From the NCBI GenBank assembly GCA_000310025.1, contig FN648404.1:175574-239573 (forward strand): a stretch of DNA of 64,000 nt. Direction: 5' to 3'. Of the stretch, positions 1 through 64,000 are shown piece by piece. The notes beneath the pieces were generated by a model, which saw only the letters and a list, made by a program, of their open reading frames with translations, ran no database searches and was not told the DNA's origin. This DNA comes from Ectocarpus siliculosus (lineage: Eukaryota; Sar; Phaeophyceae; Ectocarpales; Ectocarpaceae). The translations under genes were made by a program, and so were the position numbers. Every line of letters starts with the position of its first letter. Position 1 is the first letter of the stretch.

Positions 1-875
1 CCCTTGAACAGGGTGCACAGCTGGCACTTCATCAAGTCGGCGCCTGCTCTGAGCTTCAAGTTTGGATAAGTCTTCGCCCAAGTCTTGTAGAGGTAGTCCC
101 GGCTACACAACTTGACGTCCACGCCCACCGCGACGTCGCGCACGGAGGCCCTTCCGTTGTTGTTGTAGTACCTGCGGTATTCGTGGTACATGTCCTGCGG
201 CAAAGAAAGGGAGTGAGTGCAGGCAAAATGGGTACATACATAACATTCAACATACATGCATACATACATACATATATAAATACGACGTACTTACGTACAT
301 ACTTCAAAGTACATACCAAGACAATACTGCGCGGCGGCATTGCCATAGTTCAAACATAATGTTTTGCAACACCACCAACAACTATATCTCATCAACGATA
401 CTTTCAGCACAGACAGCGTGGGGTTGGGCTATAATATTAGTAGCCGGTGGCAGCAATTTCATGATTATTGAGATGAAGACACCCATCCGCGAGCGAGCAC
501 ACCACAACAAGCATCCCACAGCAGCAGCAGTCAGTCGTGCTACTGATGAAGCAATAACGTTGGTCGGCGTGGAAGAACAGAGGCACCAAATACAAAGAAG
601 TACAAAGAAATAACGATAGAAGAAGTTCATTGCGACAACTCGACAATTATAATAGTAACTGTGACAGAGAGAGGAGATAGATTCAAAAAAACTATTAATG
701 ACGCAGTGAGTGGGGACGACGTCATCATCATCAGGCGGTCCCCTGCACATGTCGGGAGTGATGCCAGTGTCGTCGTGAACCTATCTACTATCTATACCTT
801 CTTGTGCTTGGTGTACAGGTAGGTGTCGGAGCTGTTCGGCATCGACTGCCCGCGCGCTCTCTGGATGTGCTCGAG
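1..875 (-). CDS. Partial unknown gene, two exons (transposon-type protein with KCxxC motif)
   Basis: Two minus-strand pieces join in frame: one ending at 798 (reads ...TYLYTKHKK, then donor GTATAG) and one starting at 194 after a CAG acceptor (DMYHEYRRYY...), running off the window start. Both junctions are phase 0, so the intron is 195-797. The second exon contains TWAKTYPNLKLR followed by KCQLC, a possible half zinc site. A tyrosine/tryptophan-rich block followed by a CxxC is typical of N-terminal regions of repetitive transposon proteins, but I do not recognise the family. The upstream edge near 875 is unresolved: the frame meets a stop just after an A-run at about 893-900, so there may be a further exon or a frameshift. 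Only about 90 residues are visible. Confidence 0.45.
230..305. repeat. CATA/TACG-type simple repeat inside intron
   Basis: Within the intron at 195-797 there is an imperfect tract of ACAT/CATA tetranucleotides that passes into TACG words. It looks like an ordinary microsatellite. Confidence 0.7.
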
Positions 876-1545
876 GAAGGTAGCAACGAGTGTTTTTTTT
901 CACCGTTCTTCTCGTCGTAGACACCGATGAACAGCAGTGATGAGAGTGGGAGCAAAGGGCGGATAACAATAAAAGTAATAGCAGGCACGACGAGGCGGGG
1001 GCGGGAAAATAAATATTACATGATGAGTTACCGAGCGCAGGTTGTATGCGTATCAAATGAATGGCAAACATTTAGTAATCATATGTATTATCGATAATAA
1101 CCTCTCTGTGGATGACAGGTGTAGAAGTGCTGTAACCATTGTTGTTGCACATACAAAAGTAGGACCAAGATACGATCCGAACGGAGGATCTTACTGATGG
1201 TTGACCAGCAAGAGACCCGACTGTGGATGCGTCCCTCTTGGCGCCACCTGTGGAGCTTGGGAATCCGAGACCCTCGGGCTTGGTCTCCCTCGCCCCTTCG
1301 GCGGCACTCTCTCGCTTGTCTCTCTCTTCTGAGACCCTCTCCTCTCTAAATCTCAACGAAGAGAACTGCAAGCCCTTAGTAGTGGGAAAAGACTACTGCG
1401 ACCCGGGTCTACCCCCAACGAGGGAAGCCTGTGTCCTCATTGGGCATCTCTCATTGGCGTTGGTACTGGAGGTAGAGGTGAGAGATGTCGACAAAATCAG
1501 CCGTGCAACGCGCTCGCGATAAGGCGGCCCTATTGATGGGGCAGA

Positions 1546-2860
1546 CATTTTGAAGTTGTGACGGACCATGCTGCGTTGAGATACTTTTACACCATCCAGG
1601 ACACTTCAAATATGCTGACTAGGTGGGCTATTGCTCTGCAGTCGTTTGACTTTACTGTGCGACACAAGCCGGGGAGGTTACACGTTGTTCCGGACACCTT
1701 ATCTCGGTTGTTTGCTTTTGAGTACCAGCAACACTTAGCCCCGAAACTAACACCGATATGTAGGAATGTCTCCAAGGATCCTGCTTTGCATGTAGCTGTA
1801 TCGAACAGACCTTATCAAGTGGCCGCAGACCGCCTGGAAAATTTGAAACCAGTGCAAAGTGATCGCGAATTGTTGACCATAAATTCGGTTTACATCAGCG
1901 CGACCAACGTTTTTGAAACGATAAACCGAGACATCTTGCGGGAAAAACAAGCAGCCGAGTATGGGAAATACATCGACTATCTTGTGGGGGGAAACGCACG
2001 AGTCCCGGACAGCGAAACAGCAACAACCATGTCCTATTATTTTGTACCAGACGGATTGCTGTTCAAATCGTATTGACCAGGTTACCTCAGGAAACAAACG
2101 TAGTACTTTCACTGATCAAATAGTATTGCCACAAGCTCTCACGGGCTTAGTTTTGCACGCTTACCATGATCACGTTTTGTCCGGAGGTCACCTAGCATCT
2201 AGACCGACTTATGACAAGATCCGCCAGAAATATTGGTGGCCGAACATGAGTCGTGACGTTCGCACTTGGTGTCAGGAGTGCCAAGCATGCCAACGTCGGA
2301 AAACCGCGCACAATCGCACCAAACTGCCAACTGCACACGTACCAGTACAACGACCGTTTGAGCGAGTTTCAGTGGACTTAGTTGAATACAAGAACGAATC
2401 GGTGTCAGCCGCCGGCGTACGATGCAAATATGTCCTATCCATGATGGACCATCTAACCCGATTCACCGTGTTGACTCCGATTCCGAATAAATCAGCTGTC
2501 ACAGTTGCTCAGGCTATCATTGACCGCATGATAGGCATTTTTGGACCACCTGAGATGTTACATTCTGATCAAGGGCCTGAATTTGAGAATAGTGTGATCC
2601 ACCAATTACAGCGTATTCTGAACTACAAGAAAACCCGCACAACACCATATCGTCCGCAAGGGAATTCTGTGTCGGAACGACTACATTCAACGATGCACGC
2701 AATGCTTGCCATGCATAGTTAAATGAACCGTGATAATTGGGCATCGCTACGACTCATCCCACGGTATATCTTGAATGTTGAAAAAGCGGCGTGTTGTTCC
2801 TCTCTTCTGCTTGAAGTTGATAAAGGCACGTTGTTCCTCTCTTCTGCTTGAAGTTGATAA
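1546..2860 (+). pseudogene. Ty3/gypsy polyprotein fragment (RNase H end and integrase)
   Basis: The fragment opens in the C-terminal part of a retroelement RNase H (HFEVVTDHAALRYF, then RHKPGRLHVVPDTLSRL, the usual gypsy signature). After a frameshift near 2070-2080 it continues into integrase: an HHCC zinc finger (HDHVLSGGH ... CQECQAC, about 2158-2290), then core residues in VDLVEY, HSDQGPEFE and SERLHSTMHAM. An in-frame TAA at 2720-2722 interrupts the protein, which goes on as MNRDNWASL and is then lost. Gag, protease, reverse transcriptase and both LTRs are absent, so this is a 5'- and 3'-truncated relic. RNase H to integrase order identifies gypsy rather than copia. It cannot move on its own. 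Confidence 0.9.
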
Positions 2861-2866
2861 AGGCAC
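2793..2866. repeat. Two-copy 37-bp tandem duplication
   Basis: The block beginning GTTGTTCCTCTC at 2793 is repeated immediately at 2830 with no visible change. It lies in the decayed 3' end of the gypsy fragment, so it is a recent local duplication. Confidence 0.85.
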
Positions 2867-3525
2867 AACGGCCACTTGGTCCACAGAAAATGCCAAGGTG
2901 TGGCGAAAAGTGAGCATGACGCAGTTGTAGAAGGGGCGTCCCTCCCCCAGCTATATTGCCTCCACACTATGGGTGGATACTAGCGATGGGCGCCTACCTG
3001 GGGTGCAAAATAGAAGCCGTTGCCCACGAGCTCATGTCAAGCGGAGAAACAAAGTTGTTCCATTGCTGTCCAAATGACAAGAAAGTGCATCAACCCGAAG
3101 CCGATGACACCCGTGCACGTATCTCACTATGTAGCAGGCGTACCGAGGTCAAACCTCCGGCGCTGCCATCTGCACTCACGGATCTGGCTCGGGTGCAAAC
3201 GGATTGGGTGTGGGGTGATTCGATGAAGAGATAGAAGCGTCGCACACGACAGAGCTGTGTTGGCAAAACGTTCCGCCTCCTCTATTTTTCTACTTGAAAA
3301 TAGAGTACTCTTTGAACGGTCCGTCGACAGACTGGTGATGACGCACGTGGTACGAGATAGGGCAAATACGCATTTTTTTCGCGCGCCTTGGTCGTTTTCG
3401 TTCGCTGTCGGCGCCCGTGGCGCCGACACAGTGACGCCAGGGTGCGTTAGAGACCCTTGCGAGTGTGCCACGTGCAGATTTCACGGCGTTATGGACGATT
3501 AGGTTGACTGACCTTCGGTGATCGC
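2867..3525. other. No recognisable gene
   Basis: Short open frames exist on both strands here but none has splice sites, motifs or composition that convince me. It joins the gypsy relic to the palindromic-word array. Confidence 0.5.
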
Positions 3526-3529
3526 GCCG

Positions 3530-3735
3530 TACCCAGGCAAGATTTGTTACGCCGCCTCAAGATTTGTCGGAAGGCTCGTTTCGACAGATCTTGGGTCAAG
3601 ATTTGTTCGAAAGGGCAGATTTTGGGCCTCGAGAAATCTTGGCCAAGATATATCAGAAGATTTTGCTCCCATAATCGTGAAACTGGCAGATCTTGGCCAA
3701 GGTCAAGAATTTTCGACAAGATTTTGTTCCCATAA
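3530..3735. repeat. Palindromic-word array, CTTGGCCAAG type
   Basis: About 200 bp is built from short related words: CAAGATTTG, AGATTTTG, AGATCTTGG and the self-complementary TCTTGGCCAAGA. They occur on both strands with 5-20 bp between them. There is no fixed period, so this is not a simple tandem satellite. Two halves end similarly (GATTTTGCTCCCATAA near 3660 and GATTTTGTTCCCATAA near 3720), which suggests an internal duplication. Confidence 0.65.
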
Positions 3736-3808
3736 ACGTCTGAATAAGAAAACAGAGGAGCGACCCAAAAATACTGTAACGTATACGTATAAGAAACAAG
3801 GGGTTACA

Positions 3809-3827
3809 GGGGGGGGGGGGGGGGGGG
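3809..3827. repeat. G19 homopolymer
   Basis: Nineteen consecutive G bases. Its length in the assembly is unlikely to be exact. Confidence 0.85.
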
Positions 3828-4197
3828 ACTCATAGTCGTGCATGCCGTAGTTGTAAGACCGTTGACCTCGAATCCCTACAAAGCCGGGACGGAGCACGCC
3901 GGGTTCTCACCGGACCAGGCTCTCACATCACCAAGCGCGAAGCGCCGTGAGGTATTCGGCGAGTCACATGAAGGGTGAGCTGCATCCTGCTAAGGGTGTT
4001 CGGCATCTTGTGCTTACTTCCTTGCGTACGGATGACAGCTGCGTATGACTTAATTTATTTTCTGGTGCTTTCACTTCCGAGACAGTTATAAGCACTGCTG
4101 TGTAACTGCCTCGAGGATGCTTTACCATTTTAACACAACGTGGTGCGATCATCCCCCTTGCGCGGAGTGCGGTTTCTCGACCCCGCACAACATGATC

Positions 4198-4790
4198 TAC
4201 TCGACCACCATTATGGTTAACGCAAAAAAAAAAAGAGGTGAAAAAAAAAAAAAAACGGTAACCTGGTTGCCGAGTTCACGAAGTGAATTGGCTTGTTTTA
4301 CAACGTCGTTGCCAAGTAACGAGAACCTAATCCCGATGGCGAACACCGAGAGGGGGGCTTGTTTTACAACGCCGTTGCCAAGCGACGAAAACCCAACCCC
4401 GATGGCAAACACCGGGGGGGGGCGGCTTGTATTACAACGTCGTTGCCAAGCGACGAAAACCCAACCCCAATGGCAAACACGGGGGGGGGGGGGGGGGGGG
4501 GGCCCCAAAACCGGGGAGGCCGAATCCTTTTGACAATTACCCCCCCCCCCCAAAAAACCGGGGGGGGGGGCGCCGGGTTTTCCCCGGAGCANNNNNNNNN
4601 NNNNNNNNNNNNNNNNNNNNTTTACTCGACCCCCTTTATGGTTCCCCCCAAAAAAAAACCCGAGGTAAAAAAAAAAAACGGTAACCTGGTTGCCGAGTTC
4701 ACGAAGTGAATTGGCTTGTTTTACAACGTGGTTGCCAAGCGACGAAACCCCAAACCCCGATGGCAAACCCCGGGGGGTGGGGGGGGGGGT
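4198..4790. repeat. 67-bp tandem repeat broken by an assembly gap
   Basis: Units starting GCTTGTTTTACAACG recur at about 4291, 4358 and 4425, and again at about 4712 after the gap. Each contains a CGTTGCCAAG core and ends in a variable poly-G tract. The leader with poly-A runs before the first unit (4198-4262) recurs after the gap (4621-4682). The array is therefore probably collapsed, and the homopolymers beside the gap look error-prone. Confidence 0.8.
4592..4620. other. Assembly gap (29 N)
   Basis: Run of N bases inside the 67-bp tandem array. The true size is unknown. Reading frames that cross it are meaningless. Confidence 0.99.
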
Positions 4791-5011
4791 CGAATAAAAA
4801 GACTAAGGGAGATACACCAAGCAAATAGATGTTCTCTCTCTCTTCCCCCTCTCCCATGTGCTGCCCACCCCCTCAGCGAGACGTTGTAGCTGAATAGAGT
4901 TCGCTTCTAGCGTGTGTGGTCTTCGTATGTGATCTGATGTGCAGCCGCCGGTGGTGAGAATCGGGGTTGAGTACGAGAGGGAGGAAGGCAGCGAAGATGA
5001 CTACGGTAGTT

Positions 5012-5966
5012 TATTGTTTTCTTTCGAATTGCCTTGATAAATATTTCTGTGGCCTACGGAGGGAGACGTCCCCCGTACCACACGTGCCGCAAGGCACAAA
5101 GCCTCTGCGGTATCCGTGTCTCTGCTACTAAAGCCCAAAATCTCCCTCCGAGTACTGCTAGATGGGACGAAACTGTTGCACAGTAACAGTCTCGGACGAT
5201 TGAGCCTCCCAATGGTACGCACTACCATTCAGAAAACACCCAATTCGAAGTCGTGCGATATCTGCTTCGGGATACAACAGTACAACCCGTCGCGTCGTCC
5301 GATGTCGTGCATTAGGGCAGGTTTGTTTAAGGCGTAGACAAAGGTGTAGACAAAACAAACCGAGGTTTATTGAAACAACTCGAATTGCCATACTGTTTAT
5401 ATTGGGGTACCCGGAACGCATTGCGTACTGCGGGGCCCCCTCGGTCGAGAGGAGTCGCATATGTTACCATTCTGTTCAAGCCTTGTGTCCACAGAGTCTT
5501 AGCGTGCCAGAGAGAGGGTATCGCAGAGACAACTAGCGAGGTGGTCACATAGAAGGCTTCTAGTGGTGTGCCAGCCTCTGCAGCTGACCGGAAGTGGAGT
5601 CTTTTCCCACCCATCCACCCCTTTTCTTTCGAAGGTGGGGGAAAGGAGAGGACGGATCAAGTATCCGGTAGAACTTATAGCTGTATGTATGTGAGGCGAA
5701 GAAAATGGTAGGGTACCATTTTAGGGACTTGGTCATCTGAGACTACTGTGTGCAGTAAGATTGGTTCCCTCCACCGCAGGAGAGGGCACCCTCAGTTGCT
5801 GTTTGGAGGGAAGAGAGAGACAGTCTTTATTGGGAGAGAGGCAGAGGCACGATAGAAAGGCCGCAGAAACGTGTCTGCGGGAAATGTGCTCTCTGCCAGT
5901 TTGGTATCTCTCTCTTCCCTCGGGCGGTAGAAAATATTGATAAATGCAATTCGAAAGAAAACAATA
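5012..5966. mobile_element. Candidate non-autonomous element with about 36-bp terminal inverted repeats
   Basis: The sequence from 5012 (TATTGTTTTCTTTCGAATTG...) returns as its reverse complement at 5931-5966 with few changes. The enclosed 955 bp has no credible coding frame. Inside it, 5340-5600 resembles a second block at 61385-61650 (both start near AGGTTTATTGAAA), so the interior includes another dispersed repeat. No target-site duplication is obvious. Confidence 0.5.
5340..5600 (+). repeat. Dispersed repeat, copy 1 (partner at 61385-61650)
   Basis: It shares an ordered series of blocks with 61385-61650: AGGTTTATTGAAA, a GGGGTCCCCTC or GGGGCCCCCTC element, CACAGAGTCTTA or CACAAAGTCTTA, AGCGAGGTGG, GGCTTC.AGTGGT and GCCAGC. 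The mosaic similarity suggests an old LTR or MITE family. Confidence 0.55.
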
Positions 5967-6479
5967 TACGCTTACATTCTCAACACAGAACTATACGATA
6001 CGCACCCTTCACGCAATTTGCCCCCGAAACGGGACGGCACAGCTCAGCCGTTGGCCTTCGTGACGCACCGCCCGCCTCGAAACCCCCCAAATCGGAGGAC
6101 CCAAAGAGTTCCTCCACCAAGAAGCGCAACGGCTAGCTCAGAGAGACCCTAGTCTGTCACTCGGTGGTGGCGTGCAGTACCGATAGTCAGCTGTGGTGCA
6201 CTATGAAGGGCTAAGTATCGTTTGCCTTACCCCTCTTGATCGCCATGGGCCCCGCCCCGTATGGTGGTTTCATGGCGTGGCTTGCTTCCCGCTGTATCTT
6301 TGAGGTTCCCACGAAATGATTCGCATGATGCCTGGGATATCTCACAACATGGGGAAGCATGACGAAAAGCACGAGGCAGAAAAAGAAAAGGAAACAACAT
6401 AAGGAAAGCGACAGGGTTGCGCTATCGTGCAGCCCGGGTTTCCAAATCTCGTGGGAATCCGAACGTAGCCGGGACAAGT

Positions 6480-6895
6480 TGCATTGTCCACCCCGGATCC
6501 GACTACCTACTGAGGTGGCGGCAACGGCCGAAGCCAGCCGCGAGCTCAGCAGCAGGGAACCGTTCGAGCGACAATTTACTGTTGTTTGACATTGCTGTTA
6601 TTCATTGTCCACCCCGGATCCGACTACCTGCTGAGGTGGGTAGCAACGGTCGAAGCCAGCCGCCGACTCAGTAGCAGGGCACCGTTCGAGCGACATTAAT
6701 TCGCCTGCATGCGATATGATGGTACAGGGAAGTCATGGGCGGCTACATATATACTCTTAAATATATGTATATTTGCGTTATTTTTTTACATTTTTGTATT
6801 GCACTCCGGATCCGACTAACATACTGAAATCGTTGGCATCGATGGCCGAAGCCAGCCGCCAACTCAGTAACAGGGCACCATTCGAGCGACGTTAT
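6480..6895. repeat. Three copies of a roughly 100-bp unit
   Basis: Units begin with CCGGATCCGACTA at about 6492, 6613 and 6809. They continue through GCCGAAGCCAGCCGC to CGTTCGAGCGAC or ATTCGAGCGAC. The last two also share a downstream GCCTGCATGCGATATG. Spacing is irregular (about 121 and 196 bp), so the copies have been separated by other sequence. Confidence 0.75.
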
Positions 6896-6899
6896 TTCG

Positions 6900-9025
6900 C
6901 CTGCATGCGATATGCTTTGCAGGGGAGATATGGGGGGTGGTATTATGCATCGTCAGCCGCGCCCACAACCCGTGTATATATATTTTCTCGTTTTCATGGC
7001 GTACCTACAGTACATTCCACACGGGAGTTCAATCATGTGTAGTGCGTTGGTTCTACACGTGTAGCGCGTTGGGTGGAGGAGACGGTTACGCATAATTACG
7101 CATAGGTAGCCGAATACCAACACCCCCGTACAGGTGGCCTCATGATGAGGATGTATGTATACATGTAGGCACAGGAGTAGACCTCGATCGCTGTTCGCCT
7201 GCCGCTCGGTTGCAGAAACCGAACGTTGGCGGAGGCAGCCGAGAAGTACAAATGGGAGCACACAGCAGAACGCTGTCGAGCAGACTGGGCGAACTGCGTG
7301 ATCTCATGAGGCGGCCTCCTACGCATACCTCCAGAAGAGCACACGACGGAGTTTCACCGCGCGCAACGTGACACGGTGACGGCGCTGCGGTCTATTGATG
7401 AAAACGATGGCCGTGAATGAGGTGTGATTAGCCAACCCTTGATGAGATTTGACACGAAACCACATACCGCGCGGGTTGTTAGGCCCCCAGAGTAGGCAGT
7501 AGTCCCCTTGTAGTTCCTCGGCTGGGCGCTCCAGTCAAGCGTGCTCCATCATCATCCTGCCCTCGTCCCGCAGCCCCTCGAGAAAAGCTACGAATTTCTG
7601 CTAGCTACGGGTCCAAACTTCGATGTAGCTAGCTGCTGCCCTCGTTACACACTGTGCATTCCTCAGCACGTGGCCCTTTGGTTCAGTAGACACGCGTCTA
7701 TCAAACTCTTCATGCAGGAGCAGCGAGGCAGCAGATTGAGAACTCCGTGAGACGTTTCTTTGTGTAAGACCCCAGAAAACCAAACCAAGACAACCCAACC
7801 AACACGCCTCCGGGGCGGCACAACAAGAACCCAAATACAACCGTAGATCTGGGAGATGTTCCGAATTCTTCCGTGCTCAATAATCTGCAGTTTATTCGGT
7901 CTTCGACAACAGACTTTTATTATATTGCGGCACGTTTGTGTGTAAGCAAAGCAGAGAAAAATGGTAGACAAATGTGTTGGGATGTAGAGCTCGAGGCTCT
8001 AATCTGTTGGGATGTAACCTTGTGATAGGTGTATCCCTGGATGTGGCACTGTGTAAGTGTGCAGAGGCCCACAGAGTGACTGTAAAGTACACTTGTGTTG
8101 TAGACCAGATTGATGGTTTGAATTGGCGCTTATGTGGCCGAAAGGTAAGGAAGAGAAGAGGAGTCCTGGGACTCGCAAGAGTCTTGAAGGAGTTGGAAGA
8201 GGCCAAGGGTCTTGGAAGAAGAGAGAAAGTAAGGAGAGTGATCGAGAGGGGGCGAGTACCACAGGGGGCGAGCCTCCAAGCTATCACGAAAAGATGCACA
8301 CATACGGACTAATGCAACGGACCGGTCGCGGTAACAGTCGGTTAATCCGACCTTTACAACCAATCCAAGAATATCCTACTGGACAATGGTCCGATGTACC
8401 ATACTCCTACGGTTCAACATATAACCCGTAGGTGTGTATAATCTACCGAAGACTATTCCGGTAATACTCCTCAGGTGCCTACCTACGTGCTGTGTTTCCA
8501 ACAAAATGTTGCCGATTTATGAAAATAAGGCAACCCACAGCAGCATATATACTCTGCCAGAGGGTTTTGGGAGAGACAGATGACTGTAGAAGTTCGTGAA
8601 AGAAATAGTCGGTATGAACATGTGCAGAGGACGAACGTGAAGCGCAGTGAGTTATCTGTCGCACCGTCGGGGACCACTGCCATTGCACACACACGTATCA
8701 TGGTACATACGCAACTTGCAGATCGAAAATGGAGATCAGATCCATAAGTGAAGGGGTAAGCCCACGCTCGTATGAAACGACGTCCGATGTGGCATGGAAC
8801 GAAATTGTACGGAACATCCCAGCCAAACAAACACAGCAGGCTGCCGTTGAAGGAATGAAATTTAAACAATTGGCATGCCGATACGCCAGAAGAAGGATTG
8901 GAAATGTACTGTAAAGACAAATGAAACCTATATGAGGATGGCGCAAGAATGAAGACGATAAGCCCCAGAGAAGCATGTGCTTATACGAGATAAAAAACCT
9001 GAAATAACAAGCAAGCAGCATGAGA
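6900..9025. other. No recognisable gene
   Basis: Several open frames of 60-145 codons lie here on both strands, but they overlap each other and show no motif, splice signal or consistent composition. I see no RNA gene. Confidence 0.5.
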
Positions 9026-9029
9026 TAGT

Positions 9030-9410
9030 CGGCCAGCACGAACCAATCATTCCGAAAGCGCGAAGGGTCCGTACTCAGGATGGCATACCGAAAGTTTAAT
9101 CGCAGACAGTGTCCGAGGATGAATTGGCGTGTCTGTTGCCGAAGAGACGATAGAAAATATAAAAGATGAACGTGGAATACTCGGTGAGCACGAACTGAAC
9201 ATTCCGAGAGCGCGACGGGTCCAACCTATACTCAAAGTGGCACACCGAAGGCTTACTCGCAAAGACAGAGTGTCCGAGGACGAAGGCGGCGCGCGTGAGA
9301 AATGGCGTCGCTGTTGCCTAAGAGACCATAGAAAATTGAAAAGATGAACATGGAATTCTCGGCCAGGACGAACGGAGCATTCCGAAAGCGCAAAGGGTCC
9401 AACGTATACG
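9030..9410. repeat. Tandem repeat of about 150-178 bp beside the CCGCGG array
   Basis: The marker CATTCCGAAAGCGC (or CATTCCGAGAGCGC) recurs at about 9048, 9200 and 9378. Each is followed by the blocks ACCGAAGG, AGTGTCCGAGGA and GAGACGATAGAAAAT with changes. A related single unit lies at about 18875-18995, also directly beside a CCGCGG-type word array, so the two sequence types travel together. Confidence 0.75.
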
Positions 9411-9429
9411 ACGATGCACACTATATAAC

Positions 9430-9665
9430 ATTTAGGGGGACTTTTCGCCGAAAGTTCCCTCGGGACATTCCGCAGGAAGCGGGACGTCCCGCGGGACATT
9501 CCGCGGAATGTACCGCGGCAAGTTTCCGCGTTCCGCGGGACATTCTGCGGAAGGCGGACACTTGCCGCGAAAGGTTCCGAGGGACTTTACAGACTTTCCG
9601 CGGAAGTTTTCCGCTTCCCGCGGAATGTTTCGGACTTTCCGCGGGAAGTGCGGAAACTTCCGCGG
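9430..9665. repeat. Palindromic-word array, TTCCGCGGAA type
   Basis: About 235 bp is made almost entirely of words around the palindrome CCGCGG: GGGACATTCCGCGGAA, TTTCCGCG, TTCCCGCGGAA, GGGACTTT and similar. They occur in both orientations with no fixed period. Single-stranded DNA or RNA from it could fold in many alternative ways. Confidence 0.75.
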
Positions 9666-10059
9666 CACGTGGGCATAGTTACTCGTTCGGGAACCGAATT
9701 CGACCGAGTGGGATGCACAATAGTCCCCTAGCAAGTACTCCAACATGCATACGACCGCCGACCCCTCGATCGCACCTGCCCGACGGAGTGCTGATGGGGC
9801 CCGCCGCCAGGAGGAACCGGAATATCACTCTGTATGAACCTTTACTTGTAGAAGCCTGGTGAGCCAGTAGTCGAGTCAACAACCCACCTACAACGCCATG
9901 TGTCTCCAGAGTGTCACTGAACCTTTTCCCACATTGGATAAACGAATCATCAACAACAGCCGCGGGCCTAGACACCTCATACAACTACCGCCCGGGGTTT
10001 CCGTGCCATCGTCTACACAGTAGTAGTAATTCATGTGCGTCCATGCTGTCGTCTCTTTG

Positions 10060-11480
10060 CGGAAGACTCAACTTGTTGTTGTCCCCCCCTTTATTGGTGC
10101 TCTGGTGTACGCCGAGGGATTTATCCTACGTGTGTTTTCGGGCGAGATCAGAGACGTTGAAATAGTTTCTTCGCATACCGGTTGGTATTTTATGGTGTAT
10201 GGTTTTGTTCGCGACGATGGGACGCTCACAATTTGACCTGCCTGCAGCATTCGTCATTCGTAAAGATTAATCGGAATGAACAACGTAACTGGATTTGGTC
10301 GTAATCGCGATCATCATCTGGTAATTTTAGTGCTTGTCCCCGTGTGGTCCGGAGTTTAGGTCCGAGTGGCTTCAACCATCGTCTTACATCTTCCTAGTGC
10401 TCTGTTTTGCGCTGGGTGCTTTTCATGGATCCTGATCCTGCGTGTGTTTTCGGTGGGCTGGCAGAGACGTTGAATATTTTGTTTCTCGTACCTGTAGGTA
10501 TTTAATGGTGTATGTCTTTGTTCGCGACAATGTGACGCTCACAAATGGACCTGCCTGCAGCGTTCTTCGTTAGCAACCATTCATCGGAACGAGTTACGTC
10601 ACCGGGTTTGCTGGTGATCGCGATCATCATCCGGTCATATTTGATGTCTCCCATGGCCCGGAGTTCAGATCCGAGTGGCTTCAACCGCCGTCCTCCCCCT
10701 TCTTGTTGCTTTGTTCTACGCTGGGTGCCTTTTCGTAAATGCTAAGCGTGAAATCGGTGGGCTGACAGGGACGTTCAAAGATATTGTCTTGCGTAACTGT
10801 TGGTATTTTATGGCGTATGTCCTTGCTCGCGACGATGGGACACTCACAAACTGACCCGCCTGCAGTGTTCGTCATTGGCAACTATTCATCGGAATGAGTA
10901 ATGTAACCGGGTTTGCTCGTGATCGCGATCATCATCCGGTCGTTTCGTTATCATTTTGTTACTTGTTCCGTACGCTCCGGAGTTAAGGTCCGAATTGCTT
11001 TAACCACCGTCCTCCCCTTCTTGGTGCTATTTTGTACGCTGGGTGCCTTTTGTGGAACATATGCATGAAACCGGTGGGCCGGCAGGGACGTTCAAAGACA
11101 TTTTCTTCGCGTAACTGTCGGAATTTTATGGTGTATGTCTTTGTTTGCAGTGATGGGACGCTCACAAATTGACCCTCCTGCTGCGTGATCGTTGGTAACC
11201 ATTCATCGGAATGAGTAACGTCACCGGGATTGCTCGTGATCGCGATCATCATCCGGTCAAGTTTGCACTGGTCCCGTATGGTCCGGAGTTCAGGTCCGAA
11301 TGAGTTTAACCACTGTTCTACCCTTTCTCGGTGCTCTGGTCTACGCCGAGTGATTTTCATGGATCCTGCGAATGTTATCGGTGGGCTGGCACAGACGTAA
11401 CAGGTTTTCTTCGCGTACCTGTAGGTTTTTGTTGTGTATGTATTTGTTCCCGAGGATAGGACGCTCACAAACTGACCTGC
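10060..11480 (+). repeat. Tandem array of about 310 bp, four to five copies
   Basis: The marker GAYRATGKGACGCTCACAA recurs at about 10213, 10526, 10831, 11150 and 11452 (spacing 302-318 bp). Each unit also has TTGGTGCTCT, TGGTATTTTATGG..TATG, GATCGCGATCATCATC and GTCCGGAGTT blocks. The GATCGCGATC core is itself a perfect palindrome. No coding potential is conserved between units. Confidence 0.85.
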
Positions 11481-11489
11481 CCGCATATT

Positions 11490-13550
11490 GTCGAGAATGG
11501 GTTACGATGGTACCAGCATAGCGACCGTTCGTCGCGGTGGTTCTCGGTATACTACCCGTCGTTTGAGTGTGCTGCGTCTAAAGCGTGCGTTTGGAGCAAA
11601 ACACGCACGTTGGTTTCGGTTCGTGGGCATTCGAGTGACTGAACACTATCGCCTTTCCCCCTTTGTGTTACGACACAATTGAGAGCGCTTTGCACAGATC
11701 TGGTGTGTTTGTTCGGGGTGCGTGTGGTATATAGTGTAAGGAACGTTTCGTGGCGCGCATGTTGCCGGTCACTTCCCTCTGTTCATTTTCATTTTCGCTT
11801 TGCGCCTGCCGGACGCTACTGGCGCACGTACCTGGAGGTCGACGAGTATGGGTTTGGGTAGCAGTTGAATCGCAGTCCGCTGCCTGGTTCATGTCGGCTT
11901 GTCGGTCCGTCCTTGGGAGTGTGCCTCATGCATGGTTTCCATGTCTCGTGGAAGACACAGTATATTTTCTCTATTCATATATGTCCGAGTAGACTATTCG
12001 GCCCCCCTTTGCACTATCAGAAAAATCGCGATTTCCTTGATCTGATGTGTAATTCTTCGGTGTGCTGGGTTACGTCATCCGGGGACACGGGTAATGAACA
12101 TTGCCGTCAACCTCGTCGCAGTACCCGTTTTCCTATGTATTTTCTACCAGGACGCCTTGGTCCCCCTACGGATGCCCTCTGGCGGTGTCCATATTTCGCT
12201 TCAAATGCAGCGATGCAATCATCAACATGCCTATTTGATTTAGGTTGTGACTTGTGGTGGAATTTCTCCCATTTTTGTCCCCAGCTCGGCCTCGGGGTAA
12301 TGCACAATTCTCAGCCTGGCCTGGTGAACATCAATCGTTCACCCGAAAATGGCAACAGCTCATTCATAAATTAAACCGCCTTGCCTCAAGTAGTGGCGTA
12401 CAAGGTCCATTGTTAGGCGGGATTGTTCAAGCATTGGCTCATTGCGCCCGTGCCCTTTGTGTCTGCTTGCAAGTAGGTGGTCAAAATATTAGTAGACACA
12501 TCGCACCTACAGATATATATGTCATATTTCATACATGTCTTTGGACCCATCTCTTTCTTCGTCGACATGTTTCTCGTTCAGTTGATGCCTTCACGATGTC
12601 CGCGGTGGATAGTTTTCGTCCCATCCGAGTTCTCCTTCTTCAGTTCGTAGTGCTTGTTTCACTGTTGCTCTTTGAATCGCAATATTTCGAGGCAGGTACC
12701 TGTATGTACTGCGATTTCACCTTGTCAGCGGTGTCAAATTAAACCTTCCTAACCCTGGCGACCCCTAGCGAAACCGACAGACATCTTCAGACACGTACAC
12801 TATGTTGACGACTTTTTTTCCGATGTCGTGAAGCATCCACCAAGCCATGGGGACGCCTCAACAGTGAAAACAAATCTTAACTTCGCCAACTGCTCGATTT
12901 GTAATGTGTTGTGTTCAATAAGAGTTCTTGCAGTGCGCGTTTTCGAACACGGTGGCGAGGTGTCCGTTTCTTTCTGTTCGTCTCCGCATTTAACAGTCAC
13001 CTTCTCGCCACCATAGCCACTGGGGGACTGGAGGCCAGCTACCATATCTACATCATGAAACGCCACCCGCACCTACAAGTTGTCCAGCGGAGTTTAAGTA
13101 TCTAGGGTACGGCGGCCGCCCGCCGATTAGGCGGGACAGCCACCTGGCGACACAATCACCTCGCACATTAGTTGGGAACGACAAGCGAATATATGATGTA
13201 CGAAAAAGAGAGGGTGTGTCGAAAATAAGAATATGTTTGGAGTGTAGATAGGTGAAATATGCAAGATCGGGACGGCAAAGAAAGTGATGAACGAAAAAAG
13301 AAAATGCGTGTGATGGTTATGATAGTGGGAAATAGTGGTTGAGATTAGCATCGACGACGATGCCCGGGCGATCAATATTACCTAAAAATGAAAAGAACTG
13401 GGATTCCGTGAGGTGGCGGAAAGGAGGAGGCAAAGCTGGGTGTCATGAAGCCTTGGTTACACATTGATAGTAACTCTTTAGGACTAACCGATGTTGAACG
13501 TAGCAAGGCTAGGTTCTTCACGCGAGCAAGGCTAGGTTGCTCACCCCACA
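11490..13550. other. No recognisable gene
   Basis: Overlapping short frames only. The longest plus frames (near 11865-12374 and 12254-12742) have no motif or splice support and unrelated reading on the opposite strand. Confidence 0.45.
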
Positions 13551-13551
13551 T

Positions 13552-13590
13552 CTACCCTAGCCCTAACCCTAACCCTCACCCTCACCCACG
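13552..13590. repeat. Interstitial telomere-like CCCTAA tract
   Basis: A short run reads ACCCTAGCCCTAACCCTAA and drifts into CCCTCACCCTCACCC. It equals the TTAGGG telomere unit on the minus strand. With ordinary sequence on both sides it is internal, not a chromosome end. Confidence 0.7.
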
Positions 13591-13599
13591 GGCAAAGCA

Positions 13600-14620
13600 C
13601 GGCCTAGCGGCCGCGAACTGGGCGGCACGCGGCTGCGCCGCGTGCTCGGAATGCGGAACGGGGAGAGGGTGCTGGAGAGGAATCGGCCGCCAGAAGCAAC
13701 GCCGAACAACGCCCGACCAATCAGAACGCGTTAGTCCTAAATATCAATATCAATGTGTAAACACTACTCGTGTCATGTATTGGACACAGTATAGCTCAAT
13801 ACTGTGTGTAGTAGCAGGTATGACTTGGTTGAAGGAAAAAAGAAGTGCACATACTATATAGCGGTGCGAAAGAGCAACGCAATGTATACAATGGGCGCAC
13901 AACAAGGGAGCAACACAACAGGCACTAGTATGGGGAAATGAGATAATGTTAAAACAGCTAAAAAGGAAAGCGCTCATACAAAGTAGACTTCTCTCGCCTT
14001 TCGTAGCTGAGTACAGTTCGTGCGTAGACCGTATTCCTCGGGGCTGGGAACAGTGTGGGCAAGGTGGGAGGGGCAGGGCGCTTACCTGGATCACGTGTCT
14101 CTCCCATGATGGTCTCCACTCTCGTACGGTATCTGGCAAGCAATGTAGCAGCTTGCTGACGACCGTCGTGCCGAATTCGACCGTCATTTACTCACCAACG
14201 GCCCACACGGTAATCACCCGTTCGCTCATGTTAACATGCATAGTGAGGCATGTGATAGACATGTTGTTAGCGGGTTGACGGGTGATATATGCACTTTAAC
14301 GGGCTTTATTAACTTTCATCCACATTGGGGGTGTATAATAAACACCGGTGGTTGTTGACAACGTTCGTGAGAACGTGTCGCGAAGGGACAAGTTGAAGCT
14401 GTCCTCTTCTTCGTAGATGCGGCATATCCGCCGCCTCTTCGATCACTCTAAAGGGCAAACAGGGAAGTGTTCGATACTTCGATTCCTGAATATAGCCCCC
14501 AGACCCCAGCGCCGTAACCATCGAACAGTCACGGCCCATTATAGTATTTTGTGTAGATTCTGCGCGCAGCCGCCATAACAATAAATGGAGTAAGCTTAAC
14601 AAGACGAAATATTTATGCTG
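13600..14620. other. No recognisable gene
   Basis: GC-rich at its left end (13600-13700), then unremarkable. Frames such as 13750-14187 on the minus strand are open but have no supporting motif. Confidence 0.45.
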
Positions 14621-14627
14621 GGCACGG

Positions 14628-15183
14628 TACACACCGGGCCCGGGGATAAGAAACATCAAAATCGGGTCGAGCCTCAATTTCTTATTATCTCGGGCAGAAG
14701 GACCAGCCGAAGTCAGCCCAATTTCTTCAAATGGATTTCTTATTCCTTTGGGCTATCGCATCCTGCTGATTCTCGTAGGATATTGTTTTCTTATTTCTGG
14801 CGAAGAAACCAACACACCACCAGTACAGCAGCAGCGGCTGGTGGGAATAGGGCAGCCGGCCGCGGCGCTGGGGCGCGGGTGGCGCCGCGAAAATGACCTC
14901 TTATCCCCCCTACCAAAACATAGTACATGAGCCAGGTAGGGGGAGTGAGCATGGCAGCAGGAGCATCAGTGGGACGTTTCTTACTGGACACGGACGCTCT
15001 CCCAGCAACTTGTTTGTTACATCTTCTATCTGGAGGGTATCACACGATCAGGTTTCTTATTGGGGCGTTTGTTATGTTGTGGCCGAGATTGAGCCGAGTT
15101 TCGTAGCCCTGTTTTCTTATTATTGGTGGAAGTTAAGCCATTTTTCTTAACATAATTGTTCTTAATTGCGGGCCCGTTCTGTA
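14628..15183. mobile_element. MITE, copy A, with repeated TTTCTTA motif
   Basis: Non-coding element of about 556 bp. Its ends are imperfect inverted repeats: the left reads TACACACCGGGCCCGGGG..TAAGAAAC and the right ends TTCTTAATTGCGGGCCCG then TTCTGTA. The word TTTCTTAT/C/A or its complement occurs about nine times inside. A second copy (30534-31094, left tip at 20528-20549) shares the same order of blocks, including AGGACCAGCCGAAGT and ATTGGGGCGTTT. Repeated subterminal words are commonly transposase binding sites. The transposase family is unknown and no clear target duplication was found. Confidence 0.75.
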
Positions 15184-15859
15184 TGTCAATACACGCATAC
15201 AGATGACGGCCAAAAATAGTGAAGTTTACTTTCCGGTCGAAGAAGGATCCTCCCCTGCTCGTCGTCTACGCGTCAGGTCATTCCGTGTGCCCTAACGATA
15301 TCTATGATTGTTGACGTCACCGTTTCTCGATTCGGATGAGCTCGTCGGTGATGTGGATATCGCCGCGGTGCACCTCTTACTGTAGTTACGGCTTGCGCCG
15401 GAACTACGATCGTTTCCCGAGACCCACTGATGATGCGGCGCAACAGCTGATTGGTTGATTGGTTGATTAATGATGTTCAATTGGCAGCACGTGGTGTCAT
15501 GCAACCTGCAAGAGGAAGTGGCATCCCATCCCTAATCCAACTTGTAGCGACGGTGTGCTGGTGACGCGTGTAGACAGAGTGCTAGATCGTATGGTCAAAC
15601 TACAGGGAGGGATGATACAGAGCCCAGGAAATATGGGCGAAGGGTTGGCCATGTGAAGTCTTTACGGACGTGCCCCACCGTCATCTCGCCAACAAGGGGG
15701 ACGGAGGAATTCGCATTGTGCTGTACGGGCAATGGTCTCGACATGTGTGAATTTCGTCCGCCAATAAGCCGTATTGGATGATTCAGGTCGAAAGAACACA
15801 AGAAAAATGTCGAATTTTGGCCGAAAAAAAGCTAAAAGCATACAAATAACAAGTAACCA

Positions 15860-16200
15860 GGGGGGACGATTGCCCCCCCGCCCCCCAATGGGGCGGGCGG
15901 CCAGCATGTGTGGGATGGATGCGACGGTTCGACAAACAGAGAAAGTAGACGCCATTATGACATCGCTTCGGAAACAGTGTACTCGAAGTCGGCTTAGTTA
16001 GGTAGACGATGTGAGGTCGATACGTCCGTCCGTCGGTTGCGTACATCGGTGTTCTGCAAAATATAATGAAAACCAAAGGGCTTTTCGTGGAATGGTCGAT
16101 GTCCGATCACAAAACGTGAATAGGACGGAAGACGGGGGTGGGGAATACTTTGAGAAGGGAATGGGGAAAAAAGAGACGACGCCGTATGAAAAGGTAGGGG
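15860..16200 (+). mobile_element. Fragment of the foldback-family terminus
   Basis: From GGGGGGACGATTGCC onward this matches the outer end of the foldback element at 52304 (GCCCCCCGCCCC..CAATGGGGCGGGCGGCCAGC, then a GTGGGATGGATGCGACGGTTCGA-like block). Further in, 16090-16170 resembles the GGTCGATGCCCGA region of that arm. The right limit is uncertain and no second arm is visible. Confidence 0.6.
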
Positions 16201-17574
16201 GCCGTTGTCACCGGTGGCCCTGTGTGCGTGGATGAAATTTGCGGCGGTGTCGTATTATAGCCGTCCGTGCGAGTGGTGGTTGTGGCGGGCGAGATGGCGG
16301 ACGTGGCGAATCCGTGTAATCACAGAGGATTGTGAAGAAGTAAATCGCCCCGCCACCAGCCGGTCGGGATCCGGTTACCCTATGGAAGACTTCTCTTGCC
16401 TAGCAAGCAAGAAGCCTCGAAAGGGGGGAGTAATGTGGAGGCCACCTTCACAAAGAAAGGTACTACAGCATCTCCCCAACGTCTGTCAAGGACGCGTCCT
16501 TCTTTTCACAGTTAGTTGGGAAATCCGGGAATATGAGGAAGGCCGGCTGTTGTATAAGACGCTTAGAAATCGATTCCTTGCATAACATCCATTTTATCAT
16601 GCTCGGACGGGATAGATAGGCGGTCAAAGGAAAATTATCAAATGTAGGGGTTGATACACCTTCCGTGAGCAAATTGACTCCGATACTGATCTCCCGAGAA
16701 AATGGTTCGTATGCATAAGGAAGTGTGTGTGTCGTAGTTTCTCTCGTACGCGCCAACATATATACTCCTACTGTAGTACATAGTTGTCCTTGCATGTGTT
16801 TTTGATGTGTTTTTGGTGACACAAGCTACGTGTACAACCACATATTCAAGTATCTTGAGCAGTTCTTTGGTGTTGACCGGGACCCAACATTCAAGGTGGC
16901 AACAATGAGCAAGTTGGACGGGCAATAACGAAGGGACGACAATCTTTTATTCAGCAAATCGATGTATTTTCGGGACAAAAATGTGTTTTGAGCGGAATCG
17001 AACTCATGACCTTGTGTGTAAGAAGTCTTAGAGGGAAACTCTGTCTCTACCTCAATATTGTCTGAACCGGCCTTCCTCATATTTCCGAGCAGAGGGAGTA
17101 CTGTTTTATATTTTATGTCTTAGTTACAACAGCGATACATACGAGCATTCGCTAGTCCACAGCACGCCGAAGTGTTGCAGTTGTCCTATACGTTAATGGA
17201 CGCACAAAAAAAACACATTGATACCAAGCGATCAAACCTATCTGCCTATCGTTCTCTTGTACTAGCGTACAACACTACCACTCACTCCTCCACTTTCTAC
17301 TTAGACGCTTTTGCCCTTTTCCTTTCTCAGGACCCCACCCACACCTACACTCACATCTATCTCCGACGGGCAGGGGGAGCAATAAGAATGTGTGGGTGCC
17401 TCTTGTACGTGCAGAGGTTAGTCCACCCATCACCAATCAATGCTATCAAGTTCGTGTTGATTCAGATTTTTTCCATCACCAATCAACGCTTGCTGTCTTG
17501 GTGCTGTTTCGGGATTTTTTGTCCGATGATGGTTAAAATGGTCACAGCGGTAGAAACACATACGTGTTCGTCGC

Positions 17575-18513
17575 ATGCCACAGGTTGACGAATGGTCGCG
17601 TGTCATCGTTGAGCGCAGAGTCACTGCCCGGTACAGCAACAATGTTCACCAGTATCTGGATGATGATGTAGAGTCTACAGCAGGAACACCTTGTGAATGA
17701 TGAGATGGCCGATTGAGAACCAAACGTGAATCCGCGAAACACCACCACAAACAACGAAACACGTTCATCACTGCGTGTGCATGCGCTAAGGCTTGCCTAC
17801 GGCAGCAGTGTTTCACTTGGCCCGGTGGCGTCGCAATGCCCTTCGCCCGATCGGAGGAGGTATATCTCATGCAGCCGACGTCGCAAAGATACGTCATAGT
17901 TTTCTGTCTTACCCACGTATCGCGCAATCGGTGTGGGTAGCAGCAAGCACAGGAGACACACATCATCATATATATTCGGTGTTCTCTAGTTCGGTAGCAG
18001 CAGCAGACGCATGCCACGGTTGGCGCAAGGCCGCATGTCCTTGTTGAGCGCGAAACAGGCCTTGTTGGAGAACATCACTGCACGCCACAGCAGAAATGTT
18101 AAGCAGTAGTGTCTTGATGATGTACGGAGGTCTACGGCCGTACAATAGAACACTCTGTGATTGATGATGGCCGATTTTGAATCTGAAACAACACCAAACA
18201 AAACATGTTCAACACAACATGTTCAACACTGCGGGTGCATGCGCTCGGACTTGTCTACAGCAGCAGTGTTCCACTTGGCCCGGTGGCGTCGCATTGAAGT
18301 ACCCTTCCCCCGGTCGCCGAAGGCATCTCGTGCAACCGATGTCGCCAAGACACGCTTATGTTCGGTCTTGCCCACGTCCACAAAAACCAAATCGAGCTAC
18401 GTTATTCATTTTTTTCCCCATACTATTCGACAAAAACCAAATCGAGCTACGTTATTTATTTTTTTCCCCATACTATTCGTAAGAAATGTGTCACGACACC
18501 ACCGCCATCCTGT
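17575..18513. mobile_element. Family X element, two direct units
   Basis: Two related units of about 430 bp follow one another (about 17575-17998 and 17999-18400). Each contains a GTTGAGCGC block, a CTGCTGTAG-like block, GATGATGGCCGAT or GAGATGGCCGATT, a GCATGCGC block and CACTTGGCCCGGTGGCGTCGCA. The outer end near 18513 carries GTGTCACGACACCACCGCC, the terminus shared with family R and other copies. No open frame is conserved between the units. Confidence 0.6.
18380..18479. repeat. Two-copy 50-bp tandem duplication
   Basis: The block beginning CAAAAACCAAATCGAGC is present twice in direct succession with a single visible change (TTATTCATT versus TTATTTATT). Confidence 0.85.
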
Positions 18514-18794
18514 TATTATATACTTCAAGTATAAAGTATAAAACATCATAATACGCGCCGTAAGCTCATTTACGATATGATAATGTATCATCATTTGAAA
18601 CAAAGTTTAAACCATGAACACCCCCCTTGCCTCATCATCTTATCAGTCGAGGTCCATTTGGTACGTGGACGTTTACTGCAACAATACTCCTGTGATGCAG
18701 CGTATTTGTTCTAACTGGAGTATGCGCCTCCCTCTACCAGTCTGGCAAGATATGAGGCATAACGGTTCCGTAGCCCGGTCTGTCTAATCAAGCA

Positions 18795-18995
18795 AAGTTT
18801 GGAAGGTCCCTCGGGACAATCCGCGGAAAGTTTCCGCTTCCCGCGGAAGTTTCCGCTGAAAGAACATCAAATAATGTGGCTGACCCGATGGCGTACCGAA
18901 AGGTTACTCGCAAAGACAGTGTCCGAAGACGAAAGCCAAGCTGCGCGTGTGTGAAAAATGGCGTGGCTGTTGCGGGCGAGACGACAGAAATGAAG
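18795..18995. repeat. Short CCGCGG word array plus a unit related to 9030-9410
   Basis: At 18800-18860 words of the TTCCGCGGAA/GTTTCCGC type form a small array. It is followed at 18875-18995 by a unit resembling the tandem repeat at 9030-9410 (ACCGAAAGGTTACTCGC, AGTGTCCGAAGACGAA). Here the array precedes the unit, whereas at 9.4 kb it follows it. Confidence 0.65.
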
Positions 18996-18999
18996 GAGG

Positions 19000-20105
19000 G
19001 TGGAAGCAGGTGACGCGCTCCGCGGAGGAAACGGAAACAACAGGAAAGCAGCCAGGCAACAAAGATACGCACGTGCAATGTAGAGACCAAAACATAACAA
19101 AACCTACTTATAAGTTTACCATGTATTCTTTTTTTTGTCGGGGATATGCATCATTGCTTGATACTTGCGTACTACAGTAGTACCAGTAGCATCATAAGTC
19201 ACGCATTTCCCTCTGTAGTCGATTGGAGCAACATAACAAGACGTCTGTGTCTGTCTGTGTGATGCGTATGCGCAAATTAAATACACTTTCATGTGTTCTA
19301 CGCGTAAAGTGTAGCCTAGGGATGATAGGTTGAGAGCTGAGGACACTTGCGTGTAGAGCAGGGAGACTCTGCATACGTCAGAGAGATTGTCGGAATTTTT
19401 GCGGTGAAACGTTTGGGTTGTCCGAACAGACCTCGAGAGACCAGTACATCGAGTAGATCTCGGGAGAATCCTGCTTTGACGGTTTGTGTGATTTTGTTTC
19501 TTGTTTTCGAAATGAAACACAAGCGTGCTATCCCCCCTTGTGGTCACTCCACTTAAGCACCATCAAAACCTGACGCGGGAGTCAGTCAATAATCGGACAT
19601 CTTCCTTTGTTTCTTCGTTCCGAGGCACTAATCAAGTTGCACCCGGACTCGAAGTGTAACCTCTGCGTAGGCTGCTGCACAACCACAGCCTACGAAGTGA
19701 CCGCAGTACACAGCACACACCCGCTGCTGCCGAGACGCTTATCCCCGAGAGATTATGAGCCTCGAATAAACGCGTACACATCGAGCTGTGGACAAGACAA
19801 CGAGTTCAGCTACCGGACCTCCTAGCTTCACCATGCTTCTTCTGTGCTTCAACTATTGAGAAGATACAACGGGAAACGATTCAGCTTTCGGTTTAGCTTT
19901 CATCAAGACGATACGAAGTCGAGCCAAGGCGAACGAGCTCCGACTGAGGGAGACAAGCAAGCGACATACGGTCTCACACACTCAAGACAGGGCCTTCACA
20001 CAGTGGGAGGAGCTCCTTTAGTGCGGTAATCACCAAGACGTTCGCTGAAAAAAAAAGGCTCATAAACAGAGCAGATAACTGCTCTATCACCAGCAGGGAC
20101 GGTCC
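19000..20105. other. No recognisable gene
   Basis: Only short unsupported frames. A near-palindrome GTACTACAGTAGTAC lies at about 19167; such TACTGTA/TACAGTA words are frequent across the window. Confidence 0.45.
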
Positions 20106-20128
20106 ACCCGTAGTCCTATACACTCGTA

Positions 20129-20345
20129 CGCAAGGGGAGGTAAACAGGAGCGGGGCCGGGAAAGGTGACATACAACCGTTATCCTTTTGAGCAGGAGCGG
20201 GATCGAGACGGTCTGCACCGGAGCCCAATACACCCGATCGTAAGGAGAGGGTTAAATAGGAGCGGGGCCGCGAAAGGACGACCTACAACCGCAATCCTTT
20301 TGAGCAGGAGCGGGGTCGGGAAGCCTCGGGTTCACACCACGAGCA
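20129..20345 (+). repeat. Two-copy repeat of about 111 bp
   Basis: AGGAGCGGGGCCGGGAAAGG..GACATACAACCG and ATCCTTTTGAGCAGGAGCGG at 20130-20200 recur at 20240-20320 with small changes. Confidence 0.75.
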
Positions 20346-20527
20346 AACAACTCCCACGACAGGAGGGACTGCCGCGACAGACCGCAGTGAACATCGGCAT
20401 CGTTCTGTACATCATACGGCAACAGGAGCGCATCGCGATAGAAACGACAACAATAATAGGATGGGTGAATATTTCTATCGCGATGATAGGACCACCTCTC
20501 CACCATTTCATTTCGTGGGCAGACTCA

Positions 20528-20549
20528 TACAGTTAGCGTCCGCAGTTAA
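20528..20549. mobile_element. Left tip of MITE copy B, cut off by the piggyBac insertion
   Basis: TACAGTTAGCGTCCGCAG then TTAA matches, as a reverse complement, the right end of MITE copy B (31073-31094, which reads TTAACTGCGGGCGCTATC, then TGTA). The rest of the MITE resumes at 30534, just beyond the piggyBac element. This shows that the piggyBac element landed on a TTAA inside the MITE terminus. Confidence 0.8.
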
Positions 20550-21091
20550 CCCTTTCGTGACTGGGTTATTTCTGGATCTTCCGCGTTTTTTTTTGTTCTG
20601 CCGGGACCGAATAGACCGATGAGTCATGAGACACACACACACGACACCCGCACTTGAACGTTTGCACGTTTGTTTGCGCACCAACAGGTTCCCACATGGG
20701 TCAACCGCACGCACCCCATGGTGCCACAAAGGTTTAGTGCCCAACAGCAGCGTAACCCTCACGTGAAGAATGTGATGAGTGACCGATAACTACACTGACT
20801 GCTGTACTGCTGTATGTAGGTGCTGTCGGAAACCGGAGGAGAGAGAGAGGAGAGGGCGCCGTATTTCTTTACCCCAAACACGATTACATGGTGATAGTCT
20901 ACATGGATACAGCAGCAGCAGTAGAGATACATCGCATGCACAGCAGTTCTACCCCGCCGCCGATGCAGCACACTGGCGCAAGGCATGGCACCGCCTCCAA
21001 TGCCACTTGGTTGGGTGGTAAATCCAGCGGAGACAAGAAGCACACACGCACGCGGTTTTGTTTGTTGGATGCATGCATGCGAAACGAAATG

Positions 21092-21140
21092 AAAAAGCAC
21101 CAGCAGCAGCAGCAGCAGCCCGCCGCAGCAGCAGCAGCAA
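21092..21140 (+). repeat. CAG/GCA trinucleotide tract
   Basis: Interrupted CAG and GCA triplets; a second, shorter CAG/CAA tract lies at about 21466-21500. Both sit just upstream of the start codon chosen for the accessory gene, so they are probably in its leader. They would encode Gln/Ala runs if the upstream frame is used. Confidence 0.75.
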
Positions 21141-21511
21141 GCACGAGCCGCGCGAGAGATAAACTATGCCTTGTGGTGGCCGGTTGGTTGAAGACGGACA
21201 AGGAATACACTCGAACACACACTCGCGCAGGAGAACTCGGGGAGAGGCCTCGTAAGCTTGGCCTTCAGTTCTGCAACCACATTCCGAAGGCAAGGAAGAA
21301 GGCACACAAGTCAACAGCGAGAGCATGCTTTATCGTGCCAGATAAAGACAGGTTTTATCATGCCTCCTATCGTGCCTGTAGTCACGAAAACCCTCTCAAA
21401 AACGCGAAGGCACGGGGGCGGGTGTCTCTTTTTGACACTTTGTCACTCCGCCACAGCCTGCCAGCACAACAGCAGCAACAACAGCAGTACAGCAGTACCA
21501 ACATCACCACC

Positions 21512-22763
21512 ATGGACCCAGAGGACATCGCTCAGTTCTGGGAGGCCAAAGCGGCTGAGTGGGACCCAGTGAATGCTCCCCTAGTTGTGTGGGACGAGCT
21601 GGTTCTCATCGCGGACACAACACCCCAGCTCCTGCCCGAGGCGACATCTGCTGCAGCCAGGGCGGTTGGGAAGCGGTTCTGCTGCCACGGGGACAACGAG
21701 CCCCAGCCCCTCCCAGACATAAGGGACCTGGCAGCAAGGAGGACCGCAGCTCAGCAGCACCCCGGACTCTGCGGGTACCACCACTCCCGCTGGATCGGGG
21801 ATGTAGATTTCGCAAAGGCAGCCGAGAGGAGCTCGGGGGGGCAGGTCACAGCGAAGCGTCTGAGGAATCAAGTAAGTATAGTACAATTGATATTTGGCAA
21901 CCCCACAAATGATGGGCTGCTGACCCAGATCGGTTGTGCACCTGCTGTGCGCGTTGCACCTCGTGTATTATAGGTGTGCTTCACGTTCAGCTTTGTTTGA
22001 CATGGTGGCTTGTAAGAGTGCTACAACAGTACACTAGGCCCACAAACTTCAACCTGGACTAACGTGCGTGTGTTTTTCGAGCCTGCGGATCAATGCAGCT
22101 GCCAGACAGATCATATCACCACACGAAGTAGACAGGAAAGAGGGATGAGAGACCTGAAAGACGCGTTTACAGCAACCCTATCCCTATGAACCTCCGCAAT
22201 GCTCAGCAAATGCTCTGGAAAGACAAGCGGCGCCCAGCGCGTCGACTCCCCTTTTGAGACAGATATGGTGTTATCTTCCGTATCAGTTAGGTTGGAGACT
22301 CTCCCATTTCGTACGAATAGGCTGGCAGCCCGCAGCTTTGTACTCCCCGCATTAGACAGTAGTAGGGGTAACGATGTACTGGGGAGGCCGAGCATAATTT
22401 TCTGTCTTGTCCGAAGTTAGGTTTTGTAATCCGAACGGGCGGTTAGTAGTCCGAACGGAGAAAAAGACGCACGCGCCGCCCCATTGCGTGAACGTCTGTC
22501 TCTCACAGATACTGCATGCCACGTAACGTTTGTTGGCTCTCCATTTTCCCACGAAAGACTGGAGTGCACGCTCTAAAAAAACAAGCCTACGTCGTCGTTT
22601 TTTCCCCCGCAACGTGCAGGCTTCGTTCGACGTGAGCACCCGCCTCAACGCGAGGGGTCGTGGCGTTCAAATCACGAGGAGGGACTGCTTCACGCAGGCG
22701 TGCCGCGCGGTGTGGCCGGGAGACGAAGCCATACCAGCGGCCATTGCGGAGGCATTGTCGTGA
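21512..22763 (+). CDS. Unknown two-exon accessory gene of the piggyBac element
   Basis: Exon 1 is 21512-21871 (MDPEDIAQFWEAKAAEWDP...), exon 2 is 22620-22763 (ASFDVSTRLNARGRG... to TGA). The donor GTAAGT and acceptor GTGCAG are strong and both junctions are phase 0, giving about 167 residues. The start is chosen for its CACCACCATGG context. The frame is open further up to 20888 through Gln/Ala runs, so a longer N-terminus is possible. Exon 1 is acidic at the start and has RFCCHGD and GLCGYHHSRW, which could bind metal. I recognise no family. Position inside the element, opposite the transposase, suggests an element-borne accessory protein, but a captured host gene cannot be excluded. Confidence 0.55.
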
Positions 22764-24031
22764 TTCTCGAGCGCGTGTTTTAGGCTGATCATGGAGCCTG
22801 AGGGGGTGGGGTGGGGGGGTGGAGAGGGTTTCGTACTTACAAGAGTTTCGAGCAGACCCTCAAGGTTTGCGCTTGGCTAGTTTGCAGGGCGTCGTGCCCC
22901 CGCATGACTTTGAGTTCGCTGGGTTTGTCGTTCAATTCGCTGGGGTTATTTGGAGAAAGAGTGCTGCAAGGCACAACTCGGTGGAACAACCGATGGTGCA
23001 ATGGTGTGATCTGAAAATTCCGTATGTTTCGTCGCATGTTGCAGGCGCACTCGCCGGGAGATGTGTATTGCATTTTTCGCAGAGATCAGCGCCTTGGTTT
23101 CGAGATGAAGAAATGGAATAAACATGGAACAAATGATCTTGCAAGTATTCACGACTTGATCGCATGAAGGTCTCCGGAATGTCTGTCATTGGCACACGGT
23201 TGGATTCCGATGCCGTTTGCGGTCTCTGAACTACTGGTGAGCACCACCGGCACGTGGTGTGTATGACGTTGTCGCACGAAAGGACTAGACTACACCGCAC
23301 GCAGTGAAAAAACTAAAGTGCCAGGAAAACGTTGTTTATCTAGATGCCGAAGACTTCTTTCGATTTTATCTGCAAACCTTGGTATCTGCAAACCTTGTAC
23401 ACTTCGTACTCCATTCCTTGTCTACGTGCGAACATGTCTGTCGACCAAAGCACGGGATACCGACGCCAAACCTAAGGCTCTTGCCACATAGGTTTCGGGT
23501 TAAAAACGACACACAACGAGCGATACACGAGCCGTGGCTAATCGCAACAACACTGACAGTAGTCACAAGCGAATGGGGGCTAAAGGGGGGGGGGCTAAAA
23601 ACTCACTACCGCAGGTGACACCGCCGGCGCCCACCAACAGTTGCCCGACAAGCACTCTTCACCGCATATCCCGGAGGACGCTTCAGACTCTAAAGACACA
23701 CGCTTTCAGAAATAGCGCGGAATAAAAGACCTACAATATTGTGATTCAGTAACTTGCACTTTATCTCGCAAGGATGAAAACGATCGTACTTCGACCGCTA
23801 CATGATACAGATGGGTGGTAAACAAGTACACAACACAAACGCCCCACACTATAATACCACTGCTATCGGGAAGACACAACAGGTAAACGACGGAGTAAAA
23901 CATTTTCATGACGGACGGGAAGATGATGCGCTACGATCAGTCTGCCTGCCAAAAAATATGTCAAGGGACCCTTACACGAGTCGATCCCTGTTTCCTCCGC
24001 CCGAAACACTCGCAACAACAACAAAAAACGG
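22764..24031. other. Non-coding middle of the piggyBac element
   Basis: This stretch separates the 3' ends of the two convergent genes. I see no exon, repeat or RNA gene with support. It should hold both polyadenylation regions. Confidence 0.5.
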
Positions 24032-27000
24032 TCACGAGCACCAGTTCATATCCTTCCGTGTCCTTTTTCCGAACTTCGAGGCCTCCCGTTCAGCCCGTGC
24101 GGCCCTAGCGTGCCTCGCCGGGTTCTCGAAGCATCCCTTGCACATCAAAACCCCCCCGCCCCCCTCCCGCCCTGCACCGCAGAACGCCTCGCAGGCACAC
24201 CCTTTTCTTGTCGTTTTCTTGCATCCGGGGTACATGCACTTGCGTTTTGTCTTAATGTGAACGCTCCCCCAAACGTCCTTCGGGGGGTTCCGTATCTTTG
24301 ACCTGTCTCCCCCCCTTGTTGAGGCTACCAACACCGCACCTCCCCATGAGCTCCGTCGACATCTGTTCGTCCCAGTCCGACCTCTCAAGATTGGCCAACC
24401 TGCGGAGCTCCTTCACCACTCCCTCCAACTCCATCGACGACTCAAGGTCTAGGTCTCCTCTCTCGAGCCTCTCCTTCGCTTCACCGTCCCAGAAGGCTAC
24501 CAAAGCCTTGAACATCACGAAAATGTTGGTGAACGTCTGCTCAATCTTGGCCTCCATCACTCGCCGCCAGTAGTTCGTGCACGCCTTGTGGTCATGGGCG
24601 TGGGAACCATTCTGTTGGTCGGCCGTATCTACTCCCCCCATGTTGGCCACGTAATCCTTACGCATCCACGGCTGCTGTAGCTCCATGGGTTTCCCCTTCT
24701 GCCCAGCTTTTGCGCAGGCTGGACACGCACGAAAAGGGGCAGGCAGGCGGGGGGCAGGCGGAACACATGGGTCAGGCACCACACTTGCGGCTGCGGCGAC
24801 GACGAACTGGATGGAGGTCGTCGGACGTAGCAACCTATTTTTACCCCGGCGTAGCATCAGCCCCTGTCAACACTACAATGCTCAAGCCCCAAGCACGTTC
24901 CCGGTCGGTGAGAACAGCCTGTGTGACGAACCGAATACTAAAGGCATGAACCCGAGCCGCTGCATTTTGGCAACACCAAACTTTGAACTCCATCAACCTT
25001 TGCACGAACCAGTTTGACCGACATGCTACTCGAGCGAGGCATCCGACATGAAGACGCAGAAATAAAAACATGAATCTGGTCAACAACAACAAAAAAGGTC
25101 ACCTGTAAGGTAGAGGTGCGAAATGGTCGTCGCCGCCGTCGTCGTCTTCCTTCTTGGGCTGGCCGATGGCGGCGCGAGGTTGCGCGAGGTGGATGGTGCT
25201 GCACAGGATGATATCCTTCGAGTCGAGCCACTGCACGAATGCGACATTGCCGGCGTGGGCAAAGTGCATGTCTCCCCGCTTGACGGGGATGCGATCGAGG
25301 CTCTGCAAGAAAGGGATCGCGCCAGCGGTTCGGTTAACCCGGCACGTACCCACCGCGAAGATGTCGTGGGCCGCAAGACACTCGAACAGTGTCGGGCTTG
25401 TGAAGTAGTTGTCCATTGCGATGTGCACGCCAGAGCCGTCGATTTTGTCACCGAACTCCTTGCAGGCGTCGAGCAGGACATGTAGAACGTGCCGAGTGGT
25501 CCGTCCCAGAGGGCAGTCAGACCACTTCCTCAGCTTGGGATCCCCCGAAAATCCACCCTCGACGCTGCTGACGAAACAGTACCCCGCGACGTCGCAGATC
25601 GCGAGCATCTTCACGCCTGCATTGGAACAACGTGAATAGGGAAAAATGGTGGAGCGAATTAACAAGGCGGCGCAGCAGTCAATCGTGCCCGTTTGCACTC
25701 TATTCGAGTTTGCCGCTTGAAACTCGTGGACAGTCATTGACGGTTCCAGCTCCGCCATTTTCGGCACCGCCGAGCTCTGTGTAGCAATCGAGCTTTGGAT
25801 TATGCCCACGGGCATGATTTCTTCATGTGACCTAAACGCCAAATGTTCCTTGCTCCTATTTTTCCAGTAGAGGGAGAGGGGGGGGGGGTCAACTCCACAA
25901 AGCAAAAATGACAACTCCACCACATGGTGGCCCTTGAAAATCGAATACTATACAAGGTCTTCGCCCATGTCCCCAGCCGCCGAGCCCTCACACCGCAAGG
26001 CCGTCACAAGGAAAACACACATTCGGCAGGAATCGTCCATACAACACGAAACACAAACCGCGTACCGTGGGTGATGGGCTTCTTGGGCTGGTGTCTCATG
26101 AGGAAGTGCGCGTACCTCGACACAGTCTTCACCATCTGCTCGTCGTAGCACAGCCACTGGTTGAAGTCCATGTTTTCCGTCCACGCGGTGTTCAAGATGT
26201 CTTCGAGCTCTCTGCCGGTGAAGCGACGTCAAGATTAGCACGGAGGTGTGGCGTTGGTTAATCTGTTGTAGAACATTCGTGGGACACGAACGGACATACG
26301 AATGCTCGCCTATTGATTACACACACCAACCACGCTAGTCCGTAGCTATGATCATCCCAACCGTACGCTACTGTAGTGGTCACGTGTAGTATTCCACGGG
26401 GAGGGCGGGTGGTGTACAACTGTACGCTACTGTAGTGGTCACGTGTAGTATTCCACGGGGAGGGCGGGTGGTGTAGGGCAACGACAGGTACAACGACATG
26501 AACCCTTTGGATTTGGATTCTAGGGTACTCGCCGGCTTGGAGGCCGTTTTATTTCACCACATGAAAAAATGGAGGAGCGTGGTCCAACAGTCAGAACGCT
26601 CGAAGTCTCCGACGGGTAAAACTCACCTGATGTGCCACTTCGAATCGAAGTCCGGGTTAGGGGTGTTGTCCTCGTCCAACAATCGAGGAGGAGCGTTGCC
26701 GTCCGAGCAGTGGATGAAACGGCAGTACAACAGCTCGAACAAGTCACGCGGCATGCACGCCCTCACTAGAGGATAGTCGTCGTGCAACGATCTACTCCAG
26801 TGCTTCCTCATGCGCGTTTTCTTGGTGAGCCCCATCGTGATCGTGATGCCCAGCATGCCGTAGATGTGCTTGCGCTCGAATGCGGGTTCCGGCAGGGTGA
26901 CCCTGCCTAGAGTTCTCGTCTTCTTCATCTGATGCTCCTTGCGCTTCTCCGTAGCTCCGGGGGGTGGTGGTGTGGTGCAAAGGTTCACGTACTTGTTGGT

Positions 27001-30000
27001 CTGGAAAAGTATCACGTTTCGCGCGGAAGAGGTCAGGGACAACAAGACGGAGCGAAGATTAGCATATTCGCCCTAGAGGTCGCGCCGAGGTGTCGTATAT
27101 ATACACAATGATTGTTCATGCAAGCCGTGGCAGCACAGACATGTTTGATTAAATTAATCCGCATACGCCTTCCGCGGGTGTCTTGGAACGTAAGCAATAC
27201 CGCAAGGGGCCACAACAGACTGTGTTCTCAGGCATCTACCTAGTACCCGCTTTCAATTGTTGGGTTGGTCGGGTGGATATCGGTAATCAAATTACAACAT
27301 ACATAACAGGGATCCCGCGCGCTGGATAGGGGGGGGGGAGGGTGCTTCTCTACAGGGAGTACATTCCGCGGTATTGCATCCGCCCTTGCAAACCACCCCA
27401 TGCACGATACGCTGGTACGTAGCACGTCAGGAGGGAAGTATGCATGAACACCGCATAAACCCCCGTGTGTTTGACAATCTTGATGAGCTGTGATCTACAT
27501 TCGGCCAGTATGATTAGGCGACCAAGGCATGCAGACGACATCATGCAGTGTAAACACCAACAAAGGGCATACAATTCATCCCGCCCCCCCCCCTCCCCCC
27601 CTTCCCGCGGAACTACTTTCAAGTCCGACGCATAACGGCTCGGTCTCTTACTTGCGTGCAACCCCCCTAGTGAGTTGTTCGAGTGCAACTTAATAAGGAA
27701 TGCGACCACACGAAAACACCAATGCTCACCTTTTGCACGAAAAGATCTACTGCCTTGTCGGGGAACATCATGTTGAAGCACGTCTTCATCAAACCACTCA
27801 GCGGGAACTCTCCGTTCTCGTCGCGGCCGCCCATGAAGGTATCGAGAGAGGGCAACTTCGATCGCGCGGACGCCGACAGCGAAGCAGCGCTGACCGCTTG
27901 CCGCCGGGTTCTCTTCTTGTGGTCCGTCGTTCCCGCAAAGTCAGGAATGCCGCGGTCAGTCCACGCCACCTCCGGGGCCTCCTCCGCCTCAGCGTTCAAC
28001 TCCTCCTGCTCCTGCTGCTGCTGCTTCTCTAGCTCCTCTCTCTCTTGTCGCTCCTCCTCCTCCACCTCCTGCCACGGCCGAAGCTGTTTTTTTTTTCCTT
28101 TTCTGCCGCTTTCTTGAGCCTCTCCTTCTCCCTGTCGCGTATGGCCTTGAGCTGGGTTGAGCACGTCGTCGGCAAACAGCGGAAACAGAGCGGCAGGTGT
28201 GTCAATTCATACCCTGCCGTGTTGTGTTCAATCATCCGAAAAAAAATAAAGTCGTACGAGGCGACGGTGTCACTAACACCTACGAATCGAGCGAGCGAGA
28301 GATTCACGTGAAACTGACACGGCGATCAAAAGTAACACCATACAGGGCCAGTAGGGTGTTCAGGTCACGCACATGCATTTACATACTCCGAATCGTGAAC
28401 TCGACATTCGTTGCCCCCCTGCCAACATTGGAAACCACACCCGTGTTGAGCAACAGGAGCCAGGCACGGAGGCGTCAACATGATCATGCAAGCAACCAGG
28501 TGCTTTTTACCAACACTTCTAAGATTATTTTTGGTAGAGACTAGCGACCACACGAGGCGAAACAAAGTGCCTACCTAGACACGCGTTTGTTCAGCGTTGA
28601 TAGGGCACTCTCTACTCGGTATTCCAAGCGAAAAAAAAAACGTAAGAAACTGCTACAGCAGTATTGATTCGCACTATTTATCGGACTCAACTTTTGCACC
28701 ACCATAAATCGTCGTCTTCTCTTAGGTCCGCCTGTTCGCCTGGAAAATGCCAAGAGAAAAGTCTACACGAACACAAACCCACCTTTAGACCCCGCGCCCT
28801 CCTCTTGTTGCTCAGCAAGTACGCCCGCCTGTACTTGAGCTCCTGGATCTTCTTCATGGCGGCCACCACCTTCTTCTCGTTCTGCGACATGCTAGCGAAG
28901 GAGCCCTGGGTTCGCTCGTGGTCCCCCCCCCCGATGCTGCCGTCGGAATCATAGTTGGCTTCGTCTACTTGGCCGTTGCTCTTCACCGATTTCCTCCTAC
29001 CCGTCGGCGTACTCTTGCATTTCTTTGCGGCACCCCTCCCCTCCCCTGGTGCACCCCCCGCCTTGCGCTTCCCCGGCACACCAACCGCCTTGCGCTGCTT
29101 CCCCGGTGCACCCCCCGCCTTGTGCCTCTTGCTGTCCCCTGGCTGCCTCTCGGTTGGTCGCTTCACCCCGACCTTACTCCCGATCTTCGCCTTGCTTTTC
29201 TTTCCCGCTGCAGCCTTTCCCTCCGCTTGCCGGCTGCTGCTGCTGCTGTTGTTGCTGTTGCTGCCGCTTGGTCTCATGCTGAACTCGGGATCGTCCTCCT
29301 CTTCTCCGTCCACCTTTGCGGACCCTGGCGCTTTCTTCCCGGCCGTGGCGCTCGCCGACGGCACCGGCGCCGCCATTCCTAGCGCTTTCTCCTTTGCAAC
29401 TCTGACGACATCGATGAAGGAAGTATGTACGTTGAGTCCAAGCTGCAGACGGTCGAAGTGGTTGTGCTGTTTATGGCCTGCCTCACCTACACCCTCGCGC
29501 GCTGCCCACGGATCGTCGTGTTTCCGATAGAGCAGATGCACCCAGCGATCCCCCTCCTCGTCCATTTTGTCTTTTTTCTCGAACAAGAACATGCCTGCCG
29601 TGAGGGCTGCTGAGTACGGCTGAACTGTGCCGTACGTGGGGCTTGGCTCCCACAACATGATGTTCACCCCGTACTCCGACGCCAGAAAAGAGAACCAGGT
29701 CACGTCAATCCATTTTGTTGTTGCACTTAGCTGGGCTTTCTCGCGAAACCAACCGACCGTCTTATCCTCCGGCGCCGTCATTTCTTCCACGGCAGCTCCT
29801 AAAACATCCGGTATACGCACACTCCGGGCCCGCCCAAGCTGGTCTGGTGAGAGTACAGCTGTCAAGTCCTCAACACCGGATGCGCCAAGAACATGTTCCG
29901 TGGCTCGACGGGCGACCACGCTCCTCATGTTCTCTGGGGTGGGGGCGGCCCTTGTTCTACCGAGGCAAACCTGCAGACCCGCGGACATCGCACTAAACCC

Positions 30001-30345
30001 GCAGTGGCCATCCGGCTTTACGGTATACACACCAGCGCGGTCGGGCAAGACCATAACCCTCCCACCTCTTGTCAATTCTGTGCTGCAAATGATGCGCGAC
30101 GCAGATCCATCGATGTGCTGATGTACCCGTTGGCCCAACGCAGCCGGCTGGGGAGCTAGCTCCTGTTCCTTGCGAACGTGATACACAGGAACCCCGTCCA
30201 TAGCGCTCGTGCGAAAAATCGCAACAAGCAGGAGGAAAAACAGCATCATTATCGCGTTTCTGCGTGCTGGACTGAGTTCCACAGCAGCACAGCAGCAGCG
30301 CGGGATGCAGGGTGCTGCGGAGCATTGCAACTCCCAGGCTTTCAA
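24032..30345 (-). CDS. OTU-like protease / piggyBac DDD transposase fusion, six exons, two frameshifts
   Basis: Exons: 28783-30345, 27730-28151, 26627-27000, 26066-26211, 25103-25616, 24032-24834. All introns are GT/AG and the phases agree. The safest start is ATG 30199-30201, giving about 1,226 residues; an upstream ATG at 30345 would add a hydrophobic MMLFFLLLVAIF segment. Exon 1 reads like an OTU cysteine protease (KPDGHCGFSA, Cys about residue 67; WIDVTW; WVHLLYR, His about 222), then a Lys/Pro-rich basic linker. A coiled coil spans exons 1-2. Exons 3-6 are piggyBac: IYGMLGITITMGL, then catalytic Asp codons at 25591-25593 (AICDVAG), 25411-25413 (AMDNYF) and 24627-24629 (GGVDTAD), and a Cys-rich tail (CMYPGCKK...CKGC). 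One-base slips are needed at an A10 run (28087-28096) and a G7 run (24309-24315). Domain calls are by motif; that one mRNA spans all exons is inference. Confidence 0.8.
26363..26475. repeat. Two-copy 59-bp tandem duplication in intron 3
   Basis: The block beginning GTACGCTACTGTAGTGG at 26363 is repeated at 26422 essentially unchanged, inside the intron at 26212-26626 of the transposase gene. It contains a CTACTGTAG word. Confidence 0.85.
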
Positions 30346-30533
30346 TTTTCTGTATAGGGGACGTGCTGTTTCTGTCCCCGGTCGTTACTTTGTTTCTTTT
30401 CGAGCGGTCTAGTCGTACCGTCGAGCCGTCGTCGACGCAGGTATCCACAGCTCAATTCGGTTCGAAAGTTGTCGCATATAAGAGTTATCGTGCCTGCTAA
30501 CATGCCCGATTCGGGGGTGTAGTCACGTAAGGG

Positions 30534-31094
30534 TTAAGGAACGTCAAAATCGGATCGAGCCTCAATCCCTTATTTTTGGGTGGAAGGACCAGCCGAAGTC
30601 GTCCATTTTCTCACGAAGGATTTCATATTTTTTTGGACTGTCGCATCCTCCTGATTCTCTTACTTCTTTGAAGTACTTCGCATTTTGTCATTCAGCCTTT
30701 TGATATCTGACGGCAATCCACGTCTTCAAGCCCTCAAGAGAGGCGGTGGCGAGTGCCATTAAACCCGTACAGCGGACAACATGTGGTTGTCCACGGTGCG
30801 CGGGAGTACCACTCTCTCTCCCTCCTACAAAAAACATACACTCTTCAGCTAGGTAGGGGGGTGGGAGCACCGAAGGAGCAGCAGTGGGACGTTTCTTACT
30901 GTACGCGCTCCCCCAGCTACCCCTTGTTGCTTACGTCTTGGGGGTATCGCACCATCATGTTTCTTATTGGGGCGTTTCTTATGTTGTTGCCGAGATTGAG
31001 CTGTGTTTCTGAGCCCTTTTTTCTTTTTTTTTTCTTTACAAGTTGAGCCCCAATTTCTAAACAGAATATTTCTTAACTGCGGGCGCTATCTGTA
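30534..31094. mobile_element. MITE copy B, main part
   Basis: It continues the MITE whose tip is at 20528-20549 and ends with GTTTAAGAAA-type inverted repeat GCAGTTAAGAAAT (complement strand) at about 31062-31094. It matches copy A (14628-15183) block by block: AAAATCGGATCGAGCCTCAA, GGACCAGCCGAAGT, CTGATTCTC, GTGGGACGTTTCTTACTG and TTTCTTATTGGGGCG. No coding frame. It was present before the piggyBac element arrived. Confidence 0.8.
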
Positions 31095-31099
31095 GTCTA

Positions 31100-31865
31100 A
31101 TCATGCTAAAAACTTCGTGTTCAAGGCATTTATTTGTTGTCCCATACAATCAAGACGCGCGTCACCAATCCACATCCTTCACTCGGTGCGGCAATAGTCG
31201 ATCCATGTACATATTATTTCGTTCAAGCTTTTGGCGATAGTAACGATTGGAACTTGATGAAGTACATACTACTGTTGGAAGAAGGAAGGAAGGTGACCCG
31301 AGAAACAAAACAGAAGTACTACATACACAGAAGTCTACATACTTAGAGCGATTACAGTATACTACGAGCACATAACACCGTAGCCCCCATGGTAATTATT
31401 TTGTGTGCATGAACTACATCACTATAATGTACACCTATCAACCATATACTCCGAGTAGTGAAGACTGTTGGACATCTCTGATGGACATACATACACACAA
31501 TACAAACGAACGTAGGGAGGTCTGGACAAACGCTGTGGACTCATGGACAGGCGGAAAAATAGGAGAGAAAAAAAGAGCGACCAACCCAGCGTTGAACGTT
31601 GTGCATGTCGGCCCGACACCTACTCCATACTGAACACCACTGTGCTGCGGACGGCAAATCACGTTTCTAAAGTAAGCCTGAAGAAGACTGTAAGGGCGGT
31701 TGCACAGCAGGTTCCAGGTTGGTGTGCTGGCCGCACGATAGCGGCCGCAACTCCATCTGCTTTCCTTGTGGTGGATAGGGACACGCACCAGACTACAGCA
31801 GTAGAGCGCTTTGTCTCGTCATGCGGATAGTTATTACGCGAAAAAGATAACATTGCTGTCGTGTA
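31100..31865. other. No recognisable gene
   Basis: Open frames on both strands overlap at 31400-31830 but none carries a motif or splice signals I trust. Confidence 0.45.
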
Positions 31866-31869
31866 CTGC

Positions 31870-32245
31870 TGTGTGTGCTGTATCAAGCAAGCGTGGTGCC
31901 GATGTCGATTCTGCATACACGTGCGTCCAAAGCTGCGCTTAAACCTTAGTTGGCTTGCGGTAGGTCTGCAAGTACGGCCGACCCGTCCTGCGCGTCTATT
32001 CTATGCTGTCAATCAGTTGCGACATGTGCCGGCCTTTATCTGTGCATGATTGAACGCGTGTAGTATCTGTTGCTGTGCGTGCTGCGGTGGTGTGGATACA
32101 TCCGTGCAACCAAAGCTGGGCTACCCCTTAATGGCTTGCGGTAGGTCTACAAGTGCGGCTGACGCGTGCTGCGCGTCTATGCTCCGTGCTGTCAATCATT
32201 TGCGACGCGTTGTCGGCCTTTATCATGCGGTTGTGGGTGACTGAA
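31870..32245 (+). repeat. Two-copy repeat of about 185 bp
   Basis: Shared blocks in order: GCTGTGTGTGCTG or GCTGTGCGTGCTG, GTGCGTCCAAAGCTG or GTGCAACCAAAGCTG, GGCTTGCGGTAGGTCT, CTGCGCGTCTAT, GCTGTCAATCA.TTGCGAC and GGCCTTTATC. The copies have clearly diverged. Confidence 0.75.
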
Positions 32246-32539
32246 CGTGAACCTTCTCTAGTGTCTGGTCCATACTGCTGTGTAGCCAAAACAAATTAAG
32301 GAAAATTATATACACGCACAGAAAGACTACCCATTCGAGATATACGCACAGTCGAACGGGATGTGGTGGAGTCTTTTCAGTGAGTGGGGGAAAACCGGCT
32401 GGGTACTGGACTTATTTCGAGTCTTTTTACGTCTATACACTGATGATTATTATCAGTAATGCCAGCTGTTGCTAAGTACAAAAACATCTGTATAGGTAAC
32501 AAATTGCGAGCTGCGAATATTTTGTTCTTCCGATACTAA

Positions 32540-32580
32540 AAGTAAGAAATATGTCACGACACGTCGACCATCTTGCAAGT
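32540..32580 (+). mobile_element. Isolated terminus of the family X/R type
   Basis: TAAGAAATATGTCACGACAC then GTCGACCATCTTG matches the outer end seen at 18480-18513, 45037-45059 and (reversed) 36586 and 51818. Like the others it abuts a TATATA-rich flank. No matching body was recognised upstream, so it is a relic or a shorter family member. Confidence 0.5.
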
Positions 32581-33452
32581 GTATATATAGCATTACTTTC
32601 TTTCGTTTTGCAATGCCGTCGTCGTCGTCTCGTCGTCGTCGAAAGGGCATGCATGCATACATGCAATACACACATGTAGCGAAAATCAAACAACTCACAA
32701 CAACAAGAACAATGAGCGGAGGATTGGAGGCAGTCCTGCATGAGCAAGGCCATATATCATTATTTCCGCAAATACCTCCGTTTTACTCGAAGATTGATGC
32801 TGTAATATGAAAATCAGCGGGGATGATGCCAATGGTTGCGAATGAACCGTCAGAGAAGAGTTTCGGCTTTCGATCGGTCGCCCTGAATTGGCACTGCAAA
32901 CGATTGTCGCCTTGTTGGTGTCGCTTGAAGTTGCGACCACATGGCGTTCATTGCCGCCGTGAAAATACCGCCGCCCTGGTGGACTGCACCACCACACCCG
33001 GTTCTCGGTCGGCGTTTGGCTTCACCTCTTCAAGTCTTTGCCACCAAAACGCATGAACCACCTACCGCAAATACAGTTACGTCCGTTACCGGCGAAACCT
33101 TACCGGGTCTTTCGTTTTTCGTTCGATCGCCTCCGACGAAGTGGATATGGCCAATAACCTCAATACGGCCTACCACCGAAAAACCTACCGCCGCCGTACG
33201 GCATTGCCGCCCATCAACGGTTGATGTAAAACCCTTGGGGAATTGTGGCGGTCACACGCAAGCCCGCCACCACTCTTGGGTTGTTCACTTAGAGAAATAG
33301 TACGAAAATATTCGTCTGAATTCGAGTATAGGAATGACGTATCCATTGTGTTATTCGATCCCGACACTTGTTTACTTATTCAGGTGCTGTCGAGACTTCA
33401 GTGGCGACCAGTGAAGGAGCGCAGTCAAGGCCAAACTATTCTTTTCACGAGC

Positions 33453-35449
33453 ATGAATGCTGGTCCGCACCTTCGTTCAACCGAAGAATTCGCCCGAAAG
33501 CCTGAATTCCACCCCCGCCGATACGGGGAACAATCTCCGCCTCTACGAGTAGCCAACCTCATCCCTGAAACGGCCAGTCTTTCGCGATGGTTGGATCGGG
33601 AACTACGCAATGTTTGGTCACTGTTGTTCGTTGCTGTGGTGGTCGCTCTTCTGACTCTGGGGACGATGGATGGGAGAGGCACAGGTTGGTGTTATCCCCG
33701 CTCGCTTGGTGTCCCTCGCATTGGCGCCACGCCATCCGATCCGTTCCTTCACGGCACATAACCTGCACCACGTTGAGCCTGTACGGCGGTTCCATTGGTT
33801 GGGGTTGTGCAGGAGGAAATGTCTCACTACCTTTTATGCACTCCTGCGTAGAGGCTTACCACTACATCAGTTCTGCTATTTTCCTAGGCAAGGGGGGGAA
33901 ACGGGTAATCTTGGATAGAGGACAATATTGGAAATTCGACTGCCCCCCCCGCAATCGGCGCACTGGTGAGCTTGGCTTTCGGCAGTCCTCGAAAGACAAA
34001 AGTGTCCACAAATGTGACTCTCTTGACCAAAAGCGACGCGCTTGCGCACTCTCCCGACAAAATCGATGACACTGGTACTCAGGTATCGTTGTCAACGGCC
34101 CGAGGTCGTCTTATGTCCCCCTCGGCATTCGACGGGTAACGCCAATGACCGTTCGTACAATTGTTTTCCTCTCGTGGTGCGCAGGTTTTGATGCTCGTGC
34201 AGTTGGCGTATCCCCATCTGGAGAGGATCTTGGAGTGGTAGGGCCTGACCGCGCTACAATGTCACAGACCCACAGAGGACAAAGGGCGACGGACGCTCAA
34301 GAAGTTCGTAATGAGTTTGCTTTAGTGGACACCTCCGATTCTCCAGATGTCGCCTTCCAACACTCACCCACTGTCTCCAATTATTCTCCAGCGGTTGTCC
34401 CTAAAACCCACGTCAGCGACGTCTTCCGCCTGGTGTTCGCCGCTGGTCTCGAGGGGACTGGACACCACTACATACTCGGGACTAAAGCATCTCTGTTTGG
34501 TGCCAACATGAACCTTCCTCTCCGTGATGTCCACCCCAGGGACTTCCTGACGTACTACGCACCTAGGATGACGGGTGGAGAAGCCAACAGGTTTATCACG
34601 ACAAGTCACCAGGCCATGAAAAACATGCGGCATTTGGCGGAGTGGGCAGCCACTCTATCATCGCCGGGGACCCTTGAATACTTCCAGCCTGCATGCTCGT
34701 ATCCAGCAAGAAGGCGTCCGTTAAAAAGTGATGCAGTACATGGACTTCCGAAGGGTGGCTGAAACTGCAGAAGGCCAAGGCGTCGATTTTAGAGTTTTGT
34801 ACCTGCGCCGGTCCGCGAAGGACATGGTCATCGCCAACACTGTTCATCGCAAGTTCCACCTGTGAGCAATACCTTGGACTGTGAGCGTCGATAGAGTCCT
34901 TGTGATTGAAATCCGTCAGGAATCTCGCTTTTGACGGCACGACGACATGTGTTGTTAGCATACTGTATGTGCACAAAATCTATAGCTTCGGCATCCAAAC
35001 TATCTCTATGGAAAGTATCACCCATGTGGTATGGTATTGCCGATGCACAGCGTCACTAACGCGCCGCGTTCCCATCTATGCCCACCGGTGTGCTTAATGT
35101 CAGCGGCATGGGCCATGTTGAAGGGACTCTACGTGAAGAGGAGCTCTTCATGGAGTACATGAGGGTGCTCTTCACCGACATAGCTGTGCTACAGTCCTTC
35201 CTGAGCGAGATTGGACCGGAGTTTACTGTGTGTCATGACTGGGACCGTTTGGGAGGCAAGGAACAGGCATCAACAATTGCCAATTTCATCTCTCCGAACG
35301 GTGAAATTGCTCGTTTGGTGGAATCATCGCTGTTGCAAACGGCCAGGAACTCATCGAGCACCGACGCGCTGCCGTTTGAGGGCGCTCACCCCGTAGTTTC
35401 GCGCCTTCAGCGCAAGCCTGACGCGTTTGAACCCCTCTACTGTGGCTGA
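33453..35449 (+). CDS. Sulfotransferase-like type II membrane protein, three exons, one frameshift
   Basis: Exon 1 is 33453-33684, exon 2 is 34185-34862, exon 3 is 35104-35449, with matching phases at both GT/AG introns. Exon 1 encodes a short cytoplasmic tail and one membrane span (SLLFVAVVVALLTLG), as in Golgi type II enzymes. Exon 2 has AGLEGTGHHYI, placed like the 5'-phosphosulfate loop, and LYLRRSAKDMVIANTVHRKF, placed like the 3'-phosphate motif. Exon 3 (LFMEYMRVLFTDIAVLQSFL..., CHDWDRLG) ends at TGA 35447-35449. About 415 residues. A one-base shift near 34730-34745 breaks the frame between the two motifs, so it is a pseudogene or a sequencing error. Sulfotransferases move sulfate from PAPS to glycans, which would suit sulfated wall polysaccharides. 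The family call rests on motifs only; another P-loop enzyme is possible. Confidence 0.6.
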
Positions 35450-36580
35450 TGTCGCTTTTGCACATTGTTGTCCCTGTGGTTCATGCAGACTTGTTTGAAC
35501 GGTCTGTGCTTGTTTGCCTTTGTTTCCTCGACCTACCCACGGACGTGCTAGGAGTGGGTACTAGTTTCAACGCGCACGTCCGACAGAATAATGAAGGACT
35601 TGGACTGCCCACGGGTTCATCGTGATGCAGGCTACGAATATGTTAAACTACACTTAGGGAATGGCCGACCGCCCCCATACGAGACGGATGGCGGTGAGGT
35701 TTGGGGAGGAAATACAGTATAGGAAGAAGAAGAGAGACGACCCTTCTACATATTTTTCCATACTGTGGTGTCAACCAAAGAAGAGCCGAATTACATTTAA
35801 TTCCGCGTACGAAGACTGGACTGCCTCTCTCCGGCCTTTTTTTGGACTCTCTTCACAAGTAATACAGTGTGATATGACGCGCGTGCCCGTTTGCCCTTTT
35901 TTGTTTGCTCACGCAACGAACGTTCGTTGAGACGTGGACCCACTCACCACGTGTCGCCCACCGTGCAGTTCCACCAAACTAACAAAGTGCGCTGCCAACC
36001 AACCTCTTTCTAATATCATCGTGAGCCATCGACGTTGACTGGACCTACCTCTGTTGCAACCTTGCCACTAGAGTTGGCTCGTTCGTCTGTGGCGTCCAAA
36101 TAATCGAAAGAGCTGCACCACATCACCCTAAGTCAGATACTCCAAGGATTCATTCCGTCGCACTTCTTGAAAGTACAGTAGGTGGAGATTATGTTTTCTA
36201 TCATGTCAGACTAATTATTTACTCGCAGAACGTCGTGGACCGTCGGCCGTCATTTTCCTTGACAATAGAATACTGTACGTAAAATACAAAAAATAATCAC
36301 TTTCATTTTGCAGTTGTTGTGTGAATGGGTGGAGTCTTGGCGGATATGAGCTTGTTGTTGTGTAACTGGGTGAATCTTTGGCGGATATATGAGTACCGTG
36401 CCCACCATCAACAGACGCCATGCCATGATTCCCGGAGCGCCCTCAGTGCATAACGCCTCGGAGAGAACGGCAGTCCAGGAGATATACACTGGAGGAGGTC
36501 TGTCAGAAGTAGTTGCGGTCAGGACACATACAAATGACAAGGAATTGTCAACTAACCCATCAATCCATGCTATACATATA
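35450..36580. other. No recognisable gene
   Basis: Downstream of the sulfotransferase-like gene. Only short unsupported frames. A local repeat of GGGTG.A.TC.TGGCGGATAT occurs twice near 36325-36385. Confidence 0.45.
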
Positions 36581-36585
36581 CCCAC

Positions 36586-37445
36586 AGGATGGTCGTCGTG
36601 ACGTGATACATTTCTTGATATTAGTACGGAAAAAAATAAAAGATGGCTCGATTTTTGTATTTCTACAGCAGTAGTGAACAGACGCCGACTGTACATAGAA
36701 GTTGCAGAGTGTCGACTTAGTTGTGCTGTCACAGCATCTTCCACGCACTTCTGCCAGTGCTGGTTTGTTGATTGGAGTCTTGTAGGTCGAGATACAGCAG
36801 TGGGAGTCTCGGGTTGTGGAGGCAAAAGTGAACCTGCAAAAAATTGCATGCATAGCTCGATTGCTCTGCTGTCTTTTTGCAACAGCAGTATGGACTAGAC
36901 GCCGAACGACGTCCGCGTACTACGGCAACGACCTAACTGGATGGGATACTTCCTGCCACGGCGAACCATAGTACAATGCGATGCAAACATCCGTTGGTGT
37001 GTCGCGCGGCTGCCACATGTGTCGACGACAAGTACACGTAGAGCTCTCGCCATGTTGTCGTTACCGCGCAGGAGGACCCCTCGGAGATCTTCCACATGGT
37101 GCTACAACGACAGCAGTACCACTGTACATAGATATCGTAGGAGAGTGGAGTTGTGCTGTCACGGCATCTCCCACGCACTCTCCTACCGGTGCTTGTGTCG
37201 ATTGGAGTCTTGCAGGCCGAAATGCAAGAAGAGTGGGTTGGGCTCCCGGGTTGTGGAAGCAAACATGCCTGCAACAACAGCGAAGGCGGTGTTCTATTTA
37301 CTCAGTATCCCGCTCAACTTTTTTTTTCTTTTGCGGCATGTGGTTGCATATTTCTTTGCCACTGCCGAAAAAGACCGCTGGATCTTTACGCAGTCCATCT
37401 TTTCGCATTTATCATTTTACACCGAACGACACAGGACGGGTCAGT
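36586..37445 (+). mobile_element. Family R element, copy 1
   Basis: It starts CACAGGATGGTCGTCGTGACG, the shared terminus, and extends about 860 bp to GAACGACACAGGACGGG. Two related halves are visible: each has GATTGGAGTCTTG.AGG, CGGGTTGTGGA.GCAAA and a GACAGCATC/GACGGCATC block. Copies 2 (44260-45059) and 3 (48735-49172) lie on the opposite strand. Open frames cross it in all copies but differ by frameshifts and stops, so I do not call a protein. Confidence 0.65.
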
Positions 37446-37469
37446 CATCTACATTATAGTATTTTTTAG

Positions 37470-37965
37470 TGAAATATTTCATGGAAGTCCATGGACGTCC
37501 ATGGACTTCCATTCCATGAAACCAGTCCATTGACTTCCATGGACTTCCATGAAACATTTCATGGAAGTCCATGGAAAAAATGAAAAGTTTCATGGAAGTC
37601 CATGGAAGTCCATGACACCATGTCCATGGAAGTCCATGGAAGTCCATGAAATATTTCATCATGGAAGTCTATGAAACATTTCATGGACGTTCAAGAAATA
37701 TTCCAGTGACGCCAACTTGGTTGATAAATGCCGACAATGAGCCTTGGCTGTGTTCGACATTGGTTTCCATGAGATGCGTGCATGGGCTTCATTGGACTTC
37801 CATGAAATATTTCATGGAACTCCTTTCACTTCCATGAAAAGTTTCATGGAAGTCCATTCATGGACGTCCATGGAGCTCCATGGAACTTTTCATGGACGTC
37901 CATGGACGTCCATGAAAAGTCCATGAAAATTTTCATCGAATTCCATGAAAAATATTAAAAAAAAA
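37470..37965. repeat. Palindromic-word array, CCATGG type
   Basis: Words such as GGAAGTCCATGG, TTTCATGGAAGTCCATGG, GGACGTCCATGGA and CCATGAAA fill two blocks (37470-37690 and 37790-37960), with about 95 bp of other sequence between them. Many words are self-complementary around CCATGG or GGACGTCC. Local spacing is often 10-12 bp. The array ends in an A-rich tail (37945-37976). Confidence 0.75.
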
Positions 37966-38000
37966 TAAAAAAAAACTACCATAATACTAACTGAGATGAA

Positions 38001-38252
38001 TCACACGACGGGCTCAAGGTGCATCTGCTCCAAGCCGAAAGAAAAGTGAGTGCACCATCCTCCGCCCATCAGCAGAGCCGCGGGAGAAGCCAGAAGGTCG
38101 GGCACAACAACCTCGCCGACGGCCTCCACCGCCAGCTTGTCGCGTTCAGCAATGAATGGGTGTCCCATCACAGCCAGACCCGATCTGGCGAACCGTCGGA
38201 TAATGGAGGGGCGGAGGAAGGCGAAAGGGAAAAACACTTCCAACCGGTACCT
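38001..38252 (-). CDS. Possible 3' terminal exon, unknown product
   Basis: After a possible acceptor (GGCTAG at about 38253) the minus strand reads YRLEVFFPFAFLRPSIIRRF... to a stop at 38001. The composition looks protein-like (SGLAVMGHPFIAERDKLAVEAVGEVVVPDLL), with alternating hydrophobic and charged residues. No upstream exon or family was recognised, so it may be chance. Confidence 0.25.
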   Translation of the reverse strand, partial: RYRLEVFFPFAFLRPSIIRRFARSGLAVMGHPFIAERDKLAVEAVGEVVVPDLLASPAALLMGGGWCTHFSFGLEQMHLEPVV

Positions 38253-38309
38253 AGCCAATGCCGAGTGAGGTAGGTGAGGTGCGTTTCGAAGCCGTAGTGT
38301 CGTGAACAC

Positions 38310-40150
38310 AAATTAAAGACACTCAGTTAGTTAGGTAGGTCTACATAATAATCGAAAATCGGGGTAATTTTGTTCAATTTTTTGTGGGGCGGGGACATGT
38401 CCCCATGTATCCTCGGGTTTTCTGCCGACGAGCCGACGCTTCGGCGTCCCGCCCTCGCATGGTTTGCATTATCGCTGGCGCTGAGTAGCTGTGGAGATCG
38501 CAGAGAGATGGCAGACACGCCGTACAATACAGGGTCGTCTTCGCAATGTTCTCATGCATACCCCCACGAGAATCGAGGTGCAGCCGCTAGCCCGCCAGTC
38601 GACCGTGTGGCCTATTGGTCAAGTCAAACGTAAGAAGACGAACGCTACGAGTAGATTTGCGAGACTGTGTTCCCTGTCGTGCAGTGCTAGAAGCAGCAAG
38701 GGCCAGATTGCAACGCAGGTTGTTCCAAGTGAAACGTGGTCAATGACCTGCTCCAAAAGAGTTGGATTGATTTCCAGCTTTGATCGATACTAACTGCTGT
38801 ATGGTTTCTTTCGTAGATATTGGGCGCTACGCGAACTACTGCAGGCTGCTTGGTTCCGTGTGTTCCCGTCGTAGCACGGCTGGGTCAGTGCGTGCCGGCG
38901 TCGACGACGACGAGATCGGTGCAGAACGGGTAGCGAGAGTCAAACATGTTTGGGTGCCATCCATCTACACTGTAACCGTACGATATGTTTTCGACGATTA
39001 ATGGTAATTTCCGATTCCCCCCCCCTTCCGGGGGGCTAGACTATGTGTCCGAATACTTCCCGTGCCCTTGTCTTGTTTCATACACATGTCTCCAAAAGTT
39101 GCAAGCACATGCGGGGCAGTACTAATGTAGTTTTCTGGTCGTTGCGTACCAGGTCGTCAGTGCTAGGGAAATGGTCCTGATACTGATGGTGTTGTTCATA
39201 CTTATGATACGAGGTACCATTTGTTTTGCCCGAGTTGTGTGCAGCGTTTCCTCTCCGTTTGGTGTTAGCCTTCGAGCTTCGCCTGTGCGGTGATGTCTCC
39301 TTCGATGTGGACGCCGGTGTTGTGTGCCCACGGACCCCTTATTTCGCGGTAGGCCAGAGTTCTACAGTGAGTGATACAGATGATAGTGAAAATGCTAGGG
39401 GAGTTCCTTTAGGGCTACAGCGACCTGTCGCGTAAGAAGGCTCCCTGTAAATTATCATTGGGAAGGACAAGCCACACATCCAGGCCTTGGAGAAGGTGGT
39501 TGAACAGGTAAGACGTACAACACGTGCACATTAAGAATGACGCGTCTCTATCGGATTGTCTGTATATATATATGGGGGCCATGCCCGTAGTCTTGTTTCG
39601 TCTCCACCAGCATGGAGACATAACGACGCTCGCTGGGTGTCTACCCAGCCTCGCCACCCAGGCCCTCTAAAACATCACCCACTGCGCCTACTGACGGGAA
39701 TGCCGGTCGGAAATTTGAACAAAGCATCGGCAGGGTACAGGGTGGCTGCGCGCCCCCCTAATATATACTAGGCCTTTTGGCAAAACGTGAAGGGAGCAGG
39801 CGTGACCGTCGGAAGCAAAGCAAACCGATAGACACTATCGTACTTTTGGACCCTCGGGAAGATAAGGATCCATGTCACAAACCACACAGACAGGCAGTAA
39901 GCATGCGACGCAGAAATGGGAAAATAGTACGACACAAACCCATTATAATCCCGTAGTCCATTTTCGCACACTACTGACAGGCCGTGCCGTACGTTGTCTA
40001 CGCGCACCGACCGTTGAATCCAACTACACGTTAATGAACATAAAATCAAAACCGTCACCCTGGAGCATTTTAGGGGTTTGCAACGAACGGTGGTTTCGTA
40101 CACATCAGGAGTAAGAGCGTTGGTACGGTTCGTGTTTTCAACGTAACGTG
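38310..40150. other. No recognisable gene
   Basis: Nothing with support on either strand. This flanks the 3' side of the KDZ transposase gene and may include its untranslated and terminal sequence, but no inverted ends were found. Confidence 0.45.
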
Positions 40151-40153
40151 TTT

Positions 40154-43100
40154 TCAACGGAACAGTGGGTGCTTCCCCTGAAGCTTCTCGGTCAACAGCA
40201 ATTCGTTGTGCACGACCATGTTCGTGAACAAGCAGAATGCACCGAGCACGCGGGGCATTCTCTTCACGACAGGCCCCAGTCCGGAAAGAAAGCTGTTGTT
40301 ACTTTCCGCAATAGCGGAGTTCCACATGAACCGTTCTTGTCCAGCGTCGTCGACTTCCAACAGAAGGGGATTGTCTCGTCTCTCTGGATTACAGAACTCC
40401 CAGCAGTGTCCCTCGGTGTGTGTAGTGAAATGGAACCTGACGTGGGTGGCCGATGTCAGAGTGGCAACCACAGGCATTGCTAGCGTTTCTTGCTTCGGTT
40501 GAACATTATAATAGCGAACGAACCAACTGAGTCTGCAGAGGAACACATCGGAGTCACCGGACGCTACCGGGGCATCTAACGTTCTAGGAATCGCCAGCGA
40601 CGGTCAACCCTAGACATCCACGATAAAGGGCATTGGCAACAACGCCCAAACCCCGCTTAGACGTGCAAGGTCTAGACTATGTTGATGAACAGGAGAGCCG
40701 GTCTAGGACGACGAAAGCTGCAGTACATGGAATTCCTCACCGCGGGACACGCAGCCAGGGAAATTACCTTATGCATGTACCCCCACCACTCCGTGTCCTA
40801 CGGCTGGGTGCGCAATCGGAAACCATGTCATAGGCCGATGTGTATGTATGCAGTGGTACCCCACACGTTCGTACGCGAGAGGCGATATGAAAAACGATAC
40901 GTAGGCGACGCAACACACCTACCTGTCTACCACGAGCTGCGTCCCTGCCCACGCCCCTGCATCGGGATGGTTCTCGAGGAACGTACGGCGCCTGCACGCC
41001 AAGTCGTAGATGAGTAGCTGGGGTCGAAGCGCTGGATCCGGGAATATCTCTGTCAGAGCACGGTGTACTTCCTCCATGCCCTCCGACTCCCACAGGGGCG
41101 CAGCCCCGAGAATACAGCCACACGACGCCGAGCAAACTAGGTGTCCCCAGATGTAGTTCTTGTCAAACATGCTTCTCAGTGTTCTCATCTCGGCCGTCTG
41201 CACGTTGGGAATACGGATCGATTTTGTCTAGGGTTGGACAAGTACGTCACATTCCAAGAGTACTTGAAATTCCGCACTGGGTATAAACTTTAGCAATCCA
41301 AGCGTCGTTTTCACTCTGGGGGGCACATACCATTATTCTTCGTTGCTGTGGCGTTCCACCTGCTACACAAAATAGAGCATGTATTCCGGTTTCAGCATCT
41401 GGCGGCGTGGGCATTCACATCTTTCGTAATATGAAGGATTGGACAAACCTACTCTCACACAGAATGGTGCAAAACAAGCGAAACGCCAGCCGTTATTGTT
41501 GCGCCCCTTGCTGTTGTTGTTGGCTCCCCTATACAAGCGAGCTGAACATGACGACGCCTGGTGCCCAAAGAAGAAGAGCCTTGAAACAGTCCCCTAAAGA
41601 ATGCGTCACCTCCATGATCAACGCCCCTTTACAGGCTAACAAGCAACCAGGTGGGTCTGTTTGAATGTGAATCGATTGCTCGAGGCTGAGATAACGTGGA
41701 TAAAATGATTGACATTAAGTTGAATGTGGTGGAGAAGACGTGGTTCTACGACACAGGGCCGCAAGCACCGGTCAGTTTGCTTTCACACTCACCTCGCACT
41801 ACTCCCAACCCCGATTTATCCCAACCGCGATAACATACCTCATACTGCTCTCCTGCGGCGCGCGCGCGTTGCGCAGCGTGGTATCCCCCAAGCGAGTTGT
41901 AGTGTCGCCAGGAAGCTTCCAACGGGGAGTGATCCTCGCATGTTGGCGTTCCCTCTTCGTGTTGCTGCTGGCACTGTTGCGGTACAGTGACATGGCACAG
42001 ATGGCCGTGGGTTCCCTCGTGAACGTCGCACCACCTGCACGATCAAAAACGTAAGGCAACAGCGTACGATATGACGATTGTTGTCATCGGATAGTCATAC
42101 CTCCACGGTTGTACAGGAGTTCAGGAGGTATTATCGGGCATGCGCAATATAGAAACAAAACGATATGTCGACATCCGGTTGCGCCTGCCCCCGCGGTCGC
42201 TTGGTACACGAACACAAGTGACACGTACAATTGAAGTTCCTCTTGGTGGAAAACTATTTTACCCTGCCGGCGATGGACGGGATCCTCTTGATGAAAAAAA
42301 AATTGTACCCGGCCGGTGATGGACGAGGATCGTTAGTCAGGTAGGCCCACGCACCACTTAAAATGTTAGGCGAAGGGTGGCAGCGCCGAATATCGCGATG
42401 ACAGGGATGTTTTTCAGTCTCTTCGTCAGTCCGCACATGCAGATAGACACTCTGTAGTACACCACAATGTAGGCACCTACAGTATATTCCTCCGAACCAG
42501 CAGTATTTCGTAGAGGGAACCCTCTCGTCGACGCGGATCTGAACCCAGGTGAGGTCGCCGTTCACCCCGTAGTTAGCCTTAGGCAACGCCATGGATGCTC
42601 TTATCTGCGGTTTGTTGGGGTTTTCTGTTGGTGGGATGCCCATTGTCACCCCACCAAGCCGGGTTGTTGTTCTTCTACCACGTCGGAACTCAACTCAGCA
42701 TGTGTTTTCGTGCCAATTTCGTAGATTTCGGTACTTCGAGGCCGCACTTCTTCACTGCGGGCGGTACTGAAGTACTGTGGATACCATACAACGGGACGGA
42801 GGACCTTCTTGTCGTGGCTGTACAATACAGTACATAGCCTCGTAAAAAACTGAAATGTTTGACGCCATTATTGTATGCCTACATACCTGGACTCGCCCAT
42901 CCCCGGTAGGTCGAGCTGGCATCCGAACATAGCACACTTCCTCATTCTCGTGCCTGTTATGCCATCGACCACCACGCACTGTATCATGTGCGCTTCGTCG
43001 TCGACCTCTACTTCTTTCCAGCAGTCATCACACAAATGTCCACTCCACGGGCGGTCTTGCCAAAACGTAGACACGAGCTCGTCCATCTCCAGGCGGGGCC

Positions 43101-43211
43101 CCGGCCAATGGTTCAATCCACTGAGGTTTCCTGTCATGTCCAATACCCCGACCTCGCCAGGAGAGTTCGCGACTTTGGGGTAGTTCTTCGGCGAAAACCA
43201 GAGGAAGGGGC
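40154..43211 (-). CDS. KDZ (Kyakuja-Dileera-Zisupton) transposase with CxC cysteine cluster, 5' end not found
   Basis: Exons: 42887-43211, 41839-42034, 40923-41197, 40154-40436. Every junction is GT/AG and in phase, with no frameshift or stop, giving about 360 residues. Exon 1 has CDDCW and IQCVVVDGITG...CAMFGCQLDLP. Exon 2 has WCDVHEGTHGHLC...EGTPTCEDHSPLE. Together these are the cysteine/histidine cluster associated with KDZ transposases. Exon 3 has LLIYDLACRRR and VVDR; exon 4 begins FHFTTHTEGHCWEFCNP and has AIAESNNSFLSGL, the usual order of core acidic residues in this superfamily. It ends ...KHPLFR at 40154. The first exon found starts mid-codon, so at least one upstream exon is missing; 43330-43430 (PRVLKIALRQAF...) is a weak candidate. 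KDZ proteins are usually longer. It lacks breaks, so it may be recently active. Confidence 0.8.
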
Positions 43212-43214
43212 CTT

Positions 43215-44255
43215 AACGGAGGGTATCAGACAAAGGGACGGAGCGAAACGTCAGCTGCCAAAGGTAGGAGCATTGGAGAGAGAGAGTGAGACGGCATTAA
43301 TGACACTCCTGTGAGTTTTAGCTTCAGAAATATTTTGATGCTCCGGCCGTTCTCAACCACGATGACGGGCGCCTGCTTACTAAAAGCTTGCCGTAAAGCA
43401 ATTTTCAACACGCGAGGAAGTTGAGGGTAACACAGCGTGTTGCGGATAGCTATGCTGTGTTTTGTGCGGCAGAGCGAACTACTACTTGGCCGTGTGGGGG
43501 GCAGTGCGTAGCGAGGTGATAGATAGTAGGGGTGGTATTTGCGCTCTGAATGCGGCGCAACATATTTACATATTTCGTGCGTGCATCGAGAAATGTCAAA
43601 ACAACTCCGTATCAGAATGATCAAACCACGATGATTGGTCATTTCCAATCAATTAGTATAACTGATGTCGAATGACGCCTCTACGACGGCCTTGTGTTGT
43701 ATTCGGGCATCGACGCGTATTGGAATGAAAAACGAGTTACCACAGAATTCGGGTTAGGCGCGTGAAAGCGCGTGAGTGACCAAAATGTATGTCATAAAGT
43801 CCGCTGACGTGAGTTGGAGCCGCAGGAGGACAACAGGACGATGTGGTGAGCACACGAGTTGAAGACCGTGAAGAATGTTCATGCTGCTGCATACGTAGGT
43901 CGTTCATGTGAGTGTTGGATAATATTCCATTCCACAAACCATGGCACGAAGGGCTGTTGGGGTTTCCACAAATAAATGTATGCGTTTTATGTGGGCTAGG
44001 TGCGTTGTCCTCTGAGGACGATTTCCTTCTAAAGGCCCACCGTGCGAGGTATGTCCGATACTAGGTTCGGAACGTTTGCCGGTGGTACGTGGAGGTCTTG
44101 TTCGATGAATTTAGGACGAGAGTTGTACACATCTCCGACAAAGGTGTTTGTACAGTATGTCGAAAAAAAGTTGGTCACAAAACAGAAAAAGGTGGGTGCA
44201 TGAATACATTAGTAGATGCCGGTGTGTACACCCACCGGAAAATTTCGGGCAGCCT
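43215..44255. other. Upstream flank of the KDZ gene
   Basis: Apart from the candidate exon near 43330-43430 on the minus strand, I see nothing definite. The promoter and N-terminal exons of the KDZ gene should lie here if the element is complete. Confidence 0.4.
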
Positions 44256-44259
44256 GTTG

Positions 44260-45059
44260 AGAAATACATGCGAAAGATGGACTGCGTAAAGATCCAGCTG
44301 TCTTTTTCGGCAGTGGCAAAGAAATATGCAACTACAAGTTGAGCGGGATACTATAAGTATATAGAACACCGCCTTCTCTGTTGTTGCAGGCAGGTGTGCT
44401 TCCACTACCAGGGAACCCAACCCACTCTTGTCTTTCGGCCTACAAGACTCCAATCGACGCAAGCACCTGTAGGAGAGTGCGTGACAGATGCCGTGACAGC
44501 ACAACTCCACTCTCCTACGACATGTATGTACAGTAGTACTGCTGTCGTTGTAGCACCATGTGGAAGATCTCCGAGGGGTCCTCCTGCGCGGTAACGAAAA
44601 CATGGCGAGAGCTTTACGTGTACCTGTCGTCGACACATGTGGCAGCCGCACGACACACGAACCGATGTTTGCATCGCAGTGTAGTATGGATCGCCGTGAC
44701 CGGAAGTATCCCATCCAGTTAGGTCGTTGCCGTAGTACGCGGACTCATTCGGCGTCTAGTTGCAAAAACACAGCAGTAATCTACATAGCTATGCATGGAA
44801 TTGTTTGCTCTGTTTCACGTTTGCCTCCACAACCCGAGTATCTCACGGCTGTATCTCGACCTACAAGACTCCAGTCAATAAACCAGCACTGGCAGAAGTG
44901 CGTGGAAGATAGCGTGACAGCACAACTAAGTCGACGCTCGTACGACTTCTATGTACAGTCGGCGTCTGTTCCCTACCGCTGTAGAAATACAAAAAAATCC
45001 AGTCATCATTTTTTTTTCTCATTCTATCGTATCACGTCACGACGACCATCCTGTGAGTA
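44260..45059 (-). mobile_element. Family R element, copy 2
   Basis: Reverse-strand copy of 36586-37445. The shared terminus ACGTCACGACGACCATCC lies at 45037-45059, followed by GTGAGTATATAG. The distal end breaks off at about 44265, within the CAGTCCATCTTTCGCAT block. The two-halves structure is kept. Confidence 0.65.
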
Positions 45060-45077
45060 TATAGATAACTAGGATTA

Positions 45078-45130
45078 AGGATTAGCCCCCTGCCCCCCAA
45101 TGGGGCTGGGGGCCAACATCCAGGACGAAT
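45078..45130 (+). mobile_element. Short foldback-family terminus
   Basis: ATTAGCCCCCTGCCCC..CAATGGGGCTGGGGGCCAACATCC resembles the GC-rich end at 52310 and 15865. It begins within 20 bp of the family R end, so elements are stacked here. The rest of the arm is not recognisable. Confidence 0.5.
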
Positions 45131-45584
45131 GGTGGTGAGTGTCCGGGAGGAAGGAAAGAAGAAGAAGAAGGGGAGAAGATTTGTTGGGGCGGGAAGAAGG
45201 GACGGTGTTGAGAGAGGCAAGGAAGTGGTGAAGAATTTCGGCACTCGACTCAGAGCGCGCGGTCCCATCGGGGGTGAAAGGGAAATGTCAGTCCGTAGTC
45301 TTGTCTCTATCGGAATCGAAAAGCCGAAAAATCGAGGTATACATTATGTAAATAACGATGGAGAAGGCCGACGAGGAAGGTACGAAGAGAGGAAATTGCA
45401 CCCCACGTTCGAAGTCGGTGTGAAAACCGCCGCAAGGAAGGAGTGCGGAGGGAACAACAAAAAAACGGAGACGTCGACGTTTGCGTCGTGGAACGATCCT
45501 TCCGTATAACGCAGGTACTCACCAATGCAAGACAAAGAGGTAAAATACCCATCGTGAAAGTCAAATCGCAGGTCATGACTGCAT

Positions 45585-45893
45585 ATTGTTGGGTAAACCG
45601 GGTAGGCCGAAGCTTGTAGGTTTGTGGGGAAAGGCAGCTCGGCCAGTGAGGGCCGAGATGGGAAAGTTTTGTATTAGAGGGAAGAGGGAACAGCAGAGAA
45701 CACTAGTGTCCGAGGAACCGAGGAGAAGAGTCACACACCTATCCGTCACGCAATTCAGGTCACTCATCGAATCTCCGACGAAACCAAGTAAAAACTCCCT
45801 GTTTCTCCGCAATCTACCAACTGTAATCTCCGTAGATCCATGTCCCATATTCACCCATCTTTACTATGCTACGAGTATGTCTAACAGCCCCCC
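45585..45893 (-). mobile_element. Copia-type LTR, minus strand
   Basis: On the minus strand it starts TGTTAGACATACTCGTAGC at 45893 and probably ends ...TTTACCCAACA at 45585 (TG...CA). Just upstream on that strand is the polypurine tract CATACGAGCAGGGGGG, as at 58434-58449. It is therefore the 3' LTR of an element whose body would lie at higher coordinates. The first 150 bases match the LTR at 58949. Confidence 0.65.
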
Positions 45894-46800
45894 TGCTCGT
45901 ATGCATCGTAATCATATGGCAAGTCAAGATAGTTCCAATTACGACCCAAAGCGTAGATCCTTCTCCTCCATGACGAACGAATAACCAAGAACCCGATTAT
46001 GCAGATGTTCCTGAATCCACAACGTCTTGTCTCATCGCCTTCATTCCTTCTCTGCAAAACGCTCTTCGTCTGGTCCATCCTTCCTCAGCACTTCGCCGCA
46101 ACGACACCCGCAAAGTGCTCATGTCCCCCGCACAACTGAAAGCATTAAACAATCCATTGAACCAAACCTATCTGTTAGACTCCTCCTTGTTCACGTTCCA
46201 AAACACGGATTAATTCGTAGAAATTCGCCTTCGTTGTGCTTCGATTACATCCATCCATCCGTCTTACAAGTCCTACCAAGACAACACAAATTTCGTAAAA
46301 AGAATATGTTTCATGTTTCGCGGATGACCACTTCGCAGGTAAAACGCACCTGGGCATGGTGCGAATCCTCTACTTTCATATTTCCGATCAAACAACATCC
46401 ATCCGTCTCCAAACATTCGTTCAGCGTGAATATCATTTGCGCAGAAAATACGCGAGTATTCCTATTGATTCTCTCTAGAAACTGTATCTAGCTACAACAG
46501 GTGAATTCAGAGGAACAACGTGCCCCCCTGCTCTTGGAGATCCGCCCCCCTAGTTTAGAAGGGGTTGGAGACAGAACCACATACCAAAGGAACAATCTTC
46601 AATATTCATCCAGTCGAGACCCAAGAAAAACAATCCTCCTGCAAATAAATCCCGACGAAATACCAAAACCAAATCAAATCCAATGCCAAAATGACGTTCG
46701 GAAATCCCAATGCTAGAAGCCAATCCAATACCAAGGCCAACATCCAATTCAACCCATAACCAATCCAATACTAAAACAATAACATTCGAAACCCCTACAT
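45894..46800 (-). mobile_element. Decayed 3' internal region of the minus-strand copia element
   Basis: Next to the polypurine tract the minus strand is low-complexity, rich in GGATTGGTTTTGG-like words (46560-46790), as in the 3' untranslated part of the copia element at 58150-58450. No reverse transcriptase or RNase H motif is readable. Confidence 0.35.
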
Positions 46801-47530
46801 TTGCCGGCGCATCAAGCTCCAGCGCTTAACCCATTGCCCAAGCCATTGTTTCTCCCCCCCCCAACGGATATTTCGCACACCTTCGCCGCGGTCGCCCTCC
46901 GTCTTTCCTCTTTTCCAGCTGGCCGCGACACGAGCTTGGATGTTTGCGTCCGCCTGAAGTGGGGGAAGAACAATTGTCGCTCCCGGAGGATTGACTCGGC
47001 GTTGGTGCAGGGCAGGCCGCGCGTTTGGAGGGGAAGATGGCGGCAGATTAGTTCCGAACAAACCGGCATTACTGATGAGAATCACATACTACCAACATTC
47101 CCCCCGGTTCTGCACAGAAGTGACTGCTGCAGAAAAGACAACAAACGAGGCACACTTTCAAGTCGTCGGACCCTACTTGTGGAATGGTTTGTCTGAAAGT
47201 ACCGATCACTGCGACATTGCCACTCAATAAAATAGCTCAATATCATCCTGAAACGGAGATTGATTAGTCCTCTGTTACAAAATATTATTACAGCCGCTGC
47301 TCCTGTTCAAACAATAGGGTAATCAATCCTAAGTCAAAACCTTAACAACTTGGAACCGCAATCTCACAACAAACAGCAATCTCAAGACAACCTATCACAA
47401 TATTCGGAAATCAATATTTGTTTCGTCAATATTGTGGATGTTTGATCTGCAACACGGTTGGGGTACCAATCAATGTTGCACGTCGCTGAGACTTCACACG
47501 TCTCTGGTACTCGCTGACACAACCAAGACA
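46801..47530. other. No recognisable gene
   Basis: Overlapping frames at 46800-47230 on both strands have no motif. The rest is AT-richer and unremarkable. Confidence 0.45.
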
Positions 47531-47537
47531 CAAAAAG

Positions 47538-47669
47538 TTTTTGATCAGGTTAAACCTGCTACCCAAAGAGAGTCCAGATAAAACGTTGATCACGCATTTT
47601 TGATCAGGCTAGACCTGCTGCTCAAAGAGGAGCTACCAAAAAGAGCCCAGATAAAACGTTGATTACGCT
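47538..47669 (+). repeat. Two-copy repeat of about 60-72 bp
   Basis: TTTTTGATCAGG.T..ACCTGCT, CAAAGAG and CCAGATAAAACGTTGAT appear twice, at 47538-47597 and 47598-47669; the second copy has a short insertion. Immediately downstream, TTTGACGGCAGTACC units also recur (47897 and 47953). Confidence 0.7.
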
Positions 47670-48276
47670 GTTGCCGGGGAGAGAAAGTTGGTCTCAGCAC
47701 GGCTGTCAGGAAGACAAAGCACAAAACCTCGCCAACCACTGCATTACATTACGCATAATACTATTTCTAATACCATGCTACACGCACACATCGTATCATC
47801 AGTTTCGAAACTGGCATCAGTTTTTGAGGATTACTGGTAGCCTAGGTTGGGTCTGCCCATTTGCTACAGGTAGTCGGTCCTTGACCGAGCGGTGGAGTTT
47901 GACGGCAGTACCACACGACGTATTGTCGCGTTTTGATTGAGTAAGCGTTGGCGTTTGACGGCAGTACCGCACGGCATAATGCCGCGTTTTAGGATCTGAC
48001 GGCACTATGTAGGCGTACCGCATCACCGCATGGGTGTACACATAACGACAGCAGTCCAAAACTGACAAGTCATCACGTGCCTGTTCATGTCTACGACCCC
48101 AGTAGACGGCGGGGCGCAGCTGACGATGGCGCCGCTGTAGGTCTTGGGGGTGCTGCTGCTGTGCAAGCCCTCGCCGTTGGTGGCTTCTTCGTCTGGTTGG
48201 GTGTCGTCGGCCGCGCATACGGCTGCCCATCGGTGCTACCCAATCACCCTCGACAAAGTCGTTAACGCCAGCTTTT

Positions 48277-48379
48277 AATCGGTAAAATTAGACCATCCGG
48301 CAAATCAGCCTAAATTAGACCATCCGGCAAGTCAGCCTCAGCCTTGGCTGACTTGCCGGATGGTCTTATTTTACCGATT
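48277..48379. repeat. Near-perfect hairpin with duplicated left arm
   Basis: AATCGGTAAAAT.AGACCATCC at 48277 returns as its complement at 48345-48379. The left arm part TTAGACCATCCGGCAA is present twice (48288 and 48314). The stem is about 34 bp with a loop of under 10 bases. It resembles a minimal MITE made of two inverted ends. Confidence 0.8.
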
Positions 48380-48734
48380 ACATATAATATATATGACTCA
48401 TGCGCGGAGAAGATACCACGGACACTATCAACAAGCAAGAAGTTGGAAGGCCGGCTGAGAAGGTTTGAAGCCACAAACACTTCAGCGACGATGGCAAGCG
48501 CAACGCCAAAACTTCACAGGAAGAAAAGTGCATATAAAAAAAGTGCATACAAAAAAGAAAAGGCCGAATGCCGACCTGTGGCTCTCTCGGAATGAAGGGA
48601 TTCCCACAATTTCCAATTTCCAACAGGTAATCCACAAGTACGGACATATTAAGTTACTTGGTAGAGAGAGATCGGAACGGTTTTTCATGTGAAGACAACA
48701 ACCACAACAACAACAACAACAACAATGATGAAGG

Positions 48735-49172
48735 TCGACCGGTCCTGCGTCGTTCGGCGTAAAATGATAAATAAATGCGAAAGGTGGACTGCGTAAAGAT
48801 CCAGCGGTCTTTTTCGGCAGTGGCAAAGAAATATGCAACCACATGTCGCAAAAAAAGCAAAAGTTGAGCGGGATACTGTAGTAAATAGAACGCCGCCTTC
48901 TCTGTTGTTGCAGGCAGGTTTGCTTCCACAACCCGGGAACCCAACCCACTATTGTATTTCGTCCTACAAGACTCCAATCGACGCAAGCACCGGTAGGAGA
49001 GTGCGTGGAAGATGCCGTGACAGCACAACTCCACTCTCCTACGACATCTATGTACAGTAGTAGTACTGCTGTCCTTGTAGCACCATGTGGAAGATCTCCG
49101 AGGGGTCCTCCTGCGCGGTAACGACAACATGGCGAGAGCTCTACGTGTACCTGTCGTCGACACATGTGGCAG
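48735..49172 (-). mobile_element. Family R element, copy 3 (truncated)
   Basis: Reverse-strand copy of about 36980-37445. It ends at CCGGTCCTGCGTCGTTCGG (48740) and stops abruptly after CGACACATGTGGCAG near 49172, so the outer half with the shared terminus is missing. Confidence 0.65.
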
Positions 49173-49179
49173 TATAGAT

Positions 49180-50935
49180 AACATGATACCCTGTACGTCT
49201 ATCAATATTGAAATATCTTTACCAGGTTCCCCCCCCCTTTGTGTCTTGTGTCTTGTGTCTTGGCTGCTGTGCTGCAGTGGTGCAAAGCTGCTGTATGTTA
49301 TGTTTTGGGCGTGGATCAACTCTGGCGTGTTTGGTCGGACACAGCAACACAAATCCACGGCATGACACTGCGGTGGAGCAATAGGGCCTCCGACACGCTA
49401 CCTCTTGACGATTGGTCATTTATATGATACTGGTTCTCAGCACCGCCGCCGCTCTATGATTGTTACGGTCGTCTACCTTTCGACAGGGTTAGGGAAAAAA
49501 CGGATTTCACACTTTGGTCACCACGGGCAAAATGAGCGGGAGGTCTTGATAAAATCGCAATCAATACCCAGTTTGCGACACTGCTCCCTCCCCCTGGTGC
49601 TGACAACAGCAGGCCGGGTGGACAGGGTCTTTACAAGTGTGTTGTCCTCTGTGGCTGTGTCCCTTATTGTGCTTATATCACAGCCCTATGGTGAGCAAAG
49701 TCGATTTGACCTATTGTGCGCCAAACAAGGCGTGCATTCAGCAATAAGAAACGTTTTTTTGCGGCCACATGATGATAAGAACAAGCGAATAAAGCAACGC
49801 TTTTTTTGTTGACCGATCGTAGAATTATTGTCACCCATTCGATTTTTTGTGGGGTCGATAGGAATACGCCTTACAATCTGAGTCTTGACACAGGTTCGCC
49901 TTGTGCTGGGCGAACTACGGAATATCTTTGACCTAGGTCCTAACCTTTACATGATTAGACTATGCATGTAAAGGTGCAAAAAGCTTTCATGTCCTCTTAC
50001 CCACGCCCTGTCGGAGCTTGAGCACAGCGAAGATCGCCCAGGACTGTAGTAGCACAGGGCCGGTTAGAGGCTCGAATCCTCTTCCAACTGTGCGAGAGTG
50101 TGTGCTGGCAAGACTGGCGAATCCACACCTGTAAAGCATAGTGTAGGAGATACGGCGGGTGGAATGCAGTACGGCAAGGTTAATGACGCCATCGTTGTGT
50201 CTGTCAACTGTTTGGATATTTGATTTGTTGCAGAGAGGACGGGGTGCATTTGTTTTGCAGGGAAATGAGATTTAGAGCAATTGCATGTAGGTTCATGCGT
50301 GGGTGGGTGTAAGTATCAGCCAGCCACCCCTCTCTGTGTCTCTCTGTAAGCGACAGAATCACGAATGAATAACGCAGAAGGCTGGAGCCCATTGCACCAT
50401 CTAGCCACCAAATTGCAATAAGTCGAAGACTTCCTGGTTGGTGACTTGAGATAGGACGGCGGCATCGGGATTACCACCCCTCTGCCCCCTCTCTGTAGTT
50501 CACACTGCCGCCCCCACAACTCAACGCAGATGCCTAGGGAATTAGACCCCATATTAACGATACAACGCACGAGCGTACTGCGGGTACCTTTTTTTCTCAA
50601 CCCCAAAAGCTGTGTGCCTTAGACATTGTCTTTGTACTATTGGGGTAACGTTAGATATTGACGGCTGTCGTCAGGGCTTCGGGGTTCGATATCATCACAA
50701 GGGACGCTAGCTGAACTATGTATCCAAAAACAGATGAAGACGTCATGGACAACTACTACAGACGGCAGACACACGAGACGCGTAAACATTGGGCGAGGGA
50801 AATGCGGGAACGATGTTAAATCTTGACTGGCGTTATCACGGTTGGCCGTGTCGGATTGTTCCGCCCGCGTCGACCACATGTCGCGGCACCTGTTACTGGT
50901 TTACGCTTGCTTAACGTACGTATACCTACGTACGT
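49180..50935. other. No recognisable gene
   Basis: The plus frame at 49405-49812 is open for 135 codons and has one hydrophobic stretch (FTSVLSSVAVSLIVLIS), but no splice sites or family. Otherwise nothing. Confidence 0.4.
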
Positions 50936-50942
50936 GGATCAC

Positions 50943-51580
50943 CTTAATGCGCATTGCTGCAGGGCTGTGCCGGTCAAAAGGGCAGACGAAATGATCGATC
51001 GTCCCGATTCGTTCGTGATGAACAGGGGTTGGACACCATCCACCCAGGGGTAGAATAGATGCCACCGGCACGCCTGGCCTGCTGCCGTGCCTGGAACCGT
51101 ACGTTTGTTGTGGTAATAGACCGAGCCGCAACCACCTTGGACTACGCATCGTTTTACAACGTGTCGTGCCCTGTAGGTTCTTGCTCGCTCAAATACCATA
51201 GCTGACATCCACGTGACGCGTAGTGTCCCGCCCCAACACCTTGTTTTGTCCACCGCAAAATGCCTACCAGCATAGCCAGGGATGCCGGGAGTAGATATCT
51301 GAAGATGCGCCTCGCTCGCCGCAAACACAGGGCCTGCGGCTCCCCTGTCGAAAAGCTGCGTGATGTTGACGTACTGGGCGGCGTTCAGTCCGTACTGAGT
51401 ACGGAAGGAGTCCTCAAACAAACCTCTCTGCGTAGCGTTCACGAGGATCCCATTAGTCGTGTGTCTCATGATCTGTCCGTGGTGCAAGGTTTGAAGCATC
51501 GCCCACATTTGCGCCGGTGTACGGCCATGGAAAAGGCCCGTAGGTGATGTGACGCTCGCCAACCTCTCCCAAAGCGACAT
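50943..51580 (-). CDS. Possible N-terminal exon of a KDZ-related protein
   Basis: The minus strand is open from an ATG at 51580 (MSLWERLASVTSPTGLF) to a donor AAG|GTGATC after 50943; the frame extends upstream to 51733. It reads GRHFAVDKTRCWGGTLRVTWMSAMVFERAR..., then CGSVYYHNKRT and WHLFYPWVDGVQPLF, followed by GRSIISSALLTGTALQQC. A long frame ending at a good donor supports a real exon. The CGS...NKRT block could be a zinc ribbon of the type seen before the CxC cluster in KDZ proteins, but this is inference. No following exon was found, so the gene is truncated or its next exon lies far away. Confidence 0.4.
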
Positions 51581-51817
51581 GGTTGCTGGTGCCACGATAA
51601 GACCTCCTTGGCGGGTACTGTGAGACGCCTGACGTTCGTATCGGAAATATGTGTGTTGTTTTTGGGGTGAGGCTGAGCTGGGAGCAGTCAAACGGCGATA
51701 TGTAACAACAGCAGGTGGGTACCATCCTGTCAAATAATACAGACAGAAATGGTCGTCGACGTCATCTGCCGATCAGCACAAAACAGAATACCCATGTTAT
51801 CACGTTTATTAAACTCA

Positions 51818-52280
51818 CAGGATGGCGGTCGTGTCGTGACACGTTTGTTACCTACTGTATGCATCTGTACAGTACCCAATGTAGCAAAGTTGTTATGTGG
51901 ACGTTGGTACATATGACCGAACCTTAGCGTGTCCTGGCAACATCGGCTGCATGATACGCCTTCGACGGCCGGGCGTGGTACTTGAATGCGACGCCAAAGG
52001 GCGAAGTGAAACTCTACCGCTGCTGTAGACAAGTCCCTAGCGCATGCACCCGCAGTGTTGAACATTTTTTGTGTGGTGTTGTTTCGTGGTGTTCTACAGC
52101 AAGCATATAGATAGCAGCAATACAGCTGCTGCTGCCGTAGACATTTGTACATCATCCAGATACTGTACTGGTGAATGTGCTGTAACGTGGAGTGATATTT
52201 CCCAACAAGCCGTGTTTCGCGCCCAACAAGGACATACGGCCTTGCGTCGACCGTGGCATATGCGTCTGTTGCTACTGTAG
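51818..52280 (-). mobile_element. Family X element, minus-strand copy
   Basis: It starts CACAGGATGGCGGTCGTGTC at 51818 and, read in reverse complement, carries the family X blocks seen at 17999-18400: GTTGAGCGC/GGGCGCGAAACACGG, GCGCATGCACCCGCAGTG and CTGCTGTAGACAAGTC. It stops next to the foldback element at 52304. Confidence 0.6.
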
Positions 52281-52303
52281 AGAACACCGAACAGACTTTA
52301 AAA

Positions 52304-54161
52304 GGGGGATCGATTGGCCCCCCGCCCCCCCAATGGGGCGGGCGGCCAGCGTGCGTAGGATGGGTGCGGCGGTTCGATAGGCAGGGGAAGAAGTGTGTAC
52401 GTCTCAGACGATGTCACGTCCTCACGTCTGCCCGTCCATGGCGTAGAGAATCGTTTATAATATCCAAAAAATAACCCCGAGGGGAATTTTCGTGAAAGGT
52501 CGATGCCCGAAATCGCCATCAAACGTACAGCGGAAGGAAGGCGGTCGTGGGAAATTTGTGTGAGGAGGGAATGCGTGCGCGTGGATAAGATCGAACCTTA
52601 CATCCATTCCGTGTATGACTGAGGTGTTGTCACCTTCGCTTTCGAACAACTTATGGCCTCTATGGGAGGCTCGGAGACAACAGCACACCTATTGAGGTTT
52701 GTAATCTCCAACAAACTGTCGGCTACCACCTTGCACGAAGACTTTGTTGCTACAGGTTGACGCAAGGTCGCGTGTTTATTGTTGAGCGCGGAGAACGTCC
52801 TGCTAGAGAACATCACTGCACACTACACGCTACAGCAGCAGCAATCTTCAACAGTATCCGGACGAAGTCGTCTACAGCAAGTAGAACACCTTGTGATTGA
52901 TGATGGCAGATCGAGAAGATGATTCGAATGCAAAACAAAACATATTCAACACAGCAAGTGCATGCGCTAAGATGTGTCCACAGCAGCATCATTTCACTTC
53001 CCGCGAGGACTCGCACTAATGATACCCTTCGGCATGCAGCAGGAGGTATCTCAAGCAGCTGATGTCGCAAAGATGCGCTAATATGAGTTTTCTTCACCCA
53101 CGTTCACAACAATCGGCGTGGGTGACAAAACTCGGCCGACGGCGCAAACTCACGGAAGGATGCCGCAAACGTAACGAGTTGCACGGAGCTTATACCCACG
53201 GCCATACCCAGGCACAAGTCACCCGCCTCCGGCGCCCCGTCAACTCCACCATTTGTGTCTCGGATAATAATAAAACTGCCACAATCAATCACAACACTGC
53301 CTGCTTTGTCACCCACACCGATTGTTCTGTACGTGGGTGAAGAAAACTCATAATATCGCATCTTTGCGACATCAGCTGCTTGAGATACCTCCTGCTGCAT
53401 GCCGAAGGGCATTATTCAATGCGAGGTACCGCGGGAAATGAAATGCTGCTGCTGTAGACACATCTTAGCGCATGCACCTGCAGTGTTGAACATGTTTTGT
53501 TTCGTGTTGATTCGGATTCAAATCATCTTCTCAATCTGCCATCATCAATCACAAGGTGTTCTACTTTCTGTAGACGACTTCGTCCGGATACTGTTGAAGA
53601 TTGTTGCTGCTGTAGCGTGCAGTGATGTTCTTCAGCAGAACGTTCTGTGCGCTCAACAATAAACACGCGAACTTGCGTCAACCTGTAGCAACAAAGTCTT
53701 CGTGCAAGGTGGTAGCCGACAGTTTGTTGGAGGTAGCAGACCTCAATAAGTGTGCTGTTGTCTGCGAGCCTCCGATACGAGGTCATAAGTTGTTCGAAGG
53801 CGTAGGTGACAACACCTCAGTCATACACGGAATGGATGTAATGTTCGAAGCCATTCACGCACGCATTCCCTCCTCGCAAAATTCCCCACGTCCGTCTTCC
53901 TTCCGCTGTACGTTTGATGGCAATCTCGGTGATCTCGACCTTTCACGAAAATTCCCCTCGGATTCATTTTTTGTCTTTACTGCCGATTCTCTACGCCATG
54001 AACGGACGGACGTGAGGACCTCACATCGTGTGAGGCCAACACCCTTCTGTTGTATCGATGTCATTATCGCGTCTACTTCCTCCGCCTCTCAAACCGCCGC
54101 ACCTATCCTACGCATGCTGGCCGCCCGCCCCACTGGGGGGCGGGGGTCCAATCGTTCCCCC
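52304..54161. mobile_element. Foldback element with inverted arms of about 0.8 kb
   Basis: The left arm (52304-53128) returns as its complement in the right arm (53307-54161), with scattered substitutions and small indels; a spacer of about 180 bp separates them. Outer ends are GGGGGATCGATTGGCC (left) and the complement of GGGGGAACGATTGG (right), each followed by a GC-rich GGGGCGGGCGGCCAGC block. Family X-related sequence makes up much of each arm (about 52740-53050 and 53400-53700). The spacer and arms have no convincing gene. No clear target duplication is visible. Confidence 0.82.
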
Positions 54162-54229
54162 TAGTATGTACAACATGATAACTGCTGTGTGGCAAAAAAT
54201 AGAAAACGGCATCAATGTTGGTGTACACA

Positions 54230-54265
54230 AAAATCAAGTCTGATGTCTGACGACTACATCCTGTG
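54230..54265 (+). mobile_element. Isolated family X/R terminus
   Basis: GATGTCTGACGACTACATCC then TGTGAGTACATATAG resembles the shared outer end and its TATA-rich flank at 45037-45065. The body was probably lost or replaced by the foldback element. Confidence 0.4.
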
Positions 54266-55430
54266 AGTACATATAGTTAACATGAAAGCATGATGACCTA
54301 CTGCAACTCACCGACCTTTGGTGCACGCGTACTTCGACGCGACGGACAACTATCACTGCGCTTTGGGACCGTTCTGCTACGGCCGTGTACGAGATGCGCT
54401 GTCTATGAGGATTAAATCACACGGGCCGGCGCGTAACATGTCCTGTACAGGGTCAGCCACTTCTGCGGCGCTTATTTCTTACCCCTCGAATATTTTCGCG
54501 AGAATCATCACGAGTCGATTCAACGCGTGACTTTCATCCATCGCTCCAACGTCCATCATGAAATCAAATATTTTGTGCAATCTTTTGGCCACACACGCGA
54601 ATCGCTCTACAACCTCAGCCGACCTAAAACTGTTATCGTGCTTCGCCCTGCAACTTTGCCGGAACCCAAACCGTCGTCGATATGTCTTCCCCGACTTCCA
54701 ATTTCCCGTATGCCCTTCGGTGAATACACGCCTGTGTTGGGGATTGTCGCTTTCGTTGATTGATTGTGAGTCTTCATTGCACCCGGCGCGTTCGTATGCA
54801 TGTGAATGATCGCACGATAACATCATTGACGACCCCGGGTTTGCTACTCCGAATTCTGCCCACCAAATTCAACAACAATCCTTTGCCATGTTATAATTCC
54901 TACCGTACAACACTACCGCACGTGCGTCATCGTGCTGTTTGCGAATGTCCACCACTCACTACCCCTCACCGTTGTTGTTGCGGTGGGTATGGTTCGACAC
55001 GGATTCCCTCGAAAATCAATCACACTCAAAAATGTCGTCCGCAAACTACAGTACAGTCTGCTACATATTGCAGCCGGTGTTGTACAGAACACGACAAACG
55101 CCCGAAGGTGTGTGTGTGAACGCGCGTGCTTCTTTGAAATACCATACATTTTCCATTCACGATACAACATATCTTGAGAATGCCTGGTGAAATACGCCGC
55201 GATGATGTCATGGGACGATTCAAAAGTATCACGTCTCGAGCTTCTTCCATTTTGACATGCTTGCACCTCCTCTGCTTACGTCACCACTCCGATACCTTAG
55301 AAATCTACCCTCGTCCTCTTCTCTGCCATTTTGAATCCCGGGTTACTTCGTGTTGTCCCTCTTTTTCTTTTCATCTTTGCTTCTACATGTAGACCTTTGC
55401 ATATATTGCGTGCGAAGTCGTGATGTATGT
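54266..55430. other. No recognisable gene
   Basis: Short overlapping frames only; no motif or splice support. Confidence 0.45.
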
Positions 55431-55437
55431 GATGGAT

Positions 55438-55769
55438 TATTCGATATACTCGTAGCATAGCATGGGGGTGGTATATTGCGTATACATATGCGGGGATTGC
55501 AGTGACGAACTACGGAGGGACAAGAAGTTTCTTTGTGTTTTCCTTGGGAGTGTAGTAGATTGGTGGAGATTCATGGAGATTCGTTCTGGGTATTAAAGCG
55601 TCATGCGTGACTTGATGCCGTGATGGAATGACGAGCTCAAGCACGCCCCCGATGAAAACAACACGTTTTTCACCACGTCTACACGTCTTTACCTACCCGT
55701 GCGGCCCGTCATGGCCGAGCCGCTCTACGCTCCCATCACACACAACTGAGCCACCCGAATTATCGATCA
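55438..55769 (+). repeat. 5' LTR of the copia element
   Basis: It starts TATTCGATATACTCGTAGC and ends TATCGATCA; the usual TG start is changed to TA. It is related to the LTRs at 45585-45893 and 58949, mainly in the first 100 bases. Confidence 0.9.
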
Positions 55770-58146
55770 CGCTAGCGTTCTCCGCGCCGACACCGGAAGG
55801 ATCTGCCTGTCCAACAACGTCGTGTGGATCAACCGCCGCACCGCCGTGCCGGCGCCGGTACCGGCCAGCGGGGGGGGCTCTTCGGTCACCGCGGCGCCCT
55901 CGCCGGCCGCCGCCGTTCCTGCAGCCGCTGCCGCACCGCCACCGCCATGGGCATCGCGGACGTACACCTACACCCCGCCCACAGCGACCACCGCTTCGCC
56001 GCCGCCCACTTCTCCGTCGATCTTCACAGGGTCCGGAGCCGCGTCGCCGATCTCCACGGCGTCTTCGAGTGCACCGCCGTCCACCGCAGCCACGCCGCCC
56101 CGTCCACCGCCGACAACACCGCCCGCAAGCGCTGGCGCTCCCGCTCCCCATCACCCGCCGCTTTCACAGCGAGTCGTCAGAGAATTGGGCGAGAAGGAAA
56201 CCAGAGTGCATGGCCGTACACGCGGCGACCGAGTACGCTTCATGGATGAGCAACAGCAACCGCCGTCGCCGTCAGGTGGCGGCACCGCTCTCCAACACCG
56301 CCTTGGGCTGCTGTCGATGATGGGCAAGGACGCGCTCGTCTCGTCGCTCGCCACCCGGGAGGCCGTCGATCAAGGACGTCGAGACCTGCCACCGTCCGCC
56401 AGCATCGCCCCTCCCGCTCCCCCACCGCCGCAAGATACGAGTTTAGCAGGCCATGGGAGCGGGGGGGCCGCAGGAGCTGGAGGGCCGGGGGGCCTGCACA
56501 TGTTCGTAGCAATGTTCGCCACCCGCGAGGACGTGGAAGCTACTCTTCGTGCCAAGCGCCCTCCTGACAAGACGCCGGACCTCCCTCACTGCCTCGCCAG
56601 CGACCTCCGAGTGCCGAAAACGTTCAAGGAGGCCATGCGGTCTCAACATTCAGAGTTGTGGGATGATGCAGTCGGTCGGGAGTTTTTCGGTCTGTTGGAT
56701 GCGGGTACTTTTAGTCCGGTTTAGCAACCAGTAGAAAATTTCATCAACGCCAAGTGGGTATTCAACTGTAAGGCAGACGAGTACGGATGGCCGACGAAAT
56801 TCAAGGCAAGACTTGTAGCGCGGGGGGACATGCCGAGGGCTTCGATTGATTTTGGAGAATTGTTTGCACCCACCGTATCCGTGTCTAGTGTGCGTTTGTT
56901 GGCAGCTTTGGCATGTGAGCAAAACCTTGACTTGTGTCATTTCGATATTCAGCAGGCGTTTGTGCAGTCTGAGCTTGAAGAGGATGTTTTCATGCGTCTC
57001 CCGCAAGGTTGTGGTAGGTTATCTGGACTGATCGTGAAGCTATGCAAGAGTCTGTACGGTTTGAAGCAGGCGTCACGACAATGGCATGCGCACCTGACGA
57101 GGTGTTTGTTACTTTTAGGATTTGTGCAATGTTTGGCGGATGCATGTGTTTTTCGATTTATGGAGGATGGATGTGTGATCATGATCATCGTGGTCCACGT
57201 GGATGACATTTTTGCCGTAGGGCAGAAGGAGAGATGTGACAAGTTTGGCAGAGACCTCAACGAGATGGTCCCCGTGAAGAACCTTGGGGAGTTCAGGTGG
57301 TACTCCGCGTGCTTTTACCAGAGAGATCTAGAGAGAGGCCTTTTGAGGATCTCGCAGCAAAGGTTTGCAGAAGAGTTGGCTGCAGAGTACGGCGTAGAGT
57401 GGGGGAAGAGTGTGCCCTTGCCTGTGAGCATGAAGCTCGCCGACTTTGACGAGGACGAAGCGTGTGCTGACGTCCCTTTCCGCGAGTTGGTAGGATCCCT
57501 GATGTGGTTGGCCACTCAAACCAGGCCGGACATCGCGAATGCAGTACGAGCAGTAGCGCGGTATTGCGCGTCTCCCAAGATGGTGCACTGGAAGGCAGCA
57601 CTTGGTATTTTAGGGTACGTGCGTAGGACGAGTTGGATGGGGATTACATTTGAGAGGGGTGTCGTGACTGGCATGAGCATGCAGGTGTTTGTGGATGCTG
57701 ACTATGCGAGCAAGGCAGCAGACCGTAGGTCGGTTTCAGGAGGACTAGTGATGTGTGGGGGTGGGTGTGTGACTTGGTTTTCGAGGACGCAGAAGTGCGT
57801 TACGCTTTCCACAACGGAAGCAGAGTATGTGGCAATTGCCGACGTCTTGAAGGAGGTGCTTTTCTTGAGGCAAGTTTGGCGTTTTATGTTGCCAGATGCA
57901 GGTATGCCGTGCATTCAAATCTTCGAGGATAATCAGGGAGCGATTCAGATTGCGCACAACCCGATCACGAACTCAAACTCGAAGCACATTGATGTACGAC
58001 ATCACTTTATTAGGGAACTGGTAGAGAAGAAGGAGATTTCGATTACCCATGTGGCGTCGGAGTTTCAGCATGCAGATTTCTTGACGAAGGCTATCAGCAA
58101 GGAATCTTTTGCGTTGCACAGAGACTTTGTGATGAATTTGCAGTGA
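55770..58146 (+). pseudogene. Copia polyprotein remnant: integrase tail, reverse transcriptase, RNase H
   Basis: From the LTR junction the frame reads VLRADTGRICLSNNVVWI, the end of a copia integrase region. A long Pro/Ala-rich linker follows, then reverse transcriptase from PKTFKEAMRS onward with FDIQQAFVQ, GLKQASRQW and the catalytic HVDDIFAVG. RNase H follows with DADYAS, STTEAEY and EDNQGAI, ending KHIDVRHHFIRELVEKK... at TGA 58144-58146. One in-frame TAG (56722-56724) splits the protein between linker and reverse transcriptase; the rest is open. IN-RT-RH order is diagnostic of copia. It cannot transpose by itself because upstream functions are missing, though its RT/RH domains look otherwise undamaged. 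Confidence 0.92.
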
Positions 58147-58435
58147 CAGAGGTGTTTTGGGATCAAATCGTGCTTTGCCGTTGAGTGGAAGAGAGAGGAT
58201 ATGTACGAGTTTGAACAAGAGATAGAGAGGGTCAAGTGGAGATGGTAGTGATTTGGAAGGTTAATGTTTGGGATTTTTCTTGATGATTTGGAAGAGTTGG
58301 TATGCGATTGATTGTTTTTGGAGGAGGTATTGTTTTGGTGTTGGAGTTTTCGATTTTGTCTTGGTTTTGATTTGTTTTGGGATGAACTGGTATGATAAGG
58401 ATGACTTTGATATTTTGTTGGAGCATGACGATGCA

Positions 58436-58450
58436 TACGAGCAGGGGGGC
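58436..58450 (+). promoter_or_regulatory. Polypurine tract of the copia element
   Basis: The CGAGCAGGGGGG sequence directly precedes the 3' LTR, in the position from which plus-strand DNA synthesis starts in LTR retrotransposons. The same words flank the minus-strand LTR at 45893. Confidence 0.7.
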
Positions 58451-58784
58451 TATTCGATATACTCGTAGCATAGCATGGGGGTGGTATATTGCGTATACAT
58501 ATGCGGGGATTGCAGTGACGAACTACGGAGGGACAAGAAGTCTCTTTGTGTTTTCCTTGGGAGTGTAGTAGATTGGTGGAGATTCATGGAGATTCGTTCT
58601 GTGGGTATTAAAGCGTTATGCGTGACTTGATGCCGTGATGGAATGACGAGCTCAAGCACGCCCCCGATGAATACAACACGTTTTTCACCACGTCTACACG
58701 TCTTTACCTACCCGTGCGGCCCGTCATGGCCGAGCTGCTCTACGCTCCCATCACACACAACTGAGCCACACGAATTATCGATCA
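58451..58784 (+). repeat. 3' LTR of the copia element
   Basis: Partner of 55438-55769, with one 2-bp insertion (CTGTGGG versus CTGGG) and a few substitutions. Confidence 0.9.
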
Positions 58785-58948
58785 GGATCCACATCGTAGA
58801 ATGTTCAGCCGGTGTCGTTAGGATGCAGTCAACCTTGTATGTATACCGTTATAACACCGAAGTCACAGAACCACACTACTAGTCACCGATAACACAGACT
58901 CTGCGCAGCTATACTTGGGAATAGGCTTCGTTCAGTCTTGAAGGCCGG

Positions 58949-59135
58949 TGTTAGATATACTCGAAGCATAGTAAAGATGGTTGAATATGGGACATGGATC
59001 TACGGAGATTGCAGTTGGCACATTGCGGAGGAACAGGGAGTCTGTACTTGGTTTCTTCGGAGATTCGATGCGTAATCTCGGATTTGAGACGAATGAATCC
59101 GGATTTCGGAACGAAATCGGGAAGAGTTAGATATC
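58949..59135 (+). mobile_element. Solo or truncated copia LTR
   Basis: TGTTAGATATACTCGAAGC at 58949 starts a block that matches the minus-strand LTR of 45893 for about 150 bases (AGTAAAGATGG.TGAATATGG, GGACATGGATCTACGGAG). The right edge is unclear; a TAGATATCCCA end near 59135 is likely. No coding sequence follows, so it is solo or cut off. Confidence 0.55.
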
Positions 59136-59139
59136 CCAT

Positions 59140-59880
59140 GAAGCATGTTGGAAAATGACTCTACCTTGTTCAGTCCCCTTTCTCTCTCCCGAAATACGCC
59201 GGAGCTATCGAGGAGACAGGAAATACTTGAGAGAGTAACAGGCCGCCTCGCAACACGCGGCGTATCGCCGCGGCGGCTTCGGCGACTGCTTGGCGATGGC
59301 TCTCTCGGCCCCACAGCGACTGCGAGCTCACCGGTAGGCCCACTTTTTCCTCCACTCCTCAACCTGACCGCTAGACGGCCACGTGCGTGCGTGGACGCGA
59401 CCATCGCGGCCAATGCTTCGCCGTGCTACACCGCGCTGGTGCCGGGCACGGGAGGGGGCTACGTTGGACCTTGGGGGCGTCTTTGACCGCAACCGCATGT
59501 CAGTTGAGCGATCAAGGCTCGTTATTCGAGGACGTTCTTTTGCGTTTGGGGGGAGTGCCCACATCTGAGTGCCGCCTCTCCCAACAGCGCTGCACACTGG
59601 GCACACGACAAACCAGAGGTGCGATGCCCGCTTCGTGCCAATGGAATGGAAAAAAAAAAAAAAAATGTACAAGTGCTGTCACGGCATCTTTGTGGTTCGA
59701 GTTTTCCTCCCTCACGCCCTTCGAAATATATAGACTACGCTGGTAGGTCTCGCCACACTATAGTCTAACCGTCTTGTCTGCACCGCCATATCGGTGTCCG
59801 TCCGTGTGCCGCATGCAGGATGGTGTTTGGCGGTATTCTTGACGTGGACACTGCAACCATGGTGGTCTTATGTGCGGACA
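59140..59880. other. No recognisable gene; A17 tract
   Basis: A plus frame at 59145-59486 is open but unsupported. An A homopolymer of about 17 bases lies at 59648-59664. Confidence 0.45.
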
Positions 59881-59885
59881 TGCAT

Positions 59886-61135
59886 AAACTTATCGCCACC
59901 ATGCCGTTATCTCATGGGCGCCCATGAGAATCAATATGGTGTCTCGTGGTGCCCCATGGGACACCTTGGGGTCTCGTGAGATAACAAAAATAAAACTTAT
60001 CGCCAACATGCCGTTATCTCATGGGCGCTCATGAGAAGCAATACGGTGTCTCGTGGTGCCCCATGGGACACCATGGGGTCTCGTGAGATAACAAAAAATA
60101 TTACCGCCACCATGCTGTTTTCTCATGGCCGCCCATGAGATTCAATGTGGTCTCTCGTGGTACCCCATGGGACACCATGGGGTCTCGTGAGATGCCGTCA
60201 AAAACTTATTCCCAACATGCCGTTATCTCATGGGCGCCCATGAGAATCAATATGGTGTCTCGTGGTGCCCCATGGGACACCATGGGGTCTCGTGATATAA
60301 CATGAGACTTACCCCATGGGACCCCATGGGGTATCATGACATACAATGAGACTTACCCCATCACACACCATGGGGTGCCATGGGATACCATGAGATGGCT
60401 GTCTCATAATACTCCAGGGGGTGCCATGGGAGGACATGAGACACCATTACATTCTCATGGGCGCCCATGGGGACGCTAAAATATCTCTTTTTTTGTTGTT
60501 GTGGATCGCATGACCCACCATGAAACACCATGGTTCACCACGGCGCACCATGAGGCCCCTTGACACACATTTTCCATGGATCTCATGAGAATCTCTTGAG
60601 AAATCTCATGGGGCACCATGGCCATTTTACTCAAGGATATTTGGCTTAAATATTTTTTTGTTTATTCAAGATTATTTTCCAATATCTTATGATCCGCCGT
60701 GAGGGACCATGGGTCCTCGTGGTGCACAATGGGAGGTTTGGTACTCATGGGCGTTCGTGGTACCCCGTGAGGTTGTTTAACAAAAAAAATATTTTCTTTT
60801 TATTTGTCTTTCTGTATTTTTTTAACCGTGGTGCGCCATGGTCGCCCATGGTACACCATGAGGTCCGATACTTCACTTATATTTTCATAATTTATTTCGT
60901 TTTCAGTTTTATATCCCCATGTCTCCTCATGGTGCACCATGGGTTCACTATTCCCAAAGTCCTATGAGATCGGCCATGGCATGCCATGGGCTGACACGGA
61001 AATGCTCTCGTGGTGCCCCATGGCCTATCTCGTGGGACTACATGGGACCCCATGAGCCTGTTCTCATAGTAGCTCATGCGACCTCATGGTTCCTCATAGT
61101 GCCTCATGGGCCCCCATGAGACGCCATATTATCGG
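59886..61135. repeat. Palindromic-word array, CATGGGCGCCCATG type
   Basis: The first 420 bp are four units of 104-109 bp (starting near 59889, 59998, 60101 and 60205). Each opens GTTATCTCATGGG, contains the perfect 20-bp palindrome TCTCATGGGCGCCCATGAGA or a variant, and closes TCTCGTGAGATAAC, so each unit is itself an inverted repeat. The next 800 bp use looser words around CCATGGG, CCCCATGG and CATGAG in both orientations, interrupted by T-rich spacers near 60485 and 60650-60830. Confidence 0.8.
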
Positions 61136-61139
61136 TTTT

Positions 61140-61370
61140 TATTCATGACACAATAATGTTATAGTCTGAGTTCTTCTTTATTAAAATACCCGTAGTTCAT
61201 TTGTACTATAGTAATAATGATGAATATATATTTCTCATAGTAATATTAATAAATATATTTAAAATAATAATATTGTTTTCAGAAAACTACATTATATAGA
61301 ATAATAATTGATAGTATTTATAAATATAAATATTTATAAATATTTATATTTATGAATATTTAATAAAGGG
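61140..61370. repeat. AT-rich low-complexity tract
   Basis: Dominated by A and T with many TATTTATAAATA-like words. It directly follows the CATG array. Confidence 0.75.
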
Positions 61371-61384
61371 GAGATTTGTTGTAG

Positions 61385-61650
61385 GAGCAGACGGAAACAA
61401 ATCAAGGTTTATTGAAAGTAGTCGAATTTGTAACGTCGTTGTTAGGGTATGCATAAATTGCTACGGAAATACGGGGTCCCCTCCCAAGCGGGAGCAGGGG
61501 AGTAGCCACCACCTCGGCACTCTATCGAAGCTAGGTGTTCACACAAAGTCTTACGAGGACTAGTCTAGAGAGAGCAACGCAGAGACAAGGAGCGAGGTGG
61601 ACACTGTGAGGGCTTCGAGTGGTTTGCCAGCTGGAGGAGCGGCAAACAAG
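61385..61650 (+). repeat. Dispersed repeat, copy 2 (partner at 5340-5600)
   Basis: It shares with 5340-5600 the series AAGGTTTATTGAAA, GGGGTCCCCTC, CACAAAGTCTTA, GCAGAGACAA, AGCGAGGTGG, GGCTTCGAGTGGT and GCCAGC. No coding frame. Confidence 0.55.
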
Positions 61651-62519
61651 TTTGGTCTTTCAATCAGCGAGCCGTGGGGACCCGAGAGGGCCGCCCAACA
61701 GCAGCAGCAGTTGTACGAGGGAGAGCGCTGCTCCATCGCGGTGCTAGAGGAACGCCGGGAGTACCGACGCGTGTGCACACCACTGAACGGTACGAGTGGG
61801 TCGATATGTGTGGGTCGATAGGATCCGATGCACGTTGGGTGTAATACTGGTAGCGATCCAGTCGCGATTGTTCCACCTCTGCCGTTGGGTTGCTGGGGTG
61901 ATCGCAGGCGGCGGGAATTTTAATTTGAGCATGGGTGCATACATGGAGGCACACGCCAATTCGCCAGCTGACGTACAAAACGCGACCGGTGTCCTCGCAG
62001 GCACGTAGCCATTACGGCGCAGAGATGGTCGCGGATACACGGCACAGTGCATGCAAGCTGAGATGGATGTCAATTACGAGGGCAACACACCGAAATATCA
62101 CGAGGCAACACATGGAAACAATTTTTTTTTTGGTTGTTTACTTGTTCAAAGTACGCTACTGTATCACCAGGGTCCTTGGTTCGGTGCGGCATGCTGGATG
62201 ATGGGCTGCTGTGTACTGATACCATGCCGAGACATATCAGCTGAGATATACGGATCATCTGGCATACGACATAATTGCATGCATGAAATGATCACAGCCC
62301 AGCAGCGCACGTATACAAACCAATTGCTGTTTGGTAAAACCAATTGATGGTCGTTGTGGATGTGCATACAATATGCATATGCATTATGCTGGAAGTCATG
62401 AATCCGACTCACAGAGGCTCTGAGTAGCAGTACAATGCGTAACATGGAATCATCTGGTTCACATTTGGTCTCAGATACGCGCCGCTTACCAGGGTTGTCG
62501 TCTAGCGCAATTCACGCAG

Positions 62520-64000
62520 ATACAAATCTGCCGGAACCAAAACACATAAAAAGTGTTTGGCGGCGGTGGTAAGGGAGGGGGGGAGCGATTGTCAACAGTG
62601 ATACATACCTAGTAAGGGATGTTAAACTCGGGCAATTACCCTACGCTCCACAGGCATTACGAAATAGAGTTACAGCAATGCAGGGTCCACACACACAAAT
62701 AGTGCGCGGCGGCTGTGATGGTGGAAACGTTTGATTATCAATAGTGCCACATATAATTCACGACACCGAGATCCATGCCGGAACCACACGCATACATAGG
62801 GTGTGGCGCGTACATACAGAGTGCACATACTGTACCGGATCCACACACATCCAGAGTGGTGGCGGCCGTGGGTGGCAGGCTTGTTTGTTAAACATCGCTA
62901 CTTACCAGGGTTGTTGCTCAAGGAGCGATTCACGCCTAACAACAGAGTACATACACCGGAACCACACACATCAATAGTGGGTGGCGGCCGTGGGTGGCAG
63001 GCTTGTTTGGTAACAGCACTACTTATCAAGGTGGTTGCTTGGAAGCGATTCACGCATAACATACAGAGTACATATGCCGGGACCACACACATAAATAGTG
63101 TGTGGCGGCCGTGGTGGGTAGACTTGTTTGTTAAACAGCGCTACTTACCAGGGTTGTTGCTCGAGGAGCGATCCACGCATAAATACAGAGTACATATGCC
63201 GGGACCACACACATAAATAGTGTGTGGCGGCCGTGGTGGGTGGGCTTGTTGTTCCAACAGCACTACTTACCAAGGTTGTTGCTTGAGAAGCAATTCACGC
63301 TTGTGCACAGAGGGCATGAATGCCGGGACCACACACATCAATAGTGTGTGGCGGCCGTGGTGGGTAGACTTGTTTGTCAAACAGCGCTACTTACCAAGGT
63401 TGTTGCTCGAGGAGCGATTCACGCATAAATACAGAGAGTACGAATGCCGGGACCACACACATCAATAGTGTGTGGCGGCCGTGGTGGGTGGGCTTGTTGT
63501 TCCAACAGCACTATTTACCAAGGTTGTTGCTCGAGGAGCGATCCACGCATAAATACAGAAATGCCGGAACCACACACATAGATAGTGTGTGGCGGCCGTG
63601 GTTGGTAGGCTTGTTGGTAAACAGCGCTACTTACCAGGGTTGTTGCTCGAGGAGCAATTCACGCATAAATACAGAGTACATATGCCGGGACCACACACAT
63701 AAATAGTGTGTGGCGGCCGTGGTGGGTGACTTGTTTGTTAAACAGCGCTACTTACCAGGGTTGTTGCTCGAGGAGCGATCCACGCATAAATACAGAGTAC
63801 ATATGCCGGGACCACACACATCAATAGTGTGTGGCGGCCGTGGTGGGTGGGCTTGTTGTTCCAACAGCGCTACTCACCAAGGTTGTTGCTTGAGAGGCAA
63901 TTCACGCTTGTGCACAGAGGGTATGAATGCCGGGACCACACACATCAATAGTGTGTGGCGGCCGTGGTGGGTAGGCTTGTTTGTTAAACAGCGCTACTTA
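62520..64000 (+). repeat. Satellite of about 122 bp, running past the right edge
   Basis: The marker GCCGGGACCACACACAT recurs at about 63077, 63199, 63322, 63446, 63563, 63684, 63805 and 63929 (spacing 117-124 bp); diverged units lead in from about 62529, 62776, 62835 and 62956. Each unit has AGTGTGTGGCGGCCGTGG, GGCTTGTT, AACAGCGCTACTTACCA, GGTTGTTGCTCGAGGAGCG and TTCACGCATAAATACAGAG. The length is not a multiple of three, so the open frames crossing it are by-products. Homogeneity rises to the right, which suggests the window ends inside an active array. Confidence 0.92.

Follow-up and report, generated by a model that had tools for sequence, protein, structure and literature searches.

Predicted fusion of an OTU-like domain to a piggyBac transposase in Ectocarpus siliculosus

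We describe a piggyBac lineage, recognised from gene models, whose transposase is predicted to carry an OTU-like module at its N-terminus and which is present as a broken copy in the window (the whole stretch of 64,000 nucleotides of E. siliculosus DNA that was analysed). At the level of the gene model the fusion is real, although the copy in the window is broken. A preliminary description of this DNA had proposed that the transposase itself carries the OTU-like domain, and this is supported by the conservation of the junction and its phase, by linkage of both parts at 19 of 19 loci, by a linker shared with related transposases and by near copies that keep one frame. The predicted protein would comprise, in this order, a hydrophobic leader, an OTU-like cysteine-protease domain, a basic linker, a charged helix, a DDD transposase and a cysteine-rich tail. 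Our best explanation is an autonomous-type piggyBac element with a spliced transposase gene, of which the predicted product is a single protein of about 1,200 residues, the OTU-like part acting in deubiquitination; taken jointly, these elements have in our judgement somewhat better than an even chance of being correct.

The borders of the element were placed by comparison with other copies in the genome. Those on contigs C66, C53 and C162 match the window element from end to end at 99.4-99.6%, C53 doing so in two pieces, and end at 20546/30537. The window element shows the hallmarks of piggyBac, with TTAA at both borders and short terminal inverted repeats starting with CCC, and the TTAA-CCCTT end reported earlier was indeed found at 30537. 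On the 5' side TTAA is present in three of five copies, C66 and C3 deviating, and on the 3' side in the window, C66, C53 and C162. A 3' end at about 23969, at a CCCTTACACGAG stretch, was rejected because the copies remain aligned past this point, down to 20546. The mobile unit (20546-30537) exceeds the stretch that had originally been flagged (24032-30345). Within intron 3, a 59-bp unit occurs in two tandem copies (26358-26475). A truncated copy, L008 (contig C25, 4433555-4438108), keeps the OTU exon and loses its similarity to the element inside intron 1, at element position 2110. Elsewhere in the window, two long frames on the plus strand resemble, by their motifs, a copia-type reverse transcriptase (56725-58146) and a fragment of a gypsy-type integrase (1925-2722), and satellite-like arrays with 124-bp and 313-bp units occupy 62841-64000 and 10149-11485.

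Table 1. Position of the element, of its two predicted genes and of their candidate functional parts within the window.
Feature	Position	Strand	Basis or remark
Whole piggyBac element, including TTAA at each end	20546..30537	-	9,992 bp; borders from copies on C66, C53, C162
5' terminal repeat CCCTTACGTGACT	30521..30533	-	Sequence; divergence of five copies just beyond the repeat
3' terminal repeat CCCTTTCGTGACT, plus-strand reading	20550..20562	+	Sequence; copies stop here, then TTAA
Exon 1: hydrophobic leader, OTU-like domain, basic linker, first part of charged helix	28783..30249	-	
OTU-like domain, core used in alignments	29416..30105	-	
Candidate catalytic cysteine of DGHC	30001..30003	-	DGxC in 16/16 loci read
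Candidate catalytic histidine of NHFD	29458..29460	-	NHFD in 14/16 loci read; falls opposite RHYD of Helitron-type OTUs when the profile alignment is extended
Exon 2: rest of charged helix; linker leading into transposase	27730..28151	-	Frame broken in window copy
Exon 3: transposase, DDE_Tnp_1_7 part	26627..27000	-	Pfam match; splicing of copies
Exon 4: transposase	26066..26211	-	Splicing of copies; matched in divergent members
Exon 5: transposase catalytic core, CDVAGY and MDNYF	25103..25616	-	Pfam match; splicing of copies
Exon 6: MGGVDxADQ and cysteine-rich tail	24032..24718	-	Frame broken in window copy
Second gene, exon 1	21512..21871	+	ATG as assumed
Second gene, exon 2	22620..22763	+	54-56% identical in C16, C187, C122

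The element holds a six-exon gene on the minus strand, running from 30249 to 24032. The long first exon with DGHC that had been noticed at the outset was recovered as part of an open frame (28687-30384, minus strand) that contains this motif and has its first in-frame ATG at 30249. The piggyBac motifs attributed to the exons behind it were borne out by Pfam: DDE_Tnp_1_7 matches the exon-5 frame with E=1.2e-13 (51.5 bits) and the exon-3 frame with E=4.2e-5 (23.4 bits), both above the curated cut-off of 22.4 bits, and the exon-6 frame under this cut-off (E=0.033). MDNY, with the second aspartate, lies within a significant match to piggyBat, and the third (VDxADQ) within a weak additional stretch; the first catalytic aspartate is presumably that of CDVAGY, assigned by its motif. 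The C-terminal tail, judged by eye, is cysteine-rich in the frames of C66 and C3.

The proposed splice sites 28783/28151 and 27730/27000, like those of the three other introns, follow the GT-AG rule both in the window copy and in four near copies. It had also been claimed that all donor and acceptor phases agree. This statement is true of the near copies and wrong for the window copy, since C66 and C3 keep the frame whereas the window copy loses it in exons 2 and 6. Five copies were spliced (window, C66, C3, C53 and C162). Spliced unaltered, the window copy loses its frame three times overall, in exon 2 and then in exon 6, through three differences of one base in length, relative to other copies, that fall within or next to homopolymer runs; these frame breaks may reflect decay or an assembly error. 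C66 and C3 each hold a single frame from exon 1 to exon 6 that contains one in-frame stop, while the frame breaks in exon 4 in C53 and in exon 6 in C162. None of the five spliced copies has a fully open frame.

We then considered the linkage of the two parts throughout the genome. Exon 1 has at least 64 matches at no fewer than 35 loci by our own grouping, more than expected by chance. Visual grouping of the 40 exon-5 matches gave 28 loci, of which 19 show at least 59% identity, 8 show 44-48% and one is a fragment of 39 residues (C19), which was excluded from the set of 19. An exon-1 match lies upstream, in the same orientation and within 10 kb, at every one of these 19 loci. The match includes the OTU part at 17 of them; in C234 and C474 it is limited to the portion of exon 1 that follows the OTU part. 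A genome-wide exon-1 search revealed no such upstream match at the 8 loci of 44-48% identity nor at the C19 fragment. In the divergent members C16, C187 and C122, the OTU part is 33-34% identical, exon 5 56-64% and exon 3 61-64%. Their exon order is identical, and intron 1 keeps its position and phase 0 with a length of 600-632 bases. The usual context of the intron-1 donor is lost in C184.

The eight loci of a sister clade provide a further comparison. No OTU match was found at the four that were read, and at three of these four the linker that stands behind the OTU part precedes the same transposase exons, as judged by statistics without composition correction. In single BLASTP comparisons, the C50 linker matches that of the window with E=1e-6 and that of C16 with E=3e-5; in shuffle controls on four pairings with C50 and C98, 0, 0, 0 and 1 of 2000 shuffles were as good. 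As this linker is common to OTU-less transposases, the part of exon 1 adjoining the intron belongs to the transposase. A sister clade devoid of the OTU part yet endowed with the linker thus shows the OTU-like domain to be a module of the transposase and not a neighbouring gene, a module either joined to an existing transposase or lost from it. The preliminary description had named related elements without the OTU domain as evidence against a fusion. The sister clade consists of just such elements, but the pattern that it forms is that of a modular domain, not of a false fusion.

Two readings that dispense with a single fused protein were weighed against these data. The broken frame of the window copy might recall an unrelated OTU-like gene that happens to sit beside a piggyBac copy, and nothing else favours this idea; it is contradicted by the linkage at 19 of 19 loci, the common borders and the same exon order in divergent members, and we rejected it as extremely improbable. 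Alternatively, the gene could be expressed as two separate proteins: transcripts left unspliced or ending early would yield an OTU protein acting in trans, and others the transposase. The exon-1 frame does run on into intron 1 for some 31 codons before it meets a stop, and the truncated copy L008 ends within this intron. However, divergent members preserve the donor, the acceptor and the phase, the tail past the donor is not the same in window-type and C16-type copies, and the linker of exon 1 is common to OTU-less transposases, which makes two separate products very unlikely.

The identity of the N-terminal domain was examined at 16 of the 35 exon-1 loci. DGxC followed by a glycine and an aromatic residue is present in all 16, and NHFD in 14, C11 reading NYFD and C184 being unreadable there. 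The domain displays the pair of motifs expected of OTU proteases, a candidate catalytic cysteine in DGxC and a downstream histidine followed by an aromatic residue; in C187 the two motifs lie in different frames. The distal WxH motif reported at the outset is conserved (W[VI]HLL), but judged against the genuine OTUs of the genome the likelier catalytic histidine is the one in NHFD.

Profile comparison with 14 OTU stretches, drawn from 22 OTU matches in the same genome, gave a local score of 26.0 that was attained by none of 150 column shuffles (best shuffle 21.0; reversed profile 13.3). The similarity is strong only around DGxC. Global alignment to the 14 stretches gave no signal, 85 of 150 shuffles doing no worse, and the score of the second half of the domain alone was attained by 3 of 150 shuffles. 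In an alignment with the Helitron-type OTUs that spans the whole domain, the cysteine motif, a YxVNI strand, a WxHLL strand and the histidine motif line up in an uncontrolled register. The Pfam OTU family (PF02338) has no match at E<=1 in any of nine members, and SidE_DUB, a different deubiquitinase family, appeared only as a hint below threshold (E=0.036). Searches of solved structures with the OTU part found no support. Two AlphaFold models, built from alignments of 9 rows, have mean pLDDT values of 40 and 38; in fold searches with the first, a Wolbachia OTU ranked 30th in the first list and a YopT domain fourth in the second, neither of which is meaningful at such model quality. Between the window and C16, pN is 0.45 and pS 0.74 for the OTU-like domain, with synonymous sites near saturation, as compared with 0.22 and 0.70 for exon 5. 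The OTU-like domain is constrained, less so than exon 5.

On these grounds we regard an OTU ancestry of the domain as probable. It could instead be a lineage-specific domain, cysteine protease-like or non-enzymatic, with a convergent DGxC. The silence of Pfam OTU in nine members, a profile similarity confined in its strength to the vicinity of DGxC with no signal in global mode, and AlphaFold models too poor for comparison are all consistent with this. On the other hand, the local score lies beyond all 150 shuffles, and the later strand and histidine motifs are in register, albeit an uncontrolled one, with Helitron-type OTUs; we consider a non-OTU origin quite unlikely. Another possibility is that the domain resembles OTUs in sequence and is not an active deubiquitinase, serving to bind ubiquitin or ubiquitinated chromatin and to steer the transposase to its sites. 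The unproven fold, with mean pLDDT values as low as those above, and the faster evolution of the domain relative to the catalytic core would fit such a role. Binding alone, however, would not demand that the candidate cysteine be kept at 16 of 16 loci and the histidine motif at 14 of 16 across about 34% identity, and this reading seems unlikely to us.

The OTU-like domain would strip ubiquitin off the transposase that carries it, or off host proteins present where transposition takes place. Such removal would let the transposase evade the proteasome for as long as cutting and pasting requires. As part of the same protein, the domain would act wherever the transposase binds. Deubiquitination by the N-terminal domain is inferred by analogy with Helitron and Ginger1 elements. 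Escape from the proteasome was earlier proposed for the VTD domains of Helitrons (PMC9741609), and a role of the Ginger1 protease domain in transposition and repair has been suggested (PMC2836005).

The element contains a second gene, of two exons and 167 residues, on the plus strand inside the element borders; this small opposite-strand gene travels with the element. It has no Pfam match and was not found at the four OTU-less loci read. A conserved hydrophobic leader (window 30249-30202, minus strand; also in L022, L025, L026, L032, L034 and L037) opens the transposase frame in the OTU-plus and OTU-less clades alike. It resembles a signal peptide, which is odd for a nuclear enzyme and could indicate membrane contact. 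In L032 and L034 (C50 and C98, both OTU-less), a Cys/His knuckle-like stretch, CGAIISRG...CGN...GFCKHH, precedes the shared linker within exon 1. A more speculative scheme, which we hold to be possible but doubtful, is a two-gene piggyBac lineage with exchangeable N-terminal modules behind the leader, either OTU-like or a Cys/His knuckle. In this scheme the transposase and local targets would be deubiquitinated in cis, the domain would possibly have been captured from Helitron-type OTUs of the same genome, and the small protein encoded on the opposite strand would act as a partner.

If the proposed mechanism is true, a jumping gene may come equipped with protection of its own from being destroyed by its host. 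Deubiquitinase-type domains are already known joined to Helitrons and Ginger1, and piggyBac would add a different transposase class with the domain at the opposite end of the protein from that in Ginger1. A further joining of this kind would suggest that ubiquitin generally stands in the way of transposition, and the presence of OTU-plus and OTU-minus clades within one genome offers a natural pair for testing this idea. PiggyBac is a gene-delivery tool in wide use, so a module that stabilises the protein would be of interest to its users.

We searched for precedents and relatives in the literature and in viral and prokaryote sequences. No piggyBac-OTU protein was found in the literature searched, mostly open papers, so that an earlier description is possible. 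Scans with short exact peptide patterns, which distant relatives would escape, confirmed no relatives of the transposase or the OTU part in viral contigs and none of the OTU part in prokaryote genomes. Four PiggyBac families are listed in a survey of transposons in Ectocarpus, where the word OTU is absent from the main text (PMC12477816). With other members of the piggyBac superfamily, such as piggyBat and PiggyMac, the element shares the DDE_Tnp_1_7 core, the TTAA and CCCTT ends and, as judged by eye, probably the cysteine-rich tail, the similarity to piggyBat lying around MDNY. It differs from them in its long N-terminal extension, with the OTU-like domain and the charged helix, and in its second gene. 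In the PiggyMac study, a coiled coil is described at the C-terminus of the ciliate proteins, and 'OTU' does not occur in the main text (PMC8086355).

Deubiquitinase-type domains borne by mobile elements are a feature that our element has in common with Helitrons and Helentrons, and the Helitron-type OTUs of the same genome also read DGxCGF. Helitrons move by a Rep-helicase protein. In the same genome they join the OTU to a PIF1 helicase; in the window element, a Pfam scan of seven frames gave no helicase match, Rep and a PIF1-type helicase being the mark of Helitrons. Among the PIF1-helicase proteins of the genome with a C-terminal OTU, some read DGxCGF as the element does; those at L043 and L044 (C26 and C103) are probably Helitrons and possible donors of the domain. 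OTU or VTD domains have been described in Helitrons (PMC6431247, PMC9741609). Ginger1, as far as its description goes, likewise unites a transposase with an OTU or Ulp1 domain within a mobile element, placing it at the C-terminus of an integrase-type transposase (PMC2836005). Its core is a Gypsy-type integrase followed by the protease, a combination that the window element does not have, with its DDE_Tnp_1_7 core and an OTU-like domain at the N-terminus. Finally, a piggyBac transposase joined to another protein is reported in CSB-PGBD3 (PMC12062965). As reported there, CSB-PGBD3 is a fusion with a host gene, whereas the predicted fusion described here lies inside the mobile element and has multiplied with it.
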